Source: an uncultured Allomuricauda sp. (lineage in GTDB: Bacteria; Bacteroidota; Bacteroidia; Flavobacteriales; Flavobacteriaceae). From it: 64,000 nt of DNA. The position numbers were made by a program, and so were the translations under genes. Under the pieces are notes generated by a model. That model searched no databases. It had not been told where the DNA came from and was given only the letters and a program-made list of their open reading frames with translations. Positions 1-64,000 of the stretch are shown here, one piece after another (the stretch's first letter is position 1; every line of letters begins with the position of its first letter). Location of the stretch: positions 1 to 64,000 of the forward strand of contig NZ_CAKZYF010000210.1 in NCBI RefSeq assembly GCF_937884665.1, read 5' to 3'.

Positions 1-1
1 C

Positions 2-298
2 GATGAACAGATGCCCGTAGTGGTGATTGCCACAAAAAAGGGACATTATGAAAAAGAGGTGAGCAATATACAAGAAATCAAATCAAGAAACGGCCGTATT
101 ATTGCTGTGGTCACTGAGGGTGATGTAACGGTCAAGGAAATGGCGGACCATGTGATCGAAGTTCCCGAAACCATTGAAAGTTTAACTCCTCTATTGACCA
201 CCATTCCCTTGCAATTATTGTCTTATCACATTGCAGTGATGCGGGGTTGCAACGTGGACCAACCCAGAAATCTCGCGAAGTCGGTTACTGTAGAGTGA
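2..298 (+). CDS. glmS: Glutamine-fructose-6-phosphate aminotransferase, C-terminal fragment
   Basis: The reading frame is open from the left edge, so only about the last 98 residues are present. They match the end of the second SIS (sugar isomerase) domain of GlmS, including the closing signature NLAKSVTVE that is nearly invariant in the family. GlmS makes glucosamine-6-phosphate from fructose-6-phosphate and glutamine in the cytoplasm, the first step of UDP-GlcNAc synthesis for peptidoglycan and LPS. The amidotransferase and first SIS domains lie outside the window. A strong intrinsic terminator follows 30 bases after the stop, so this is the end of its transcript. Confidence 0.93.
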
Positions 299-327
299 CC
301 TTCGCAAATTCAGTAATAATGAAAAAG

Positions 328-351
328 GCATCGGAAACGATGCTTTTTTTT
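328..351 (+). terminator. Intrinsic terminator after glmS
   Basis: A perfect 6-bp stem (GCATCG/CGATGC) with a GAAA tetraloop is followed by eight T residues. It ends the glmS transcript and separates it from the TonB-dependent receptor. Confidence 0.9.
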
Positions 352-506
352 GTTAAAAACACATTGAAACCCATTTTTTTTTGGCAAAAAAGTATTATGC
401 ATGAATAATTTTTTTCAATTTTGTAGAAACCGAGCCAAAAAAAATGTATATTCCAAGCTCAAAGTTTTACACATCCTTAAGACTAATTTAACTCAAATTA
501 AAACGA

Positions 507-3272
507 ATGAAAAAACTGATAATCCTTTCCCTGATGCTGTTTGGGGCAGTTTCCTTTGCCCAAACGACAATCAGTGGAAAAGTAGTCGATGAGAACAACG
601 AACCTATTCCGGGCGTCAATGTGGTGCTAGTTGGAAAAGCAGAAGGAACAACTACCGACTTTGATGGGCTTTTTACCTTTAACACTTCTGAAGAACCTCC
701 CTTTCAGCTGCGATTTACCAGCGTAGGTTTTTCGGACTATGTGGCGGACGTGACGGCATATAATCAAACCCTGTCCGTTACCCTGGCAGAATCTTCCACT
801 ATTTTGGATGAAATTGTGATTTCGGCTTCCAGGACACCAGAACGTATCTTTGAATCCCCGGTATCTGTGGAGCGGTTTGGACTCAAAGACATCCAGAATA
901 CTACTGCGGAGTCTTTTTATGGAGGACTCCAAAATTTGAAGGGTGTAGATATAAACACCAACAGTTTAACGTTTCAATCCATTAATACCAGAGGTTTCGC
1001 CACATTTGCGAATACCAGATTCCTTCAGCTAGTGGATGGTATGGATAATTCGGCACCTGGGCTAAACTTCGTTTTGGGGAATTTAGTAGGTATGTCAGAA
1101 TTGGAAGTACAAAGTGTTGAAATTCTTCCCGGTGCTTCTTCCGCTTTATATGGAGCGGGTGCCTTTAATGGGATACTTTTTATGACCAGTAAAAGCCCCT
1201 TTGATTTTCAAGGAATCAGTGCGTACGCAAAAACCGGACTGACGTCACAAGAAGCAGCAGGGGATAATCAATATTATGATTTGGGAATTCGTGCGGCACA
1301 TGCTTTTAGTGATAAGTTGGCGGTAAAAGCTAATTTATCTTTTCTTTCTGGGGAAGATTGGCATGCAATTCGTACTGATGATATCAATAGACCAGGAGCA
1401 GATAGGACCAATCCCGCGTTTGACGGTCTGAATATCTACGGGGACGAAGTTTTTACAACTTTAAATTTTGATACCGCGGCAGGTTTGCCCGCAGGGACCG
1501 TTGGTTCGGCCAGAGTTTCCAGAACGGGATACGAGGAAAGAGATCTTGTAAACTACGGTGCAGAAAGTGTCAAAACCGATTTTTCCGTATACTACAGACC
1601 GTTCGCGGATGATTTTGAGATCATCTACCAAGGTCGAATAGGTAGGGGTAATACCATTTATCAAGGGGCCAACCGTTATGCAGTTCGGGATTTCAATTTG
1701 CAACAGCATAAAATAGAATTTAGGAACGACAACTTCTTTTTAAGAGGATATATTGTTTCTGAAAATGCGGGCAATTCTTATGATACCAGATTCACGGGAA
1801 TCAATATTAACAGGAGATGGAAATCTGATACACAATGGTTCACAGATTATGCGGGAGCATATATTCCAGCATTTTTAGGAGGGATACAACAAGGAGGACT
1901 TTCCAGGGAAGACGCTTCTACGGCTGCCCATGCCATTGCCCGCCAGGCCGCGGACACAGGAAGATTGATTCCTGGGACTCCCGAGTTTCAGTCCGCTTTC
2001 GATGCAGTAACGGCAGACGGTGATTTGACCAGAGGCTCACGATTTATAGATAATACGAAGTTTCGTCATATCAACGGAAATTATAATTTGGCCCACCTCA
2101 TCAACAATTGGGCAGATATCCAGGTAGGAGGCTCTTTTCGAGAGTACGAACTGAATTCGCAAGGAACCATATTTACAGATATAGACGGTCCTATTACCTA
2201 TAATGAATTTGGTGCTTACGCCCAGTTGCAGAAGAAATTTTTGGACGATCGATTGAAATTTACGGGTTCCGTTCGTTATGATAAAAACGAATTCTTTGAT
2301 GGCTTCTTCTCGCCAAGAGTGGCACTCGGCTATACGGCAGGCGAAAACAGACACCATTCCCTTAGGATTTCAGCCCAGCAATGGTTGAGCAATCCGACCT
2401 CGCAGGATTTGGTTATCGGCCTGGACGCGGGTACGGCTATTTTGGTGGGTTCTGCTCCTGATAATTTGGATAGGGATGTCAGAACGTACGATGATGTTAG
2501 TTTAGATGGTCAGAATTTAATTGGACAGTCCTCGGTCCAAATAGTGGGCAGGGCGGCCTATGAAAATGCGTTTTCTCTGAATTCTGTATTGAATGGTACC
2601 CCGGAAGCTGTTACCACACCTGTTGTTCAACCCGAGGAAATCACAACCTTTGAAGCAGGTTATCGTGGTCAGATTGGAAAGTTCACCATCGATTTGAGTG
2701 GATATTACAACCGCTACAGCAATTTTATTACCAATCTGAACGTGTTGGTGCCATATTATGGAACAGCCGGTGATGGAGGACTTTCGCTATTGGCCCTGCA
2801 AAATGGGGACACTCAGGTCTATCAGACCTATACAAACCTTCAAGAAGATGTTGACTCTTGGGGAGGTACAATTGGTATTGACACCAAGATTCTTGGAAAC
2901 TTTGATTTGGGCGTGAACTATACGTATGCCGATTTTGATTTTGATAGAGAACGATTCCCGGATTTCCTTACAAGTTTCAACACACCCGAACACCGCGTGA
3001 AAGCTTCTTTTGGAAATACGGAGTTGTTTAAAAACTTCGGGTTTAACTTCAACTATAGATGGAGTGATAGCTTCTTGTGGGAGGCCACGTTCGCGGTGGG
3101 TGACGTCCCTGCCTATTCGGTTCTGGATGCACAGATAAACTACTCGGTCCCTAGTATAAAATCAGTATTTAAAGCAGGGGGCTCCAATCTTCTTGCAGAT
3201 GAATATTTCCAGGCCGTAGGTACTGGTCTGATAGGTGCGATTTACTATGTTTCTTGGACCGTAAATCCTTAA
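507..3272 (+). CDS. TonB-dependent outer-membrane receptor with carboxypeptidase-regulatory domain
   Basis: This 921-residue protein has a signal peptide (about residues 1-18, cleaved before Gln), a carboxypeptidase-D-regulatory beta-sandwich at about 20-100 (PGVNVVLVG, then TDFDG), a TonB plug at about 110-230 containing VEILPGASSALYGAGAFNG, and a long beta-barrel to the C-terminus. Such receptors import large or scarce nutrients across the outer membrane using TonB-ExbB-ExbD energy. No SusD partner or substrate-specific neighbour lies beside it, so the ligand cannot be named. It is a single-gene transcript, flanked by terminators at 328-351 and 3297-3323. The 208-base upstream region has no exact TAnnTTTG box; CAATTTTG near 417 is one base off. 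Confidence 0.9.
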   Translation: MKKLIILSLMLFGAVSFAQTTISGKVVDENNEPIPGVNVVLVGKAEGTTTDFDGLFTFNTSEEPPFQLRFTSVGFSDYVADVTAYNQTLSVTLAESSTILDEIVISASRTPERIFESPVSVERFGLKDIQNTTAESFYGGLQNLKGVDINTNSLTFQSINTRGFATFANTRFLQLVDGMDNSAPGLNFVLGNLVGMSELEVQSVEILPGASSALYGAGAFNGILFMTSKSPFDFQGISAYAKTGLTSQEAAGDNQYYDLGIRAAHAFSDKLAVKANLSFLSGEDWHAIRTDDINRPGADRTNPAFDGLNIYGDEVFTTLNFDTAAGLPAGTVGSARVSRTGYEERDLVNYGAESVKTDFSVYYRPFADDFEIIYQGRIGRGNTIYQGANRYAVRDFNLQQHKIEFRNDNFFLRGYIVSENAGNSYDTRFTGININRRWKSDTQWFTDYAGAYIPAFLGGIQQGGLSREDASTAAHAIARQAADTGRLIPGTPEFQSAFDAVTADGDLTRGSRFIDNTKFRHINGNYNLAHLINNWADIQVGGSFREYELNSQGTIFTDIDGPITYNEFGAYAQLQKKFLDDRLKFTGSVRYDKNEFFDGFFSPRVALGYTAGENRHHSLRISAQQWLSNPTSQDLVIGLDAGTAILVGSAPDNLDRDVRTYDDVSLDGQNLIGQSSVQIVGRAAYENAFSLNSVLNGTPEAVTTPVVQPEEITTFEAGYRGQIGKFTIDLSGYYNRYSNFITNLNVLVPYYGTAGDGGLSLLALQNGDTQVYQTYTNLQEDVDSWGGTIGIDTKILGNFDLGVNYTYADFDFDRERFPDFLTSFNTPEHRVKASFGNTELFKNFGFNFNYRWSDSFLWEATFAVGDVPAYSVLDAQINYSVPSIKSVFKAGGSNLLADEYFQAVGTGLIGAIYYVSWTVNP

Positions 3273-3285
3273 AAAAACAGAATAA

Positions 3286-4944
<1,659 letters not shown>

Positions 4945-5021
4945 GTAATGTATTTGGCAATAATAATGGCTTTGAACCCAAAAAAGTGCGAAGCTGATTT
5001 TCAATATTGGATGCTTAAAAT

Positions 5022-5300
5022 ATGTATTTAGAAATTGTATCACCGGAAGCGACACTCTTCGCAGGAGAGGTTACTTCAGTTACCTTACCGGGAATCGATG
5101 GTGAATTCCAGATGCTTCAGGATCATGCACCTCTAGTTTCTTTGTTAGGTGAAGGAGATGTAAAAATACAAGGGAATGTCGAGATTCATGAGGATTTCCA
5201 ATCCAAGTTTACCAAGACGAACGATGGCGCCACACTACTCGCAATAAACAGTGGGACAGTGGAAATGAAAGACAATAAAGTAATCGTACTGGCTGACTGA
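5022..5300 (+). CDS. atpC: F1Fo ATP synthase subunit epsilon (short form)
   Basis: This 92-residue protein has the N-terminal beta-sandwich of the epsilon subunit (start MYLEIVSPEATLFAGEV, then PGIDGEFQMLQDHAPLVS). Epsilon forms the central stalk with gamma and couples F1 to the c-ring. The E. coli-type subunit has about 130-140 residues; here the C-terminal two-helix regulatory domain is absent, so inhibition by an extended epsilon C-terminus is not possible. Short epsilon subunits are common in Bacteroidota. It lies 77 bases after atpD in the same unit, closed by the terminator at 5329-5358. Confidence 0.95.
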   Translation: MYLEIVSPEATLFAGEVTSVTLPGIDGEFQMLQDHAPLVSLLGEGDVKIQGNVEIHEDFQSKFTKTNDGATLLAINSGTVEMKDNKVIVLAD

Positions 5301-5328
5301 TTTTCTTGGCTTCTTGCAGAATGTTTAT

Positions 5329-5358
5329 AAAACCGCTTTTCTCAAAAAGTGGTTTTTT
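5329..5358 (+). terminator. Intrinsic terminator after atpC
   Basis: Stem AAACCGCTTTT/AAAAAGTGGTTT (with one G-T pair) around a CTC loop, followed by T residues. It lies between atpC and the oppositely oriented protease gene and could work for both. Confidence 0.8.
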
Positions 5359-5367
5359 GTTCATTTC

Positions 5368-6723
5368 TTAATCATAGACAATAGTGACCGTATTAGCCGC
5401 TATTCTTTTGAGTTCTTTGGAATAAGCAATAAATCGATACGTCCCTTTTTCAGTAAAGGTAAAAGAGAAATACGTATTGTCGCCGGTGGCCTGTGAAGCT
5501 ACCTTGAAGTCCTTGTATTTTTTAAAAACACCATTTTTCTTTTTGTCCACTAAGATTGAAACACTTTCGGTTCTTAGCTTACCGGGATAACAATCCACAA
5601 ATCCCCAAACAATTCCACCCTTTTTTCTGGATATGGTAAAGGAAGAATACTGTTTTGATTTTGGTGGGAGCATGTTGTTGTTGGCCTTTGGAGAAACATT
5701 GGAAAAGTAGATTTTTGCGCTGGAATAGTCTACGGTAGAACTAGAGCCCGAGGATGCACCAGCACCTTTGTTGATTTCCGCCAATGGTTTCATATACTGT
5801 TTTTTGCCGGTAACTGTATTAATGCTGAATGCCCTTTTTGGACTTTTCAGTCCTTTCGCCTTTAGTTTATCCAAAGTCTTTGAATCGCTTGCAGCTATGT
5901 AGTACATACCATTTACTCCACCAACAAGTCCAATGCCCGTGGCAACGCCTTTTGATGTTGCTATGCCAATCGCTTTGTTCTCTTCATTAAAAACCGGACC
6001 TCCACTATTGCCAGGATGTATCTCCGCATCAGTTTTCATATAGCCGTAGTCATTATTGAAAACGAAATCGAAACCGCTCATAATACCCAGGCTGAGCGTG
6101 CTTAAATCTCGGAGCATCACATCAGCTCCCCCTTTGATTTGCGCCGGGTATCCAAAAACACAAAACTGTTCTCCTTGAGTGACCTTATCCGAATCCCCTA
6201 AAGGAATCGCGGTAAACCTAAATCCGCTGGTTCTTCCTGCTTCATCGCTTACGATTCGAAGCAAAGCTCCGTCGAATGCTCCCATGCCGATGGAGACCAC
6301 TTCTGCATTGTAAAGCTTGTAGTCGTTCTCGGAATTTCCAGTAAAGACTTGGACCAGGGGTACGGGATATCCCGAGCGATACGCCTTGATAAAGTTTTTA
6401 TTGTTAATCAGTTTTTCCGAGTAAGGTGCAAAACCTGCCCTCTTTTTTCCTGTGGAATCGTAATAATCATAATCCAAATATCCCGTTACACAAGATTCCA
6501 CTACGTGCCTATTGGTAAAAATATACCCGTCTTCCGTCACAAAAAATCCCGAGCCGCGACTAAGATATCCATACCCGGGCTTTTTCTTTTCCAGTTCGGC
6601 GTCAAACAATATGATTTTGACGATACCATCTTTGTAGTTGGAGGCTATGTATTTGGTGTTGAGCTGTGCCGAAGAAGTGAAGACAAATAAGGTGGTGAGG
6701 ATGAAGGCTGAAAAAAATCGCAT
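5368..6723 (-). CDS. Secreted trypsin-like serine protease
   Basis: This 451-residue protein has a signal peptide (residues 1-19) and a chymotrypsin/HtrA-like fold with a complete triad: His73 (TNRHVVE), Asp151 (AFDGALL) and Ser240 in the GNSGGP motif. It should act in the periplasm or outside the cell. After the protease domain (to about residue 300) comes a Ser/Gly-rich linker near 330 and a C-terminal beta-rich domain of about 100 residues that I do not recognise; there is no PDZ domain, so it is not a standard DegP. A TTG three codons upstream is also open, but ATG at 6723 gives a normal signal peptide. Substrate unknown. It is convergent with atpC. Confidence 0.85.
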   Translation of the reverse strand: MRFFSAFILTTLFVFTSSAQLNTKYIASNYKDGIVKIILFDAELEKKKPGYGYLSRGSGFFVTEDGYIFTNRHVVESCVTGYLDYDYYDSTGKKRAGFAPYSEKLINNKNFIKAYRSGYPVPLVQVFTGNSENDYKLYNAEVVSIGMGAFDGALLRIVSDEAGRTSGFRFTAIPLGDSDKVTQGEQFCVFGYPAQIKGGADVMLRDLSTLSLGIMSGFDFVFNNDYGYMKTDAEIHPGNSGGPVFNEENKAIGIATSKGVATGIGLVGGVNGMYYIAASDSKTLDKLKAKGLKSPKRAFSINTVTGKKQYMKPLAEINKGAGASSGSSSTVDYSSAKIYFSNVSPKANNNMLPPKSKQYSSFTISRKKGGIVWGFVDCYPGKLRTESVSILVDKKKNGVFKKYKDFKVASQATGDNTYFSFTFTEKGTYRFIAYSKELKRIAANTVTIVYD

Positions 6724-6881
6724 TACGATCAATAGATTATAGGTTGATAACTATCTTCTAATTTAAGAATTTTAACCAAAATTGGAATCTTGTGGGTGCA
6801 AGTAATTTCTTTTTTCTGGTCCCATTTAATTAAAGCAACTTGAATTCTTTTCTTTGTATAACGACGTATCGGTAAAGAAAT

Positions 6882-6889
6882 TACCTTTG
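6882..6889 (+). promoter_or_regulatory. -7 promoter element for the bioF operon
   Basis: TACCTTTG matches TAnnTTTG and ends four bases before the first ATG of bioF (6894). Transcription would begin at or just after that ATG, which favours a leaderless or very short-leader mRNA or use of the second ATG at 6900. Confidence 0.6.
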
Positions 6890-6893
6890 ATTT

Positions 6894-8051
6894 ATGCCAA
6901 TGTTTCCCGAAAAGCTTAACAAAAAATTGAGGAACAGAATCCAGGAAGATGCCTTTAGGGAGTTGCCGGTAAAACAGGAACTGGTGGATTTTGCATCGAA
7001 CGATTACTTGGGATTTTCAGGTGTGCCGGCTATTTTGCGCCTGACCGAAGAATGTATTCAACGTGGGCCGGTAAAACAAAATGGTTCCACAGGTTCCCGA
7101 CTTTTGACAGGGAATCATGCTTTGTACAACACATTGGAAACGTTTTTGTCCAGCTACCATGAATCAGAATCGGCCCTAGTTTTCAATTCTGGTTATGATG
7201 CCAACGTCGGGTTTTTTTCATCCGTTCCCCAAAGGGGAGATATTGTTTTATATGATGAACTGGTACACGCCAGTATTCGGGATGGCATCTCTATGGGGAA
7301 CGCCAAAAGTTATAATTTTTCCCATAATGATTTGGATGCCCTGAAAGTTAAGACGAAAAAGGTGCTACGGACACAGCCTAAGCATAATGCTCCCGAAGTT
7401 TATGTAGTTACCGAGTCTGTTTTTTCCATGGATGGTGATTCTCCCAAACTCAAAGGTTTTGCGGATTTCTGTACCCAAAATGGATTTCATTTGATCGTGG
7501 ATGAGGCTCATGCCACAGGCGTATTTGGAAAAGGATGTGTTCAGCAAATGGAAATGGCAGATGCAATTTTTGCAAGAATTATCACTTTTGGAAAAGCTTT
7601 GGGAACTCATGGAGCAGCAGTTTTAGGCAATAAGACCTTGCGGGATTATCTGGTGAACTTTGCGCGAAGCTTTATTTATACCACTGCGATGTCCCCACAT
7701 GCTGTCGCGACTATCTTGGGCAGTTATCAGTTCTTGGATAAAAAAGGCGCCCAATTGCAGGAGGAGCTTCATGGGAACATCAGTCTTTTTAGAAAACAAG
7801 TACGAGCGCTTGGGCTTCAGGACCATTTTATTGCAAGCCATTCGGCGATACATTGCATACGGGTTCCTGGAAATGAAAAGGTAAAGGCATTGTCCCGGAA
7901 ACTCAACGAAAAAGGTTTTAGTGTCAAACCAATACTATCGCCTACCGTGAAAAAGGGAGAAGAACGACTTCGTTTTTGCCTGCACAGCTATAACACCAAG
8001 AAGGAGATAACCCAGGTTTTAGAACTCGTAAAGGCATTCATCATCCCATGA
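6894..8051 (+). CDS. bioF: 8-amino-7-oxononanoate synthase
   Basis: This 385-residue PLP enzyme of the alpha-oxoamine synthase family condenses pimeloyl thioester with L-alanine in the first committed ring-forming step of biotin synthesis. Visible motifs are NGSTGSRLLTGN (residues 63-74), DEAHATG (203-209, with the PLP-binding Asp and His) and the Schiff-base lysine Lys234 in TFGKALGTHG. Neighbouring bioD, bioA and bioB support biotin rather than another oxoamine pathway. The stop overlaps the next start (ATGA), so the two are translationally coupled. ATG at 6900 is an alternative start suggested by the promoter position. Confidence 0.93.
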   Translation: MPMFPEKLNKKLRNRIQEDAFRELPVKQELVDFASNDYLGFSGVPAILRLTEECIQRGPVKQNGSTGSRLLTGNHALYNTLETFLSSYHESESALVFNSGYDANVGFFSSVPQRGDIVLYDELVHASIRDGISMGNAKSYNFSHNDLDALKVKTKKVLRTQPKHNAPEVYVVTESVFSMDGDSPKLKGFADFCTQNGFHLIVDEAHATGVFGKGCVQQMEMADAIFARIITFGKALGTHGAAVLGNKTLRDYLVNFARSFIYTTAMSPHAVATILGSYQFLDKKGAQLQEELHGNISLFRKQVRALGLQDHFIASHSAIHCIRVPGNEKVKALSRKLNEKGFSVKPILSPTVKKGEERLRFCLHSYNTKKEITQVLELVKAFIIP

Positions 8052-8434
8052 AAAAAGAATTTTCCACATTGGGAACCTTTGAATTTCCAGCCGACGTTCA
8101 AATAATTAAGGGAAGATTGGAGTCTGAGGGGATACCGGTTTTTTTAAGGGATGAAACCACGATAAACTCCGATCCCTCAATAAGTTCGGCCATCGGAGGG
8201 GTCAAGTTACAGGTATATACCGTGGATCGTGAAAGGGCCCAACTGATATTTGATGAAATACGGAACTACGCTACAGATAAAGCGGGCAATTTGATTATAT
8301 GTCCCAACTGCAAGGCGACCAAATCTGAAATCTATTATTCACGAAGTACCATTTTCTATAAACTTTTTCCTTTTTTTGAACCTAAAAAATACAGATGTAT
8401 GCACTGTAACTTTATCACAAGACCCTCAACATGA
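8048..8434 (+). CDS. DUF2007-like protein with C-terminal zinc ribbon
   Basis: This 128-residue cytoplasmic protein has an N-terminal DUF2007-like domain (about residues 1-75: KGRLESEGIPVFLRDE, then GGVKLQVY and a C-terminal helix), a family proposed to be a small ligand-binding or signal module. Two CxxC pairs at Cys85/88 and Cys117/120 could bind one zinc ion. It overlaps bioF and bioD by four bases each (ATGA on both sides), so it is made together with biotin enzymes, yet no biotin step is known for it. Function unknown; a regulatory or scaffold role is inference from position only. Confidence 0.75.
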   Translation: MKKEFSTLGTFEFPADVQIIKGRLESEGIPVFLRDETTINSDPSISSAIGGVKLQVYTVDRERAQLIFDEIRNYATDKAGNLIICPNCKATKSEIYYSRSTIFYKLFPFFEPKKYRCMHCNFITRPST

Positions 8435-9045
8435 TCGTGTTTATAACAGGAATATCCACAGAGGTGGGCAAGACCTTAGCATCAGCCATAGTTGTGGAGG
8501 CTTTGGAGGCGGATTATTGGAAACCAATTCAGGCAGGTGATTTGGACCGTTCCGATAGCCATAAAATTGGTCAACTCGTGTCTAACCCGAAAAGTAGGAT
8601 ACATCCCAATACGTACGCCCTAAACACCCCTATGAGCCCGCACGCTGCTGCGGAAATTGACGGTGTATCGATTGATTTAAAGAAAATTGTTCCTCCCGAA
8701 ACCCAGAACCATTTGGTCATAGAAGGCGCAGGGGGATTATTGGTTCCCTTAAATGAAACTGATACCATAAATGACCTGATACTTCCCGAGTACAAGGTAA
8801 TTGTGGTTTCACGACATTACTTGGGAAGTATAAACCACACCTTGCTCACCGTTGAAAGATTGCAGAGGAAAAATCAAGCTATCGGCATAATCTTTAGCGG
8901 GGATGCCCATCCCACTACAGAAGATATCATTTTGAAAAAAACAAAAGTTGCTTGTATAGGAAGGATAAATGAAGAAAAAAATATAGACAGAAGGATCGTA
9001 AAAAGGTATGCCTCAGAATTCAAATCCAATTTGTTATCAATCTAA
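8431..9045 (+). CDS. bioD: Dethiobiotin synthase
   Basis: This 204-residue P-loop enzyme converts 7,8-diaminopelargonate, CO2 and ATP to dethiobiotin. The modified P-loop GISTEVGKT is at residues 7-15, WKPIQAGD carries the substrate lysine near 33, and EGAGGLLVPL matches the family's second phosphate/substrate loop. It is the third gene of the bioF unit, coupled by ATGA. Its last nine bases overlap the end of the antisense glycosyltransferase gene. Confidence 0.93.
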   Translation: MIVFITGISTEVGKTLASAIVVEALEADYWKPIQAGDLDRSDSHKIGQLVSNPKSRIHPNTYALNTPMSPHAAAEIDGVSIDLKKIVPPETQNHLVIEGAGGLLVPLNETDTINDLILPEYKVIVVSRHYLGSINHTLLTVERLQRKNQAIGIIFSGDAHPTTEDIILKKTKVACIGRINEEKNIDRRIVKRYASEFKSNLLSI

Positions 9046-10518
9046 ACGCTGATAAATAAGTCCACTGTCCACAGTATGTATTAAAATGTAGTGCGCTTCC
9101 AAATACGAATCAATATACTGATTGAGGTCTTCGCGTTTTTTATCGAATATCCGTTTCCCTTTCCGCGCGATGAGAAGCTTTGGTCTGATATCCTCCAAAA
9201 TATAACGCAGTTCCTGCATTGCGGTTTCTCTTGGGTTGTCCATGTAAGGAAACAACTCTTCCCGGGTAATATTGCTGGGATGTGTCGCGGCAACAGTGGG
9301 AGGCGATGCATCCATCAACCAATACCCAATATGATATTCCGTAAAAAACGCAGTAGCGTTCCCCAAATCATTTGCTTTAAGGTACCGGGGCACTTCAACA
9401 CCTTCCCCGTTAAAAAATGTTCCTTTTTCCAATCTATTGGCAATGATATTGCCATACTCCAAATAAGCTTCCATAGGCAGTAGTGCCAGGAAAAGGAGCA
9501 AAGGTTGGAACTTGGGCTTTATTTTAGGGAGCTTATCCACCAGAATCCCAACCGGGACCACAATAAAGGGATATAACTGGATAAGATAGTGTCCGTTTAC
9601 CTTGCCCGTTTGGATAAAGGACAGAACCACCCCTAAAAAAGTAACCAACAGTACTTGGATTGTCTTAAGATTATAGCGTAGAAGGCTCTTCTTATAGGTT
9701 ATACCGAAAAATAGAAACACAGCAATGACCAAGGGGAGTATTTTTAACGGAGAATGGTATTTGGATTTCGAATATGCGATGGGGGCCTCAAAAATAGATT
9801 TCCACCAGATGGCAAAGCTCCCCTCCAGATAATAGGGAAGGGCGGTAAGACCTATCAACAGCGCAGTGCCCAATCCCATAAGAAAGAGTCTGGTAAGCCC
9901 ATTGTACAAAGTCTTTTCCTTGACAAAGTACCAAACTAAATAAATACCAAGAGCAAGAAGCGGGTAGGCCATGTTCAACTTGGACATAATGGATAATCCA
10001 AATAGAACGCCCGCCCCAAAATGCCAGAACATCGGCTTTTTTGAAAGCAAAATATAGACTCCGAAAGTAAAGAAAAACGTGCTGATGTGTTCAGACATCA
10101 CGCCTTGTAAACTTCCAAACAGACTTAAAAGACAAACGCAGCCCATGGCACTCCAAAAGCTTATTTTGGGAGAAGTGACCCGCAACCCTATCAAATAGGT
10201 GAAAAAGGCCGTAAGTGCTACCAGTAAAGCGCCAAATAGGCGAATAGCGATAAAGCTTTTCCCAAAAATCGTGATGATGGAGGCAAAAAATAAAAAAGTG
10301 ATGGGGGGCTTTAAATCCCAAAGATGGGTATAGGGCAAATGACCGTTTACCCAAGACTGCCCCATAATAATGAAAGTACTTTCGTCCCGGTCCACATAAT
10401 CCCTGAAAAAAAAGGGAAACCGAATAAACAAGGTCACCAAAACAAGAACCAGCAGTACATTTTGCCAAGATAGCTTTTGGTAATTTGGGGTTAGGACGCG
10501 AAGGACGTTATCAAACAA
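9037..10518 (-). CDS. Membrane glycosyltransferase, GT39/ArnT-like
   Basis: This 493-residue integral membrane protein has about ten hydrophobic helices, preceded by a short cytoplasmic segment. The first extracytoplasmic loop carries RDYVDRDESTF, the acidic motif typical of PMT/ArnT-type (GT-C) glycosyltransferases that use polyprenyl-phosphate sugars. Substrate and acceptor cannot be told from sequence. The only upstream start in frame is TTG at 10518. It lies antisense between bioD and bioA, overlapping bioD by nine bases and divergent from bioA, which suggests it was inserted into, or trapped within, the biotin locus. The soluble C-terminal part is about 120 residues. Confidence 0.8.
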   Translation of the reverse strand: MFDNVLRVLTPNYQKLSWQNVLLVLVLVTLFIRFPFFFRDYVDRDESTFIIMGQSWVNGHLPYTHLWDLKPPITFLFFASIITIFGKSFIAIRLFGALLVALTAFFTYLIGLRVTSPKISFWSAMGCVCLLSLFGSLQGVMSEHISTFFFTFGVYILLSKKPMFWHFGAGVLFGLSIMSKLNMAYPLLALGIYLVWYFVKEKTLYNGLTRLFLMGLGTALLIGLTALPYYLEGSFAIWWKSIFEAPIAYSKSKYHSPLKILPLVIAVFLFFGITYKKSLLRYNLKTIQVLLVTFLGVVLSFIQTGKVNGHYLIQLYPFIVVPVGILVDKLPKIKPKFQPLLLFLALLPMEAYLEYGNIIANRLEKGTFFNGEGVEVPRYLKANDLGNATAFFTEYHIGYWLMDASPPTVAATHPSNITREELFPYMDNPRETAMQELRYILEDIRPKLLIARKGKRIFDKKREDLNQYIDSYLEAHYILIHTVDSGLIYQRLD

Positions 10519-10578
10519 ATTGATAGCTGGGTTTTTGGCGATTAATTATCATCTTTGCAAGATAGATAAAATGAAGGT

Positions 10579-11865
10579 TTGAAGAATTCGGCACTGGCGG
10601 AAAAATTAACGGATAAGGACCAGAACTATGTATGGCACCCACTTACCCAGCACAAGAAGGCCAACCCTCCCTTAGGGATTGTGAGGGCAAAGGGCGCACT
10701 TATCTGGGATGAGGACGGGCACAGCTATATCGACGGAATTGCTTCCTGGTATACCGCAATGTACGGTCATGGCAACGAAAAAATAGTTGCGGCAATGACG
10801 CAACAAATGCAAAAATTGGATTTTGTGATGTTCAGTGGATTTACCCATGCCCCCGCTGTAGAACTTTCAGAACAACTCATCGATATTTTGCCGGACAACC
10901 AGGCCAAGATCTTATTTAATGACAATGGTTCCACTGCGAAAGAAGCGGGTATTAAAATGGCCATTCAATACCATTATAACAGAGGTGAAAAAAGGGATAC
11001 CCTCATTGCATTTGAGGATGGGTTTCATGGCGATACTTTTGGAGCGATGTCCGCTTCGGGAATTTCTAGCTATAACGGTCCTTTTGAAGATTTTTTATTG
11101 AAAGTGGTCCGAGTTCCTGTTCCAAAAGATGAGAACATGGAAGATGTTCTTAAAAAACTGGATACGATAATCGACGGGAACGCATGTTCAGCATTTGTTT
11201 TTGAACCACTGGTGCAGGGCGCGGCGGGGATGAAGTTTCATTCACCCCGGGGTTTGGATGCGATGATAGAAAAGTGTCAAAACGCAGGTGTGCTCTGTAT
11301 CGCTGACGAAATCATGACCGGTTTTGGAAAGACCGGACCTAACTTTGCCACCGAACACTTACAGAACCTACCGGACATCATCTGTTTGAGCAAGGCATTG
11401 ACAGCCGGAATGTTCCCACTGAGCATAACAAGCTGTACACAAACCGTTTTTGAGGCATTTTTGAGTGATGAGGTCTCCAAAGGGTTTTTTCACGCCCACA
11501 CGTACAGCGCCCATCCCTTGGGATGCGCGGCTGCCCTGGCGGGTTTGGAACTGTTGAATTCCGGGGAAATCTTGGAACGGCGCCAATACATCGCTCAACG
11601 ACATAAGACATTCGCCGCCCATTTAGGTGCCCACGCCAAAGTCAAAGATGCTCGCAGTATGGGCGTTATTTTCGCGGTAGATTTAGCAACGGACGCCAAT
11701 CGCTACGGTTCCCTTCGTGATAAGTTGTACCATTTTTTTATGCAGCAAGGCGTTAACCTTCGCCCATTGGGAAATACAATTTATGTGTTGCCTCCTTATG
11801 TCATAACCGATGAGCAGCTGCAGCAGGTATATGACGCTATTGAAGGTGCGTTGGAAATTCTTTGA
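10579..11865 (+). CDS. bioA: Adenosylmethionine-8-amino-7-oxononanoate aminotransferase
   Basis: This 428-residue class-III aminotransferase uses S-adenosylmethionine as amino donor to make 7,8-diaminopelargonate. WHPLTQHK near the N-terminus is the BioA substrate motif, GIASWYTAMYGHG follows, DEIMTGFGKTG holds the PLP-binding Asp, and the Schiff-base lysine is Lys272 (CLSKALTAG). The frame has no ATG near the expected N-terminus, so TTG at 10579 is taken as start; an ATG at 10571 is out of frame. It begins a second biotin transcript with the ketoacyl synthase 9 bases downstream. CATCTTTG near 10550 is a one-mismatch -7 element. Confidence 0.93.
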   Translation: MKNSALAEKLTDKDQNYVWHPLTQHKKANPPLGIVRAKGALIWDEDGHSYIDGIASWYTAMYGHGNEKIVAAMTQQMQKLDFVMFSGFTHAPAVELSEQLIDILPDNQAKILFNDNGSTAKEAGIKMAIQYHYNRGEKRDTLIAFEDGFHGDTFGAMSASGISSYNGPFEDFLLKVVRVPVPKDENMEDVLKKLDTIIDGNACSAFVFEPLVQGAAGMKFHSPRGLDAMIEKCQNAGVLCIADEIMTGFGKTGPNFATEHLQNLPDIICLSKALTAGMFPLSITSCTQTVFEAFLSDEVSKGFFHAHTYSAHPLGCAAALAGLELLNSGEILERRQYIAQRHKTFAAHLGAHAKVKDARSMGVIFAVDLATDANRYGSLRDKLYHFFMQQGVNLRPLGNTIYVLPPYVITDEQLQQVYDAIEGALEIL

Positions 11866-11874
11866 TGCCGCTAC

Positions 11875-13032
11875 ATGTTAAAACCCTCTGTTTCCATAAC
11901 GGCATTATCTTCATTCTCCGCTTTAGGAAGCACTCCAGATGAAGTTTGGGACGCTTACCAAAAAAAGAACCATCTTTTCTCTTTGAAGGAAATCGCTGGA
12001 AAAAAAGTTTGGGTATCCAAACTGCGCGAAGACCAAAAAAAGCTGGTAGAAACACTCAGGAAATCAGATGGGAAATACAAAGCACTCGATGATTCTGTGC
12101 TTTTTGCCATTTTTTCGGCCAGGAAAGCGGTTGCTGGAGCAGGTTGGGGCAGCGGGGTCAACTTTGGCATCAATATAGGCTCCTCGAGAGGCGCTACCTC
12201 ACTTTTTGAGAACTTCCACGAAGAATTTTTAAAAGAAGGCCAGGTAGCTACTTTAGCTTCACCAACCACTACCTTGGGCAATATTTCATCGTGGGTAGCC
12301 CATGATTTAAAATCGAAAGGCCCCACCATTTCGCACTCCATAACCTGTTCCACGGCGCTCCACGCACTACTTAACGGTATGGCTTGGATTCAAAGTGGCA
12401 TGTCCGATACTTTTTTGGTAGGGGGCAGTGAAGCTCCCTTGACTCCGTTTACTATTGCTCAAATCCAAGCTTTAAAAATATATTCAAGATTGGAAAACCC
12501 TTATCCTTGTCGTGCTTTGGACCTGGAAAAGACGCAGAATTCCATGATTTTGGGAGAGGCTGCGTCAATGGCATGTTTGGAACTTGGCGAAAAGGAAAAT
12601 CGTCTCGCAAAGATTGAAGGTATTGGGTACGCTACTGAACCGTTGACGCATAATGTTTCAATTTCTGCCAACGCCGAATGCTTTCAAGAATCCATGAAGA
12701 TGGCACTACAGGGACAATCTCCCGAAAATGTGGATGCCCTGGTGCTTCACGCACCAGGTACGAAAAAGGGAGATTTATCCGAGTACATGGCCGTGAAACA
12801 TGTTTTTAACGATAAAATCCCTTTTTTGACCACTAATAAATGGAAAGTAGGACACACTTTCGGAGCTTCGGGAATGCTCAGTGTGGAAATGGCGATACTC
12901 ATGTTACAGCACCAAGAATTCATACCACTCCCTTTTGCGCCACAAAAGACCCCGTCAGATTCCTTAAATAAAATTATGGTGAACGCAGTCGGTTTTGGAG
13001 GCAATGCAGTTTCCGTACTTCTTTCCAGATAA
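11875..13032 (+). CDS. Beta-ketoacyl synthase (KAS I/II-like) in biotin locus
   Basis: This 385-residue thiolase-fold enzyme has the full decarboxylating condensing triad Cys158 (SITCSTA), His292 (VLHAPGTKKGD) and His327 (KVGHTFGASG). It is shorter than housekeeping FabF (about 410 residues) and starts 9 bases after bioA, so it is cotranscribed with a biotin gene. Known KAS enzymes elongate acyl-ACP with malonyl units. Because neither bioC nor bioH is seen in this locus, it may help build the pimeloyl chain, but that is inference; it could equally serve another lipid pathway. A closed hairpin follows at 13081-13110. Confidence 0.82.
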   Translation: MLKPSVSITALSSFSALGSTPDEVWDAYQKKNHLFSLKEIAGKKVWVSKLREDQKKLVETLRKSDGKYKALDDSVLFAIFSARKAVAGAGWGSGVNFGINIGSSRGATSLFENFHEEFLKEGQVATLASPTTTLGNISSWVAHDLKSKGPTISHSITCSTALHALLNGMAWIQSGMSDTFLVGGSEAPLTPFTIAQIQALKIYSRLENPYPCRALDLEKTQNSMILGEAASMACLELGEKENRLAKIEGIGYATEPLTHNVSISANAECFQESMKMALQGQSPENVDALVLHAPGTKKGDLSEYMAVKHVFNDKIPFLTTNKWKVGHTFGASGMLSVEMAILMLQHQEFIPLPFAPQKTPSDSLNKIMVNAVGFGGNAVSVLLSR

Positions 13033-13080
13033 TTGACGCGAAATTTGAACCAGCTGGTATTTTAAATCTGAAAATAGCAA

Positions 13081-13110
13081 AGACACCTTTTTAAAAGGTA
13101 CTAGGTGTCT
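13081..13110. repeat. Hairpin after the ketoacyl synthase
   Basis: AGACACCT and AGGTGTCT are perfect 8-base inverted repeats around 14 bases that themselves contain ACCTTTTTAAAAGGT, so two alternative stems are possible. No T-run follows on either strand immediately, so a role as intrinsic terminator is uncertain. Confidence 0.5.
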
Positions 13111-13136
13111 TCGTAATTTGGAACTTATTTAAACAG

Positions 13137-13150
13137 TAAGGATATCCTTA
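13137..13150. repeat. Perfect 14-bp palindrome upstream of bioB
   Basis: TAAGGATATCCTTA is a perfect palindrome in the 286-base gap before bioB, about 143 bases upstream of the -7 element. It has the symmetry of a dimeric regulator site. No regulator is identified. The rest of the gap shows no gene. Confidence 0.4.
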
Positions 13151-13292
13151 TGATTCACGGGTCAAAGAAAGTGACGAATCTGAAACGGGGCATAAAACAC
13201 AAAATTGATTAGCTTTAATAAGGAAGAGGCTTTTGATAGGCATCATTGCCCTTTTCTTTTAAAACCTTATTTTCATATCAAGTAATAAAATC

Positions 13293-13300
13293 TATTTTTG
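13293..13300 (+). promoter_or_regulatory. -7 promoter element for bioB
   Basis: TATTTTTG matches TAnnTTTG. It overlaps an in-frame TTG (13298) that would otherwise extend bioB, and so supports ATG 13319 as the true start. Confidence 0.65.
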
Positions 13301-13318
13301 TTTTCATATCCAAGAAGC

Positions 13319-14425
13319 ATGATTGCAATAAAAAACAACTGGACCAAACAAGAAATACTTGATATATACAACAAACCATTGATGGAACTACTTTATGAAG
13401 CAGCAACCATCCATCGGGAATATCATGATCCCAATACCGTCCAAGTGTCTACGCTGTTGTCCATAAAAACGGGGGGATGTCCTGAGGATTGCGGATATTG
13501 TCCGCAAGCGGCCCGTTACCATACCGATATTGAAGGGAATGGACTAATGTCCGTTAGACAGGTGAAAGCACAGGCATTACGGGCAAAAGCTTCAGGAAGT
13601 TCACGGGTCTGTATGGGCGCGGCATGGCGAAATGTTAAGGATGGCCCTGAATTTGACCAAGTTTTGGAAATGGTGCGTACCATCAATAAATTGGACATGG
13701 AAGTATGCTGTACGCTGGGAATGGTGACCGAAAATCAGGCGAAACGCCTGGCAGAAGCGGGCTTATATGCCTACAATCATAATCTGGATACTTCTGAAGA
13801 ATATTATAAAGAGGTGATATCAACCCGAGGATATGAAGACCGTTTGGAAACCATACAAAATGTCCGGAAAACCAATGTGACCGTTTGTAGTGGAGGTATT
13901 ATAGGAATGGGAGAATCCATTGAGGACAGGGCAGGTATGTTGGTGGCACTTTCAACGTTGAGCCCTCAACCTGAGTCGGTACCCATAAATGCCTTGGTGG
14001 CTGTGGAGGGAACCCCTATGGAAGAGGAAAAACCTGTGGAAATATGGGAAATGATTCGCATGGTTGCCACAACTCGAATCGTAATGCCCCAAACGCAGGT
14101 GCGACTTTCTGCAGGCCGAACGGAAATGAGTCGTGAAGGCCAAGCCATGTGCTTTTTTGCCGGTGCCAACTCCATTTTTGCCGGAGATAAATTATTGACA
14201 ACCCCAAATCCAGATGTGAACCAAGACATGGATATGTTCAGAAAACTTGGTCTCAAAGCACAAAAAGCATTCGTAAAAGCACCCCAGCCGAAAACTGTTG
14301 AAGCAGAAGATTCTGAATTGGTATCTATTGGAGAAAAACCAAGGTGGACAAGACCGGGCCATAAAATAGAAAGAAACGAACTGGCCAAGGAAAAGTCCAA
14401 ACTTGCATCAAGGGGTCGGGTCTAA
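13319..14425 (+). CDS. bioB: Biotin synthase
   Basis: This 368-residue radical-SAM enzyme inserts sulfur into dethiobiotin to close the thiophane ring. The [4Fe-4S] cluster cysteines are Cys54, Cys58 and Cys61 in GGCPEDCGYCPQ, and YNHNLDTS and RLSAGR, hallmarks of BioB, follow. The start is set at ATG 13319 (MIAIKNNW) because the promoter element lies across the upstream TTG. The last 50 residues are a charged, low-conservation tail, common in flavobacterial BioB. It has its own promoter rather than being read from bioA. Confidence 0.96.
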   Translation: MIAIKNNWTKQEILDIYNKPLMELLYEAATIHREYHDPNTVQVSTLLSIKTGGCPEDCGYCPQAARYHTDIEGNGLMSVRQVKAQALRAKASGSSRVCMGAAWRNVKDGPEFDQVLEMVRTINKLDMEVCCTLGMVTENQAKRLAEAGLYAYNHNLDTSEEYYKEVISTRGYEDRLETIQNVRKTNVTVCSGGIIGMGESIEDRAGMLVALSTLSPQPESVPINALVAVEGTPMEEEKPVEIWEMIRMVATTRIVMPQTQVRLSAGRTEMSREGQAMCFFAGANSIFAGDKLLTTPNPDVNQDMDMFRKLGLKAQKAFVKAPQPKTVEAEDSELVSIGEKPRWTRPGHKIERNELAKEKSKLASRGRV

Positions 14426-14455
14426 AACTGCACCTCCCATTTAAAAACCTTTTAG

Positions 14456-14463
14456 TAATTTTG
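14456..14463 (+). promoter_or_regulatory. -7 promoter element for the cupin gene
   Basis: TAATTTTG matches TAnnTTTG, 22 bases upstream of the TTG start at 14486, so the leader is short. Confidence 0.6.
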
Positions 14464-14485
14464 TAGTTTCAAACTCATTGAAAAT

Positions 14486-15355
14486 TTGGAGCTTAAACTT
14501 GAACAGATTCCTCGTGAAAAGACGCTTTCCAAGAAAGAGTTTCTCCACAAGTACTTCAAACCTCAAAAGCCTGTGGTTATCGAAAGCTTTATCGAGGATT
14601 GGCCCGCCTATTCCAAATGGAGTCTGGACTATATAGAAAAAGTTGCAGGTGAAAAAGAAGTACCGCTCTATGATGACCGTCCTGTAAAACATGACGAGGG
14701 ATTTAATGAGCCGCACGCAAAAATGAAAATGAAGGAGTATATCCACCTTCTGAAAAAGGAGCCTACGAAATATCGAATTTTCCTTTGGAACGTGCTCAAG
14801 GAAATACCCGAATTACAAAAGGATTTTAACTATCCAGATTTTGGTATCCGTCTCATGAAGGGATTGCCCATGCTTTTCTTTGGAGGTAGTAACTCCCATA
14901 CATTTATGCACTATGATATTGATTTGGCCAATATCTTCCACTTTCATTTTGAAGGTAAAAAGCAGTGCATTTTATTCTCGCAATCGGAGACGAAGTTCCT
15001 TTACAAAATACCCCACTCCCTGATTACGAGGGAAGACATTGATTTTGCCAATCCAGATTTGGACAAATGGCCAGCGCTTAAAAATGCCAAGGGCCATATT
15101 GCCCATTTGGAACATGGACATGTGCTGTATATCCCAGAAGGATACTGGCACCACATGAAATATATCAGCCCTGGATTTTCTATGAGCCTTAGAGCCATTG
15201 CCCGAAGACCCAAAAACTTTGGCAGGGCAGTGTACAATATCTTTTTCATGAGGCATTTTGATAATGTGATGCGCAGATGGAAAGGTCAGAAATGGATTGA
15301 TTGGAAGAATGAAGAAGCCATCCGACGAACAAATACTTTGGCCTTCCAAAAGTGA
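14486..15355 (+). CDS. Cupin_8/JmjC-type Fe(II)/2-oxoglutarate oxygenase candidate
   Basis: This 289-residue protein opens with the Cupin_8 signature KPVVIESFIEDWPAYSKW. The likely metal ligands are His142 and Asp144 in MHYDIDLANIF, with a distal His at 222 or 223 in PEGYWHH; GHVLYIPEGYWHH is the usual second half of the double-stranded beta-helix. Family members hydroxylate proteins, RNA-modification enzymes or small molecules; the substrate here cannot be told. It starts with TTG, has its own promoter at 14456-14463, and is convergent with recX (3 bases between stops). The C-terminal 50 residues are rich in Arg and aromatic residues. Confidence 0.8.
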   Translation: MELKLEQIPREKTLSKKEFLHKYFKPQKPVVIESFIEDWPAYSKWSLDYIEKVAGEKEVPLYDDRPVKHDEGFNEPHAKMKMKEYIHLLKKEPTKYRIFLWNVLKEIPELQKDFNYPDFGIRLMKGLPMLFFGGSNSHTFMHYDIDLANIFHFHFEGKKQCILFSQSETKFLYKIPHSLITREDIDFANPDLDKWPALKNAKGHIAHLEHGHVLYIPEGYWHHMKYISPGFSMSLRAIARRPKNFGRAVYNIFFMRHFDNVMRRWKGQKWIDWKNEEAIRRTNTLAFQK

Positions 15356-15358
15356 AGC

Positions 15359-15832
15359 TTATCGCGTAAGTTCCATCACTTTTTCATAAACCAACTGATT
15401 TTCCCACCCCCGATAGAGCAGATAATCGGATAACTTTTTTCTTTTTTTGGCCAAGTTGGATTCGTTCAACTGTGATATTCTCTTTTTGGCCAGGACATCG
15501 AGTGTTGTAACGTAGTCTTGGTCATCAATTTCTTTTAAAGCAATATTAATATTGAATTTGGAAATATTCCGTTGTTTTAACTCGCGTACAATTCTGTTTT
15601 TACCCCATTTTTTGTGGTTGAATTTACCCCGGGCAAAGTTTCGGGCAAATCGTTCTTCGTTCAAGTAATTCTGCTGGATAAGGTGGCCTATGATATGGTC
15701 TATGGCATCAGGGATCATACGCATTTCTTTCAGTTTTATTTCCACTTCCTTATGGCATCTTTCCTGATAGGTGCAATACCGTTCCATTTTATGGGTAGCT
15801 TCCTGGACAGAATAATGCTTATGATAGTTCAT
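15359..15832 (-). CDS. recX: Regulatory protein RecX
   Basis: This 157-residue helical protein matches RecX: EATHKMERYCTYQERCHKEVEIKL near the N-terminus, the YLNEERFARNFARGKFNHKKWG core and RGWENQLVYEKV at the end, i.e. three tandem three-helix repeats. RecX binds RecA filaments and limits their extension or coprotease activity. recA is not adjacent. The gene lies after RNase G on the same strand but behind a strong terminator, so it probably has its own promoter; TACATTTA just upstream on its strand is one base from the -7 consensus. Confidence 0.9.
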   Translation of the reverse strand: MNYHKHYSVQEATHKMERYCTYQERCHKEVEIKLKEMRMIPDAIDHIIGHLIQQNYLNEERFARNFARGKFNHKKWGKNRIVRELKQRNISKFNINIALKEIDDQDYVTTLDVLAKKRISQLNESNLAKKRKKLSDYLLYRGWENQLVYEKVMELTR

Positions 15833-15851
15833 TTGTTAAATGTACAAAAAC

Positions 15852-15882
15852 AAAAAAGCGACCCCATTGCTGAGGTCGCTTT
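15852..15882 (-). terminator. Intrinsic terminator after RNase G
   Basis: Read on the minus strand, a 9-bp stem (AAAGCGACC/GGTCGCTTT) with a 10-base loop is followed by a T-run (plus-strand A run 15852-15857). It lies just downstream of the RNase G stop. Confidence 0.9.
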
Positions 15883-15885
15883 GTA

Positions 15886-17433
15886 TTATCTGATTGTTCT
15901 GCCTGCCTCGTTCTTGAAGCGATACTCAAGATAGGTATAGGCATCCCTAGGCTGGATTTTTATCCATTTTTTGTGGTCCAGCCACCATTTGAAACGAATT
16001 GAAGGCATTCCTTTGGTCAAATATGCTGCAATAAATGGGTGGATATTCAACACAATATCCTTATGTTTCTTATTGCTGTTCACTATTCGTTCTAGGTCCA
16101 CATTGATTTTATCAATTAAAACAATGGGAGCTTCCACCTCTCTTCCGGAACCATTGGGATTTTCTTCACTGGTCTTGATGTTCATTTCAGGTCGAACTCT
16201 TTGGCGGGTTATTTGGACAAGTCCAAATTTACTTGGAGGCAATATTTTATGCTTTGCCCGGTCGTCCTTCATTTCTTCCCTTAGGTGATCAAAAAGCTTT
16301 CTTCTGTGATCCCCTTTGGTCATATCAATGAAATCGACCACAATAATTCCGCCCATATCCCGCAGGCGCAGTTGTCTCGCAATTTCTGATGCTGCCAAAA
16401 GATTGACCTCTAAAGCGGTGTCTTCTTGATTTTTTGCCTTATTGGAACGATTACCGCTATTGACATCAATAACGTGCAGAGCTTCGGTATGCTCAATAAC
16501 CAGGTAAGCTCCTTTGCTCATGGACGCCGTTTTTCCAAAGGAAGTCTTTATTTGACGTTCTATACCAAATCTTTCAAAGATAGGAGCAGACCCGGAATAC
16601 CGTTTCACGATGGATTCTTTTTGAGGGGCTATCTCGTGCAAATAATCCCGGATTTGATGATATAAGGTTTCATCATCTACATGGATTCCCGTAAAGGAAT
16701 CGTTGAACACATCCCGTAATATGGACGAAGCTCGGTTGAGCTCTATTAAAACCTTGGACGGGTGGGGCGCTTTTGGCATTGTTTTGCACATGGTCGACCA
16801 TTTGGTCAACAAATCTTGGAGATCTTTGTCCAGTTCAGCTACTTTTTTGCCTTCCGCGACGGTACGAATAATTACACCAAACCCCTTTGGCTTGATACTC
16901 TTTACCAGACGTATCAATCTATCTTTCTCCTCTTTGCTCCCGATTTTTTGGGATACGGAAACACGGTCCGAGAAAGGTACCATGACCAAGTAACGTCCTG
17001 CTAAGGAAAGCTCTGAACTGATTCTTGGTCCCTTTGTGGAGATAGGTTCTTTTACTATTTGTACCAGTAATGACTGATTGGCTTTGATTACATCGTTGAT
17101 GCTGCCATTCTTGTCAATATCTTTTTCGAATGGAAAATTTTTCAGGGTATATTCTTTAAGCTTCCCTGTTCTGACTTTTTTGATGAACTTCAGCATGGAT
17201 GACAGTTGTGGACCTAGGTCATGATAATGCAGAAAAGCATCTTTTTCGTAACCTACATTTACAAAGGCCGCATTAAGTCCCGTAACCGGTTTTCTTATTT
17301 TGGCCAGGAAGATATCCCCAACAGAAAAATTATTGTCATCTTCATCTTTGTGAAGTTCAATGAGTTTTCCATCTTTTAATAAGGCAAAATCGACTGCTTC
17401 AGAACTAGATCTGACGATTAATTCTCTATTCAC
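15886..17433 (-). CDS. rng: Ribonuclease E/G family endoribonuclease
   Basis: This 515-residue protein starts with an S1 RNA-binding domain (about residues 35-130: VGDIFLAKIRKPVTGLNAAFVNVG), followed by the RNase E/G catalytic core with the Mg-binding aspartates in VIDVNSG and VDFIDM. It processes 16S rRNA 5' ends and starts mRNA decay. There is no degradosome-scaffold tail as in RNase E, so the RNase G type fits. The start is GTG at 17433 (MNRELIVRSSS), the usual N-terminus in flavobacteria. The gene follows HU and the 29-residue basic ORF on the same strand but behind a hairpin terminator at 17567-17593. Confidence 0.93.
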   Translation of the reverse strand: MNRELIVRSSSEAVDFALLKDGKLIELHKDEDDNNFSVGDIFLAKIRKPVTGLNAAFVNVGYEKDAFLHYHDLGPQLSSMLKFIKKVRTGKLKEYTLKNFPFEKDIDKNGSINDVIKANQSLLVQIVKEPISTKGPRISSELSLAGRYLVMVPFSDRVSVSQKIGSKEEKDRLIRLVKSIKPKGFGVIIRTVAEGKKVAELDKDLQDLLTKWSTMCKTMPKAPHPSKVLIELNRASSILRDVFNDSFTGIHVDDETLYHQIRDYLHEIAPQKESIVKRYSGSAPIFERFGIERQIKTSFGKTASMSKGAYLVIEHTEALHVIDVNSGNRSNKAKNQEDTALEVNLLAASEIARQLRLRDMGGIIVVDFIDMTKGDHRRKLFDHLREEMKDDRAKHKILPPSKFGLVQITRQRVRPEMNIKTSEENPNGSGREVEAPIVLIDKINVDLERIVNSNKKHKDIVLNIHPFIAAYLTKGMPSIRFKWWLDHKKWIKIQPRDAYTYLEYRFKNEAGRTIR

Positions 17434-17566
17434 ATGAATCGATTTTAATTTATTCCAAAGAAGTTTTATGGAATAAATGATTAAACAATATTTGGAATCG
17501 GTTTATAAACCAATTGAAATTCTTTTTTATGAATCTCTATGTCAAAGAACGTGTGATTGTAAAATG

Positions 17567-17593
17567 AAAAAGTAGTTGGAACAACTACTTTTT
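17567..17593. terminator. Perfect hairpin terminator overlapping the end of the small basic ORF
   Basis: AAAAAGTAGTTG and CAACTACTTTTT form a perfect 12-bp stem with a GAA loop; it ends in T residues on both strands. The stop codon and last codons of the 29-residue ORF lie inside the stem, so this terminates the HU-small-ORF transcript before rng. Confidence 0.85.
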
Positions 17594-17674
17594 CTTATGT
17601 CGGTTAGCTCTCCTACGTTTTTTGCGCTTGTGGGTCGCTACCTTGTGTCTTTTTCTCTTTTTACCACTCGGCAT
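17585..17674 (-). CDS. 29-residue very basic small protein
   Basis: The ORF reads MPSGKKRKRHKVATHKRKK and continues with RRRANRHKKK before TAG. About two thirds of residues are Lys, Arg or His, and there is no acidic residue. ATG at 17674 lies 26 bases after the HU stop on the same strand, and a strong terminator overlaps its end. The composition is that of a small ribosomal protein (like bL34 or bL36) or nucleic-acid-binding peptide. From memory, closely similar peptides recur downstream of HU in Bacteroidota; the novel Bacteroidota ribosomal protein bL38 is one candidate identity, but I cannot verify that from sequence alone. Confidence 0.72.
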   Translation of the reverse strand: MPSGKKRKRHKVATHKRKKRRRANRHKKK

Positions 17675-17700
17675 ACAGCTGTTGCTTTAGTATTAGTTTA

Positions 17701-17991
17701 TTATTTTACCTGAACGTTGCTTTTTACACCTTCAACAAAAACCTTGGCAGGTTTAAAGGCCGGAATATTGTGGGCTGGAATCTTAATGGTAGTGTTTTTG
17801 GAAATATTTCTACCTGTTTTCTCAGCTCTTGTCTTGATAATAAAGCTTCCAAAACCTCTTAAATATACGTTATCACCATTCTCCAAGGACGATTTTACCT
17901 CCTCCATGAAAGATTCAACAGTTGCTTGCACATCTCCTTTTTCCATACCTAGTTTTTCCGAGATTCTAGTTACAATATCCGCTTTCGTCAT
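17701..17991 (-). CDS. hup: HU/IHF family DNA-binding protein
   Basis: This 96-residue histone-like protein (MTKADIVTRISEKLG) has the N-terminal helical dimerisation part and the DNA-clasping beta-arm around GRNISKNTTIKIPAHNIPAFKPAK, where Pro marks the intercalating tip. It bends and compacts DNA. It has a promoter (TATATTTG, minus strand, 18025-18032) and is divergent from mutY. The 29-residue basic ORF follows in the same transcript. Whether it works as HU homodimer or IHF-like partner cannot be told. Confidence 0.95.
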   Translation of the reverse strand: MTKADIVTRISEKLGMEKGDVQATVESFMEEVKSSLENGDNVYLRGFGSFIIKTRAEKTGRNISKNTTIKIPAHNIPAFKPAKVFVEGVKSNVQVK

Positions 17992-18024
17992 TTTGTTTTT
18001 TTATTTTCTGATTTTTTAGGCTTG

Positions 18025-18032
18025 CAAATATA
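18025..18032 (-). promoter_or_regulatory. -7 promoter element for HU
   Basis: On the minus strand the bases read TATATTTG, followed by CAAGCC, an exact TAnnTTTG match about 34 bases from the HU ATG. Confidence 0.7.
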
Positions 18033-18110
18033 AAAATTAAAATTAATCTTTTGTTTAATGGCCTTAATTTTAAGTATATAAACCATTACTTTTATTGTCT
18101 TTGATTTTGC

Positions 18111-19148
18111 ATGAGCTTTTCCCAAAAGGTTTTAGAATGGTACAGGGAACACAAAAGGGAACTTCCTTGGCGAAGTACCCGAGATCCCTATAAAATTTGG
18201 CTTTCAGAAATTATTCTACAACAGACCAGAGTAGTCCAGGGTACGCCGTATTATTTTAAATTTATTGATGCCTTTCCGACCGTACAAAATCTGGCTGAAG
18301 CCCCAGAAGAGAAAGTTTTAAAATTATGGCAGGGGCTGGGATATTATTCTAGGGCCAGAAATTTACACGCTACTGCCAAAATGGTGGTTGAAGACCACAA
18401 TAGCGAGTTTCCGGTCACTTACAACGGATTAAAACAGCTTAAAGGCGTGGGAGACTACACGGCCAGTGCCATAGCCTCAATTTGCTTCGATATTCCAGAA
18501 CCTGTAGTAGATGGCAATGTCTATCGGGTCTTGTCCCGTTATTTTGGCGTGGAACATCCAATAAACACTACAAAGGGTGCCAAGTATTTTAAAGAACTCG
18601 CTCGGGAAGTCATGGATAAGGAAAACGTGAGGGACTACAATCAAGGGATAATGGAGTTTGGTGCTATCCAATGTGCCCCCAAAAAACCCTATTGCCTTTT
18701 GTGCCCCTTGAACGAGGGTTGTGTCGCTTTACGGGAAAACAAGGTGCAGATGCTGCCTGTAAAATTGGGTAAAACCAAGGTGAGGCATCGGTATTTCAAC
18801 TATTTGGTGCTTTTAGATGCTAAAAAAAACACCCTGATGGAACAGCGTAAAGGAAAAGGTATATGGCAAAACCTATATCAATTTCCATTAATGGAGACAG
18901 AGGGTCTTTTGACTTTTCAAGAAATGGAAGAAAAACTAGGCCAAAAAGCCTTTGGAAAATCCATTGATACGTTAACGGCATTTTATGAAAAACCATTGGT
19001 TCACAAGCTTTCACACCAACATTTACATACCCAATTTTGGGTTCTAAACGTGTCCGGGGCGCTAGATAATGGTATTCCTTGGGAAGACATTGGTTCGTTT
19101 CCCGTTCCTGTTTTAATTGCGGATTTTATGTGTGCTTTTAAAATTTAG
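18111..19148 (+). CDS. mutY: A/G-specific adenine glycosylase
   Basis: This 345-residue base-excision enzyme removes adenine paired with 8-oxoguanine. The catalytic Glu33 (SEIILQQTR), the helix-hairpin-helix LKGVGDYTASAIA (109-121), the catalytic Asp134 (VVDGNVYRV) and the [4Fe-4S] ligands Cys188, Cys195, Cys198 and Cys204 (C-x6-C-x2-C-x5-C) are all present. The C-terminal NUDIX-like domain (about 220-345) recognises 8-oxoG. It heads a mutY-ssb-gldE-gldD order that is conserved in flavobacteria; ssb also has its own promoter right after the mutY stop. Confidence 0.96.
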   Translation: MSFSQKVLEWYREHKRELPWRSTRDPYKIWLSEIILQQTRVVQGTPYYFKFIDAFPTVQNLAEAPEEKVLKLWQGLGYYSRARNLHATAKMVVEDHNSEFPVTYNGLKQLKGVGDYTASAIASICFDIPEPVVDGNVYRVLSRYFGVEHPINTTKGAKYFKELAREVMDKENVRDYNQGIMEFGAIQCAPKKPYCLLCPLNEGCVALRENKVQMLPVKLGKTKVRHRYFNYLVLLDAKKNTLMEQRKGKGIWQNLYQFPLMETEGLLTFQEMEEKLGQKAFGKSIDTLTAFYEKPLVHKLSHQHLHTQFWVLNVSGALDNGIPWEDIGSFPVPVLIADFMCAFKI

Positions 19149-19156
19149 TACCTTTG
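19149..19156 (+). promoter_or_regulatory. -7 promoter element for ssb
   Basis: TACCTTTG begins on the base after the mutY TAG stop and lies 14 bases upstream of the ssb ATG at 19171. It argues against the longer frame that opens at 19117 inside mutY. Confidence 0.65.
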
Positions 19157-19170
19157 CGTATTCAAAAATT

Positions 19171-19620
19171 ATGAGCGGAACTTTAAACAAAGTCATGTTG
19201 ATAGGCCATTTGGGGGATGAGGTCAAAATCCACTATTTTGAGGGAGGAAATTGCATAGCGCGCTTCCCTTTGGCCACCAATGAGAGCTACACTAACCGAC
19301 AGACAGGTGAAAAAGTGACCAATACGGATTGGCATAACATTGTGATTCGGAACAAAGCCGCTGAAATCTGTGAAAAGTATCTTAGTAAAGGCGATAAGGT
19401 CTATTTAGAGGGTAGGTTAAAAAACAGACAGTGGCAAGGTGAGGACGGAAATATGCGGTACACTACAGAGGTACACGTACAAGATTTTACCTTTCTTTCA
19501 ACCAAGAAAGATGGTATGGCACCAATTCAACCTCCCGTTACCAATACTGCCACTGAAAGCGTAGAACCTAATTCACCATCGGTAACAGAAGGCGGTGAAG
19601 ATGATGACCTACCTTTTTAA
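19171..19620 (+). CDS. ssb: Single-stranded DNA-binding protein
   Basis: This 149-residue protein has the SSB OB-fold (MSGTLNKVMLIGHLGDEVKI, then WHNIVIRNKAAEICEKYL and LEGRLKNRQW) over about residues 1-107, a polar linker, and the acidic tip EDDDLPF that recruits repair and replication partners. It coats ssDNA as a tetramer. ATG 19171 is chosen over an upstream start at 19117 because it gives the family N-terminus and sits after the promoter. The C-terminal tip is almost the same as that of the DUF3127 protein at 54808-55185. Confidence 0.96.
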   Translation: MSGTLNKVMLIGHLGDEVKIHYFEGGNCIARFPLATNESYTNRQTGEKVTNTDWHNIVIRNKAAEICEKYLSKGDKVYLEGRLKNRQWQGEDGNMRYTTEVHVQDFTFLSTKKDGMAPIQPPVTNTATESVEPNSPSVTEGGEDDDLPF

Positions 19621-19644
19621 AATAAGATTTTTAATTCGATCAAT

Positions 19645-20973
19645 TTGGACCCCGACCCGTATTGTTTGTCCATTCCAGTTCTCACTGTCAGCGGATTTTT
19701 CTCCCTTAAAATCATTGTGCTTCTTCTTTTATTAAGTGGTTCAGCGCTAATATCTGGTGCCGAAGTTGCTTTGTTCGGTCTTTCCCAGACCGATTTGGAC
19801 GAGATGGAAGAGGAACACGGTCAGGGGACTTCACTTTTGCGTAAACTTCTCGATAATCCGAAAAAGCTACTGGCCACGATACTCATAACAAACAATGCCA
19901 TAAACATTGGTATTGTACTCTTGTTCAGTTCCATTGGGAATACCCTGTTTTCTGATATGGATAAAACACTTTTTGGGATTATTTCAGTTCGTTTTTTATT
20001 GGAGGTCATCGTTGCTACATTTTTGATCCTCATGTTTGGAGAAATTCTCCCGAAAATTTATGCGAATCGGAACAAAAGGCGATTTTCAAGTTTTATGACC
20101 AGACCCTTGAACGTATTGCGCATTGTGCTGAACCCTTTCAGCACCCCAATGAGTTCCGCTACGATTTTTCTTCAGGAACGACTGGGGCGTCAAAAATCGA
20201 ACTTTGGGGTAGACCATCTGTCCCAAGCATTGGAACTGGCGTCTGAAGGCGATACAACTAAAGAGGAGAAAAAGATTTTAGAAGGTATCGTTACTTTTGG
20301 CAATACGGATACCAAACAAGTAATGCGCCCTCGAATTGACATTTTTGCGCTGAACGAGGAAATGAAGTTTCCAGAAGTCATTGCCGAAATTAAAAAGAAC
20401 GGCTACTCCCGTATTCCCGTTTTTTCCGAAAACGTGGATAATGTGTCCGGGGTTTTGTACGTTAAGGATTTACTTCCCTATTTAGATAGAAAAAGTTTTA
20501 ATTGGATGACCTTGATACGTACCCCTTATTTTGTTCCGGAAAATAAAAAATTGGACGATCTGCTGCTGGAATTTCAGGACAAAAAGAACCATTTGGCCAT
20601 TGTTGTAGATGAATATGGGGGTACTTCGGGAATCGTTACTTTAGAAGATATTATCGAAGAAATTGTAGGGGATATCAGTGACGAGTTTGACGACGAAGAT
20701 CTTATTTTTTCTAAATTGGATGATTACAACTATGTTTTCGATGGAAAGACGACCCTAAAGGATTTTTACAGGGTTGTTAAGATTGAAGATGAAGAGGAGT
20801 TTGAGAACCAGAAAGGAGAATCGGAGACCATCGCGGGATTTGTGCTGGAAATTTCAGGAAGTTTTCCGAAAAGAGGGGAAAAGGTAGTGTTCAATAACTA
20901 TCAGTTTATTGTTGAAAGTCTGGATAAAAAACGGTTAAAACAAATTAAGTTCACATTGCCCCATGAAGCTTAA
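19645..20973 (+). CDS. gldE: Gliding motility-associated protein GldE (CNNM/CorC family)
   Basis: This 442-residue protein has about three to four membrane segments forming a DUF21/CNNM domain (residues 20-200), a CBS pair (about 215-345: [39 protein letters not shown]) and a CorC/HlyC C-terminal domain. CNNM proteins are linked to Mg/Co efflux. The call GldE rests on the direct overlap with gldD downstream and the mutY-ssb order, as in Flavobacterium johnsoniae, where GldE supports GldD in gliding and type IX secretion. The start is TTG at 19645 (MDPDPY), 24 bases after ssb. Confidence 0.9.
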
Positions 20974-21520
20974 ATTCCCAGTAATTATCGGTTTAGTCAG
21001 TTTGATAGTAGGTTGTAGGGACGACATACTGCCAAAACCCAAGGCCATGTTACGGTTGGACTATCCAACGGCTAGTTACGAAAAACTATCCACGGATTGC
21101 TCCTTTATTTTCGAGATGAACGGTGAATCAAATGTAAAGCTGAACCGGGATTGCTCTTTAATATTGGATTATCCCACAATGAAAGGCTCTATTTACCTTA
21201 CCTACAAGCCTGTAAACAATAATTTGGATACCTTACTTATCGATGCCCAAAAACTCTCGTACGAGCATGTTGTCAAGGCCGATAATATCTTGGAACAACC
21301 TTTTGTCAACACCCAAGATTCCGTTTACGGGATGTTTTATGAGGTAAGTGGTAATGCTGCTTCCCAATCCCAATTTTACGTTACGGACAGCACAGATCAT
21401 TTTGTAACAGGCTCGGTCTATTTTTATGCCAAACCCAATTACGATTCTATCCTTCCCGCCGCAGTTTATCTGCAAAGGGACATCCGGAGGATCATGGAAA
21501 GCTTAAAATGGAAAAAATAA
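20963..21520 (+). CDS. gldD: Gliding motility lipoprotein GldD
   Basis: This 185-residue protein has a lipoprotein signal (lipobox LIVGC, Cys at residue 18) followed by PKPKAMLRLDYP, typical of GldD. It is anchored to a membrane from the periplasmic side; in F. johnsoniae loss of GldD abolishes gliding and type IX secretion. It overlaps the end of gldE by 11 bases, so the pair is translationally coupled. It is convergent with the small lipoprotein gene 11 bases further on. Confidence 0.93.
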   Translation: MKLKFPVIIGLVSLIVGCRDDILPKPKAMLRLDYPTASYEKLSTDCSFIFEMNGESNVKLNRDCSLILDYPTMKGSIYLTYKPVNNNLDTLLIDAQKLSYEHVVKADNILEQPFVNTQDSVYGMFYEVSGNAASQSQFYVTDSTDHFVTGSVYFYAKPNYDSILPAAVYLQRDIRRIMESLKWKK

Positions 21521-21531
21521 GGACCTCTCGA

Positions 21532-21951
21532 CTATTGGGCCAAAAGGGTTTCCGCCCTAGCAATACTTGAATTTACCTGTTCTTGGAGTGTCTTTACTTT
21601 AACCTCCTCCTCATCCAACCAAATTTGTTTTTGTTCGGTCAGTTCCTTTCCGTGCAACACCTCTTCGGAATCAAATCGACTGCCAAAATTCATCATCCAA
21701 TCCATCATGGCAGAATTGGCATCTTGTAAATCTTTCATGGCCGATTCGTATTGTAGACCGGTTGCCGTGGTGTCCACCTTGGATTTTAGTTCGCCCACGA
21801 GTTTTCCCAGCTTTCCCATTTTCGGCATTATTTCATCATGAATGGCCATTACTTGTTCCATCTGGGTCGGGCCTTGCTCAGATTTCCCCTTTTGTTTGCA
21901 GCTATAGGAAACAAAAAGAAGGGATATAAAAAGTAAGAGTTGTGTTTTCAT
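21532..21951 (-). CDS. Small helical lipoprotein
   Basis: This 139-residue protein has a lipobox (FVSYSC, Cys at 18) and a mature part that is almost entirely helical and Met-rich in its first half (MEQVMAIHDEIMPKMGKL, MMDWMMNF). Similar flavobacterial proteins are often labelled viral A-type inclusion protein, a name based on coiled-coil content only. It is downstream of the Met/His-rich outer-membrane gene on the same strand, separated by a strong stem-loop at 21977-22011. A metal-related periplasmic role is possible from Met content and neighbours; the function is unknown. Confidence 0.7.
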   Translation of the reverse strand: MKTQLLLFISLLFVSYSCKQKGKSEQGPTQMEQVMAIHDEIMPKMGKLGKLVGELKSKVDTTATGLQYESAMKDLQDANSAMMDWMMNFGSRFDSEEVLHGKELTEQKQIWLDEEEVKVKTLQEQVNSSIARAETLLAQ

Positions 21952-21976
21952 TCTATTTTTTTCAAAAGTAAGATAT

Positions 21977-22011
21977 AATCCTGTGGGGCATCACGGATGC
22001 CCCACAGGATT
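21977..22011 (-). terminator. 16-bp perfect stem-loop between two minus-strand genes
   Basis: AATCCTGTGGGGCATC and its exact complement flank a 3-base loop, directly after the stop of the outer-membrane gene. The tail on the minus strand is only moderately T-rich (ATATCTT), so it may act as a terminator with partial read-through or as an mRNA 3' stabiliser. Confidence 0.75.
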
Positions 22012-22016
22012 CAATA

Positions 22017-23039
22017 TCAAAAAGAGTATTGTGTCCCCAAAGTGAGGGTTTCCCTGGTTTTTAATTGAATTCCATTTACATCTTGGTATAAAGGGGATGC
22101 AAATTCAAATCCGAAACGGAGGTTCTTTAATGCTCCTTTTGGGACATAGACATTAAACCCAAGGCCTCCATTCAGGAAATTGCCACCCGAATTGGCCGCA
22201 TCAGCGGTAATGACCATCAAAGGGTTTAAATTAGGGTCTTCACCATCAATTTCACCCACTACCAAGGCTTCCAATCGGGTTGAAAAGCTCAACCATTCCG
22301 TTGCCTTTAGAGCAAACCATCCATTCAGACTTTGTCGGTTTCCATATCGAAAATCCCGCTCGTTTTCGCCAAAACGCAAAATTGTCCGAATTTGGCCGCC
22401 CCATGAAATACGGTTGCTCTGCCCTAAATAGGTAAGGGCCAAGTTGGCATCCACTGTGCCACTTCCAATTTGCATGGGATAAGGTAATTCCACTTCATTG
22501 GGAGAAGAGGCAGGCGTAACATCACTTTCCGTAACGCTACCAGCAGGGATTGAAATCCCGACTTGTCCATGCACGGTCTGTCTTTTTCTATTAAAAAGCC
22601 GGAACAAACCTGAAATTTGAATATCTCCGAAGCCACTGGCCTCGGTCAAGAACGTACCGCCCATTCGGGTAATATGATCCATTTCCATGGAAAGATAGTT
22701 GAACATTACCATTAGGGTCAAGTTATCACTGGGGGCATACATTGCGCCCAGCATCTGCATGGTCATGGGCATTTCAGTTGGTGTGACCATGGTTTGTGCC
22801 AAAGCATCATCAAAAGAGGCATCATCACTTCCTTGTTTTAGGTCCTCCATATTCATAAACATATAGCGATAGGAGAACATCCATTCTCCTTTGCTGTGCA
22901 TATGGTCTCCCATGACAGGGATAGGCGCATGACCATCCGGCCGGCCTGCAGACCATTTTTGGGTATCTTTCCCGGTTTCTTGTGCATACAATGCAGATAA
23001 GGCCATCATTGCGATGATGGCGCTAAAGCGTTTCATCAT
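22017..23039 (-). CDS. Met/His-rich outer-membrane beta-barrel protein
   Basis: This 340-residue protein has a signal peptide (to Ala19-Gln20), a His/Met-rich N-terminal stretch (GDHMHSKGEWMFSYRYMFMN, PTEMPMTMQML) and alternating beta-strands ending in Phe (LTLGTQYSF), as in outer-membrane barrels of the phenol_MetA_deg/transporter type. Relatives are often found near copper or heavy-metal genes, and the Met/His content fits a soft-metal ligand, but this is inference. It is preceded on the same strand by the Cys-containing 124-residue protein and followed by the Met-rich lipoprotein, suggesting a small metal-response cluster. Confidence 0.72.
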   Translation of the reverse strand: MMKRFSAIIAMMALSALYAQETGKDTQKWSAGRPDGHAPIPVMGDHMHSKGEWMFSYRYMFMNMEDLKQGSDDASFDDALAQTMVTPTEMPMTMQMLGAMYAPSDNLTLMVMFNYLSMEMDHITRMGGTFLTEASGFGDIQISGLFRLFNRKRQTVHGQVGISIPAGSVTESDVTPASSPNEVELPYPMQIGSGTVDANLALTYLGQSNRISWGGQIRTILRFGENERDFRYGNRQSLNGWFALKATEWLSFSTRLEALVVGEIDGEDPNLNPLMVITADAANSGGNFLNGGLGFNVYVPKGALKNLRFGFEFASPLYQDVNGIQLKTRETLTLGTQYSF

Positions 23040-23137
23040 TATTTTTTATTAAAGTGTATTATTTGATTTAAATCCAAACAGAATTCAAGGAAATAGTAAG
23101 AAGTGACTTTTCCTCGGTTTGGTTTCAGTCCAGAAAA

Positions 23138-23512
23138 CTAGGATAGTTTAGAGGGTGGGTGAAAACTATTGGCAGTGAAAAGATAGGAATAGGGCTCCAT
23201 GTATCTAAATTGTCCCTTGGTTTGAGACGATTCAAATAACTCAGAAGCAAAAATCAAGAATTGAACAAATCCAATGGGATATTCCTCCATGGCTATCTTG
23301 GGTATGCCTTGTTCTTTTTGGTCATTCTGTTCTTGGAGTCGCTGCATTAAATAACACTTTCCATTACATTCCAAGGATGTATTTTTCTTGTTGATGCACA
23401 AAAACTCGGCGATATAATCCTCGTATATAATGTACTCCATGAGCGGAAGAATTGGCCTCATCATGGCGACCAAATAGAGCAGAACGAAACTATACACGAC
23501 CAGTTTTTTCAA
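23138..23512 (-). CDS. Small membrane-anchored protein with ECNGKCYL motif
   Basis: This 124-residue protein starts at TTG 23512 with a hydrophobic segment (residues 4-28), followed by EFLCINKKNTSLECNGKCYLMQRL, where three cysteines are spaced as in a possible disulfide or metal site. Similar short proteins occur widely in Flavobacteriaceae, often near metal-handling outer-membrane genes. It lies upstream of the Met/His-rich barrel gene on the same strand (98 bases apart). Function not known. Confidence 0.65.
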   Translation of the reverse strand: MKKLVVYSFVLLYLVAMMRPILPLMEYIIYEDYIAEFLCINKKNTSLECNGKCYLMQRLQEQNDQKEQGIPKIAMEEYPIGFVQFLIFASELFESSQTKGQFRYMEPYSYLFTANSFHPPSKLS

Positions 23513-23593
23513 TTCAAATGAATTTGATACAAAAATAAGTTACCTAGGTCCAAATTCTCTGAATTATAGTGCACTTTTGCACTTTAAATTTTT

Positions 23594-24481
23594 GTGGTGG
23601 GCGTTCAAAACAGAAAATGGATTTATCTCTTCCTTCTTTCCATGATATGGGGTACGTCCTACATCCTTATAAAAAAGAGTCTTAAAGGATTTAGTCCTGT
23701 TCAATTGGGCACGGTAAGAGTAATTCTTGCCGCACTTTTTTTGTTTATCATCGGATTCAGATCAATTCGAACCATAAGCAAAAGAGAATGGCCCTGGGTG
23801 GCTTTGTCCGGTTTTGTGGGAAGTTTAATTCCAATGTTTTTGTTTGCGTTCGCACAGACAGAGATCGATAGTGCGGTAGCCTCTGTTTTAAATTCTTTGG
23901 TGCCCCTTTTTACGCTCTTTATTGGCTTTTTTGCCTTTGGAATTAACTTTACGCGCAATCAATTGTTTGGGGTAATCATTGGACTTATCGGGGCAACGTT
24001 CCTTATTTTTTTCGGGAGCCAAATTAACCCAGGTCAAAACTATTGGTACACAGGTTTGGTCATTTTGGCGACCATGTGCTATGCGACCAACGCGAACATA
24101 ATCAAGAGCAAGCTTCAAAATGTATCTGCCATGGGCATTGCGGTGGGTAATTTTTCGGCAATTATTGTACCCGCACTTTTAATTCTTCCTTTTTCCGGGT
24201 TTTTCTCTCCTGGGGTCACTTCGGGACCCAACTTCTGGAGTTCCCTTGGATATATCGTACTACTTTGTATTATGGGGACCTGTGTGGCCAAGGTCATGTT
24301 CAATAGACTGGTCCAGATATCCTCTGCGGTATTTTCAGTTTCAGTCACTTATCTCATTCCGTTGGTCGGAATTTTTTGGGGACTTTTGGATGGGGAGGTG
24401 TTTAAATTTCAACAGCTACTGGCCGGTACGATTATCCTTTTGGGGGTTTACTTGGTGAACAAAAAAAAGACGCCCAAATAG
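23594..24481 (+). CDS. EamA/DMT-family transporter
   Basis: This 295-residue inner-membrane protein has ten predicted helices arranged as two EamA repeats (about 8-140 and 155-288), with the N-terminal IWGTSYILIKKSLKG signature of drug/metabolite exporters. Substrate unknown. The start is GTG at 23594 or 23597; no ATG precedes the first helix. The last codons lie within a terminator hairpin shared with the convergent M16 operon. Confidence 0.88.
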   Translation: MVGVQNRKWIYLFLLSMIWGTSYILIKKSLKGFSPVQLGTVRVILAALFLFIIGFRSIRTISKREWPWVALSGFVGSLIPMFLFAFAQTEIDSAVASVLNSLVPLFTLFIGFFAFGINFTRNQLFGVIIGLIGATFLIFFGSQINPGQNYWYTGLVILATMCYATNANIIKSKLQNVSAMGIAVGNFSAIIVPALLILPFSGFFSPGVTSGPNFWSSLGYIVLLCIMGTCVAKVMFNRLVQISSAVFSVSVTYLIPLVGIFWGLLDGEVFKFQQLLAGTIILLGVYLVNKKKTPK

Positions 24482-24490
24482 GCGCCTTTT
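24465..24490. terminator. Bidirectional terminator between DMT and M16 genes
   Basis: AAAAGACGCC pairs with GGCGCCTTTT (one mismatch) across a 6-base loop; T residues follow on the plus strand and an A8 tract gives T residues on the minus strand. It overlaps the DMT stop codon. Confidence 0.75.
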
Positions 24491-24509
24491 AGCATTTTGA
24501 AAAATTGTA

Positions 24510-26582
24510 TCACTCAAAATCAGCTGGAGAAACTCCTTCGTTTACTTTGATTTCGGTAACAATAAAATCAAAAGTTTGTGGTCCAGCGGTCTGTGATAAC
24601 TTAAAGGGGAATTTTATTCCAGATACCTCTTTATATTCAGAAAGTTGTAAGATTTGACTCATTTGTTGTCCTTGTACTTCTTGAACATCAACTTCCTGGA
24701 CTTTTAGACCAGTATCTACATCGTAAAATGCAGATTTTGTGTCAGTTATTTTTAGCTTATAGGCTTTTTTGTCACCAACAGCTTCTACCCCTTCCAGACT
24801 GATATTGCCCGCCACCAAGAAGTTGAGTTCTGGAAAGGCGGCGGATTCTTCTTTTATTTTTTGGATTTCCTCTTCGGACAAGTCTTTTCTTTGACCTCTT
24901 GCGATCATGTATCCTTTATCTCCATCCAAAACTTGATTTTGCATAGAATTCCCAGCTACTTTAACATCCTGCATGAATTGGTCCTTCGTGGTCTTTTTCA
25001 TTTCCAGTTCCAGCTTCATGCCCTGCATTTCTGCTTCTGCCAACATCGCATAGGATTCCACGCCTTCCAATTTTTCTTTTCCACCAATCGCTTCAATATA
25101 TTTCAGCAAAACGGATTCGGCGGTAACTCCTTCCGGCAAAGTGGCATCATAATTTGGTTTTTCGGATTTATTGGCAAACTTGTCGTAGTACAGTACAGGA
25201 ACTTTTTTACCTGCGAAGGTCATTTTTTCCAGATTTTCCAGCACTTCACTTCCTTTTCCAGCGACCACTACCCGGGCGTTCTTGGTCGAAAGATGTCTTT
25301 GGGCCGCTCTTTGGATATCGTCCAAGGTCACCGCTTCAATACGTTCCAAATAGGTTTTATAAAAATCTTTGGGTAAGTCCTCGGTTTCAATATTTAAAGC
25401 ATAATTAGCTATGGTCTGGGGTTTTTCAAGGGCCATCACAAAATTTCCTGAATATTTGGCTTTTGCTATATTGAGTTCTTCCTCAGTTACCGGGGTATCC
25501 ATAATTTTCTGGATTTCATTCAAGATTTCGACCGCAGAACTATCGGTGACCATATTCCGTACTTGAGCAGATGCACTGAAACGCATAGGGCTGTATTTAT
25601 TGTCCCGTATCGATGAATATGCACCATACGTATACCCTTTATCTTCCCTTAAATTGGCGAATAAGCGGGCTTGGGAACCTCCACCAAGAATCCGATTGGC
25701 TAAAAGTGCGGGGAGATAGTCGTCATCCTTCATCTTTAGTTCGGTAATATTCTGAACCGCAATTTCGGATTGTACCGCATTGGGCATGTCCACAAAATTA
25801 ACTTGCGCATATTGCGCATCCATAGGTTTTGAATAGCTGAATGAGGGTGGGGTAGCTTTTGACCAGGGGGTAAAATATTCGGTTACCAGGGTTTTTGCCT
25901 CTTCAAACTTTACATCACCAATAATGACCAAATAGGCATTGGCGGGCACAAAGTTTTCCCTATAGTACTTATCAACGTCCGCCAGGGTCACATTGTTGAC
26001 CGTTGTTTCATCCGTAATTTCTCCATAAGGGTGATTTTTTCCATAAGCCAAGGCCAACTGGACTCTAGTGGCAATGGCAGAAACGTCTTTTTCCTGCGAT
26101 TTCAGGCCGGTGAGAAGCTTCTCTTTTTCTTTATCAAATTCCTCTTGGGTGAAATTGGGATTTAGGGCAGCATCTGCCATCAGTTCCAAAATTCGGGGAA
26201 AGTACTTTGACAGACAACTGGCAAAGGCACTTTGATCCCCAATGGAAATTGTGGCACCCAAGAAATCCACTTCTTCATAAAAATCATCCTTCCCAATGTT
26301 TTTTGATCCCTTTCCCAACAGACTCGATGTTAAATCGGATACACCCGCCTTATCTCCTTGCAGTATGGGGGGGTTGTCCAGTGTAAGTTGTAAAGAGACT
26401 CTGGGCAACTTGTGATTTTCAACCACCATGACCTTTAGGCCATTCATCAATTCAAACTGAGTGGGTTCCTTTAAATTGATTTCAGGAGCTGGTCCAGGTT
26501 TTGGTTGTTTTGTTCTGTCTATTTGACCAAATGTTGCCATCGACATCAGCAACAGTGACCCTAAAAATATATACTTTCTCAT
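24510..26582 (-). CDS. M16 family peptidase-like protein lacking the zinc motif
   Basis: This protein of about 690 residues has a signal peptide (MRKYIFLGSLLLMSMATFGQ) and two M16 half-domains (about 45-245 and 250-470), then a C-terminal domain of about 200 residues. At the place where active M16 enzymes have HxxEH it reads GVSDLTSSLLGKG, so the zinc site is lost. It follows the active M16 gene directly (stop, one base, ATG), as in heterodimeric M16 pairs where one subunit is catalytic and one is structural. An ATG four codons upstream (26594, overlapping) is an alternative start. It probably acts in the periplasm. Confidence 0.88.
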   Translation of the reverse strand: MRKYIFLGSLLLMSMATFGQIDRTKQPKPGPAPEINLKEPTQFELMNGLKVMVVENHKLPRVSLQLTLDNPPILQGDKAGVSDLTSSLLGKGSKNIGKDDFYEEVDFLGATISIGDQSAFASCLSKYFPRILELMADAALNPNFTQEEFDKEKEKLLTGLKSQEKDVSAIATRVQLALAYGKNHPYGEITDETTVNNVTLADVDKYYRENFVPANAYLVIIGDVKFEEAKTLVTEYFTPWSKATPPSFSYSKPMDAQYAQVNFVDMPNAVQSEIAVQNITELKMKDDDYLPALLANRILGGGSQARLFANLREDKGYTYGAYSSIRDNKYSPMRFSASAQVRNMVTDSSAVEILNEIQKIMDTPVTEEELNIAKAKYSGNFVMALEKPQTIANYALNIETEDLPKDFYKTYLERIEAVTLDDIQRAAQRHLSTKNARVVVAGKGSEVLENLEKMTFAGKKVPVLYYDKFANKSEKPNYDATLPEGVTAESVLLKYIEAIGGKEKLEGVESYAMLAEAEMQGMKLELEMKKTTKDQFMQDVKVAGNSMQNQVLDGDKGYMIARGQRKDLSEEEIQKIKEESAAFPELNFLVAGNISLEGVEAVGDKKAYKLKITDTKSAFYDVDTGLKVQEVDVQEVQGQQMSQILQLSEYKEVSGIKFPFKLSQTAGPQTFDFIVTEIKVNEGVSPADFE

Positions 26583-26583
26583 C

Positions 26584-27906
26584 TTAATTGGCATCTTTTT
26601 GTACGGGCAGATACTCCAATTCGACCCTTTGGTTCACTTTTAAATATTTTTTGGCTACGTTCCTGATTTCTTCCCTTGTTATGGACCGGTAAATATCAAT
26701 TTCCGTGTTGATAAGGTTCGTGTCCCCCTTCAATAAGTAGTTTTCTGAAAGGGAATTGGCGATGCCTTCAATACTACTGTTGGCGTTAACGAAGTTGTTT
26801 TCAAACTTGTTCTGTAATTTTTGATAGTCCCTTTCGGAAATCAAGTCCATTTGGACTTTTAGAATTTCCTCATCGATTTCCTTTTTTAAATCTTGGATGG
26901 TATTTTCTCCCACAGGAAGGGCGCCCACAATATAAGAGCTATAATCTTCGGCACTAATGGGCACCGAAAAAATTTGAAGTGCCATTTTTTTGTCGTCGAC
27001 CAATTTTTTGTATAGTTTGGAGCTTTCGCCATCACTTAGATATGTTGAAATCATATTGATAACATAGGCATCCCTTTCTGCTTGACCCGGGGTCCTATAC
27101 GCCAATAAAATGGCGGGGATTTGAATGTTCGGATCGTTGTAAGATGCTTGAACCGTAGTAGTAATGGGCTTTTCATCCACATTTACCCGTTGAATTTCGG
27201 CGCCTCTTGGAATGGGTCCAAAATAGTCCTCAATCATCTTTTTGGTCTTGGGAATATCTATATCGCCTGCTACCACCAACACCGCATTGTTGGGTACGTA
27301 GTAGGTTTTGCTGAATTTTTTAAAATCGTCCAAAGTGGCACTTGCAATGTGTTCCATGGAGCCGATAACCCCCCATCGGTAAGGATGATCCGTATATAGA
27401 TTTTTCAATAACTGTTCGAAAAACGCTCCATAGGGCGCATTGTCAAAACGCGATCTTCTCTCTTCTTGTACCACTTCTTTTTGGGTATCCACGCCAATTT
27501 GGCCGATTATGGGGTGCATCAAACGTTCCGATTCCAACCAAAGGCCGGTTTCCAGCTGATTGGAAGGAAATGTCTCGTAATAATAGGTTCTGTCTAAAAA
27601 GGTGTTTGCGTTTCCACTGCCCCCGCTTGAGGAGACAATCTTATCCCATTCCCCTCTTTCAATATTCTTGGTGCCTTCAAACAACAGATGCTCGAAGAAA
27701 TGTGCAAATCCTGTCTTTTGGGGGTCCTCATCCTTGGAGCCAACATGGTACATAACAGAGGTGTTGACCACTGGGGCGCCGTTATCTTGGTGCAGGATAA
27801 CATGAAGTCCGTTATCCAAATCATATTCTTCAAAGGTAACTTCCTGGGCAACAAGGAAGTTTGCCAATCCGAATACGAAAAGACTTAAAAATAGTGTTCT
27901 TTTCAT
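26584..27906 (-). CDS. M16 family zinc metallopeptidase, active subunit
   Basis: This 440-residue protein has a signal peptide (residues 1-20), the inverted zinc motif His69-x-x-Glu72-His73 in GFAHFFEHLLFEG, and the third ligand Glu near 148-149 (EVVQEERRSR). It degrades peptides in a closed chamber formed by two M16 domains. The stop is immediately followed by the inactive partner, so the two are likely cotranslated and form a heterodimer. An in-frame TTG six bases upstream is less likely than ATG 27906. Confidence 0.93.
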   Translation of the reverse strand: MKRTLFLSLFVFGLANFLVAQEVTFEEYDLDNGLHVILHQDNGAPVVNTSVMYHVGSKDEDPQKTGFAHFFEHLLFEGTKNIERGEWDKIVSSSGGSGNANTFLDRTYYYETFPSNQLETGLWLESERLMHPIIGQIGVDTQKEVVQEERRSRFDNAPYGAFFEQLLKNLYTDHPYRWGVIGSMEHIASATLDDFKKFSKTYYVPNNAVLVVAGDIDIPKTKKMIEDYFGPIPRGAEIQRVNVDEKPITTTVQASYNDPNIQIPAILLAYRTPGQAERDAYVINMISTYLSDGESSKLYKKLVDDKKMALQIFSVPISAEDYSSYIVGALPVGENTIQDLKKEIDEEILKVQMDLISERDYQKLQNKFENNFVNANSSIEGIANSLSENYLLKGDTNLINTEIDIYRSITREEIRNVAKKYLKVNQRVELEYLPVQKDAN

Positions 27907-28087
27907 TTTCAAAATTTAAGGGTTATAACAACATGATGGATTAGACTACTATTTATCCCGCATGTTACACGAATATAGGATTAAATCATAAGGAATTTGA
28001 TTTTTCGGTTTCTTAGTTTTTTCTGAAATACTTAAATAATTCCCAAACATTCAGTAAATTATAAATCCATCCAAGAAAAGTGACACA

Positions 28088-28546
28088 ATGAAAAATCTTA
28101 CCTTGCCCATTCGCTTCGGAATTGTTACGAGCGCGGTACTCATGGCGTATTTTTTGATTCTCTCCCTTTTGGGCAAGCACACGAATGTTTTTTACAGTCT
28201 GTTCAATGGTATTATCACCGGTTTTGGTATTTATGAGACCATTAAATACACCAAGATAAGAATGGGAAGAGATTTTACCTATGGGAAAGGTTTTACCGCC
28301 GGAGTCACTATGGGATTCGTGGCGACCTTGTTGTTCACCATTTTCTTCGCACTATATTCCACCGAACTGAATGCTTCATTTTTAAATGAGCTTTCTAAAG
28401 TATGGTCCAAAGATTATGCTAATTTTCAAGGAATCGTTTTTTTCACGGTGGCCATTATGGGATTCGCCACAACCTTGGTTCTCACCCTTTCTTTTATGCA
28501 GTTGTTCAAGACCTCCAACAACTTAAAAAAACAGAATCAATTATGA
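28088..28546 (+). CDS. DUF4199 family membrane protein
   Basis: This 152-residue protein has four hydrophobic helices (about 10-30, 35-52, 75-98 and 118-140) with the family features FGIVTSAVLMAYFL, YGKGFTAGVTMGF and a basic C-terminus. DUF4199 proteins are common in Bacteroidota inner membranes; their role is unknown. It stands alone between the M16 operon (divergent) and rplU, with no recognisable promoter box. Confidence 0.8.
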   Translation: MKNLTLPIRFGIVTSAVLMAYFLILSLLGKHTNVFYSLFNGIITGFGIYETIKYTKIRMGRDFTYGKGFTAGVTMGFVATLLFTIFFALYSTELNASFLNELSKVWSKDYANFQGIVFFTVAIMGFATTLVLTLSFMQLFKTSNNLKKQNQL

Positions 28547-28578
28547 TTCATTATACTTGTGGATTAAGGATTTAGCAG

Positions 28579-28616
28579 TATATTTGCAGCCGCTAAAATT
28601 GTGAAGCGAAACAATT
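28579..28616 (+). promoter_or_regulatory. Promoter and leader hairpin for rplU-rpmA
   Basis: TATATTTG (28579-28586) is an exact -7 element followed by CAGCCG, the same downstream bases as at atpD. A 6-bp stem AATTGT/ACAATT (28597-28602 with 28611-28616) around an 8-base loop lies in the 5' UTR. Confidence 0.65.
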
Positions 28617-28635
28617 AAATCTAATTAACGCAAAT

Positions 28636-29160
28636 ATGTACGCAATAGTAGAAATGGCAGGGCAGCAATTTAAAGTTGCAAAAGACCAAAAAGTGTACGT
28701 ACACCGTTTACAAGCAGAGGAAGGAAAAAAAGTGACGTTTGACAAAGTACTTCTTCTCGATGACAACGGGAACGTAACGGTTGGCGCCCCAGTCATAGAC
28801 GGTGCGGCAGTAGAAGCCAAAGTAGTAAAGCACCTGAAGGGGGACAAAGTAATCGTCTTTAAAAAGAAACGAAGAAAAGGGTACCGCAAAAAAAATGGCC
28901 ACAGACAATACCTAACTGAAATTGTAGTTGAAAGTATAGTGGCCAAGGGAGCGAGAAAAGCAGCTCCGGCAAAAGCAAAAGCCGAAAAACCGGCCGCTAA
29001 GAAAGAGACCGCCCCCAAAGTAGAGGCACCTAAAGTGGAGGCAACAGAAGATTTAGCATCAAAAACTGTTGCACAATTGAAGGAGATGGCGAAGAACAGA
29101 GAAATCAGCGGTTATTCATCCATGAAGAAAGCAGAGCTTATTGAAGCTTTGAGCAAATAA
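28636..29160 (+). CDS. rplU: 50S ribosomal protein bL21 with C-terminal SAP-like extension
   Basis: Residues 1-103 are a standard bL21 ([14 protein letters not shown], then [16 protein letters not shown]), which binds 23S rRNA. Typical bL21 is about 103 residues; here 71 more follow: an Ala/Lys/Pro linker (104-138) and a compact helical module (139-174, [15 protein letters not shown], then [10 protein letters not shown]) that resembles a SAP/Rho-N-terminal/HeH nucleic-acid-binding fold. Such tails are seen in other flavobacteria; their role is unknown. It is cotranscribed with rpmA. Confidence 0.95.
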
Positions 29161-29187
29161 GAAATTAGGAACTAAAAAAGAAACATC

Positions 29188-29448
29188 ATGGCACATAAAA
29201 AAGGTGTAGGTAGTTCAAAAAATGGTAGGGAATCGGAATCGAAACGCCTAGGCGTAAAGATATTCGGAGGACAAGCCGCCGTTGCCGGTAACATTATTGT
29301 TAGACAACGCGGAACAAAGCATAATCCGGGAGAAAACGTGTATGCGGGCAAAGACCATAGTCTCCATGCCAAGATTGACGGGATTGTCAGGTTTGAGAAG
29401 AAAGCAGGTGGCAAATCTTACGTATCTGTGGACCCGTTTGAAGCCTGA
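29188..29448 (+). CDS. rpmA: 50S ribosomal protein bL27
   Basis: This 86-residue protein begins [20 protein letters not shown], so the N-terminal tail that reaches the peptidyl-transferase centre is present without the cleavable Firmicutes leader. [13 protein letters not shown] is the conserved core. It follows rplU by 27 bases in the usual order and ends before a strong terminator. Confidence 0.97.
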
Positions 29449-29472
29449 CACAAACTTAAAGTTACCAAAAAG

Positions 29473-29495
29473 CCCCACTAAAAGTGGGGTTTTTT
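29473..29495 (+). terminator. Intrinsic terminator after rpmA
   Basis: A 7-bp stem CCCCACT/AGTGGGG with a 3-base loop is followed by six T residues. The next 170 bases (to 29666) hold nothing that I can recognise. Confidence 0.93.
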
Positions 29496-29666
29496 GTTTT
29501 AAATCAGTCGTTTATTGTTTGCCTTTACAGCTAATGCCGGGATACTTTGAGTGTTCCGAATCCTATTGATTGGATACGCCAAAATGCTTGTGACAACCTC
29601 CTCCACCCATTTATGTTATTCTTTTAGGGGCTTTGCTCACTATAATCCTCTAATCCAAAATAGGAT

Positions 29667-30206
29667 TTACTCTCCTAAAATATCTCGAATAATCTTTAGA
29701 TGGTGGTTCGTATGTATTTCGATGAACCTACGGGTTTGGTCCCTGTCCAAACTACCGAATACCGGATGTGCAAAATGCGCATTTTCGTCCAGGGTAGCTA
29801 TTAAATCCAAATTGACCTTTGTCCGCTCCAGTTGCCAATGCAGACTATCCAATAAAATGACGTTCGGAGGTTGCACACTGGCTGGAGATTGCGCTTCACC
29901 ACGTGGAATAAACCCAGTAGTATGAACGAGTATCCTCTGGAAGTTCATACTTGCTTTATATTCCTTTGGATCAGATGCTACCAAGGCGTCCGTTAGTCTG
30001 TTTATGGTTTTTAGGATGTGATCTAGATGCCAGGCCACATCTGCCTGGGATACCTCTTCATTTTTTAGGTCCCTTTCTTCAAAATAGTCCGCTACGGAAA
30101 TCAGTTGATCCTCCAGAAAATCAATATCACTTTCGCGATTGTTGCTAACCGATATTGCCGTGATCACAAGAACCAGAGCGGTGATGCCCCAAGAAAGTTG
30201 TTTCAT
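29667..30206 (-). CDS. DinB/DUF1569-like four-helix protein with N-terminal membrane anchor
   Basis: From ATG 30206 the protein has 179 residues: a hydrophobic segment (about 5-20) and then a DinB-like helical bundle with His residues in WHLDHIL, HPVFGSLD and EIHTNHHLKII, the three positions that usually bind metal in this superfamily. Members act as thiol-dependent transferases; the role here is unknown. The frame is open 39 codons further upstream, but an exact -7 element on the minus strand at 30234-30241 places the transcript start downstream of those codons, so the short form is preferred. Confidence 0.72.
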   Translation of the reverse strand: MKQLSWGITALVLVITAISVSNNRESDIDFLEDQLISVADYFEERDLKNEEVSQADVAWHLDHILKTINRLTDALVASDPKEYKASMNFQRILVHTTGFIPRGEAQSPASVQPPNVILLDSLHWQLERTKVNLDLIATLDENAHFAHPVFGSLDRDQTRRFIEIHTNHHLKIIRDILGE

Positions 30207-30233
30207 TTTACGAAGTTTTCCATCCCCACCAAA

Positions 30234-30241
30234 CAAAGTTA
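30234..30241 (-). promoter_or_regulatory. -7 promoter element for the DinB-like gene
   Basis: On the minus strand it reads TAACTTTG, an exact TAnnTTTG match, 27 bases from ATG 30206. Confidence 0.55.
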
Positions 30242-30356
30242 GGGGTGTTTTTCTCTTTTTCATAGGTTGGGCGAATTTCCTTTTGCCATCTTTTTGGGAA
30301 AAATTTGTTTTCTGGGTTCTCATTAGAGCTCATTTTGGTGCAAGTTGATAGTATTC

Positions 30357-32744
30357 TTAAAACTGGAATCGATATCCAAAGTCTGGGAAAAAACCGACCT
30401 GGTCCACTTGATTTACCTGATTGGTCAATCGATTGTACCGTTGGACAAATACATTTTCACGGTTGGTTACATTTTGAAGGTCCAAGTACAATTGGTGCGA
30501 ACGCTTCTTCCCTTTACTGTTCAACTTTACACCAAACTTGATATCCCATCGGAAATAGTCATCGTATTGTTGGCTGAATGCCAGATCTTCTTGAAGTATC
30601 TCAAAACCCGCCTGTTGGGAAGCTGTTAAATCTACCGGAGTAAAATATCTACCTCCCGCAAAGGCCGCCCTTGTATCAAAAAATAGAGTAGTTCTGCCCG
30701 AACCGCCTATACTGAACTCTCTCCCCGTCAGAAAATTGACTACATAACCGTTATTGAAAGGACTGTTTCGTTCTACTCCGTCGCTCCCTTCATATTTGCT
30801 TTCAAAAAAAGAAGCGGTCAAAAGGCCATAATATCCTTTGCTGAAAAACTTTTCCAACGTCAGCTCTACACCTTGATTGAATCCGGTCCCTTCATTGACC
30901 AGGGAAACCCTATCATTTTCGAACGCAAAATCCGCTCCTTCCGTCAAAGTAGAATAGCTGGAAGGGAAGGCTTCAACGCCGGCATTGGAGATATCTTGAT
31001 AATACACTTCCAGTTTTCCCCGCCAACTGGGTGCCAGTTTTATATCATAGCCTAAAACGAAATGGTTGCTTCGAACAAAATCCAACCCACGGTTACTTTG
31101 TAAGGTTTGACCGTCCGTTTCTTCATTTAAGAATAACAAGGGCAATGGAATGGGTTGGTGATGTAATCCATATCCAAAGCTCAAGCTTTGTTTATCATTG
31201 AGGTTGTAGTTCAGTCCACCGCGTGGTTCAATTACAAATTGATTATTTAAATTGCTGTACAATGAATGGATTCCAGCGTTTAAAGTAAGCGCTTCACTTA
31301 ATCGAAATTGTCCTTGCACGTAGGGTTGCCAAAGGCTGAAGGATTCATCAGTATCCCGGAAGGTTACCAAATCCCGATCTCCATCCCCGTTGAGGTCTTC
31401 CTGCTCTTCTCTGGTCCTTAAAAGGGATTCAATACCAAAAGTCTCTAAAAGTACTCCTGTTCGAAGTGTTATCCGGTTGCTAAGTTTTGAATTGAAAAGA
31501 GTTGAGATGCTCAATCGGGTTTCTGAATTGTCAGCTTCCGTAAAAAGAATGGATCTTTCCTGAGGGGTGTCTATATCAAAGAACCTATCAGCGGTAATAT
31601 CGTTCTGTGCCAATGAACCTGCAACTACTGTTTTAAGAAAGGAATTATCACCAATTTTAAGTCGGTGTTTCAAGCCAACCACACCAAATCGTGATTCTAC
31701 AAAGAGGTTTTCATCCTCTGCCGCAAAAAGATCATCTTCATCAATTTCATCTCCAAGAAAATCAATATCCGATGTACCCAAAATTCCGAAAACGGAAATG
31801 GTGCCCAGTTTACCCTTTCCAAAGTTCAAGTTGAAAGAGATATCTGTATAATTTGGGGTAGCCGCAGAACCTCCTCCTGCCCCGGCGCCCACCAATCCCA
31901 CAAACGAGTAGCGTGCGGCAAGCAAAAAAGAACCCCTGTTCTTGCCCATGGGTCCTTCCGCGGTGGCCTCAATTCCAGTAAATGCCCCAACCTGGGCGGT
32001 AAATTCATAATCTTCCACATTACCCGTCCTAAAACCCAAATCAAATACGCCACCAAGGGCATTGCCATACTCTGCGGGAAACGCCGAAGTAAAAAAATCT
32101 GAATCCTGTAACACATTGGAGTTTATTGCAGATACGGGTCCTCCCGTAGTTCCAAATGCTGAAAAATGATTGGGGTTTGGAATGGGTATTCCCTCCAATC
32201 GCCATAGGAGCCCGGTGGGAGAGTTACCTCGGATAACAATGTCATTTCTGCTGTCATCGGGTGAGGATACCCCGGCAAAGTTAGCGGCCAAACGTCCCAC
32301 ATCTCCCCGCCCACCTGAAAATCGGGTCACTTCCTCCAGTCCAAATTGCCGGGCGGAAACACTGGCCAGTTTGTTGCGGGGTTTGTCTTTGTTCACATTG
32401 TTGGTCAGAACAACTTCGTCCAACTGATTAAAAGATTCCTGTAGTTGGATGGTAACAAAATTGTCTTTTCCCGTGGTGACATCTATGTTGGGTAGGGTAA
32501 TACTCTCATAACCTATAAAGCTGACAAAAATAGTTTGTCTGCCGAGGGGTACATCGGTAATCACGAACCTACCGTCAAAGTCGGTGATGACCCCAGTGGC
32601 AACCTCCATGTTAAGGAGCTCGATGGTGGCTCCTTCAAGCGGATTTTCGGATTGTTTATCAATTACAGTTCCGCGTATGGTTCCGGTTTGTGAATAAGAA
32701 TGCCAACCCAATATTATACATATGCTCAATACAATTTTTTTCAT
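30357..32744 (-). CDS. TonB-dependent outer-membrane receptor
   Basis: This 795-residue protein has a signal peptide (MKKIVLSICIILGWHSYSQ), a carboxypeptidase-regulatory domain (about 22-105, ITDFDGRFVITDVPLG), a plug domain (about 120-240: IVIRGNSPTGLLWRLEGIPIPNP, FPAEYGNALGGVFDL) and a barrel ending in FGYRFQF. The plug with NPNHFSAFGTTGGPVSAIN is a subtype frequent in flavobacteria whose substrate is not known. It is divergent from the LytS/LytTR pair, which may control it; this is inference from position. A start seven codons upstream is possible but weakens the signal peptide. Confidence 0.9.
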   Translation of the reverse strand: MKKIVLSICIILGWHSYSQTGTIRGTVIDKQSENPLEGATIELLNMEVATGVITDFDGRFVITDVPLGRQTIFVSFIGYESITLPNIDVTTGKDNFVTIQLQESFNQLDEVVLTNNVNKDKPRNKLASVSARQFGLEEVTRFSGGRGDVGRLAANFAGVSSPDDSRNDIVIRGNSPTGLLWRLEGIPIPNPNHFSAFGTTGGPVSAINSNVLQDSDFFTSAFPAEYGNALGGVFDLGFRTGNVEDYEFTAQVGAFTGIEATAEGPMGKNRGSFLLAARYSFVGLVGAGAGGGSAATPNYTDISFNLNFGKGKLGTISVFGILGTSDIDFLGDEIDEDDLFAAEDENLFVESRFGVVGLKHRLKIGDNSFLKTVVAGSLAQNDITADRFFDIDTPQERSILFTEADNSETRLSISTLFNSKLSNRITLRTGVLLETFGIESLLRTREEQEDLNGDGDRDLVTFRDTDESFSLWQPYVQGQFRLSEALTLNAGIHSLYSNLNNQFVIEPRGGLNYNLNDKQSLSFGYGLHHQPIPLPLLFLNEETDGQTLQSNRGLDFVRSNHFVLGYDIKLAPSWRGKLEVYYQDISNAGVEAFPSSYSTLTEGADFAFENDRVSLVNEGTGFNQGVELTLEKFFSKGYYGLLTASFFESKYEGSDGVERNSPFNNGYVVNFLTGREFSIGGSGRTTLFFDTRAAFAGGRYFTPVDLTASQQAGFEILQEDLAFSQQYDDYFRWDIKFGVKLNSKGKKRSHQLYLDLQNVTNRENVFVQRYNRLTNQVNQVDQVGFFPDFGYRFQF

Positions 32745-32962
32745 GACGATGTTGTTTTCGGCCAAAGATTTTACAATTGGCAGGAAACCAAAGTGACACC
32801 ACGGTATTCCTGTCGAATTAAGGATTGAAGTGTGCCATGTTCCCTTGATTTGTTACCGTTTTATTCCGAACCCAAAAAATCGGTTCAAATGGAATTACAT
32901 CAGTTCAAAGATGGTTTTGGCATTTCAGCGGTGATGTTTTTAGTATATTGAGACGACTAGGA

Positions 32963-32970
32963 TACATTTG
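32963..32970 (+). promoter_or_regulatory. -7 promoter element for the LytS-like kinase
   Basis: TACATTTG is an exact match and its last G is also the first base of an upstream GTG. The start is therefore more likely ATG 32979, giving an almost leaderless mRNA. Confidence 0.6.
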
Positions 32971-32978
32971 TGATACGA

Positions 32979-34064
32979 ATGAAGAAGTTTTTTAAAATAC
33001 CAAGAGTACAAAAGTTTCTACTACGTTGGATGGTGGTCAATATAGTATTTCTTCTGATAAAAGCTTCGGTTGACCATGATGGAAAGGGGTTTGGAGGTTT
33101 TTTTGAACCTACTTCGATTTTTTACTACATCACGGCTTTTATGTTCTTCATGATTTCTTGGGAATACAATGACTATTTGATTTATAAACAGTTGAAATCT
33201 GGGGGTCTCAACTTAAAGAGCAGTTTGTTGATTTTTGGCAAAACCATGCTTGTTTTGGTCCCCTTGACAACCATGGTCTATTATTTGGCGCTTTTCCCCC
33301 TAAGAGATGTTTTTGGAATTGTTTGTGAGAACCCACCTTTGGAATTTCGGGCAAATATCTTTAGGGCGTGGCTCTTGGGCGTAGCGGTCATTTTTATAAA
33401 TCTGTTTTATTTTTCAATGAAACAAAGAGATCAGTTGACCAAGCAGATGAAGGATTTACGCCGCGAAATGATGGCTTCCCAGTACACCACGCTGAAAAAT
33501 CAGATAAGCCCGCATTTTTTATTCAATAGTTTGAACACCTTGACTTCTTTAATGTATGAAGATCGGGACCTGGCCTCTGATTTTGTAACCCGCTTGGCGT
33601 CAACGTATCGTTATATCCTGGACAATCGGGAGCAAGATCTTGTGAGTCTTCAAAAGGAAATCAATTTTTTGGATTCTTACATTTTTATGATGAATGTAAG
33701 GCATAAAAAGGCGGTCACTATTTCTATGGACATTACTATCGCCACGGCTTCCTATTACATACCTACATTGACCTTGCAGATGTTGGTGGAAAATGCATTG
33801 AAGCACAATCAGTATAGCAAGGAAAAACCACTGAACATCTCCATTTCAAATATTGGACAGGACGCCCTGGTGGTCCAAAATAACCTTCAGAAGAGGATGA
33901 ATCCCGAAGTAACTACCCAGATGGGTCTACAGAACATCAAAAAACGCTATGCCTATCATACGAATAAAACCGTCCTGATCAGGGAGGAAACCTCGTATTT
34001 TGAGGTAATCGTACCCCTTTTGGAAAGTACGGTTATGAAATCCAGTTTAAAAGCGATTTCCTGA
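32979..34064 (+). CDS. LytS-type sensor histidine kinase
   Basis: This 361-residue protein has four membrane helices in its first 140 residues with short loops, then the His_kinase (PF06580) domain: phosphoacceptor His179 in NQISPHFLFNSLNTL and an HATPase with LVENALKHN. There is no separate sensor domain, so it probably senses the membrane or a bound partner. It overlaps the LytTR regulator gene by one base (TGATG) and should phosphorylate it. GTG at 32970 is a less likely start. Confidence 0.9.
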   Translation: MKKFFKIPRVQKFLLRWMVVNIVFLLIKASVDHDGKGFGGFFEPTSIFYYITAFMFFMISWEYNDYLIYKQLKSGGLNLKSSLLIFGKTMLVLVPLTTMVYYLALFPLRDVFGIVCENPPLEFRANIFRAWLLGVAVIFINLFYFSMKQRDQLTKQMKDLRREMMASQYTTLKNQISPHFLFNSLNTLTSLMYEDRDLASDFVTRLASTYRYILDNREQDLVSLQKEINFLDSYIFMMNVRHKKAVTISMDITIATASYYIPTLTLQMLVENALKHNQYSKEKPLNISISNIGQDALVVQNNLQKRMNPEVTTQMGLQNIKKRYAYHTNKTVLIREETSYFEVIVPLLESTVMKSSLKAIS

Positions 34065-34819
34065 TGCAAGCAGTGATTATTGAGGATGAAGAATTTGCGG
34101 CAAAACGATTGGGTCGTTTGGTTCAGGAATTGGCCCCGGAAATTTCCATTGTTGCAGAATTGAATTCCGTGGAAAGTGGTTCCACTTGGTTCGGAAGCAA
34201 TACGTCGCCAGACCTTATTTTTTTGGACATACAATTAAATGATGGCTATGGTTTTGATATTCTGGATGGGTTGGAAGAACATCCTCCGGTCATCTTCACC
34301 ACAGCGTACAACGAGTTTGCCATTCGAGGATTTAAGTATAATGGGTTGGACTACTTGCTCAAACCCATTGTGAAGGAAGATTTAAAAAAAGCCTTGGAAA
34401 AGTTCCGAAAGAACATAACCCGAAATGGAAATGGAACAACGGAAAACCTGGAACACTTGAAACAGCTCTTCCATAAGGAATACAAACATAGGTTTATGGT
34501 AAAAGTGGGCAATATGTTCAAGTCATTCAATGTGGAGGATATCGCGTACTTCAAATCCCATGAGGGCCTTATTTATCTGTACACCCATTCTGGAAAATCT
34601 TATCCAATTGAATACACCATCGATCAACTGGAGAATATTTTGAATCCAATCCATTTCTTTCGAATCAACCGAAAATTCATGGTTTCCGTTCAGGCTGTTA
34701 CAGAAATTCATAGTTACTTCAACAGTCGGTTGCTGCTCAAAATACTTCCAAAGGAAGAGGAACAGGTCATTGTGTCCCGAGAGCGTACCACGAATTTTAA
34801 AAGATGGTTGGATATGTGA
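34064..34819 (+). CDS. LytTR-family response regulator
   Basis: This 251-residue protein has a receiver domain (1-120) with phosphoacceptor Asp55 (LIFLDIQLND), the switch Thr in TTAYNEFA and Lys in LLKPI, then a LytTR DNA-binding domain (about 145-250: FMVKVGNMFKSFNVEDIAYF, HFFRINRKFMVS). LytTR domains bind tandem direct repeats upstream of targets. It is coupled to the LytS-type kinase. The divergent TonB receptor is a plausible target. Confidence 0.92.
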   Translation: MQAVIIEDEEFAAKRLGRLVQELAPEISIVAELNSVESGSTWFGSNTSPDLIFLDIQLNDGYGFDILDGLEEHPPVIFTTAYNEFAIRGFKYNGLDYLLKPIVKEDLKKALEKFRKNITRNGNGTTENLEHLKQLFHKEYKHRFMVKVGNMFKSFNVEDIAYFKSHEGLIYLYTHSGKSYPIEYTIDQLENILNPIHFFRINRKFMVSVQAVTEIHSYFNSRLLLKILPKEEEQVIVSRERTTNFKRWLDM

Positions 34820-34880
34820 ATTTAGAAGTATCCTATGCGGTACTTCCAACATCATCTCAAAAATGACCGCAATCAATTCC

Positions 34881-35984
34881 TTACCAACGCTGATTCCGAA
34901 ATCCGTTGTTCTTCGCAAATTCTACAGTGGCCACCAGATAGTCTTCCAGATTGTATTTTGGAATGGGCAATATACTTTCCAAAAGGGTGGTATCCCATTC
35001 GCAAGGCCTTGATATTAAGTAAGGAGTAAGATGAACACCAATGGTCTCATAATAGAATTGCTCTAATTTGCTTTCAAATTCAGAAGCGGTATTTATCAAT
35101 TCCTGGGTCAACCTGAAATTTTTAAAGTTTACGGTCTCCAAAATTTTTACTATCCCATTAAATATGTTGGTCCCTTTGGAATTTACAATGTTCAGTTCTT
35201 GAATATCTGTGTCGAATACCTTGGCAATTACCTGGGCGACATAATCTGTTGGGATAATGTTGAGTTTGCTATCTTGATGCGCTTGAATCCTGACATGTTC
35301 AGAAGAAGGGCTTCTGTAAAAGAATTTCGCGAATAAATAAAAAACCATGTACTTGGAAATGAAAAAACTGGGACTCCCCATGATATTTCCACCTAGTACA
35401 CTCGGCCTTAGTATTTGAACAGAAATTTTGGCCTTGGCCCCTTCCCTGACCAAATACTTTTCGGCCGCATGTTTGGACGCCTCATAAAAATTGCGGTATT
35501 CGCTCTGCCCTGTATCCAGATAATTATTGCCCAAAAGGCCGTCCAGTTTACCAATGGAGAATGCAGTACTCACATAGATAAACTTGTATAGATAATCCTT
35601 GTATGCCACAAAAATGTCTTGGGTCAATGTCAGATTTTCGGCAAAGATTTCCGTTTTATTACTGGGGTCGGTCGAAAGATTTACAAATCCTGCAGAATGA
35701 ATAAAATAGTAACGGGTCCCTTTTTGGAGGAATACATCGGGTTGGAGCAAATGCTTTGCTTCAATAACCTCAATTTTTTGGAGAATGGTCTTTTTGTTTC
35801 TTTGAACAAAGACCGGGACAGAGATGCTGTTTAGCATATTCATCACCCGGGCATGCGCTGAAACCCGGTTCTTCTTTCTAACGATGACATATATTTTTTC
35901 TAGGGATTCTAGCCTGCTTTCAAGTAAGAAAAAGAGTAGTTGAGATCCTAAAGTGCCGGTGGCACCGGTTAAAACGATATGCAT
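34881..35984 (-). CDS. Extended SDR / thioester-reductase-like NAD(P)-binding protein
   Basis: This 367-residue protein has the Rossmann motif GATGTLG (residues 7-13) and the catalytic Tyr167-x-x-x-Lys171 pair (YEASK), with STAFSIGKLDG before it. The overall plan (FIHSAGFVNL, then a long C-terminal half) resembles NAD_binding_4 fatty-acyl/thioester reductases more than sugar epimerases, so reduction of a carrier- or CoA-bound acyl group is plausible. A phosphopantetheinyl transferase lies 1.5 kb away, but no carrier protein is seen. Substrate unknown. It stands downstream of ahcY behind a terminator. Confidence 0.75.
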   Translation of the reverse strand: MHIVLTGATGTLGSQLLFFLLESRLESLEKIYVIVRKKNRVSAHARVMNMLNSISVPVFVQRNKKTILQKIEVIEAKHLLQPDVFLQKGTRYYFIHSAGFVNLSTDPSNKTEIFAENLTLTQDIFVAYKDYLYKFIYVSTAFSIGKLDGLLGNNYLDTGQSEYRNFYEASKHAAEKYLVREGAKAKISVQILRPSVLGGNIMGSPSFFISKYMVFYLFAKFFYRSPSSEHVRIQAHQDSKLNIIPTDYVAQVIAKVFDTDIQELNIVNSKGTNIFNGIVKILETVNFKNFRLTQELINTASEFESKLEQFYYETIGVHLTPYLISRPCEWDTTLLESILPIPKYNLEDYLVATVEFAKNNGFRNQRW

Positions 35985-36020
35985 CTAACGTGGATTGATT
36001 TGTGAAAGCTCTAAAATAAG

Positions 36021-36045
36021 AAACCCTTGCGTTTTGCAAGGGTTT
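36021..36045 (-). terminator. Intrinsic terminator after ahcY
   Basis: A perfect 10-bp stem AAACCCTTGC/GCAAGGGTTT with a 5-base loop lies about 28 bases beyond the full-length ahcY stop on the minus strand, with T residues following on that strand. Its distance fits the full-length gene, not the truncated one. Confidence 0.8.
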
Positions 36046-36072
36046 TCGTTGTATAACAATGGTAATTAAAAT

Positions 36073-37389
36073 TTAATACCTGTAGTATTCGGGTTTAAAT
36101 GGACCTTCCACCGTAACACCGATATATTCCGCTTGATCTTTCTTAAGTTCAGTAAGTTCGGCTCCTAGTCGGGATAGGTGTAGTTTAGCTACCTTTTCAT
36201 CCAAGTGTTTCGGCAACATATAGACCTCATTCTTGTATTTGTCTCTATGGTTCCACAGCTCAATTTGTGCCTAGGTCTGGTTCGTGAATGAATTGCTCAT
36301 CACTAAGCTAGTGTGTCCTGTGGCACAACCTAGGTTTACCAGTCGTCCTTCAGCCAGAATAATAATATCCTTTCCATCCACGGTGTATTTATCAACTTGT
36401 GGTTTGATTTCGTCCTTGGTGTTGCCATATTCCCCATTGAGCCAAGCCATATCAATCTCATTATCAAAATGACCTATATTACAGACGATCGCCTTATCCT
36501 TCAGCGCTTTAAAATGCTCACCTCTAATAATGTCCTTGTTACCCGTGGTAGTAATAACAATATCAGCATTTCCAATTACGGACTCCAAGCGTTTTACTTC
36601 ATATCCGTCCATACAGGCCTGCAACGCGCAAATTGGGTCTATTTCAGTAACGGTAACGATCGCACCTGCGCCTCTAAATGAAGCGGCCGTACCTTTTCCT
36701 ACGTCTCCATAGCCTGCAACAACCACCCGTTTTCCGGCCAACATGGTATCCGTTGCTCTTCGAATGGCATCCACTGCACTTTCCTTGCAACCATATTTGT
36801 TGTCAAACTTGGATTTGGTAACGGAATCGTTCACGTTGATGGCAGGTATGGGCAATGTACCATTTTTAACCCGCTCATATAATCTATGCACCCCAGTGGT
36901 GGTTTCCTCGGACAGCCCCTTGATGGCAGACGCTAACTCGGGATATTGGTCCAGCACCATATTGGTCAGGTCGCCCCCATCGTCAAGTATCATATTCAAA
37001 GGTTCTCTGTCTTCTCCGAAGAAAAGGGTCTGTTCAATACACCAATCAAATTCCTCTTCGGTCATGCCCTTCCAGGCGTAAACGGGAATTCCGGCGGCGG
37101 CGATTGCAGCGGCAGCGTGATCTTGGGTTGAAAAAATATTACAAGAACTCCATGTGACCTCGGCTCCCAAGGCTACCAAAGTTTCTATCAATACCGCAGT
37201 TTGAATGGTCATGTGCAAGCATCCTGCAATACGCGCTCCCTTAAGGGGCTGTTCATCATGGTATTCATCCCGAAGGGCCATCAGCCCGGGCATCTCTGCC
37301 TCGGCCAGTTCAATTTCTTTACGGCCCCAGTCAGCAAGTGAAATATCCTTTACTTTGTAAGGAACATAGGGAATTGTTTTTGTGCTCAT
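36073..37389 (-). pseudogene. ahcY: Adenosylhomocysteinase with an in-frame amber codon at position 373
   Basis: S-adenosylhomocysteine hydrolase splits SAH to adenosine and homocysteine in the methyl cycle. The frame from ATG 37389 ([12 protein letters not shown]) to TAA 36073 would encode 438 residues, the family's usual length, with NAD-binding GYGDVGKG and all expected blocks. Codon 373 (36271-36273) is TAG between MSNSFTNQT and AQIELW, where relatives have Leu; a single change TTG to TAG explains it. The 65 codons after it stay in frame and end in the canonical FKPEYYRY, whose Lys and Tyr reach into the neighbour subunit's NAD site, so the truncated 372-residue protein should be inactive. 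TAG ends other genes here, so it is not a recoded codon. A sequencing error is the first alternative. Confidence 0.88.
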
Positions 37390-37426
37390 AGGTTTATTAC
37401 TTTTTGTAGCTTCGTCTTTCAGGGTG

Positions 37427-37434
37427 CAAAGATA
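37427..37434 (-). promoter_or_regulatory. -7 promoter element for ahcY
   Basis: On the minus strand it reads TATCTTTG, followed by CACC, 37 bases from ATG 37389. It rules out the longer frame that begins at 37437. Confidence 0.7.
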
Positions 37435-37455
37435 CAAATAGTTAAACTCTTATTC

Positions 37456-38091
37456 ATGCCCATTTACAAAAGCATAATGGTTTCCGCCCACACCCAGGTT
37501 TATCTTTGGAAAGTTACCGAGGCGGAAAAGGATTTGGCGAAGGGAATTGAGCTGACCGACCCCTGTCACCAAAGGATGCAGGCCATGAAATCTGAACTGC
37601 ATCGAAGAGCATTTCTTAGCATTAGGCATTTGTTGGGTAAGGCGGGTTATGAGGATAAAGACCTTTACTACAATGATTTTGGAAAGCCCCATTTAAGGGA
37701 TGGCAACCATGTTTCCATTACCCATTCCAACCATTTTACAGGCATAATTATTGGAAGAAAGGAAGAAGTTGGGATTGATATCGAAAGGCAACGCGAGAAA
37801 ATTCTGCGAATTGCACATAAGTTTACACCATTGCATGAATATCGGACTTTGGCGAATACCGAGGCCATTATCCGAAAATTGACCGTAGTCTGGGGCGCGA
37901 AGGAGTCTCTCTATAAAATTTATGGTCAACCCGGCTTGAGTTTTCTAAAACATATCGATGTTTCTGATTTTACCTTTGAGACGTCCAACACGAAGGCACA
38001 GATAAGATATCATGGTCAACAATCGGAATATCATGTGGATTTTTTGGAGTTTGAAGGATTTACCTGCGTCTATGCCCAACGCGAAGGATAA
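37456..38091 (+). CDS. 4'-phosphopantetheinyl transferase superfamily protein
   Basis: This 211-residue protein has the Mg-binding Asp108-x-Glu110 (GIDIERQ) and the WGAKESLYK motif (146-154) of the Sfp/AcpT group, with SITHSNHF before them. It moves the phosphopantetheine arm of CoA to carrier proteins. It is divergent from ahcY (66 bases between the start codons). Which carrier it serves is unclear; no PKS/NRPS genes are in the window, so it may be the housekeeping ACP activator. ATG at 37477 is an alternative start. Confidence 0.85.
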   Translation: MPIYKSIMVSAHTQVYLWKVTEAEKDLAKGIELTDPCHQRMQAMKSELHRRAFLSIRHLLGKAGYEDKDLYYNDFGKPHLRDGNHVSITHSNHFTGIIIGRKEEVGIDIERQREKILRIAHKFTPLHEYRTLANTEAIIRKLTVVWGAKESLYKIYGQPGLSFLKHIDVSDFTFETSNTKAQIRYHGQQSEYHVDFLEFEGFTCVYAQREG

Positions 38092-38143
38092 CTTCAAACA
38101 TTCTCTTTTTGTAGTTTTATGGCGTAACAAGGAAGAATAGCAC

Positions 38144-38404
38144 ATGGAAATATCAGTTGAACTGACCCTGACACCCTTGCAGGATGACTTTGAACCTGCG
38201 ATCATCCATTTCATAAAAAAACTTCGGGCTTCCGGACTAACTGTTTTGGAGAATCCTCTCAGCACCCAAGTTTATGGTGAATACCATCAGGTTATGACCG
38301 TATTACAATCTGAAATCAAAGAAACTTTTGAGAATTTGGAGCATGTAGTGCTACAAATGAAAGTAGTTAAATCTGACCGAAGCAACTATGCGCCCCATTT
38401 TTGA
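38144..38404 (+). CDS. Thiamine-binding YkoF/MTH1187-like protein
   Basis: This 86-residue protein fits the thiamine-binding (PF01910) ferredoxin-like fold: MEISVELTLTPL, then a helix FIKKLRASGLTV and NPLSTQVYGEYHQVM. Family members bind thiamine or its HMP moiety without catalysis. It overlaps the PnuC-type carrier gene by 17 bases, which points to thiamine or a precursor as the carrier's substrate rather than nicotinamide riboside. It heads a four-gene unit (38144-41079). Confidence 0.78.
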   Translation: MEISVELTLTPLQDDFEPAIIHFIKKLRASGLTVLENPLSTQVYGEYHQVMTVLQSEIKETFENLEHVVLQMKVVKSDRSNYAPHF

Positions 38405-39026
38405 GTGGTTGTTCGCCCAATATCAAGGTATTCCCATACACTTGGTAGTACTTGAAATTATTGGGGTCTTCTTTGGTTTTTTAAGTGTATGGTTTTCCAA
38501 AAGGGAAAATATCTTGGTTTATCCGACCGGAATTATCAGCACCGCAATTTTTGTTTATATACTTTTCGTATACAGCTTATTGGGAGATATGCTTATAAAC
38601 GGATATTATTTTGCCATGAGCATTTACGGCTGGTGGGTTTGGACAAGAAAAGTGGACGCCACGCATTTTATTCCCATTACTGAAATGGATGAATCGGACA
38701 AAAAATGGTCAATCGTATTGTTTTTCTCCACCCTTGTCTTTGTCTTTGCAGTCTATGTGCTGTTTAGAAAGTTCGATTCCTGGACGGCATATATCGATAC
38801 CCTGACCACTGCGATTTTTTTTGTGGGAATGTGGTTAATGGCTAAAAAGAAATTGGAGAATTGGACTTTTTGGATTATTGGCGATATTATCTCTGTGCCT
38901 TTATATTTATATAAAGGATTGGTGTTTTCCTCTTTTCAATATTTTTTGTTTACCATTATTGCCATTTATGGCTATCTCTCATGGAAAAAAAGCTTGGGCA
39001 GGAGCCCTCAGACCTTATTAAGGTAG
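38388..39026 (+). CDS. PnuC/PnuT-family vitamin transporter
   Basis: This 212-residue inner-membrane protein has seven to eight helices and the PnuC family features: GVFFGFLSVWFSKRENILVYPTG cut by loops, NGYYFAMSIYGWWVW and the C-terminal LYLYKGLVFSSFQYFLF. PnuC carriers move nicotinamide riboside by facilitated diffusion, and PnuT members move thiamine; trapping is by phosphorylation. The upstream thiamine-binding gene favours PnuT, while the overlapping downstream NadR-like kinase favours either pathway. The substrate is therefore not settled. Confidence 0.85.
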   Translation: MRPIFEWLFAQYQGIPIHLVVLEIIGVFFGFLSVWFSKRENILVYPTGIISTAIFVYILFVYSLLGDMLINGYYFAMSIYGWWVWTRKVDATHFIPITEMDESDKKWSIVLFFSTLVFVFAVYVLFRKFDSWTAYIDTLTTAIFFVGMWLMAKKKLENWTFWIIGDIISVPLYLYKGLVFSSFQYFLFTIIAIYGYLSWKKSLGRSPQTLLR

Positions 39027-39544
39027 TTCTTTTTGGACCGGAGTCCACGGGAAAGACCACGCTCTCAAAAAAGTTGGCTGAGCATTACCGGACCCAATGG
39101 GTCCCAGAGTATGCGCGTGAGTATTTGCAGGACAAGTGGAATAAAGAACAAAAAGCCTGTGAGCCCAAAGACCTTTTGCCCATAGCCTATGGCCAAATGG
39201 AGTTGGAGAACGCATTGGCCAAAAAAGCCAATAAAATACTTATTTGCGATACAGATTTGTTGGAGACAAAAGTCTACTCCGAAGCCTACTATTTGGGGTA
39301 TTGCGATCCTCTTTTGGAAGAATATGCACTTAAAAACACGTATGATTTATATCTACTTACCTACATTGACGTTCCTTGGGTAAAGGACGACCTGCGCGAC
39401 AAGCCAGAGGAGCGCGAGAGAATGTTTGCGTATTTCAATGAAACTTTAAAGAAATACCATAGGAATTTTGTTACTTTAAAGGGAGATAAACAAAAACGTT
39501 TCGCAACCGCTGTGGAACACCTGGATAAACTGCTTGCCCCATGA
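38981..39544 (+). CDS. NadR/Ttd14-like AAA_28 kinase
   Basis: This 187-residue P-loop protein has GPESTGKTT (19-27) and the NadR ribosylnicotinamide-kinase-like features VPEYAREYL and ICDTDLLETKVYSE. It lacks the nucleotidyltransferase and helix-turn-helix domains of full NadR. It overlaps the PnuC-type gene by 46 bases, so transport and phosphorylation are closely linked. In nicotinamide riboside salvage it would make NMN; beside a thiamine-binding protein it could phosphorylate thiamine or an analogue. The latter is inference. Confidence 0.8.
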   Translation: MEKKLGQEPSDLIKVVLFGPESTGKTTLSKKLAEHYRTQWVPEYAREYLQDKWNKEQKACEPKDLLPIAYGQMELENALAKKANKILICDTDLLETKVYSEAYYLGYCDPLLEEYALKNTYDLYLLTYIDVPWVKDDLRDKPEERERMFAYFNETLKKYHRNFVTLKGDKQKRFATAVEHLDKLLAP

Positions 39545-41079
39545 TTGAATTTAGTCAAGAAGACCTAAAACAACTTGAAGAAAAAGGAATTTCAAAAGAA
39601 AAAGTTTTAGCACAAATCGAGACCTTCAAAGAGGGAATACCGTACATAAAACTCAAAAAAGCAGCAGTGGTCGGGGCTGGGATCCTTCGTTTTTCTGAAA
39701 GGGAAACGCAAGAGCTGATAGTGTATTTTGAAAAGGCTTCCCAAAACCTTGATCTTTTAAAATTCGTTCCCGCCTCAGGCGCGGCATCCAGAATGTTCAA
39801 AGCGATGTTCAATTTTTTGGACACTTACAACCCTTCCGATGAATCCTTGGATGACTATTTTGATAGAAACGGGGATAAAGCTGTAAAACAGTTTTTAGAA
39901 GAAAAGGAGCGTTTTCCCTTTTACACCTTGCTCATGCAACGAATTTCGGATAAGGCAGCTGATAAAAATGAAGAGGCTTATCTTTTTGTCAAAGAAATGT
40001 TAGTGGATGAAGGTTTGAATTATGGATTCTATCCTAAGGGTCTTTTGCCTTTTCATAAATATGGCGAAGCATCGGCCACCCCTTTTGAAGAACATTTGAA
40101 AGAAGCTGCTTTCTATGCGAAGACCCATGGGCAAGCAAATTTGCATTTTACCATATCCGTTCAACATAATGAGATGTTCGGGGAAGCGTACAAAAAATCC
40201 GGACCAAAGGTCTCGGGCACAACACAGACCGTTTTTTCTGTCTCGTACTCCAACCAAAAACCCGCTACGGATACCATTGCCGTTGATTTGGAAAATAATC
40301 CATTCAAGAAAGAGGATGGCTCCATCCTTTTCAGACCTGGAGGACATGGTGCACTTATCGAAAACTTAAATGAACAGGATGCGGACGTTATCTTCATCAA
40401 GAACATAGATAATGTCGTTGTGGATAAGAATCTGGAGGCCATTGGGAACAGCAAAAAAATGTTGGCAGGGGTTTTACTTCGGATACAGTCCAAAGCCTTT
40501 GAATATGCTGGTTATTTGGAAATTGGAGAAATCACGGATGCAAAACTCCAGGAAATCCAAAGCTTTCTGGAAAATGAAATGAACAGCCTGTTTTCCGAGG
40601 CATATCATGCATTGGGTCTTGAAGAGAAAATTACGGCGATAAAGAAAAAACTCAACAGACCCATACGGGTTTGTGGTATGGTCAAAAATGAGAGAGAGCC
40701 CGGAGGTGGCCCCTTCTGGATCGAGGACCAAGCTGGAAATATTTCGCTTCAAATTGTTGAATCTGCGCAAATCGATATGTCCAGTTCGGAACAAGCAGGA
40801 TTGGTGCAAAATGCAACCCATTTCAATCCTGTGGACATTGTCTGCGGAATACGAGACCACAAAGGAAAAAAGTATGATCTTTTAGAGTTTGTGGACCATA
40901 AACAAGGTTTTATCACAAGAAAGACCCAGGCAGGAAAAGAATTGAAAGCATTGGAACTCCCCGGACTTTGGAATGGAGGTATGGCATTTTGGAATACGCT
41001 CTTTGTAGAAGTTCCTTTGGTGACCTTCAATCCGGTTAAAACAGTGAACGACTTGCTAAAACCAACACATCAAGCCTGA
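39541..41079 (+). CDS. DUF4301 family protein
   Basis: This 512-residue cytoplasmic protein matches the DUF4301 family: KFVPASGAASRMFKAM (near residues 75-90), FRPGGHGALIENLNE and KNIDNVV, with CGMVKNEREPGGGPFW further on. The glycine-rich and FRPGGHG blocks recall nucleotidyltransferase (GT-A/UGP-type) folds, so a nucleotide-sugar-like chemistry is possible, but no reaction is known. It starts within the kinase stop (ATGA), the last gene of the thiamine/PnuC unit. Confidence 0.82.
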   Translation: MIEFSQEDLKQLEEKGISKEKVLAQIETFKEGIPYIKLKKAAVVGAGILRFSERETQELIVYFEKASQNLDLLKFVPASGAASRMFKAMFNFLDTYNPSDESLDDYFDRNGDKAVKQFLEEKERFPFYTLLMQRISDKAADKNEEAYLFVKEMLVDEGLNYGFYPKGLLPFHKYGEASATPFEEHLKEAAFYAKTHGQANLHFTISVQHNEMFGEAYKKSGPKVSGTTQTVFSVSYSNQKPATDTIAVDLENNPFKKEDGSILFRPGGHGALIENLNEQDADVIFIKNIDNVVVDKNLEAIGNSKKMLAGVLLRIQSKAFEYAGYLEIGEITDAKLQEIQSFLENEMNSLFSEAYHALGLEEKITAIKKKLNRPIRVCGMVKNEREPGGGPFWIEDQAGNISLQIVESAQIDMSSSEQAGLVQNATHFNPVDIVCGIRDHKGKKYDLLEFVDHKQGFITRKTQAGKELKALELPGLWNGGMAFWNTLFVEVPLVTFNPVKTVNDLLKPTHQA

Positions 41080-41215
41080 TTTTTAAAGAAAAACAGGTAG
41101 AATCTTCTTCCCACAGGTTTTTTTTACTTATAAATGTCAAAAATCTGTTAAAAACCCAAATCGGGGTGACCTGTGCCAAAAACAGGGGTCTTATATTATA
41201 AATAAGAAGTATTGT

Positions 41216-41317
41216 ATGTGGTTTATCGGAATTACAACGTTTTTAGTGCTTTTGAACATTGTTCTGTTGGGTCTGCTTTTCCGGGCCCATAGCAATCTAA
41301 AAAAGCAGATGATATAA
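41216..41317 (+). CDS. 33-residue single-helix micropeptide ORF (first of a pair)
   Basis: The ORF encodes MWFIGITTFLVLLNIVLLGL followed by LFRAHSNLKKQMI. Residues 2-22 form one hydrophobic helix and the C-terminus is basic, as in small inner-membrane proteins with the C-terminus in the cytoplasm. It lies in a 743-base gap between DUF4301 and the PepSY-like gene and is followed by a terminator at 41366-41392. There is no promoter box that I can assign. Function unknown; translation is unproven. Confidence 0.5.
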   Translation: MWFIGITTFLVLLNIVLLGLLFRAHSNLKKQMI

Positions 41318-41365
41318 GTATACCAGATGCTAGCATCTGGTCATTTTGGTTGGTTGATTTGTTTT

Positions 41366-41392
41366 AAGGTCGCACGAGTTGCGACCTTTTTT
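41366..41392 (+). terminator. Intrinsic terminator after first micropeptide ORF
   Basis: A 9-bp stem AAGGTCGCA/TGCGACCTT with a 5-base loop ends in six T residues. It marks a transcript end between the two micropeptide ORFs. Confidence 0.88.
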
Positions 41393-41438
41393 GTGACCTA
41401 TCGGATATACATGTGTCCCATATAAAAGAAACAAAAAA

Positions 41439-41552
41439 ATGATAGTGTATAAAGCAGTTTTTGTATTGAGCATCTTGGTTCTGGCCGTATCCATCTTTTT
41501 TCTGGTATCCTATTTGAAGCGTGAAGACAAATACAAAAACAAGGAGCAATAG
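41439..41552 (+). CDS. 37-residue single-helix micropeptide ORF (second of a pair)
   Basis: The ORF encodes MIVYKAVFVLSILVLAVSIF, then FLVSYLKRED and KYKNKEQ. Residues 6-26 form one hydrophobic helix; the tail is strongly charged. Its plan matches the first micropeptide although the sequences share little. A terminator follows at 41624-41651, so each ORF seems to be a separate short transcript. The segment from 41553 to 41822 otherwise holds only the sigma-54-like element. Confidence 0.5.
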   Translation: MIVYKAVFVLSILVLAVSIFFLVSYLKREDKYKNKEQ

Positions 41553-41623
41553 GCATAATGCTGTGCAAACACTAACCACGTGTTGTCCATAGCGACCAGT
41601 ATCTTTTTTGATATTGGTACTTG

Positions 41624-41651
41624 AGAAGGCTGCAAATGCAGCCTTCTTTTT
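41624..41651 (+). terminator. Intrinsic terminator after second micropeptide ORF
   Basis: A perfect 11-bp stem AGAAGGCTGCA/TGCAGCCTTCT with a 2-base loop is followed by T residues. Confidence 0.9.
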
Positions 41652-41772
41652 GTAGAAAAAATACACAAACTTGTGTCTGGGGCTACAGTATTACACACTT
41701 TAAGAAATCTCAAAGAATATCTAATAATTTAATTTTCAGTAAGTTATAAAAAAATACTTTTCAACTTTTTGC

Positions 41773-41788
41773 TGGCACTAAATTTTCA
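41773..41788 (+). promoter_or_regulatory. Sigma-54-like -24/-12 element before the PepSY-like gene
   Basis: TGGCAC, five bases, then TTTCA has the right spacing for the sigma-54 consensus TGGCAC-N5-TTGCA, with a G-to-T change in the usual -12 GC. It lies 34 bases before ATG 41823 and 0.5 kb before a sigma-54-type activator gene. Confidence 0.4.
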
Positions 41789-41822
41789 TTTTACTCAACA
41801 AGTATAATTTAAAAAGCATATC

Positions 41823-42128
41823 ATGAAAAAATTGATTTTAGCAGCAGCATTAGTATGTATAGGATTTGCAACGACCGCACAGGAAGTGACAACTGAAGTT
41901 CAAAATGAAGACGTGACCCTTACGACCACGGACCAGGATTTTCAGGAAATCAGTGTAACAGACCTTCCAGAGGCGGTTTCTGCAGCTGTATCCAAGGATT
42001 ACCCCACTGCCAGTATAGACAAAGCCTACAAAAATTCCTCTGACCAATACAAGTTGGACCTATCCCTTGAGGATGGTACTTCGGGTACGGTATATGCCGA
42101 CGCGGAGGGCAATTGGCTGGAGCTATAG
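41823..42128 (+). CDS. Secreted PepSY-like protein
   Basis: This 101-residue protein has a signal peptide (residues 1-19, cleaved before Gln-Glu), a Thr/Glu-rich spacer and one PepSY-like/BLIP-fold domain: DLPEAVSAAVSKDYP, a helix, then strands ending in VYADAEGNWLEL. Such periplasmic modules are thought to inhibit or bind proteases or other proteins. It stands alone before a terminator at 42177-42211 and upstream of the NtrC-type regulator; the sigma-54-like element suggests it is a target of that regulator. A partner is not identified. Confidence 0.78.
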   Translation: MKKLILAAALVCIGFATTAQEVTTEVQNEDVTLTTTDQDFQEISVTDLPEAVSAAVSKDYPTASIDKAYKNSSDQYKLDLSLEDGTSGTVYADAEGNWLEL

Positions 42129-42176
42129 CAAATCCTACACAAGTTTTGATTAATCGTGTTAGGTTAGTTTGGTTAG

Positions 42177-42211
42177 GAAGAGGTTCGGTTTGGCGGGCCT
42201 CTTCTCTTTTT
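42177..42211 (+). terminator. Intrinsic terminator after PepSY-like gene
   Basis: GAAGAGG pairs with CCTCTTC, extended by G-U pairs, and T residues follow (42207-42211). Confidence 0.75.
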
Positions 42212-42275
42212 GTGATAATTTTACCAGCACAATATCATCCAATACAGATAGGGCGCCGTATATTAGGTACGAGAT

Positions 42276-43613
42276 ATGCCCAAAATCTTAATTCTTGAAG
42301 ACGATGCTGCCTTCGGTCAAATGCTATCCCGCTTTTTGACCAAGCAGAATTTTGCAATCACCACCAGCACTACTTTAAAAGAAGCCGTTTCACAAGCTAA
42401 GCAAACTTTTTTTGATATTGTTTTATCGGATGTAAGACTGCCTGAAGGCGACGGGGTCCATTTTCTTTCCTTGATAAAACAAGAATCCCCGGGCACCCAA
42501 GTTATCATGATGACAGGATATGCCGAAGTGCAAAATGCCGTAAGGGCAATGAAGAAAGGAGCTTTTGATTACATTTCCAAGCCTTTTACCCCTGACGAGA
42601 TTCTCAGAATTATACACGAAGCGCTTAAAATCAAGAAAGATCAAAAGGGAACGGGGGATATAAAGTCTTCCATGCAAACGGCCAACGTCTCGAAAACGGT
42701 TGTGGGACAAAGTGATAGTTCAAAACAACTGGAACATTATGTGAAGTTAGTAGCGCCAACCCACATGTCCGTTTTACTGAAAGGTGCCAGTGGTACGGGT
42801 AAGGAAGTAACGGCAAGGGCAATCCACAATGCCAGCCCAAGAAAGAGTAAAAAGTTTATTGCTGTTGACTGTGGAGCGATACCGAAGGACATAGCAGCGA
42901 GCGAGTTTTTTGGGCATCTCAAAGGAAGTTTCACCGGTGCCATTGAAGATAAAATAGGGCATTTTGAGGCAGCGAACGGGGGTACTCTTTTCTTGGATGA
43001 AATCGGGAACCTGTCTTACGAAAACCAGGTGCAACTATTACGTGCGCTACAGGAACGCCGTATAAAGCGCGTTGGCAGTACCCAAGAACTGTTTGTGGAC
43101 GTCCGGATTATATCGGCCACCAATGAAGATTTGGAAAAAGCGGTTAATGATGGCAGATTCCGGGAAGATTTATATCATCGATTGAACGAATTTTCAATCT
43201 CATTGCCCTCCTTGCACGAAAGAGGAGATGACCTGATATTGTTCGCCGAGTCCTTTTTACAGAGTGCCAATCAAGAAATTGGACGAGAGGTAAGTGGGAT
43301 ATCGGAAAGAGCCAAATGGGCACTACTGAACTACCCATGGCCCGGAAATTTGAGGGAGCTGAAGAACGTCATAAAAAGGGCACTTTTGTTCACAGAGGGA
43401 AATATCTTGGAACTTGAGGCGCTGCCGGAACATGTTAAAAATACGAATGTTGAAAATGCCGAAGTTGACTTTTCGAAATCCACATACGAGAAAGAACGAA
43501 TTCTAAAAGCGCTGAAGCGAACCAATTTTAATAAAAGTAAAGCTGCCAAGTTGTTGCAGATAACAAGAAAGACACTGTACAACAAAATCAATCAATATCA
43601 ACTGGATGTTTAG
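42276..43613 (+). CDS. Sigma-54-dependent NtrC-family response regulator
   Basis: This 445-residue protein has a receiver domain with phosphoacceptor Asp52 (VLSDVRLPEGD), an AAA+ domain with Walker A GASGTGKE (170-177), the sigma-54 loop GSFTGA (217-222) in place of the common GAFTGA, and Walker B TLFLDEIG (237-244), then a Fis-type HTH (KAAKLLQITRKTLYNKI). It remodels sigma-54 RNA polymerase at -24/-12 promoters when phosphorylated. Its 3' end overlaps the convergent hybrid kinase gene by 26 bases, and that kinase is the likely phosphodonor. Confidence 0.94.
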   Translation: MPKILILEDDAAFGQMLSRFLTKQNFAITTSTTLKEAVSQAKQTFFDIVLSDVRLPEGDGVHFLSLIKQESPGTQVIMMTGYAEVQNAVRAMKKGAFDYISKPFTPDEILRIIHEALKIKKDQKGTGDIKSSMQTANVSKTVVGQSDSSKQLEHYVKLVAPTHMSVLLKGASGTGKEVTARAIHNASPRKSKKFIAVDCGAIPKDIAASEFFGHLKGSFTGAIEDKIGHFEAANGGTLFLDEIGNLSYENQVQLLRALQERRIKRVGSTQELFVDVRIISATNEDLEKAVNDGRFREDLYHRLNEFSISLPSLHERGDDLILFAESFLQSANQEIGREVSGISERAKWALLNYPWPGNLRELKNVIKRALLFTEGNILELEALPEHVKNTNVENAEVDFSKSTYEKERILKALKRTNFNKSKAAKLLQITRKTLYNKINQYQLDV

Positions 43614-46053
43614 TCAAATATTCGGAAATGGCCATTTTTAATTTGGGTATAAGGTTTTTAAGTGTTTGATACTCTTTTTCTACACGAGGCCACTGTACGT
43701 TTTTCGAAATAACTTCCCAGTTTTCCAAAGTTGGGATTACTTTTTCTATCCGAAGCTGACGAAACATCGGTAACATTTGATGGGATACGGATTCTATTTT
43801 TTTAACGTTCCTTTTCCGTATTGCTTGGTCGAGTACGTCTAAATTATGCACAGTGTTCTCCAAAAAAACGGAAAGCACGTTTTTTACCGCCTCCGTGTCT
43901 TCTAAAAAGGAAGAAATGGACCTAATATCAAAAAGTGGTTGCGATAACCCTTCTATTTCTGTTTTGGAAGTATTGGGATATCCGCTTTTTTCAGAAGCTA
44001 AAATAGAATACAGGGTTTGCAGTAAGACTGTGGGGGAGAAGGGCTTTTGGAGTACTTCTGAGAAACCTGCTTTCAAATATTCGGTCTTATCAATAGGGCT
44101 CTGCCCGGTCATCGCTATTACAGGTTGGCCCCTATAATGTCCGTAATCTTTGGTTCTCAGCCTACGCACTACATCGAACCCATCAACCTTTGGCATATTT
44201 ATATCAGTGAGGACCAGATTATAATTTAAGTGCGGCACCTTTTCCAAATCCTCGAATTTTGTAAAACCGGAAGCTTTTATGTGGTGCACATTACAAATCT
44301 CCAAAACCAGTTTTAAAAAGCTGGTATCGTCATCTAAAACTAGAAGTGAAACAGGCTGTTGTTCCTCAATGGTTTCATTTTCAGAATAAGATGCTATCAT
44401 TTTGCCAAAAACCAAGGGAAAGGAAATGGTAAAAGTACTTCCCACATTTTCCATACTTTCCAGCTCAAGATACCCGCCGAGCAGGCCACACAACTTTTTG
44501 GCAATGGTCAACCCCAGCCCATAACCGCCATACGTATGTTGGATGGAAGTATCTGCTTGGGTAAACTCTTTAAAAATTAGGATTTGTTTTTCTTTTTTGA
44601 TACCGATACCGCTGTCTTTCACCCTTATTTTTAAATAAGGGCCGGCTACCGTTTGACTAACAGTTGCATCCACTGCTACAAATCCTTTTTCGGTGTATTT
44701 GAAGGCATTGCCAATCAAATTGTTCAATATTTGACTTAAGCGGATTGGGTCGCTTACGATGGGAGTTTGCAGTTCTGAAGCTATGGCACAAGAAAATGAC
44801 AGCTCTTTTTTGTTTTGAACATCTTTGTACTGGGATGTCAGTGAGTTCATCAATTTAGGGAGGGAAAAAGCCTTTTTTTCAAGGGACAACTTTCCGGCTT
44901 CTAATCTGGAAAAATCCAAAAGATCACTTACAAGAGTATCGATATAAGCCGTTGCAGACCTAATGTTTTGAACATAACCCGATGACTTGTCCTTAATAAG
45001 TTTCTGCTCCAAAAGCTCCGTGTAGCCGCGTATGGTTCCTAACGGCGATTTTAAATCGTGGCTTACTGTGGATATTAATTGTTCCCTACTTTTTAAAAGG
45101 GACTCGGAATATGATTTTTCTGATTCCAACTGCTCCCTGTATCGCTGTACTCTCAGAAAATCTTTAGATACCAAGATAGTGAACAAAATGACCATGACTA
45201 TGCCCAAGATAGCTGCCATACCACCAAAACGGATACTGCGCTCAATCATTTTCTGTTTCTGAAAACCCTCAAATTCGGCATTGGCGTTGATTTCCAATTG
45301 AAGTCTTGCAAGGATACTGCGCAACTTTCTGGAAAGCTCCATGTCCGTCCTGTAGATATCCAGTTCTTTCTGTATCAGGGACTGTTTCAATTGTGCATTT
45401 TCTTTTTTGGAACGGGTTAGGAGGGTCTTGGAAAGTGCTAAAAGGGAATCAACATTTAAAGTTTTTTCTGAGGAATTAGGATCTTTTGGAATATTTTTAT
45501 TCAACAGCGCCACATATTCGTTTATGGATTTTTTGGCTGCTGATGGCAGTTCATCAAAGTTAGCCACTAGGTTTTCAGGAGTGATACGACCCATATCAAC
45601 CTCCATTTTCTGGATGGTGTTCAAAAGCGAATCGATCGGGGCGTATTGTGCCGTCTTAAGCCTTATTTTTCGAAGTTCAGCAGTGTTGTAAGCTTTCTCT
45701 TTTAGAAGTTGTTCTACCGTATCAAGCCTTTGGCTTTGTTGTTTATCTTCAGCTAAAACCTTAAGGGAATCGACCACTAAAATGATTGAATCCACCTTTT
45801 TCGCATATTTTTTTAGAGTATTGGACCTTCGGGTTTGGAGCGCAAGCTTGGAAAGATTTTCAGCTTCGTGAAGTTCAGTAAGCAGAAGATTGGTCTGAAG
45901 CAGTTTTTGATTGTCTTTGGAACTGCTCTGAATTTCATTGTAGGCCAAGAATTCCGAATAAATAAGATATCCTGCCAAGAGCGCTAAAATACCTAGCACT
46001 AAATAGCTGGTCATAATTTTTAACGTGAACTGTTTCTTGGATTTGGGGCGCAT
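43588..46053 (-). CDS. Hybrid sensor histidine kinase with receiver and Hpt-like domains
   Basis: This 821-residue protein has two membrane helices (about 14-34 and 274-294) around a mostly helical, coiled-coil-rich periplasmic sensor of about 240 residues, then HisKA with His332 (VSHDLKSPLG), an HATPase (NLIGNAFKYTEKG, GYGLGLTIAKK), a receiver with Asp617 (LVLTDINMPKVDG) and a C-terminal Hpt-like bundle with His758 (VSHQMLPMF). It is thus a full phosphorelay in one chain. It is convergent with and overlaps the NtrC-type regulator, its probable output. The signal is unknown. Confidence 0.92.
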   Translation of the reverse strand: MRPKSKKQFTLKIMTSYLVLGILALLAGYLIYSEFLAYNEIQSSSKDNQKLLQTNLLLTELHEAENLSKLALQTRRSNTLKKYAKKVDSIILVVDSLKVLAEDKQQSQRLDTVEQLLKEKAYNTAELRKIRLKTAQYAPIDSLLNTIQKMEVDMGRITPENLVANFDELPSAAKKSINEYVALLNKNIPKDPNSSEKTLNVDSLLALSKTLLTRSKKENAQLKQSLIQKELDIYRTDMELSRKLRSILARLQLEINANAEFEGFQKQKMIERSIRFGGMAAILGIVMVILFTILVSKDFLRVQRYREQLESEKSYSESLLKSREQLISTVSHDLKSPLGTIRGYTELLEQKLIKDKSSGYVQNIRSATAYIDTLVSDLLDFSRLEAGKLSLEKKAFSLPKLMNSLTSQYKDVQNKKELSFSCAIASELQTPIVSDPIRLSQILNNLIGNAFKYTEKGFVAVDATVSQTVAGPYLKIRVKDSGIGIKKEKQILIFKEFTQADTSIQHTYGGYGLGLTIAKKLCGLLGGYLELESMENVGSTFTISFPLVFGKMIASYSENETIEEQQPVSLLVLDDDTSFLKLVLEICNVHHIKASGFTKFEDLEKVPHLNYNLVLTDINMPKVDGFDVVRRLRTKDYGHYRGQPVIAMTGQSPIDKTEYLKAGFSEVLQKPFSPTVLLQTLYSILASEKSGYPNTSKTEIEGLSQPLFDIRSISSFLEDTEAVKNVLSVFLENTVHNLDVLDQAIRKRNVKKIESVSHQMLPMFRQLRIEKVIPTLENWEVISKNVQWPRVEKEYQTLKNLIPKLKMAISEYLTKHPVDID

Positions 46054-46145
46054 ACCTATTAGATATACGCAAGCGTGGCACGTTTGGAATATACCGCTAT
46101 GTTAATTAACGTATTTTTTTGTTATGAAAAATGGGAGTGGGGTAT

Positions 46146-46153
46146 TACATTTG
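46146..46153 (+). promoter_or_regulatory. -7 promoter element for the TPP-riboswitch transcript
   Basis: TACATTTG is an exact TAnnTTTG match; transcription would start about 46159, just before the aptamer. Confidence 0.65.
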
Positions 46154-46158
46154 CACCC

Positions 46159-46236
46159 ATCTCAAAGGGGTGCTTTTTTTAGAAAGGCTGAGATTATACC
46201 CAATGAACCTGGGCGGGTAATGCCGCCAAGGGACGG
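46159..46236 (+). ncRNA. TPP (thi-box) riboswitch aptamer
   Basis: The conserved thi-box blocks occur in order: GGGGTGCT (46167-46174), CTGAGA (46188-46193), ATACCC, GAACCTG (46205-46211), GGGTAATGCC and AAGGGA. They form the two parallel arms that bind thiamine pyrophosphate. The aptamer lies 135 bases before the TonB receptor ATG and should repress it and the following NMT1-like gene when TPP is plentiful. Confidence 0.96.
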
Positions 46237-46370
46237 CCGAGCAACGAAGGTCTTATTGACCTTTGGGGTGAGGAGCGAGACGGTGCGCTGGCCAAACTAT
46301 AAGACGTTTCGCTTTAATACATTAAGTTTAACCAGAATAATAGCCCCTTTTATTCGTAACCTTTTTACGA
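46235..46370 (+). promoter_or_regulatory. Leader between TPP aptamer and TonB receptor (expression platform)
   Basis: GGCC-G-AGC (46235-46242) can pair with GCTGGCC (46287-46293), enclosing a smaller stem AAGGTC/GACCTT (46247-46263). GGCC also borders the aptamer's closing helix, so competition is possible. I see no clear stem followed by a T-run, so the switch may act on translation or by a non-classical route. Confidence 0.5.
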
Positions 46371-48626
46371 ATGAAACTACTATGTTCTAATTATCATGGA
46401 AAGACCACTAAATGGATAAGTGGTTTAATGCGACGATTAAAAAGCAATAAGAGGTATTGCAGTAAAACTACATTTACAACATGGGCCATGTGCAGCCTAG
46501 CGATTGTTTCGCTGAATGCGCAAAATCAACAACAAGATTCGGTACAGGGAAAAAAAATTGACTTGGATGAAGTGGTTGTATCCGCTTCACGAGCTAATGA
46601 CAAAATTCCAGTGACCTATGCCCAACTTGAAAAAAAGGATATTCAACGCGTTAACCTGGGTCAGGATATTCCTGTTTTACTGAACTTTTTGCCCTCAGTT
46701 GTGGCCACCACTTTTGATGGGACAGGGGTCGGCCCAACAGATTATCGTATTCGGGGTGCCGATAACTCAAGAATCAATGTTACCATCAATGGGATTCCTT
46801 ACAATGATGCTGATAGTCAAACTACTTTCTTTGTAAACCTTCAGGATTTTGCTTCCTCTGTGGAGAACATTCAGGTACAGCGAGGTGTGGGCACTTCTAC
46901 CAATGGAGCTGGAGCTTTTGGGGCAAGTGTAAATATTCTCACGGATAATGTCAATGAAGATGCCTTTGGGCAGATTTCGAGCAGTATCGGAAGTTTTGGA
47001 ACCTTTAAAAATACAGTGAGATTTGGGACGGGTCTTTTGGAAGACCACTTCGCTTTTTCAGGACGACTTTCCAAGATAGATTCCGACGGCTATGTCGATA
47101 GGGCCTTTTCTGATCTGCGTTCCTATTTTTTGGATGGGGTCTATACGGATGAAAACACGCTGATAAAAGCGGTGGTGTTTGGAGGTGAGGAAATTACCGG
47201 ACTCTCGTTCTTTGGATTGAACGAGGCCGGATTGGAAGCCGATAGGACCTTCAACAACGATGGACTCTTTTTGGATGCCGACGGAAACACCCAGTTCTAC
47301 GACCGTCAGACCGATAATTATAAACAAGACCATTTCCAGCTGCATATAACGCAGCAGTTTGATGAAAATTGGACCGGGAACGTGTCATTGCACTACACGA
47401 ACAGTAGAGGTTTTTTTGAGCAATATTTGGAGTCGGACCCAAGTTTTTTCAATCCTGATCTAAGCTTTTACGGACTGCCTACATTTGAATCGGGTGGTGA
47501 AACAATTGAACGTGCAGATTTAACGACCAGGAGACACCTCAATAGTGATTTTTATGGAACGGTGTTCAGCGTGTTGTACACGAACAATACACTGAATGCT
47601 ACTTTCGGCGGGGCATGGAATCGTTACGATGGTGAACAGTTTGGTGAGGTAACCGCCTTGCAGTTCGGCCAGTTGCCATCTTTCCCATTCAGATTTTACG
47701 ACAATGGTACCGATAAAACGGATTTTAATCTGTACGCCAAGGCTACCTTGGAATTGAACGAGCAGTTTTCACTCTTTGGCGACGTTCAAGTGCGAAATAT
47801 TAACTACGAGGCTTCAGGAGACTATTTTACTTTCGATGGTATCGAAGTATTGGAGGTTGATGAGCAGTACACCTTTTTCAATCCAAAAGCGGGAATCACC
47901 TACCAACCCAATAATCGGAATAGTATTTATTTTTCTTATGCAAGAGCCAATCGCGAGCCGGCAAGGGTAGATTTTGAAACGGGTTCGCCAGAATCAGAGA
48001 GTGTAAATGATTTTGAGCTGGGGTGGCGATATGTGTCACCAAACTTTCAATTGAATACCAATGTATATTATTTAGATTTTGAAAATCAGCTGGTATTGAC
48101 CGGGGAGCGGGATAATGTAGGATTTCCAATACGGACGAATAGTGGGCAAAGCTATCGATTGGGATTGGAAGTGGATGCCAACATCAACTGGGGCAAATTT
48201 ACAATCCGTCCCAACTTTGCGATAAGTTCCAATAAAAATATAGACTTTTTGGTAGAAGATGGCAACGGAGGTTTTACCAATCTCGGGAATACCAACATCT
48301 CTTTTTCGCCAGATGTGGTGGCCGGAAACGTAATAACTTACCGTATTTCAGATACCTTTAATGCCAGTCTGTTCTCCAAGTATGTGGGAGAGCAGTTTTT
48401 AACGAACCAAGACACTAACCCCTTGGATAGCTATTTCCTAAACGACATCAATTTACAATATTCCATTCCTGGAATTTCGATTTTAAAATCGCTAGTAATC
48501 ACAGCACAATTGAACAATATTTTTGATGTGGAATACGAAAACAACGGCTATGTTTCCTTTGGAGAATCGTTTTTCTTTCCCCAAGCGGGAACCAACTTTT
48601 TGGTAGGAGCAACCTTGAATTTTTGA
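46371..48626 (+). CDS. TonB-dependent receptor under TPP riboswitch control (thiamine-type)
   Basis: This 751-residue outer-membrane receptor has a plug (about 75-190: DEVVVSASRANDKIPV, RGVGTSTNGAGAFGASVNIL) and a barrel ending LVGATLNF; it has no carboxypeptidase-regulatory domain. The riboswitch points to thiamine, its phosphates or its pyrimidine as substrate, like the thiamine receptors described for Bacteroidota. The start is unclear: ATG 46371 puts a 38-residue basic stretch before the hydrophobic segment, whereas ATG 46428 (MRRLKSNKRY) gives a shorter signal peptide. The NMT1-like gene begins 4 bases after the stop. Confidence 0.9.
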   Translation: MKLLCSNYHGKTTKWISGLMRRLKSNKRYCSKTTFTTWAMCSLAIVSLNAQNQQQDSVQGKKIDLDEVVVSASRANDKIPVTYAQLEKKDIQRVNLGQDIPVLLNFLPSVVATTFDGTGVGPTDYRIRGADNSRINVTINGIPYNDADSQTTFFVNLQDFASSVENIQVQRGVGTSTNGAGAFGASVNILTDNVNEDAFGQISSSIGSFGTFKNTVRFGTGLLEDHFAFSGRLSKIDSDGYVDRAFSDLRSYFLDGVYTDENTLIKAVVFGGEEITGLSFFGLNEAGLEADRTFNNDGLFLDADGNTQFYDRQTDNYKQDHFQLHITQQFDENWTGNVSLHYTNSRGFFEQYLESDPSFFNPDLSFYGLPTFESGGETIERADLTTRRHLNSDFYGTVFSVLYTNNTLNATFGGAWNRYDGEQFGEVTALQFGQLPSFPFRFYDNGTDKTDFNLYAKATLELNEQFSLFGDVQVRNINYEASGDYFTFDGIEVLEVDEQYTFFNPKAGITYQPNNRNSIYFSYARANREPARVDFETGSPESESVNDFELGWRYVSPNFQLNTNVYYLDFENQLVLTGERDNVGFPIRTNSGQSYRLGLEVDANINWGKFTIRPNFAISSNKNIDFLVEDGNGGFTNLGNTNISFSPDVVAGNVITYRISDTFNASLFSKYVGEQFLTNQDTNPLDSYFLNDINLQYSIPGISILKSLVITAQLNNIFDVEYENNGYVSFGESFFFPQAGTNFLVGATLNF

Positions 48627-48629
48627 CCT

Positions 48630-49538
48630 ATGAAAACTTTTAAATTGGCATTGGACTGGACACCGAATATCAATCACATCGGGTTCTTTATTGCAGATGA
48701 ATTGGGATATTACAGGGGAGCAGGCCTTAAGGTCGAACTTCTGAATCCGCAAGAAGATAATTACACCACCACTCCAGCAAAAAAGGTCGAACTGGGCAAA
48801 GCGGACATGTCGCTTTGCCCTTTCGAAAGTATTTTGAGCTATCGTACCAAAAGCCGGACGTTTGATGCGGTGGCGATAGCCGCGATATTTCAAGAAGATT
48901 TGAGCGGTATTGCGGTGCTGGCAGAGTCTGCGTTGAAACGCCCCAAAGATTTGGACGGGAAAACGTATGCTTCCTACAAAGCCAGATATGAGGACGAAAT
49001 TGTTCGGCAAATGGTTATCAATGATGGTGGGAGAGGGGAACTGGACCTGGTGTACCCCGAAAAATTGGGAATTTGGGCCACCTTACTGTCCAAAAAGTAC
49101 GATGCAACTTGGATCTTTAGGAACTGGGAAGGTGTTCAAGCCGAAGATAAAGACGTTCCATTACGCACGTTTCAACTGTCTGATTATGGTATTCCTTATG
49201 GGTATTCTCCGGTAATTATGGCTTCCAAATCCGCGGTGGACCTCGAAAAGGAGGACTATGCCGTTTTTCTCCGTACCACAAGAAAAGGATTCTTATATGC
49301 CAGGGAAAACCCGGAAGATGCCATAAACATTTTAAAACCCCATGTTCCAGAGAGTGATGGAGATATCGACTTACTAAAAAGCCAAAAACAAAGTATTCCT
49401 GCGTATGGGACTGACGAAAATTGGGGTAAAATGGAGAAAAATCGAGTACATCTGTTTATCGAATGGCTCCATCAAAAAGGTTTAGAGACAGCACCTTTGG
49501 TTTTCGAGGATTTGGTGTACGATGGATTGCTTCCATAA
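48630..49538 (+). CDS. NMT1/THI5-like substrate-binding-fold protein without signal peptide
   Basis: This 302-residue protein fits the NMT1/THI5 (PF09084) fold: FKLALDWTPNINHIGFFIAD, then YYRGAGLKVELL and GKADMSLCPFESILSYR. Such proteins are ThiY-type pyrimidine-binding ABC components or THI5-type HMP-P synthases. The ATG is 3 bases after the receptor stop and no signal sequence or lipobox precedes the fold, so it is cytoplasmic as encoded. No permease or ATPase gene follows. At the positions of the catalytic Lys62 and His66 of fungal THI5 it has Cys and Ser, and the CCCFC iron motif is absent, so THI5 chemistry is unlikely. Role uncertain: cytosolic binding or an uncharacterised salvage step. 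Confidence 0.82.
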   Translation: MKTFKLALDWTPNINHIGFFIADELGYYRGAGLKVELLNPQEDNYTTTPAKKVELGKADMSLCPFESILSYRTKSRTFDAVAIAAIFQEDLSGIAVLAESALKRPKDLDGKTYASYKARYEDEIVRQMVINDGGRGELDLVYPEKLGIWATLLSKKYDATWIFRNWEGVQAEDKDVPLRTFQLSDYGIPYGYSPVIMASKSAVDLEKEDYAVFLRTTRKGFLYARENPEDAINILKPHVPESDGDIDLLKSQKQSIPAYGTDENWGKMEKNRVHLFIEWLHQKGLETAPLVFEDLVYDGLLP

Positions 49539-49643
49539 ATAGTTGCCGGTCATTTTTGTTTTAGGAGCATGAAGTTTGGCTGCTATAAATGAGGTCCTTA
49601 TTTCATCTGAATTCAATACCTTCAGAAGGTATTTCTAGGATTT

Positions 49644-50621
49644 ATGGAAAAAAAGTCGACCCGTTGGGGCATTATTGGTTGTGGTAGTGTAACAGAAAGG
49701 AAAAGTGTTCCGGCGTACCAACAAACGGAGGGTTTTGAAGTTTTGATGGTTATGGGCAGGAAACCCGAAAAAGTGGAAGACTACGCCTTACGCCATCACA
49801 TACCCCAATGGACAACGAATGCTGAACATCTCATTGAAAACCCGGATATTGATGCTGTTTACATCGCAACCCCACCGGATTCGCATAAGTTGTACGCACT
49901 GCTTGTGGCAAAAGCAGGAAAGGCGTGTTGTTTAGAGAAGCCCATGGCAACCAATTATCAGGAAAGTGTAGAGATATTCAAGGCATTTCAAGAAAGAAAC
50001 TTACCGTTGTTCATCGCATATTACCGAAGGTCGTTGCCACGGTTTCTCAAAGTTAAGGAATGGCTGGAAGCCGGTTGTATCGGTACGGTAAGGCATATTC
50101 ATTGGATTAAGACAAAGCCGCCAAATGCTATGGATTTGAATGGGGAATACAATTGGCGAACCGATGCTGAAGTAGCCCCGGCAGGTTATTTTGACGACTT
50201 AGCCAGTCACGGATTGGACTTATTTACTTTTTTGTTGGGTGCTATTGAAAAAGTACAAGGTTTTGCCCGGAACCAAGGCGGATTGTATTCCTCTTTTGAT
50301 TCGATTACGGCTTCCTGGGTCCATAAAAAGGGTATAACCGGAACGGGAAGCTGGAACTTTCTGACCCATCATCGAGAGGATAGTGTTGAAATCTTTGGTT
50401 CAGACGGAAAGATCACCTTTTCCGTTTTGGATGAAGCCCCCATTGTTTTGGAAAATCCATCTGGAAAAGAAATTTTGGAAATACCTCACCCCAAGCATGT
50501 CCAAAAGTATCACGTTGAAAATATTAGAAAGCATTTGGTAGGTGATGGCATACACCCTTCCTTAGGGAAATCCGGTTTACATACCAGCTGGGTAATGGAT
50601 GCTATTTTGGGGAAGCTTTAG
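49644..50621 (+). CDS. Gfo/Idh/MocA-family oxidoreductase
   Basis: This 325-residue protein has an N-terminal Rossmann fold (WGIIGCGSVTERKS, residues 8-21), the family motif EKPMA near 97-101 and a C-terminal alpha/beta substrate domain with the conserved DLASHGLDLF. It should oxidise or reduce a sugar or related polyol with NAD(P). Substrate not known; there are no sugar-utilisation genes next to it. It is convergent with the aldo/keto reductase, six bases between stops. Confidence 0.88.
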   Translation: MEKKSTRWGIIGCGSVTERKSVPAYQQTEGFEVLMVMGRKPEKVEDYALRHHIPQWTTNAEHLIENPDIDAVYIATPPDSHKLYALLVAKAGKACCLEKPMATNYQESVEIFKAFQERNLPLFIAYYRRSLPRFLKVKEWLEAGCIGTVRHIHWIKTKPPNAMDLNGEYNWRTDAEVAPAGYFDDLASHGLDLFTFLLGAIEKVQGFARNQGGLYSSFDSITASWVHKKGITGTGSWNFLTHHREDSVEIFGSDGKITFSVLDEAPIVLENPSGKEILEIPHPKHVQKYHVENIRKHLVGDGIHPSLGKSGLHTSWVMDAILGKL

Positions 50622-50627
50622 TCCGCT

Positions 50628-51614
50628 TTACCAAAGCTGGTGCACATGTGGTTTAATATGCTGTTGATAAACAGCTTGGACAGCCTTATGTTGTTCATCA
50701 CTTAGGCGCGGAATTTCAATGGACTTAAGGTTTGAATGCAGATGCTGTTGTTTAGAAGCACCAGGGATAATACAGCTTACCTCAGAAAAATCCAATATCC
50801 ACCTCAGGGCAAATGGGGCTATGTTATGCTGATTTGGAAATATTTCCTTTAACATTTCAACGGCATCGAGCCCCAAATCATAGGGTACTCCAGAAAATGT
50901 TTCACCTTTATCGAATGCCTCTCCATTCCTATTAAAAAAGCGGTGGTCGTCTTTCTCAAAAACTGAAGTTCTCGAAAACGTTCCGGTCAACAGTCCACTG
51001 GCCAAAGGCACCCGCACAATAACCCCAATATTTCTTTTTTGGGCCTCTCGAAAGAAAAGTTCAGCGGGGCGTTGTCGGAACATGTTAAAAATGATTTGTA
51101 CGGTGGAGACATTTGGATATTCGATACCCTTTAGGGCCTCCTCCACTTTTTCAACACTAATGCCAAGGTTCTTTATCTTACCTTCATCTTTTAACTTATC
51201 AAATAGTTCAAAAATCTCAGGTCTATAATATACCTCAGTAGGAGGACAATGCAACTGGATGAGGTCTAGGTAATCCAGGCCGGTATTGCGGAGGCTTTCT
51301 TCAACAAACTTCCTTAGGACTTTTGGCGTATAGCCCTCATTGCAATGTGGGTTTATTTGCCTACCACATTTTGTGGCAACAAATACTTCTTCCGTTCTTG
51401 ATTTTGCTACTCGGCCCACAGCCGCTTCACTTGCACCAGCCTCATATACGTCTGCTGTATCTATAAAATTAACACCGGAGTCAATGGCCTCATTTATGAT
51501 TTTGTCCGCTAAGTTCTTATCAAATCCAGAACCCCATTTGCCTCCAACTTGCCAGCTACCCAAGGATATTTCGGATACGTTTAGGCCGGTATTGCCCAAT
51601 TTTCTATAATTCAT
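50628..51614 (-). CDS. Aldo/keto reductase
   Basis: This 328-residue TIM-barrel enzyme has the AKR tetrad region: DTADVYEAGASEAAVG with Asp50 and Tyr55, then ATKCG (Lys near 81) and IQLHCPP (His near 120). It reduces aldehydes or ketones with NADPH. The sequence is close to the YajO/Tas-like group, where substrate cannot be predicted. It is followed upstream on its strand by the Rieske-like lipoprotein gene, 8 bases away, so the two may be cotranscribed. Confidence 0.9.
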   Translation of the reverse strand: MNYRKLGNTGLNVSEISLGSWQVGGKWGSGFDKNLADKIINEAIDSGVNFIDTADVYEAGASEAAVGRVAKSRTEEVFVATKCGRQINPHCNEGYTPKVLRKFVEESLRNTGLDYLDLIQLHCPPTEVYYRPEIFELFDKLKDEGKIKNLGISVEKVEEALKGIEYPNVSTVQIIFNMFRQRPAELFFREAQKRNIGVIVRVPLASGLLTGTFSRTSVFEKDDHRFFNRNGEAFDKGETFSGVPYDLGLDAVEMLKEIFPNQHNIAPFALRWILDFSEVSCIIPGASKQQHLHSNLKSIEIPRLSDEQHKAVQAVYQQHIKPHVHQLW

Positions 51615-51622
51615 TTATACTA

Positions 51623-52060
51623 TTAATTTGAGATGGTAACGATACTCCCACTTTGGGTAGCCCGATAAAAAAGAAGATCAAAGTAGCGAGCACCGTCGTC
51701 GGGACGATTTAGCAGCTGTCCGGTAAACAAGCTGTAAACCAAATCATCACAAGGACAGACCACATTTTGCCCCTCTATCTCCATGGTTGAGCAGGCGCTG
51801 GGTGTTTGATTGGGGCAACTGGCTTCGAAAGCCAAAAAAGTGTCCAAGCTCGATCTCATAACAAAAGCCCCTCGGATGCCAACACCCGCATTACCCACAT
51901 AAACAGGATTACCTATGGTATTTAAATTATTGTAGAGAGGAAGATTTAGGTTGAGATCAAACCTAAATGGTACTTCCTGTAAGAATGGATTTCTATCTTC
52001 GGTACCACTGTCACAAGCGAGAAAAAAGAGGGTAAGGGCCAAAACCCAGAAGTGTTTCAT
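51623..52060 (-). CDS. Lipoprotein with degenerate Rieske-like domain
   Basis: This 145-residue protein has a lipobox (FFLACD, Cys16) and a beta-rich mature domain. The block VVCPCDDLVYSLFTGQLL aligns with the second cluster-binding loop of Rieske ferredoxins (usually CPCHGSxFDLxTG), and SCPNQ aligns with the first (CxH). Both cluster histidines are thus replaced (Asn and Asp), so a normal [2Fe-2S] Rieske centre should not form, although four cysteines remain in the region. The function is unknown. It is divergent from greA. Confidence 0.68.
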   Translation of the reverse strand: MKHFWVLALTLFFLACDSGTEDRNPFLQEVPFRFDLNLNLPLYNNLNTIGNPVYVGNAGVGIRGAFVMRSSLDTFLAFEASCPNQTPSACSTMEIEGQNVVCPCDDLVYSLFTGQLLNRPDDGARYFDLLFYRATQSGSIVTISN

Positions 52061-52109
52061 AGCGTCAGTTGCAAAGCATTATTTGGAACAAATTTGAGCA
52101 AAAATTACC

Positions 52110-52117
52110 TATCTTTG
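52110..52117 (+). promoter_or_regulatory. -7 promoter element for the greA leader
   Basis: TATCTTTG matches TAnnTTTG and TTTG at 52082-52085 may be the -33 element. The start would be near 52124, giving a greA leader of about 125 bases. Confidence 0.65.
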
Positions 52118-52121
52118 CGTT

Positions 52122-52170
52122 AAATCCTCGCAAAAACTGTGCAGTGCACGGGGAAAGTTGAGGATTTTTT
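52122..52170 (+). terminator. Leader hairpin 1 with T-run before greA
   Basis: AAATCCTC pairs with GAGGATTT and is followed by T residues; the loop contains a perfect small stem GTGCA-G-TGCAC. It begins at about the predicted transcript start, so it could end a short RNA or act as an attenuator. Confidence 0.65.
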
Positions 52171-52191
52171 GTATTAGAAAAAGATAAAGCA

Positions 52192-52230
52192 CATTGGGAA
52201 AGTTAGTATTACTTTCTCCAGTGTTCTTTT
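52192..52230 (+). terminator. Leader hairpin 2 before greA
   Basis: CATTGGGAAAGT pairs with ACTTTCTCCAGTG (12 pairs, one bulged T) around a 7-base loop and is followed by TTCTTTT. It shares GGGAAAGTT with the loop of hairpin 1. Read-through is needed to express greA at 52249 unless an unseen promoter lies between. Confidence 0.55.
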
Positions 52231-52248
52231 GCATAAAATAACACGCAG

Positions 52249-52725
52249 ATGAGTAAAGTATCATACTACACAGCAGAAGGACTTAAAAAATTACGGGAAG
52301 AACTAAACCTTCTTAAAGATGTTGAGAGACCCAAAGCTTCGCAGGCCATTGCCGAGGCTCGGGATAAAGGCGACTTATCGGAAAACGCAGAATATGACGC
52401 CGCTAAAGAAGCTCAGGGACTACTTGAAATGAAAATATCAAAGATGGAGGAAACCTTGGCCAACGCTCGATTGATTGACGAATCCCAACTGGATACTTCT
52501 AAGGTTTTGGTTTTGTCCACAGTAAAATTAAAGAATCAAACCAATGGGATGGAAATGAAATATACACTTGTGGCCGAAAGTGAGGCTGATTTAAAGGCGG
52601 GCAAGATTTCGGTAACTTCCCCAATTGGCAAAGGTCTTCTGGGAAAATCCGTAGGGGATGTTGCAGAGATAACGGTTCCCAACGGCACTTTAAAATTCGA
52701 TGTTCTGGAGATTACCCGAAACTAG
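52249..52725 (+). CDS. greA: Transcription elongation factor GreA
   Basis: This 158-residue protein has the N-terminal coiled-coil hairpin (LREELNLLKDVERPKASQAI, then the tip EARDKGDLSENAEYDAAKE) and the C-terminal FKBP-like domain (SPIGKGLLGKSVGDVAEI). The acidic tip residues Asp and Glu in DLSENAEYD enter the RNA polymerase channel and trigger RNA cleavage in stalled complexes. It is expressed from a leader with two hairpins and is followed by a HIT gene, 58 bases away. Confidence 0.97.
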   Translation: MSKVSYYTAEGLKKLREELNLLKDVERPKASQAIAEARDKGDLSENAEYDAAKEAQGLLEMKISKMEETLANARLIDESQLDTSKVLVLSTVKLKNQTNGMEMKYTLVAESEADLKAGKISVTSPIGKGLLGKSVGDVAEITVPNGTLKFDVLEITRN

Positions 52726-52783
52726 GTGTTTGAAAAGTGTATCTTTAGTTTGAGTAATTGGTAAAACCTAATATAGCCTACCC

Positions 52784-53173
52784 ATGTCCAGTATCTTTAC
52801 AAAAATTATAAATGGAGCTATTCCCTGTTATAAAATAGCAGAAGACGAACATAATTTTGCATTTTTGGACATCAATCCCAATTCAGAAGGCCACACGCTC
52901 TGCGTTCCTAAAAAAGAAGTTGACAAAATATGGGATTTGGAGGCAGAAGACTATACAAACTTGATGACATTTTCCCGAAAAGTGGCCCGGGCCATCGAAG
53001 CGGCCATCCCTTGTGAACGCGTTGCTATGTCGGTCATTGGTTTGGAAGTTCCTCATGTGCACGTGCATTTGATTCCATTGCAAAGTATGAAGAACGCCAC
53101 TTTTCAATTCAAGGTCTCGCTAGAGGCAAAGGATTTCGAAGCTATCGCTGCAAGAATCAAGCAAAGCTTTTAA
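52784..53173 (+). CDS. HIT family nucleotide hydrolase
   Basis: This 129-residue protein has the histidine triad HVHVHLIP with His91, His93 and His95; His93-95 region forms the nucleotidyl-transfer site. The opening SSIFTKIINGAIPCYKI is the Hint-type signature. It probably hydrolyses adenosine 5'-phosphoramidates or dinucleotides. It overlaps the convergent zinc-ribbon gene by four bases. The greA-HIT order is often seen in flavobacteria. Confidence 0.93.
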   Translation: MSSIFTKIINGAIPCYKIAEDEHNFAFLDINPNSEGHTLCVPKKEVDKIWDLEAEDYTNLMTFSRKVARAIEAAIPCERVAMSVIGLEVPHVHVHLIPLQSMKNATFQFKVSLEAKDFEAIAARIKQSF

Positions 53174-53520
53174 ACAAGCTCCTCTAAATAAACATAAACC
53201 AAAGCAGCAATAATTCCCAGGACCAAAATTAGAAGAATAAAAAAAAGAGTGGTAAATCGAACCGAGGGTTTGTCCGGTTTTACCAATTTGTTGTAGTAAT
53301 CAAAAACACGCTCAATATCGGTGGTCCAGTTTACTGGATAGATAACAGAATGACATTTTTTGCATTTGATTTCGTGCGTTACTTGATCGGTTGTCCTATG
53401 AAAAAACGGATTGTAGGTATGCTTTTGGTAAAAAGTAATCTTTAGCTCCTGATTGTAGCATTCCGGGCAGTTGTTGGTTATTTCTGCATCCTTGATCACA
53501 ATTTTACGTGTTCTGGCCAT
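53170..53520 (-). CDS. Zinc-ribbon protein with C-terminal membrane anchor
   Basis: This 116-residue protein has two CxxC pairs (CPEC near residue 18, CKKC near 53) that could bind one zinc, and one hydrophobic helix near the C-terminus (about 90-111). It looks like a tail-anchored cytoplasmic zinc ribbon. Function unknown. It lies eight bases downstream of the histidine kinase gene on the same strand, so the two are likely cotranscribed. Confidence 0.7.
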   Translation of the reverse strand: MARTRKIVIKDAEITNNCPECYNQELKITFYQKHTYNPFFHRTTDQVTHEIKCKKCHSVIYPVNWTTDIERVFDYYNKLVKPDKPSVRFTTLFFILLILVLGIIAALVYVYLEELV

Positions 53521-53528
53521 AATCTGGA

Positions 53529-54683
53529 TTATGCACTTGCATTTGCCTTTAGGGAAATTTGCATGATTGTTCCCTCTTTACTTGACGAAAGTACTTTAAT
53601 TTTTCCTTTGTGATATTCTTCCACAATTCTTTTTACCAAGGACAGCCCTAAACCCCATCCTCTTTTTTTGGAAGTCACCCCAGGGTTAAAAATGTTCTGG
53701 AAATCACTTTTGGGAATACCATGACCCGTATCGGTCACCAAAATATTGACATTTTGTCCTTTGCCATCGATTTCAATACGGATATTCCCTTTCCCCTTCA
53801 TGGCATCAATCCCGTTCTTTACCAAGTTCTCAATGCTCCAATTGTACAAAGGGGGATTCAATAGTACTGGAAATTCCGAGATGTTCGAACTAAAGGAAAA
53901 ATGGATAAGTTTTGAGCTTCGACGCTTTAAATATTCATACGCCTTTTCGGTTTCAGATACGATATCGTGGATTTCCAGATTCGGGGTGGAGCCTATTTTG
54001 GAGAAACGTTCTGTTATGGTCTGGAGTCTTGAAATATCCTTGGCTATTTCCTTGGTAACGTCCGGATTAATTTGCTCGGATTTCAACAATTCGTTCCAGC
54101 CCAATAAAGAAGTTAAGGGCGTACCAATTTGATGCGCCGTCTCCTTGGCCATTCCTGCCCAAAGTTTATTTTGCTCCGAAGCTTTGTTCGTTTTAAAGAA
54201 AAAGAAGATAACGGTGCCAAATAAAAAGATGATCAAAAGAAGGGCAAGCGGGTAGTACTTCAATTTATTGAGCACCTCCGAGTTCCCGTAGTACAAGGTC
54301 TCCAACAGTTCACCTTCCTGAATTATTTGTATAGGTTGGTTCTCTTTTTGGTATTGCTTGATTTTTTTCTGTACATAAACAGAATCTTGGGCTTTCTCTT
54401 CGGGAATATTATGGGTTTTGATAGTCCCCTCTTCATTGACCAATATCATGGGAGTTGAGGTATTGTTTCCCATCACCTTTAATGTGAGGTTTCCCAATTC
54501 CTGATCTACCGAGGACTGTATCAGTTCCAACTGTGCGGTAGCCCATATCTCCATTTTCAATCGCTCTTCTTCCTTGAATTTTTTAAAAAAACTATTGGTG
54601 TTCCAAAGAATGAGGCTCACGATCACAAACGCGGAGACAAGCAAAGTAATGTTGGAAGCTTTTCGTTTGGGGTTAAAGTTCAT
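53529..54683 (-). CDS. Sensor histidine kinase with two membrane helices
   Basis: This protein of about 384 residues has membrane helices near 10-30 and 140-162 around a periplasmic segment of about 110 residues, then a HisKA-like box with the phosphoacceptor in AKETAHQIGTPLTSLLGW and an HATPase (NLVKNGIDAM, DTGHGIP, GWGLGLSLVKR). There is no HAMP, PAS or receiver domain, and no response regulator is adjacent, so it is an orphan here. An ATG six codons upstream (54701) is an alternative start; the near-consensus TATCTTTA at 54705-54712 on its strand favours the shorter form. Confidence 0.88.
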   Translation of the reverse strand: MNFNPKRKASNITLLVSAFVIVSLILWNTNSFFKKFKEEERLKMEIWATAQLELIQSSVDQELGNLTLKVMGNNTSTPMILVNEEGTIKTHNIPEEKAQDSVYVQKKIKQYQKENQPIQIIQEGELLETLYYGNSEVLNKLKYYPLALLLIIFLFGTVIFFFFKTNKASEQNKLWAGMAKETAHQIGTPLTSLLGWNELLKSEQINPDVTKEIAKDISRLQTITERFSKIGSTPNLEIHDIVSETEKAYEYLKRRSSKLIHFSFSSNISEFPVLLNPPLYNWSIENLVKNGIDAMKGKGNIRIEIDGKGQNVNILVTDTGHGIPKSDFQNIFNPGVTSKKRGWGLGLSLVKRIVEEYHKGKIKVLSSSKEGTIMQISLKANASA

Positions 54684-54776
54684 TTGTGGCCTTATTGACA
54701 TTAAAGATAGCGGAAAATGTAAAAATAGTGTTGATACTTCCCCTTGGGAATTCCAATTTAATGAACGGGGTTTTTG

Positions 54777-54784
54777 TACATTTG
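54777..54784 (+). promoter_or_regulatory. -7 promoter element for the DUF3127 gene
   Basis: TACATTTG is an exact match 23 bases before the ATG, so the leader is short. It lies divergent to the histidine kinase gene. Confidence 0.65.
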
Positions 54785-54807
54785 ACGCACGTTAAAAAGC
54801 TAATGAT

Positions 54808-55185
54808 ATGGAAGTTCAGGGAAGAATCAAAATGATAGATGAAACCAAAACCTACGGCAATAATGGTTTCAGAAAGCGCGAAGTTGTGGTAACCACCGAA
54901 GAACAATATCCCCAGCATATTTTGGTGGAATTCATTCAAGATAAATGTGATTTGTTGAACAGTTATCAAGTGGGTCAACACGTAAAGGTCAGTATTAACC
55001 TCAGGGGTAGGGAATGGGTAAATCCTCAAGGTGAGACCAAATATTTCAATTCCATACAAGGCTGGCGTATTGAAAATCTGGAAGGAGTCGTGGCAGAGGA
55101 CAATATGCCCCCCGTTCCCCCAATGGAAGCTTTTGAGCCAGCAGACGACCTAAATGAGGACGATCACGATGACCTTCCGTTTTAA
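54808..55185 (+). CDS. DUF3127 OB-fold-like protein with SSB-type C-terminal tail
   Basis: This 125-residue protein is a DUF3127 member with the strand pattern of an OB-fold (MEVQGRIKMIDETKTYGNNG, KREVVVTTEEQYPQHILVEF, VKVSINLRGREW, FNSIQGWRIENLEG). Residues 95-125 form a Pro/acidic linker ending in DDHDDLPF, nearly the same as the tip of SSB (EDDDLPF). In SSB this tip recruits repair and replication proteins, so this protein may compete for or share SSB partners; that is inference. It has its own promoter and precedes the fatty-acid permease by six bases. Confidence 0.82.
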   Translation: MEVQGRIKMIDETKTYGNNGFRKREVVVTTEEQYPQHILVEFIQDKCDLLNSYQVGQHVKVSINLRGREWVNPQGETKYFNSIQGWRIENLEGVVAEDNMPPVPPMEAFEPADDLNEDDHDDLPF

Positions 55186-55191
55186 CGTATT

Positions 55192-56568
55192 TTGGGTTTC
55201 ACCAAAATCATAGAAAACTTTTTCAGAAAATTTCTGCCTTCTCCTTTTACCATAGCTGTCCTATTGACGGTTTTGGCTCTTTTCCTGGGCTTTATGTTCA
55301 CCAGCGATGGTTCAGTGGCCCATAGGATAGGAACCCTGTTATCTTACTGGGAAAATGGTATCTGGAACAATGGTCTGTTGGTATTTGCCTACCAAATGAT
55401 GTTAATTTTAGTCCTAGGTCATGTTCTGGTTTTGAGCAAGCCCATGGAAAGGGTGATCTTATGGATAACCCAATGGGGGAAAAATACCTCAACGGCAGCG
55501 GTACTGGTGGCAACTTCTACCATGATGGTCTCTTTCTTCAACTGGGGACTTGGCCTTATTTTTGGCGCAATACTAGCACGAAAAATGGGAGAATATGCCC
55601 AAGCGCATCAAATTCCCGTCAATTACCCGCTGATAGGGGCATCGGGATACGTGGGTTTGATGGTATGGCACGGTGGCATCAGTGGTTCAGCACCCCTAAA
55701 GGTAGCAGAAGCAGGACATATCCAAGAACTGATGAAAGGAGTGAAAGGAACGTATTTGAATACTCCACTACCGGATTTCATAGCTACCTCCCAGACCATT
55801 TTGAGCAGCTGGAATTTAGGATTGTTCACTTTGGTCCTGGTCACTATTGGCTTACTGGTTTATCTCCTTGGGAAAAAGACTGCGTCTTCTTCATTTTATT
55901 TAAAGACCTATTCCTTCAATACAAAGGAAAAAAATAAGGTTTCCGGTGCGGAACGCTTAGATTATTCAAAGGGATTGGCCATTTTTTTTGGATTGCTTCT
56001 TTTTGCAGCGTTTTTGGTGCAGTACATCGTCCCGCTTCGGCAGCTCAATATCACCCCGAATATGCTCAACTTTTTTATGCTGGCATCGGCTATTGTCCTA
56101 CACGGTAATTTCAAGCGTTTTTTGGAAGCGGTGCAAGCCGCGATAGGGGATACTGCCGGAATTTTGATCCAATTCCCATTGTACTTTGGCATAATGGGGA
56201 TCATTACCGGAAGTGGTATGATATATACCATATCAGATTTTTCGGTATCCATAAGCAATGCGACCACTTTACCCATTTTCACTTTTTTCAGTGCGGGATT
56301 GGTCAATATTTTTGTGCCGAGCGGGGGCGGTCAATGGGCCATTCAGGGCCCCTTGGTTCTTAAATCGGCCTTGGAGTTGGGAGTGCCTTTGCCAAAGGCG
56401 ATAATGGCCTTGGCTTATGGAGACCAGATAACGAATATGTTACAGCCTTTTTGGGCACTTCCCCTATTGGGAATCACAAAGTTAAAAGCCAAGGAAATTC
56501 TACCTTATACCCTTATTTTTATGGTAGTGGGAGGCCTTATATTCCTTCTCGGACTGCTTATTTTTTAA
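55192..56568 (+). CDS. Short-chain fatty acid transporter, AtoE family
   Basis: This 458-residue inner-membrane protein has about ten to twelve helices and the AtoE family blocks FNWGLGLIFGAILAR, GASGYVGLMVWHGG-type loop and FVPSGGGQWAIQGP. It takes up short-chain fatty acids such as acetoacetate or butyrate. The start is TTG at 55192, six bases after DUF3127, so the two share a transcript though their roles seem unrelated. aat follows 31 bases later. Confidence 0.9.
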   Translation: MGFTKIIENFFRKFLPSPFTIAVLLTVLALFLGFMFTSDGSVAHRIGTLLSYWENGIWNNGLLVFAYQMMLILVLGHVLVLSKPMERVILWITQWGKNTSTAAVLVATSTMMVSFFNWGLGLIFGAILARKMGEYAQAHQIPVNYPLIGASGYVGLMVWHGGISGSAPLKVAEAGHIQELMKGVKGTYLNTPLPDFIATSQTILSSWNLGLFTLVLVTIGLLVYLLGKKTASSSFYLKTYSFNTKEKNKVSGAERLDYSKGLAIFFGLLLFAAFLVQYIVPLRQLNITPNMLNFFMLASAIVLHGNFKRFLEAVQAAIGDTAGILIQFPLYFGIMGIITGSGMIYTISDFSVSISNATTLPIFTFFSAGLVNIFVPSGGGQWAIQGPLVLKSALELGVPLPKAIMALAYGDQITNMLQPFWALPLLGITKLKAKEILPYTLIFMVVGGLIFLLGLLIF

Positions 56569-56599
56569 GGTTTTTTCGTAATTTTACCAAAAGCTTGAA

Positions 56600-57262
56600 T
56601 TGGAAAAAGATAAAAAGTCACTTCCCCTTTTCTTTTTGGGGGACAGGTTGCGATTTCCTCCCATTACATCGGCAAATAAGGACGGTCTTTTGGCCGTTGG
56701 CGGTGACTTGTCCCCAGAGCGGTTATTGCTTGCCTACAAAAATGGAATCTTTCCCTGGTTTACGGACGATGCCCTGATTTTGTGGTGGAGTCCCGACCCA
56801 AGAATGGTATTGTACCCAGAGAAATTGAAGATATCCAAAAGTATGCGTAAAGTGCTGCGAAGCGATCAGTTTACCTTAACTACCAACACATGTTTTGAGG
56901 AGGTTTTGGACCACTGTGCCAAAATTGATCGTAAAGGACAAGAAGGCACATGGATAACTCCCAATATGAAGAAAGCGTATAGGGAGTTGTTTACCAAAGG
57001 TTTTGTGAAATCGTATGAAGTATGGGAAGGTGATCGTTTAGTAGGGGGTCTTTACGGTGTTGACATGGGACACATATTCTGTGGGGAAAGTATGTTCAGT
57101 CTGGTACCTAACGCATCTAAGGTAGCGTTCATTACAATGGTCCTGGAATTACAAAAGGCAAAGTATCAATTAATTGATTGTCAAGTTCACACGGACCATT
57201 TAGAGAGTTTGGGTGCCGAGCTTATTCCACGACAGGAATTTCTTCAGGTTTTACAGGGATAA
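56600..57262 (+). CDS. aat: Leucyl/phenylalanyl-tRNA-protein transferase
   Basis: This 220-residue protein adds Leu or Phe from tRNA to proteins with N-terminal Lys or Arg and so marks them for ClpS/ClpAP. FPPITSANKDGLLAVGGDLS, YKNGIFPWF and WWSPDPRMVL near the N-terminus and FCGESMFS in the GNAT-like core are family hallmarks. The start is TTG 56600. Its 3' end overlaps the convergent DUF2490 gene by 12 bases. clpS is not in the window. Confidence 0.94.
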   Translation: MEKDKKSLPLFFLGDRLRFPPITSANKDGLLAVGGDLSPERLLLAYKNGIFPWFTDDALILWWSPDPRMVLYPEKLKISKSMRKVLRSDQFTLTTNTCFEEVLDHCAKIDRKGQEGTWITPNMKKAYRELFTKGFVKSYEVWEGDRLVGGLYGVDMGHIFCGESMFSLVPNASKVAFITMVLELQKAKYQLIDCQVHTDHLESLGAELIPRQEFLQVLQG

Positions 57263-57934
57263 TTGCACGGAAGTCATTAAAAAAAGGATGTTCTGTAGTG
57301 AATCTGAGGTATAGTTCTCAAATCTATACTCGATTCCGGTTTGGAATTTGAACCCTTTATCTAGCTGCCAACCCAATTGCGTATTCAGCCGTATATCGTA
57401 TTGGGACGAGCTACCTTGGGCCAAACTCAAAAGTTGTTCCAGACTTCCGATGAAATAGGGCTCCCCGATATTCAATTTCTGGCCTTTCAGCGGAAAGTCC
57501 AAGGCAAAACGATATCTAAAGCGATGCGTTGTCCAAATTCTGGTAATGCGCTGTTCTGCCCGTAATCGATGCCCGTAGCGAACCGTCATAGGCCTTGCTT
57601 TAAAATTGTACTGCTGTGTAAATCTGAGTTCGTTGGGGCCATCGTCAAAAACATCCCTAAATCGATACTGAATCCCCAAAGCAATACTTTGATTGTCCTT
57701 GATGTTGAGTTTTGAAAAATGGGTCAAATCCAATTGACGGCCCCTGAGATTGAAGTCATCTTCTTCCAGGAAAAACGTGCGGTAAGACAAAGAAAAATTA
57801 TGTGCATAAGTTTGGCTTAGCTTGTAATTGATTGCAAACTGAGGCTGCCAAAAACCTGTAAAATCCTCTTGTGCCCTGGGGGATAAGGCCATAAAAAAAC
57901 CAATGATGAATGAAACCTTTTTAGTAAAGGACAT
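57251..57934 (-). CDS. DUF2490 outer-membrane protein
   Basis: This 227-residue protein has a signal peptide (residues 1-20) and amphipathic beta-strands typical of the DUF2490 family: FTGFWQPQFAINYKLSQ, LRFTQQYNFKARP and the final MTSVQLSL. It is probably a small beta-barrel of the outer membrane with unknown role. Its start overlaps the end of the upstream 200-residue protein by 14 bases, so they are translationally coupled. Confidence 0.8.
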   Translation of the reverse strand: MSFTKKVSFIIGFFMALSPRAQEDFTGFWQPQFAINYKLSQTYAHNFSLSYRTFFLEEDDFNLRGRQLDLTHFSKLNIKDNQSIALGIQYRFRDVFDDGPNELRFTQQYNFKARPMTVRYGHRLRAEQRITRIWTTHRFRYRFALDFPLKGQKLNIGEPYFIGSLEQLLSLAQGSSSQYDIRLNTQLGWQLDKGFKFQTGIEYRFENYTSDSLQNILFLMTSVQLSL

Positions 57935-58523
57935 GGTCGTATTTTGCTACGAAGGATTTTCGCAGTTTTAGAAACTGACCTTTGGCATTGAAAAGTATCT
58001 CATATTGTTGATATCCCTTTTCTTTCTTTGCTGCGAAGACCAGTTCATAATTGATATAAGGTAAAATAAGGTTTTGAAATGCCTCTTCCAAGGTCTTCGC
58101 TACATCACCATGCTGTAAAGGATATTGTTGTTGGATTTTTTTGATGGTATACTTTTGAAAGTTATCCTTAAAATAGCGGAGTATATTGGTCCAGCTTTCT
58201 TCGGGGATATCAACGGATTGAATTTTGAATTCGACATCTTCCAATACGCCTGAATTGTCGAATTCGACGCTGTAGTGCAAACGTCGTTTTTTAAACTTCA
58301 CCTCAAAGCTTTCCTTATCACCATCAATTTCCTTGTAATAACGTAGTCTTTTGGCATCATGAAGATAAGGCTGCAAATGCATGTGCGCTTGGGCGGGGAG
58401 TTCAGTTCGCCGAATCTTGAATTCCATTTCGCGTTTGTCCTGGCCTTGAATACTGTAGCATGACAGACAAAAAAGCAAAAACAAACAACTACACTTCAGT
58501 ATATCTAAAGCAGCTAACTTCAT
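57921..58523 (-). CDS. Secreted PepSY/BLIP-like protein of unknown function
   Basis: This 200-residue protein has a signal peptide (to about residue 27, cleaved near QGQD) and two alpha/beta units with the pattern of PepSY-like repeats (helix then KFKKRRLHYSVEFDNSGVLEDVEF; second unit ends in YEILFNAKGQFLKLRKS). It overlaps DUF2490 at its end and tag at its start (35 bases), so a three-gene minus-strand unit tag-this-DUF2490 is likely. Partner and role are unknown; an outer-membrane complex with DUF2490 is a guess from coupling. Confidence 0.7.
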   Translation of the reverse strand: MKLAALDILKCSCLFLLFCLSCYSIQGQDKREMEFKIRRTELPAQAHMHLQPYLHDAKRLRYYKEIDGDKESFEVKFKKRRLHYSVEFDNSGVLEDVEFKIQSVDIPEESWTNILRYFKDNFQKYTIKKIQQQYPLQHGDVAKTLEEAFQNLILPYINYELVFAAKKEKGYQQYEILFNAKGQFLKLRKSFVAKYDHVLY

Positions 58524-59052
58524 GGTCGTTTACGATGCCTACAGCTTGCATAAAGGCATACATTACGGTGCTGCCCACAAACTTAAAGCCTCTTTTTTTT
58601 AAATCTTTACTAATGGTATCAGAAAGTGGCGTTGTCGCCGGAGCTTGCTTATAGTGTTCCCAAGCATTTCGTATGGGTTTGCCATTCACGAATCCCCAGA
58701 TGTAATTGCTGAAACTTGCAAACTCCTCCTGAACGTCCATAAAACTCTTGGCGTTGCTGACCGTCGCATTTACCTTCAACTTGTTTCTGATGATTCCTGG
58801 ATTCGCCAAAAGGGCATCAATTTTATTCTGGTCATAGGTGGCGATTCTTTGATAATCAAAATTATCAAAGGCCAATCTGAAATTCTCTCGTTTTCGAAGT
58901 ACGGTGATCCAGCTCAGTCCAGCTTGAAAGGTCTCCAGAACCAGAAATTCAAAAAGAAGGGCGTCTTCCAGTACAGGAACACCCCATTCCTTGTCATGGT
59001 ATTCTTCATAAAGAGGGTCGCCCACACACCAACCACAACGATGTTTGTCCAT
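58489..59052 (-). CDS. tag: DNA-3-methyladenine glycosylase I
   Basis: This 187-residue enzyme removes 3-methyladenine from alkylated DNA. CGWCVGDPLYEEYHDKEWG near the N-terminus includes the zinc-binding Cys and His and the base-recognition Glu, QAGLSWITVLRKRENFR is the HhH-region signature, and KKRGFKFVGSTVMYAFMQA and VNDHEVSC bring the other zinc ligands. The frame is open 20 codons upstream, but ATG 59052 (MDKHRCGWC) gives the family N-terminus. It overlaps the following secreted-protein gene. Confidence 0.95.
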   Translation of the reverse strand: MDKHRCGWCVGDPLYEEYHDKEWGVPVLEDALLFEFLVLETFQAGLSWITVLRKRENFRLAFDNFDYQRIATYDQNKIDALLANPGIIRNKLKVNATVSNAKSFMDVQEEFASFSNYIWGFVNGKPIRNAWEHYKQAPATTPLSDTISKDLKKRGFKFVGSTVMYAFMQAVGIVNDHEVSCFRYTEV

Positions 59053-59150
59053 TTTCCGTTTTGGATAAAGATAGGTGAAAAACAACCTTTTTGTTGAAAA
59101 CGGCCCCGTCACTTTGTTAACCTTGTAAAAGGATTTTGATATCCGAAGTT

Positions 59151-60119
59151 CTAAGGTGTAAAACTCTGAATGGTGAAAAGATAAAGTGGCATCCCTAAAG
59201 TAATATTGAATGGAAACGTAATGGCTAAAGCCATAGGGATGTAGAGACTTGGGTTAGCCTTTGGATTGGCAATGCGCATGGCTGCGGGAACGGCAATGTA
59301 CGAAGCACTTGCGGCCAGAATGGCAAAGAGGAACCGATTGCCCACGCTTTCTGTGATGAACTGGCTGAACCACGCTACCAAACATCCATTTATCACGGGT
59401 AATCCTAGAGAGAAAAAGAGAGCAAATTTTCCTTTCTTGACAAAATCCCCCAGTTTTTTACCGCTGGTAATGCCCATATCCAATAGGAACACAGCGAGAA
59501 AGCCTTTGAATATGTCCGTGGTAAAGGGTTTAATGCCATCGGCCTGTTGTTCATTGGCCAAAAAACCAATGGCAAGACTTCCTAAAATCAGTAGAACACT
59601 CCCGTTGGTAAACGAGTGGTGCAATACTTTTCCAAAGTTTGTTGCCCCTTCTTTGTTTTTTCGGAAAAGGGCCATCAAAGAAACCCCTACAATAATGGAA
59701 GGTGCCTCCATCAAGGCCATTACGGCAACCATATGTCCACCAAAATCTATGGTTTCCATTTCCAAGAAAGAAATTGCTGTAACAAAGGTAACAGCACTGA
59801 CCGACCCGTAGGCAGCAGCAATAGCTCCAGAATTTTCAACATTGAATTTTCGCCTCAGAATAAAGTAAGCAAAGATGGGTACGGAAACCGCAAGAAATAT
59901 CCCAAAAAAAAGAGACCAGACAATCTCCATACTAAAATTACTGTGGGACAGCTCCTGCCCACCTTTAAAACCAATAGCAAAAAGTAGGTAAAGCGAGATA
60001 AATTTTGATGAATTTTCGGGAATGGTAAGATCGCTTTTTAATTGGACGGCCAAGATGCCCAAAAAGAAAAAAAGCAAAGCGGGATTGGTCAGATTATCAA
60101 CCAAAAGGTGAAAGTCCAT
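59151..60119 (-). CDS. SbtA-type sodium-dependent bicarbonate permease
   Basis: This 322-residue protein has about ten helices in two inverted halves. NPALLFFFLGILAV, AYGSVSAVTFVTAISFLE and SASYIAVPAAMRIANPKANPS are SbtA (DUF897/PF05982) features. It takes up bicarbonate with Na+. The typical partner SbtB (PII-like) is not next to it; two small ORFs precede it instead (5 and 24 bases apart). A divergent LysR-type regulator is the likely controller. Confidence 0.9.
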   Translation of the reverse strand: MDFHLLVDNLTNPALLFFFLGILAVQLKSDLTIPENSSKFISLYLLFAIGFKGGQELSHSNFSMEIVWSLFFGIFLAVSVPIFAYFILRRKFNVENSGAIAAAYGSVSAVTFVTAISFLEMETIDFGGHMVAVMALMEAPSIIVGVSLMALFRKNKEGATNFGKVLHHSFTNGSVLLILGSLAIGFLANEQQADGIKPFTTDIFKGFLAVFLLDMGITSGKKLGDFVKKGKFALFFSLGLPVINGCLVAWFSQFITESVGNRFLFAILAASASYIAVPAAMRIANPKANPSLYIPMALAITFPFNITLGMPLYLFTIQSFTP

Positions 60120-60124
60120 AAGGT

Positions 60125-60346
60125 CTATTCCTCTAAGTTAATGTTGAGAACGCCGTCTATACGAAGCCTTTTGCCTTCTAGACGAATTCGGTTTATAAAA
60201 TTTTTGGCAACTACTTTTTCTTTCTCCAAATCTTGGATGCGGTCATCAGGACATTTGGTATTGGCATTCTTGTTGTCGTTATGCCAAGGTAAGTGCCGTA
60301 GTTTGTGAAAGTTGATTTTCTGTTTTGTTTTTACAAATGATTCCAT
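60125..60346 (-). CDS. 73-residue basic protein of unknown function upstream of sbtA
   Basis: This 73-residue cytoplasmic protein is basic, rich in Lys, Asn and His (HKLRHLPWHNDNKNANTKC), and ends in a possible helix-strand part (NRIRLEGKRLRIDGVLNINLEE). It is placed 5 bases before the permease gene on the same strand. I do not recognise a family. The close spacing supports expression with the permease, but it may be non-functional. Confidence 0.5.
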   Translation of the reverse strand: MESFVKTKQKINFHKLRHLPWHNDNKNANTKCPDDRIQDLEKEKVVAKNFINRIRLEGKRLRIDGVLNINLEE

Positions 60347-60370
60347 CGTACCAGGATTATATGGTGAAAA

Positions 60371-60595
60371 TCAGTTTTGGCTTTTTATGGTGGAACCTAC
60401 TACCAAAGCGAGAACAATTCCTAAAGTCAATAAAATATGATCAAGAAAAAGACCGTCATTTTGAATGGACAGAACGACGAAAAAACAAGCCATACCCACT
60501 AGGGTAGCCTTAGCGGCTTGGCTACGGATTACCGCCCATTTAACTTGCCTGGTTTTTGTCTTCTGCCTTAGGGGCAAAGAAATTTTTTCTTCCAT
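60371..60595 (-). CDS. 74-residue two-helix membrane protein upstream of sbtA
   Basis: This 74-residue protein has a basic N-terminus (RQKTKTRQVKWAVIRSQAAK) and two hydrophobic helices (about 28-45 and 50-68) with a short loop, so a hairpin in the inner membrane is expected. It is the first gene of the minus-strand unit that ends with the bicarbonate permease, and is divergent from the LysR regulator. Function unknown; a permease accessory is possible. Confidence 0.55.
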   Translation of the reverse strand: MEEKISLPLRQKTKTRQVKWAVIRSQAAKATLVGMACFFVVLSIQNDGLFLDHILLTLGIVLALVVGSTIKSQN

Positions 60596-60659
60596 ACGTT
60601 TAAAATTTGCCGCAAAGTTGAACTTTTAAATTCATTTATTTTTATTTATATTTATTATC

Positions 60660-60676
60660 ATATTGATTAACAATAT
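60660..60676. promoter_or_regulatory. Palindromic candidate operator for the LysR regulator
   Basis: ATATTG-N5-CAATAT is a perfect inverted repeat with LysR-type T-N11-A symmetry, ending two bases before the LysR ATG in the 83-base divergent gap. Autoregulation and control of the permease unit are possible. Confidence 0.5.
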
Positions 60677-60678
60677 TT

Positions 60679-61602
60679 ATGAACTACACCTTGAATCAAC
60701 TTCGTATTTTTCTGAAAATCGTTGAAAAACAGAGTATTACAAAGGCTTCCGAAGAGCTGCACCTGACACAACCTGCGGTATCTATCCAACTTAAAAATTT
60801 TCAAAACCAGTTTCCAATTCCTTTGACGGAAGTGGTGGGGAGACAGCTTTTTGTAACAGATTTTGGTATAGAGATCGCATCAGCGGCCAAGCGAATTTTA
60901 AAAGAAGTGGATAGTATTAACTATAAACTTTTGAGCTACCAAGGGGAATTGGCCGGACGACTTAAAATCTCGGTTGTCTCGACCGGGAAATATGTTATGC
61001 CCTATTTTTTATCGGACTTTGTAAGGGATAATCCCGGAGTAGATTTAGTTATGGATGTTACCAATAAATCCCGTGTAGTTGAGACTTTGGAGGAAAATCA
61101 GGTTGATTTTGCCTTGGTGAGTGTTTTGCCACAGCATTTAAATCTTAACAAGGTAGGTCTCATGAAAAATGTGCTGCACCTTGTGGGAAATCCGAAATAC
61201 TTTGAAAAAGTGAATTTGCGAAAAAGCGCATTCTCGAAAGATACTCCTTTGATTTTTAGAGAGAAAGGTTCGGCGACAAGGGCAGCGATGGAGGGATATC
61301 TGACAAAGCGCAGTATAACCGTTGGAAAAAAAATTGAGCTTACTTCCAATGAAGCTGTCAAACAGGCGGTCATTGCGGGTCTTGGATGTTCTATCATGCC
61401 TTTGATTGGGGTGCATCGGGAGTTGAAAAACGGCGAGTTGAAAATAATCCCTTCGAAAAGCCTGCCAATAATCACTACATGGAATTTGGTATGGTTGAAG
61501 AACAAAAAACTATCCCCCGTGGCGTCCTCCCTGCTGGAATATCTGGGAACCAAAAAAGAGGAAGTGATGCATACCCACTTTAAATGGTTGGACAAGTATT
61601 AA
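60679..61602 (+). CDS. LysR-family transcriptional regulator (CbbR-like)
   Basis: This 307-residue protein has an N-terminal winged HTH (LNQLRIFLKIVEKQSITKAS, LHLTQPAVSIQLKNF) and a LysR co-inducer domain (from about residue 90). It is divergent from the bicarbonate permease unit, and CbbR/CmpR-like relatives control carbon uptake, so it probably regulates that unit. The effector is unknown. Its stop is six bases from the convergent unknown gene at 61608. Confidence 0.9.
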   Translation: MNYTLNQLRIFLKIVEKQSITKASEELHLTQPAVSIQLKNFQNQFPIPLTEVVGRQLFVTDFGIEIASAAKRILKEVDSINYKLLSYQGELAGRLKISVVSTGKYVMPYFLSDFVRDNPGVDLVMDVTNKSRVVETLEENQVDFALVSVLPQHLNLNKVGLMKNVLHLVGNPKYFEKVNLRKSAFSKDTPLIFREKGSATRAAMEGYLTKRSITVGKKIELTSNEAVKQAVIAGLGCSIMPLIGVHRELKNGELKIIPSKSLPIITTWNLVWLKNKKLSPVASSLLEYLGTKKEEVMHTHFKWLDKY

Positions 61603-61607
61603 AACCG

Positions 61608-61940
61608 CTACGTCCTTTTTTTTGGCGCTACTATGATGGTGCTGAATATGTCCAATACCTGTCCCTTATTGCGCGCATCTACCACTAAATCGGTTACTTG
61701 TTTTTTGGCCAATTTTAGTTCTTCTATGCGTTTTCTGGACTTTTCAAGGTCTTTGTCTTCTTCCTGAAGATTGAGTAATTGTACCGTGTGGAACTTAATT
61801 TTATAGTTAAGTAGGGATAACAGTTCCTCAGCTGATTCTGACGGTTCAAAAATTCCTTCCTCTAAACGGTCCTCGAACGCATTGTCAAAATCATGAGGAC
61901 TATTTTTGGGTTTGAGCCACTGAAATATTTTGTTTGTCAT
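61608..61940 (-). CDS. 110-residue helical protein of unknown function
   Basis: From ATG 61940 (MTNKIFQWLKPK) this 110-residue cytoplasmic protein is acidic in its first half and then mainly a coiled-coil (LLNLQEEDKDLEKSRKRIEELKL), ending in PKKRT. I do not recognise a family. The frame is open for 32 codons upstream, but those overlap the secreted-protein gene and are less likely. It overlaps that gene by 41 bases. Confidence 0.55.
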   Translation of the reverse strand: MTNKIFQWLKPKNSPHDFDNAFEDRLEEGIFEPSESAEELLSLLNYKIKFHTVQLLNLQEEDKDLEKSRKRIEELKLAKKQVTDLVVDARNKGQVLDIFSTIIVAPKKRT

Positions 61941-62295
61941 TGGTTTGTTCGTTAGATAAGATAGCCTTGAGCGTAGGGGTGTATCCATAAAAATTTCGAC
62001 CGTCCTCTCTTCTAAGAACAACTTGGGTTCTCCCATCCATTAGAACTTCCATTTGGTCCACAATGACCATATTTCCGTTAAAGTTCATCCTTAAACCAAA
62101 ACCAGACCGTGTATCCATGGCGTTCTCCAGAACTATCAATTGGGAGTAGGGTATTTCTATGCGAAGTCCGCTTTCCGTATTGCCTCTACTTTCTGTAAAA
62201 TGCTCAAAACTGATATGCTTTAAACGTTGTTGGGCATCTATCCCAGCACAGAAAAAAAGCAAACATAAATTTAAAAGAAGTAGTCTTTTTTTCAT
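61900..62295 (-). CDS. Secreted 131-residue protein of unknown function
   Basis: From ATG 62295 (MKKRLLLLNLCLLFFCAG) it has a signal peptide (to about residue 21) and a mature beta-rich domain with RIEIPYSQLIVLENAM and MEVLMDGRTQVVLRREDGRNFYG. No family recognised. It is divergent from the TetR regulator. The two genes 62295-61608 form a minus-strand unit. Confidence 0.6.
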   Translation of the reverse strand: MKKRLLLLNLCLLFFCAGIDAQQRLKHISFEHFTESRGNTESGLRIEIPYSQLIVLENAMDTRSGFGLRMNFNGNMVIVDQMEVLMDGRTQVVLRREDGRNFYGYTPTLKAILSNEQTNDKQNISVAQTQK

Positions 62296-62356
62296 AAGCA
62301 CTTGTTTATCGTATAAAATGAATCCCATAAAGATAGTTTTATTTATAATTAAAAAA

Positions 62357-62407
62357 GTATTACTACTGTTAATAAGTAGTTAAACTATTATATAATGATA
62401 GTAATAC
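62357..62407. promoter_or_regulatory. Nested ACTA/TAGT inverted repeats before the TetR gene
   Basis: GTATTACT (62357-62364) and AGTAATAC (62400-62407) are perfect outer arms; ACTACT-N7-AGTAGT (62362-62380) lies inside the left arm. The array is just upstream of the -7 box of the TetR gene, where a TetR operator would be expected. Confidence 0.5.
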
Positions 62408-62410
62408 TTT

Positions 62411-62418
62411 TATATTTG
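62411..62418 (+). promoter_or_regulatory. -7 promoter element for the TetR-ABC operon
   Basis: TATATTTG is an exact match, 28 bases before the ATG of the TetR gene. Confidence 0.65.
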
Positions 62419-62446
62419 TCCTCCAAATTAAAGAATCGTTCGTGCA

Positions 62447-63133
62447 ATGGAGAGATTACTGCAGTCAATTAAAATAGGAATCAATGATAAAATTTACGTG
62501 AAGGACCCTGAGTCTTCCGACTTGGGCAAACGTATTATTGAACAAAGTATATTGATGATAGACGAAATGGGTTTTGAAAGCTTCACTTTTCGCAAATTGG
62601 GGGAGCGAATAAAATCCAATGAAAGTTCCATCTACCGCTATTTTGAAAACAAGCACAAATTGCTGCTGTACCTTGCATCTTGGTACTGGGGTTGGTTGGA
62701 GTATAAAATGGTCTTTGCGACCAACGGTATTGTCGATAAAAAGGAGAAACTAAAGAGTGCCATTGAAATATTGACCCAAACCGTGGAAGAAGATATCTCC
62801 TTTTCCCATATCAACGAAGTGTTGCTCAACAAAATTGTAATCAATGAATATTCAAAATCATATCTCACCAAAGAGGTTGATAGAGAAAATAAGGATGGTT
62901 ACTTTATCATCTATAAAAGGTTGGTCAACCGCTTACATGAGATGATCGTGGCGTTGGACGGCAGCTATCCTTATCCATCCAGTTTGGCCAGTACCATTTT
63001 GGAAGGCTCATTGCATCAATACTTTTTGCAGGAACATTTCCCGATGCTGACGGACTGCAACGAAACTACCACACCAACCGAATATTTTATGGACCTCGCT
63101 TTTAGAGCTTTAAAACCTAAACATCATGGCTAA
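62447..63133 (+). CDS. TetR-family transcriptional regulator
   Basis: This 228-residue protein has a TetR HTH at about residues 30-75 (IIEQSILMIDEMGFESFTFRKLG, then NESSIYRYFENKHKLLLYL), after an N-terminal extension of about 25 residues. The C-terminal ligand domain is unlike well-known subfamilies. It overlaps the ABC exporter gene by eight bases, so it most likely represses its own operon and the exporter until a substrate binds. Candidate operator repeats lie at 62357-62407. Confidence 0.9.
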   Translation: MERLLQSIKIGINDKIYVKDPESSDLGKRIIEQSILMIDEMGFESFTFRKLGERIKSNESSIYRYFENKHKLLLYLASWYWGWLEYKMVFATNGIVDKKEKLKSAIEILTQTVEEDISFSHINEVLLNKIVINEYSKSYLTKEVDRENKDGYFIIYKRLVNRLHEMIVALDGSYPYPSSLASTILEGSLHQYFLQEHFPMLTDCNETTTPTEYFMDLAFRALKPKHHG

Positions 63134-64000
63134 GAACATCCTTACCGCCTGGCAGCGTCTGATGGGTCTGTTGACCCTGGACAAGAAGGATATTTTGCAG
63201 ATTTTCTACTACGCTATTTTCGCTGGGCTGGTAAACCTTTCCCTACCCCTGGGAATACAGGCGATCATTAACCTGATTCAAGGTGCCCAAGTGAGCACCT
63301 CATGGATTGTTCTGGTTGTGTTGGTGACCGTGGGCGTCGCTTTTGTGGGCATCTTGCAACTGATGCAAATACGAATTATTGAAAATGTCCAACAAAAAAT
63401 ATTCACAAGGTCCTCGTTCGAATTTGCCTACCGATTTCCCAAAATCAAAATGAGCCAGCTACGCAATTACTATCCGCCAGAATTGGCTAACCGTTTTTTT
63501 GATACCTTGACCGTTCAAAAATCCCTGTCCAAAATCCTAATTGATTTTCCTGCGGCTTTACTGCAAATTATATTCGGACTACTGCTACTTTCTTTCTATC
63601 ATCCGTTTTTCATTATTTACGGGATACTTTTGATTTTATTGATTTATGTGGTCTTTAAGTTTACGGCCCAACGCGGTTTAGAGACCAGTTTGGACGAATC
63701 TAAAAACAAGTACAAAGTAGCCCATTGGATACAGGAAGTGGCCCGGAGTCTGGTCAGTTTTAAACTATCGGGCAAAACATCCCATGCACTTAACAAAAAC
63801 GATACGTTGGTGGCCGGTTATTTGGACGCTAGGGAAAGCCATTTCAAAATTTTGATTTTACAGTTTATTCAAATGATCGGCTTTAAAGTACTGGTCACCG
63901 CGGGTCTTCTGCTAATTGGGGGATTGCTGGTACTTAATCAGGAAATGAACATAGGTCAATTTGTGGCGGCGGAGATTATAATCCTATTGGTCATAAGCTC
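63126..64000 (+). CDS. Type-I-like ABC exporter, N-terminal membrane part (runs off window)
   Basis: The frame starts at ATG 63126 (MAKNILTAWQRLMG) and stays open to the right edge, giving about 291 residues. It has the six-helix exporter-type transmembrane domain (YYAIFAGLVNLSLPLGIQAI, QIIFGLLLLSFYHPFFIIYG and so on). No C39 peptidase domain precedes it. The nucleotide-binding domain must lie beyond the window. It is translationally coupled to the TetR gene. Flavobacterial relatives are usually followed by an HlyD-type adaptor; that cannot be checked here. Confidence 0.88.
   Translation, partial: MAKNILTAWQRLMGLLTLDKKDILQIFYYAIFAGLVNLSLPLGIQAIINLIQGAQVSTSWIVLVVLVTVGVAFVGILQLMQIRIIENVQQKIFTRSSFEFAYRFPKIKMSQLRNYYPPELANRFFDTLTVQKSLSKILIDFPAALLQIIFGLLLLSFYHPFFIIYGILLILLIYVVFKFTAQRGLETSLDESKNKYKVAHWIQEVARSLVSFKLSGKTSHALNKNDTLVAGYLDARESHFKILILQFIQMIGFKVLVTAGLLLIGGLLVLNQEMNIGQFVAAEIIILLVIS

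Follow-up and report, generated by a model that had tools for sequence, protein, structure and literature searches.

The closest described systems to the locus examined here are the SAH hydrolases of the AhcY/SahH family (TIGR00936, PF05221). In the mammalian enzyme, as set out in the part of the source available to us (PMC4647836), residues 352-354 form the C-terminal hinge and residues 386-432 the C-terminal domain, and Lys426 and Tyr430 contact the NAD of the neighboring subunit. Archaeal SAH hydrolases with a shortened C-terminus do without the Lys426/Tyr430 contacts and yet work, according to an extract of the report on them (PMC10978960), which suggests that losing these contacts alone need not be fatal. 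Among Bacteroidetes, sahH was present and luxS absent in all 29 isolates of one survey (PMC2233627, partial text). A precedent of another kind comes from public assemblies, in which many “pseudogenes” with internal stops are assembly errors (PMC11017572, partial text). The gene described here, an ahcY on the minus strand of a 64,000-nucleotide stretch of DNA (the window, the whole of the DNA analyzed) from an uncultured Allomuricauda sp., resembles the AhcY/SahH enzymes in that its codons 1-372 by themselves exceed the TIGR00936 cut-off (564.9 bits against 497.6) and its frame aligns to congeners over 438 residues; it differs from them in a stop at codon 373 and in Thr360 and Leu362, which occupy otherwise invariant columns. 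Like the archaeal short enzymes, its product as read is without the Lys and Tyr contacts, but here the stop precedes the whole C-terminal domain (386-432 in mouse, about 392-438 here) rather than just the last residues. With the spurious pseudogenes, so far as the partial text describes them, it has in common that the genome is a draft and that a single internal stop breaks a gene otherwise under constraint, and it differs from them in having three departures within 42 bases and a contig that otherwise seems clean. Our findings point, with modest confidence, to a local sequence or assembly error in the draft as the most likely origin of the stop, the choice between such an error and a real mutation being one that we infer; most likely, no novel decoding is involved. 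If it is an error, a few miscalled bases in a draft can give the false impression that an important housekeeping gene is missing and that the organism cannot recycle SAH. If the stop is genuine, the species lacks, or is now in the course of losing, the one SAH route detected in its assembly, and its way of coping would be of interest.

The ahcY locus and its internal stop

The features on which the argument turns are as follows (window coordinates).

36274..37389, minus strand: the part of ahcY (SAH hydrolase) before the internal stop, codons 1-372 (open frame; TIGR00936, 564.9 bits)
36271..36273, minus strand: in-frame TAG, codon 373 (read from the sequence; the sole stop listed for this gene in the genome search)
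36271..36312, minus strand: patch of codons 360-373, holding all three departures (360, 362, 373) from columns at least 99% conserved (deep alignment)
36076..36270, minus strand: the conserved, open remainder of ahcY past the stop, codons 374-438, which includes Lys432 and Tyr436 (alignment, constraint)
36073..36075, minus strand: TAA, the end of full-length ahcY (read from the sequence)
36021..36045, minus strand: terminator-like hairpin past the full-length stop (1 found, shuffle mean 1.8)

The frame runs from an ATG at 37389 to the TAA at 36075-36073, comprising 438 codons plus the stop and ending in FKPEYYRY, and every codon except the TAG at 36273-36271 is open, including the 65 codons 3' of it. 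Read through the stop, it aligns to a relative in the genus, G004, at 96.3% identity across all 438 residues, which argues that the open frame past the TAG is not there by chance; across the congeners aligned end to end, identity over the 438 residues is 90-96%. The coordinates, the frame and the length of 438 codons given in the original prediction hold in both the sequence and the alignment. So does its placement of a terminator for the full-length gene, the hairpin at 36045-36021 lying just 3' of the TAA, though as the sole hairpin in 35900-37600, where shuffled sequences average 1.8, it counts for little on its own. When mapped with an offset of 6 in alignment to the 432-residue mammalian enzymes, residues 360, 362 and 373 match mammalian residues 354, 356 and 367, and Lys432 and Tyr436 match Lys426 and Tyr430. 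The tail had been predicted to carry the Lys and Tyr that complete the NAD site of the neighboring subunit, and these residues do follow the stop, their role being that described in the available part of PMC4647836. Judged from the sequence, a product ending at residue 372 would be without the whole C-terminal domain; this domain, with its NAD-contacting Lys and Tyr, lies outside the product as read and inside it only if the TAG is unreal or read through.

Departures around the stop and the state of the contig

All 71 genus genomes searched contain ahcY, and the internal stop is found in the focal genome alone (0/70 others, among which the G014 copy runs off its contig after the codon-373 site). 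Column 373 is Leu in 108 of 109 related loci and Ile in 1 of 109. Among named genomes, most hits fall in the Flavobacteriaceae, the family to which the focal genome would accordingly belong. In a wider family profile search (TIGR00936), 370 of 397 genomes scored above the cut-off, with no internal ahcY stop among the matches listed, which do not include the focal genome. The proposal that a single change from a leucine codon gave the stop agrees with the Leu that most relatives have there; its picture of a lone hit does not stand, the TAG being one of three clustered departures. In a deep alignment of 139 loci (130 distinct sequences), 243 of the 438 columns are at least 99% conserved, and the focal ahcY departs from these near-invariant columns only at 360, 362 and 373, all within 14 codons. 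Codons 360 and 362 (window 36304-36312) encode Thr and Leu where 130/130 distinct relatives have Pro and Phe, and the gene is thus not quite the “otherwise perfect” one that had been described. The chance that three departures would all fall within 14 codons, given three, is 0.003, a value computed post hoc with the cluster already seen. A control set every one of 131 distinct sequences in turn against the rest. With the threshold at 99%, three departures in 14 codons occur in the focal ahcY alone, while at looser thresholds such clusters appear in 2 (97%), 10 (95%) and 18 (90%) of the 131, the focal sequence included. When only 4-5 relatives are used for each gene, the shuffle fraction of the ahcY cluster is 0.0475, which is not exceptional; genes with a fraction below 0.05 number 5/41 in the focal genome against 1/42, 0/40 and 3/42 in three relatives treated alike, and departures from shared columns in the same few-relative comparison amount to 366/8438 in the focal genome against 141/8293 in G009, 125/7590 in G023 and 292/8325 in G008. 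The ahcY cluster therefore stands out only against the deep alignment.

At the nucleotide level, the gene was compared with 22 congeners, of which G004 is the nearest (a further locus, L020, was partial and left out). In codons 374-438, the differences from G004 are 35.0 synonymous at 39.2 sites and 5.0 non-synonymous at 155.8 sites, a pattern in which the tail looks constrained; as synonymous change relative to these congeners has reached saturation, it gives no date for the stop. Residues unseen in the 22 congeners number 10 in the focal ahcY, stop included, and 0-9 in each congener. An old or established pseudogene is rejected, given the constraint on the tail relative to G004 and the confinement of departures from the columns at least 99% conserved to codons 360-373. 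Over 124 kb of the contig, 103 ORFs of G004 were matched at 45% identity or above, and 8 of the alignments hold a stop, one of them ahcY. All of the other seven were read, and in each the stop lies near the start, 5' of what looks like the real start codon. No other of the 103 orthologs on these 124 kb is convincingly interrupted, which argues that the contig is not generally bad. Elsewhere in the window, a trypsin-like peptidase ORF (PF13365; 5368-6732, minus strand) has no match listed in the fetched stretches of G004 and G009, and an aldo/keto reductase ORF (PF00248; 50628-51614) falls at a place where the flanking genes of G004 stand about 12 kb apart, an interval for which no window match is listed.

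Probable local error, possible recent mutation and the clearance of SAH

A stop that lies within a small cluster of atypical bases, in a gene that is intact in relatives, is most likely either a local error or a very recent mutation. Under a local error, an ordinary single-copy ahcY would have been miscalled at three places in the 42-base patch 36271-36312, one of them yielding the stop, and the living organism would make a normal full-length SAH hydrolase. The singleton status of the stop (0/70), the three-fold cluster in 14 codons, the lack of decay elsewhere in the gene, the single copy, the failure to find LuxS or TIGR01704 and the draft state of the genome (216 contigs, 96.91% complete, 4.19% contaminated) all favor an artifact, against which count the otherwise clean 103 orthologs of the contig and a cluster that is unexceptional with 4-5 relatives or at looser thresholds. 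The original prediction had named a second ahcY and a LuxS or nucleosidase route as places to look, and within the assembly each came out negative: profile and DNA searches found no second ahcY, and neither LuxS nor the MTA/SAH nucleosidase TIGR01704 was detected. The DNA search, made with 391 bases around the patch, matched only itself, and the weaker TIGR00936 matches, C163 and C193, cover mid-model positions 203-300 and 203-291 (about 90-100 positions) at 24-25 bits, far under the cut-off. Two PF01048 proteins match the purine nucleoside phosphorylase model above its cut-off and uridine phosphorylase models below theirs, and by these scores look like purine nucleoside and uridine phosphorylases. 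With no second ahcY, LuxS or SAH nucleosidase found in the assembly, a genuine loss would be expected to carry a cost.

A plausible, though distinctly less probable, source of the three changes in one 42-base patch is a genuine clustered mutation event of recent date, such as error-prone repair might produce, and it would leave a truncated, probably inactive 372-residue enzyme with no further decay yet. Real clustered mutations would give the same picture as an artifact, with the same cluster and the same singleton pattern, and they are consistent with a remaining contig that looks clean. Loss is possible in principle, since some genomes of the family and order have no ahcY, a TIGR00936 match being missing from 8 of 397 family genomes and a PF05221 match from 3 of 39 relatives, but ahcY loss without a replacement should carry the cost noted above, and the focal genome is without the TIGR01704 nucleosidase that 5 of 7 ahcY-poor genomes carry. 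These seven were picked for an absent or very weak ahcY match (G061 and G166, two of the 8 matchless genomes, with G289, G286, G271, and G025 and G031 from the PF05221 search), and the nucleosidase is missing in G271 and G286.

Decoding of TAG and the makeup of the assembly

Both read-through of the stop and a mixed assembly or hidden copy are less likely than local error or clustered mutation. That the TAG is real and read through often enough for full-length enzyme, whether through near-cognate decoding or through a suppressor tRNA that escaped detection, strikes us as very unlikely. The conserved tail and the failure to find another SAH route in the assembly would suit it, as would the high read-through under stress reported for E. 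coli reporters in the available part of PMC11126739, but release factor 1 is intact (505.7 bits, cut-off 423.25), TAG ends 31 of 118 contig ORFs (not all of them necessarily genes), the in-frame codon is conserved in none of the 70 congeners, and read-through would leave the departures at 360 and 362 unexplained. TAG is also ahcY's own end in 4 of 22 congeners, and with release factor 1 whole and TAG in ordinary stop use, code reassignment is rejected. No CUA anticodon was found among 29 tRNAs from an Rfam tRNA search and ARAGORN, a list whose incompleteness (150 of 254 candidates scored, with Trp, Tyr, Thr and Ile tRNAs absent among those read) leaves read-through some room. A CUA-loop pattern, of a design that catches 27 of the 29 known tRNAs, returned 14 matches, fewer than the 24 of the reversed pattern; ARAGORN called tRNAs at two of these 14 loci, Leu(tag) and Arg(tct), but nothing at the remaining 12, so that no CUA tRNA is present there by its calls. 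The tRNA-Sec model (Rfam RF01852) gave 6 weak matches under the cut-off, at the sites of known Ser and Leu tRNAs. The suggestion of amber read-through or suppression thus gained no support from release factor 1 or from the search for a suppressor tRNA, made on that incomplete list. None of the papers listed in a limited literature search on ahcY amber readthrough mentions ahcY, and we do not claim that such a case is unpublished. Harder still to credit is the fuller account in which the TAG is real, ahcY, as the sole SAH route found in the assembly, is expressed via read-through or a missed suppressor, and Thr360 and Leu362 are tolerated in the C-terminal hinge segment.

It is highly improbable that strain or species mixing in the assembly made the patch, or that the assembly misses a second, intact copy: contamination of 4.19% and completeness of 96.91% would allow for either, but Thr360 and Leu362 occur in 0/130 distinct relatives, from which it follows that no examined homolog could have donated the patch and a donor among them is rejected, and the 391-base search matched only itself. 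As a separate observation on the draft, several tRNA genes lie within a few bases of contig ends (e.g., L114, L120, L123 and L133), as if the assembly breaks there.
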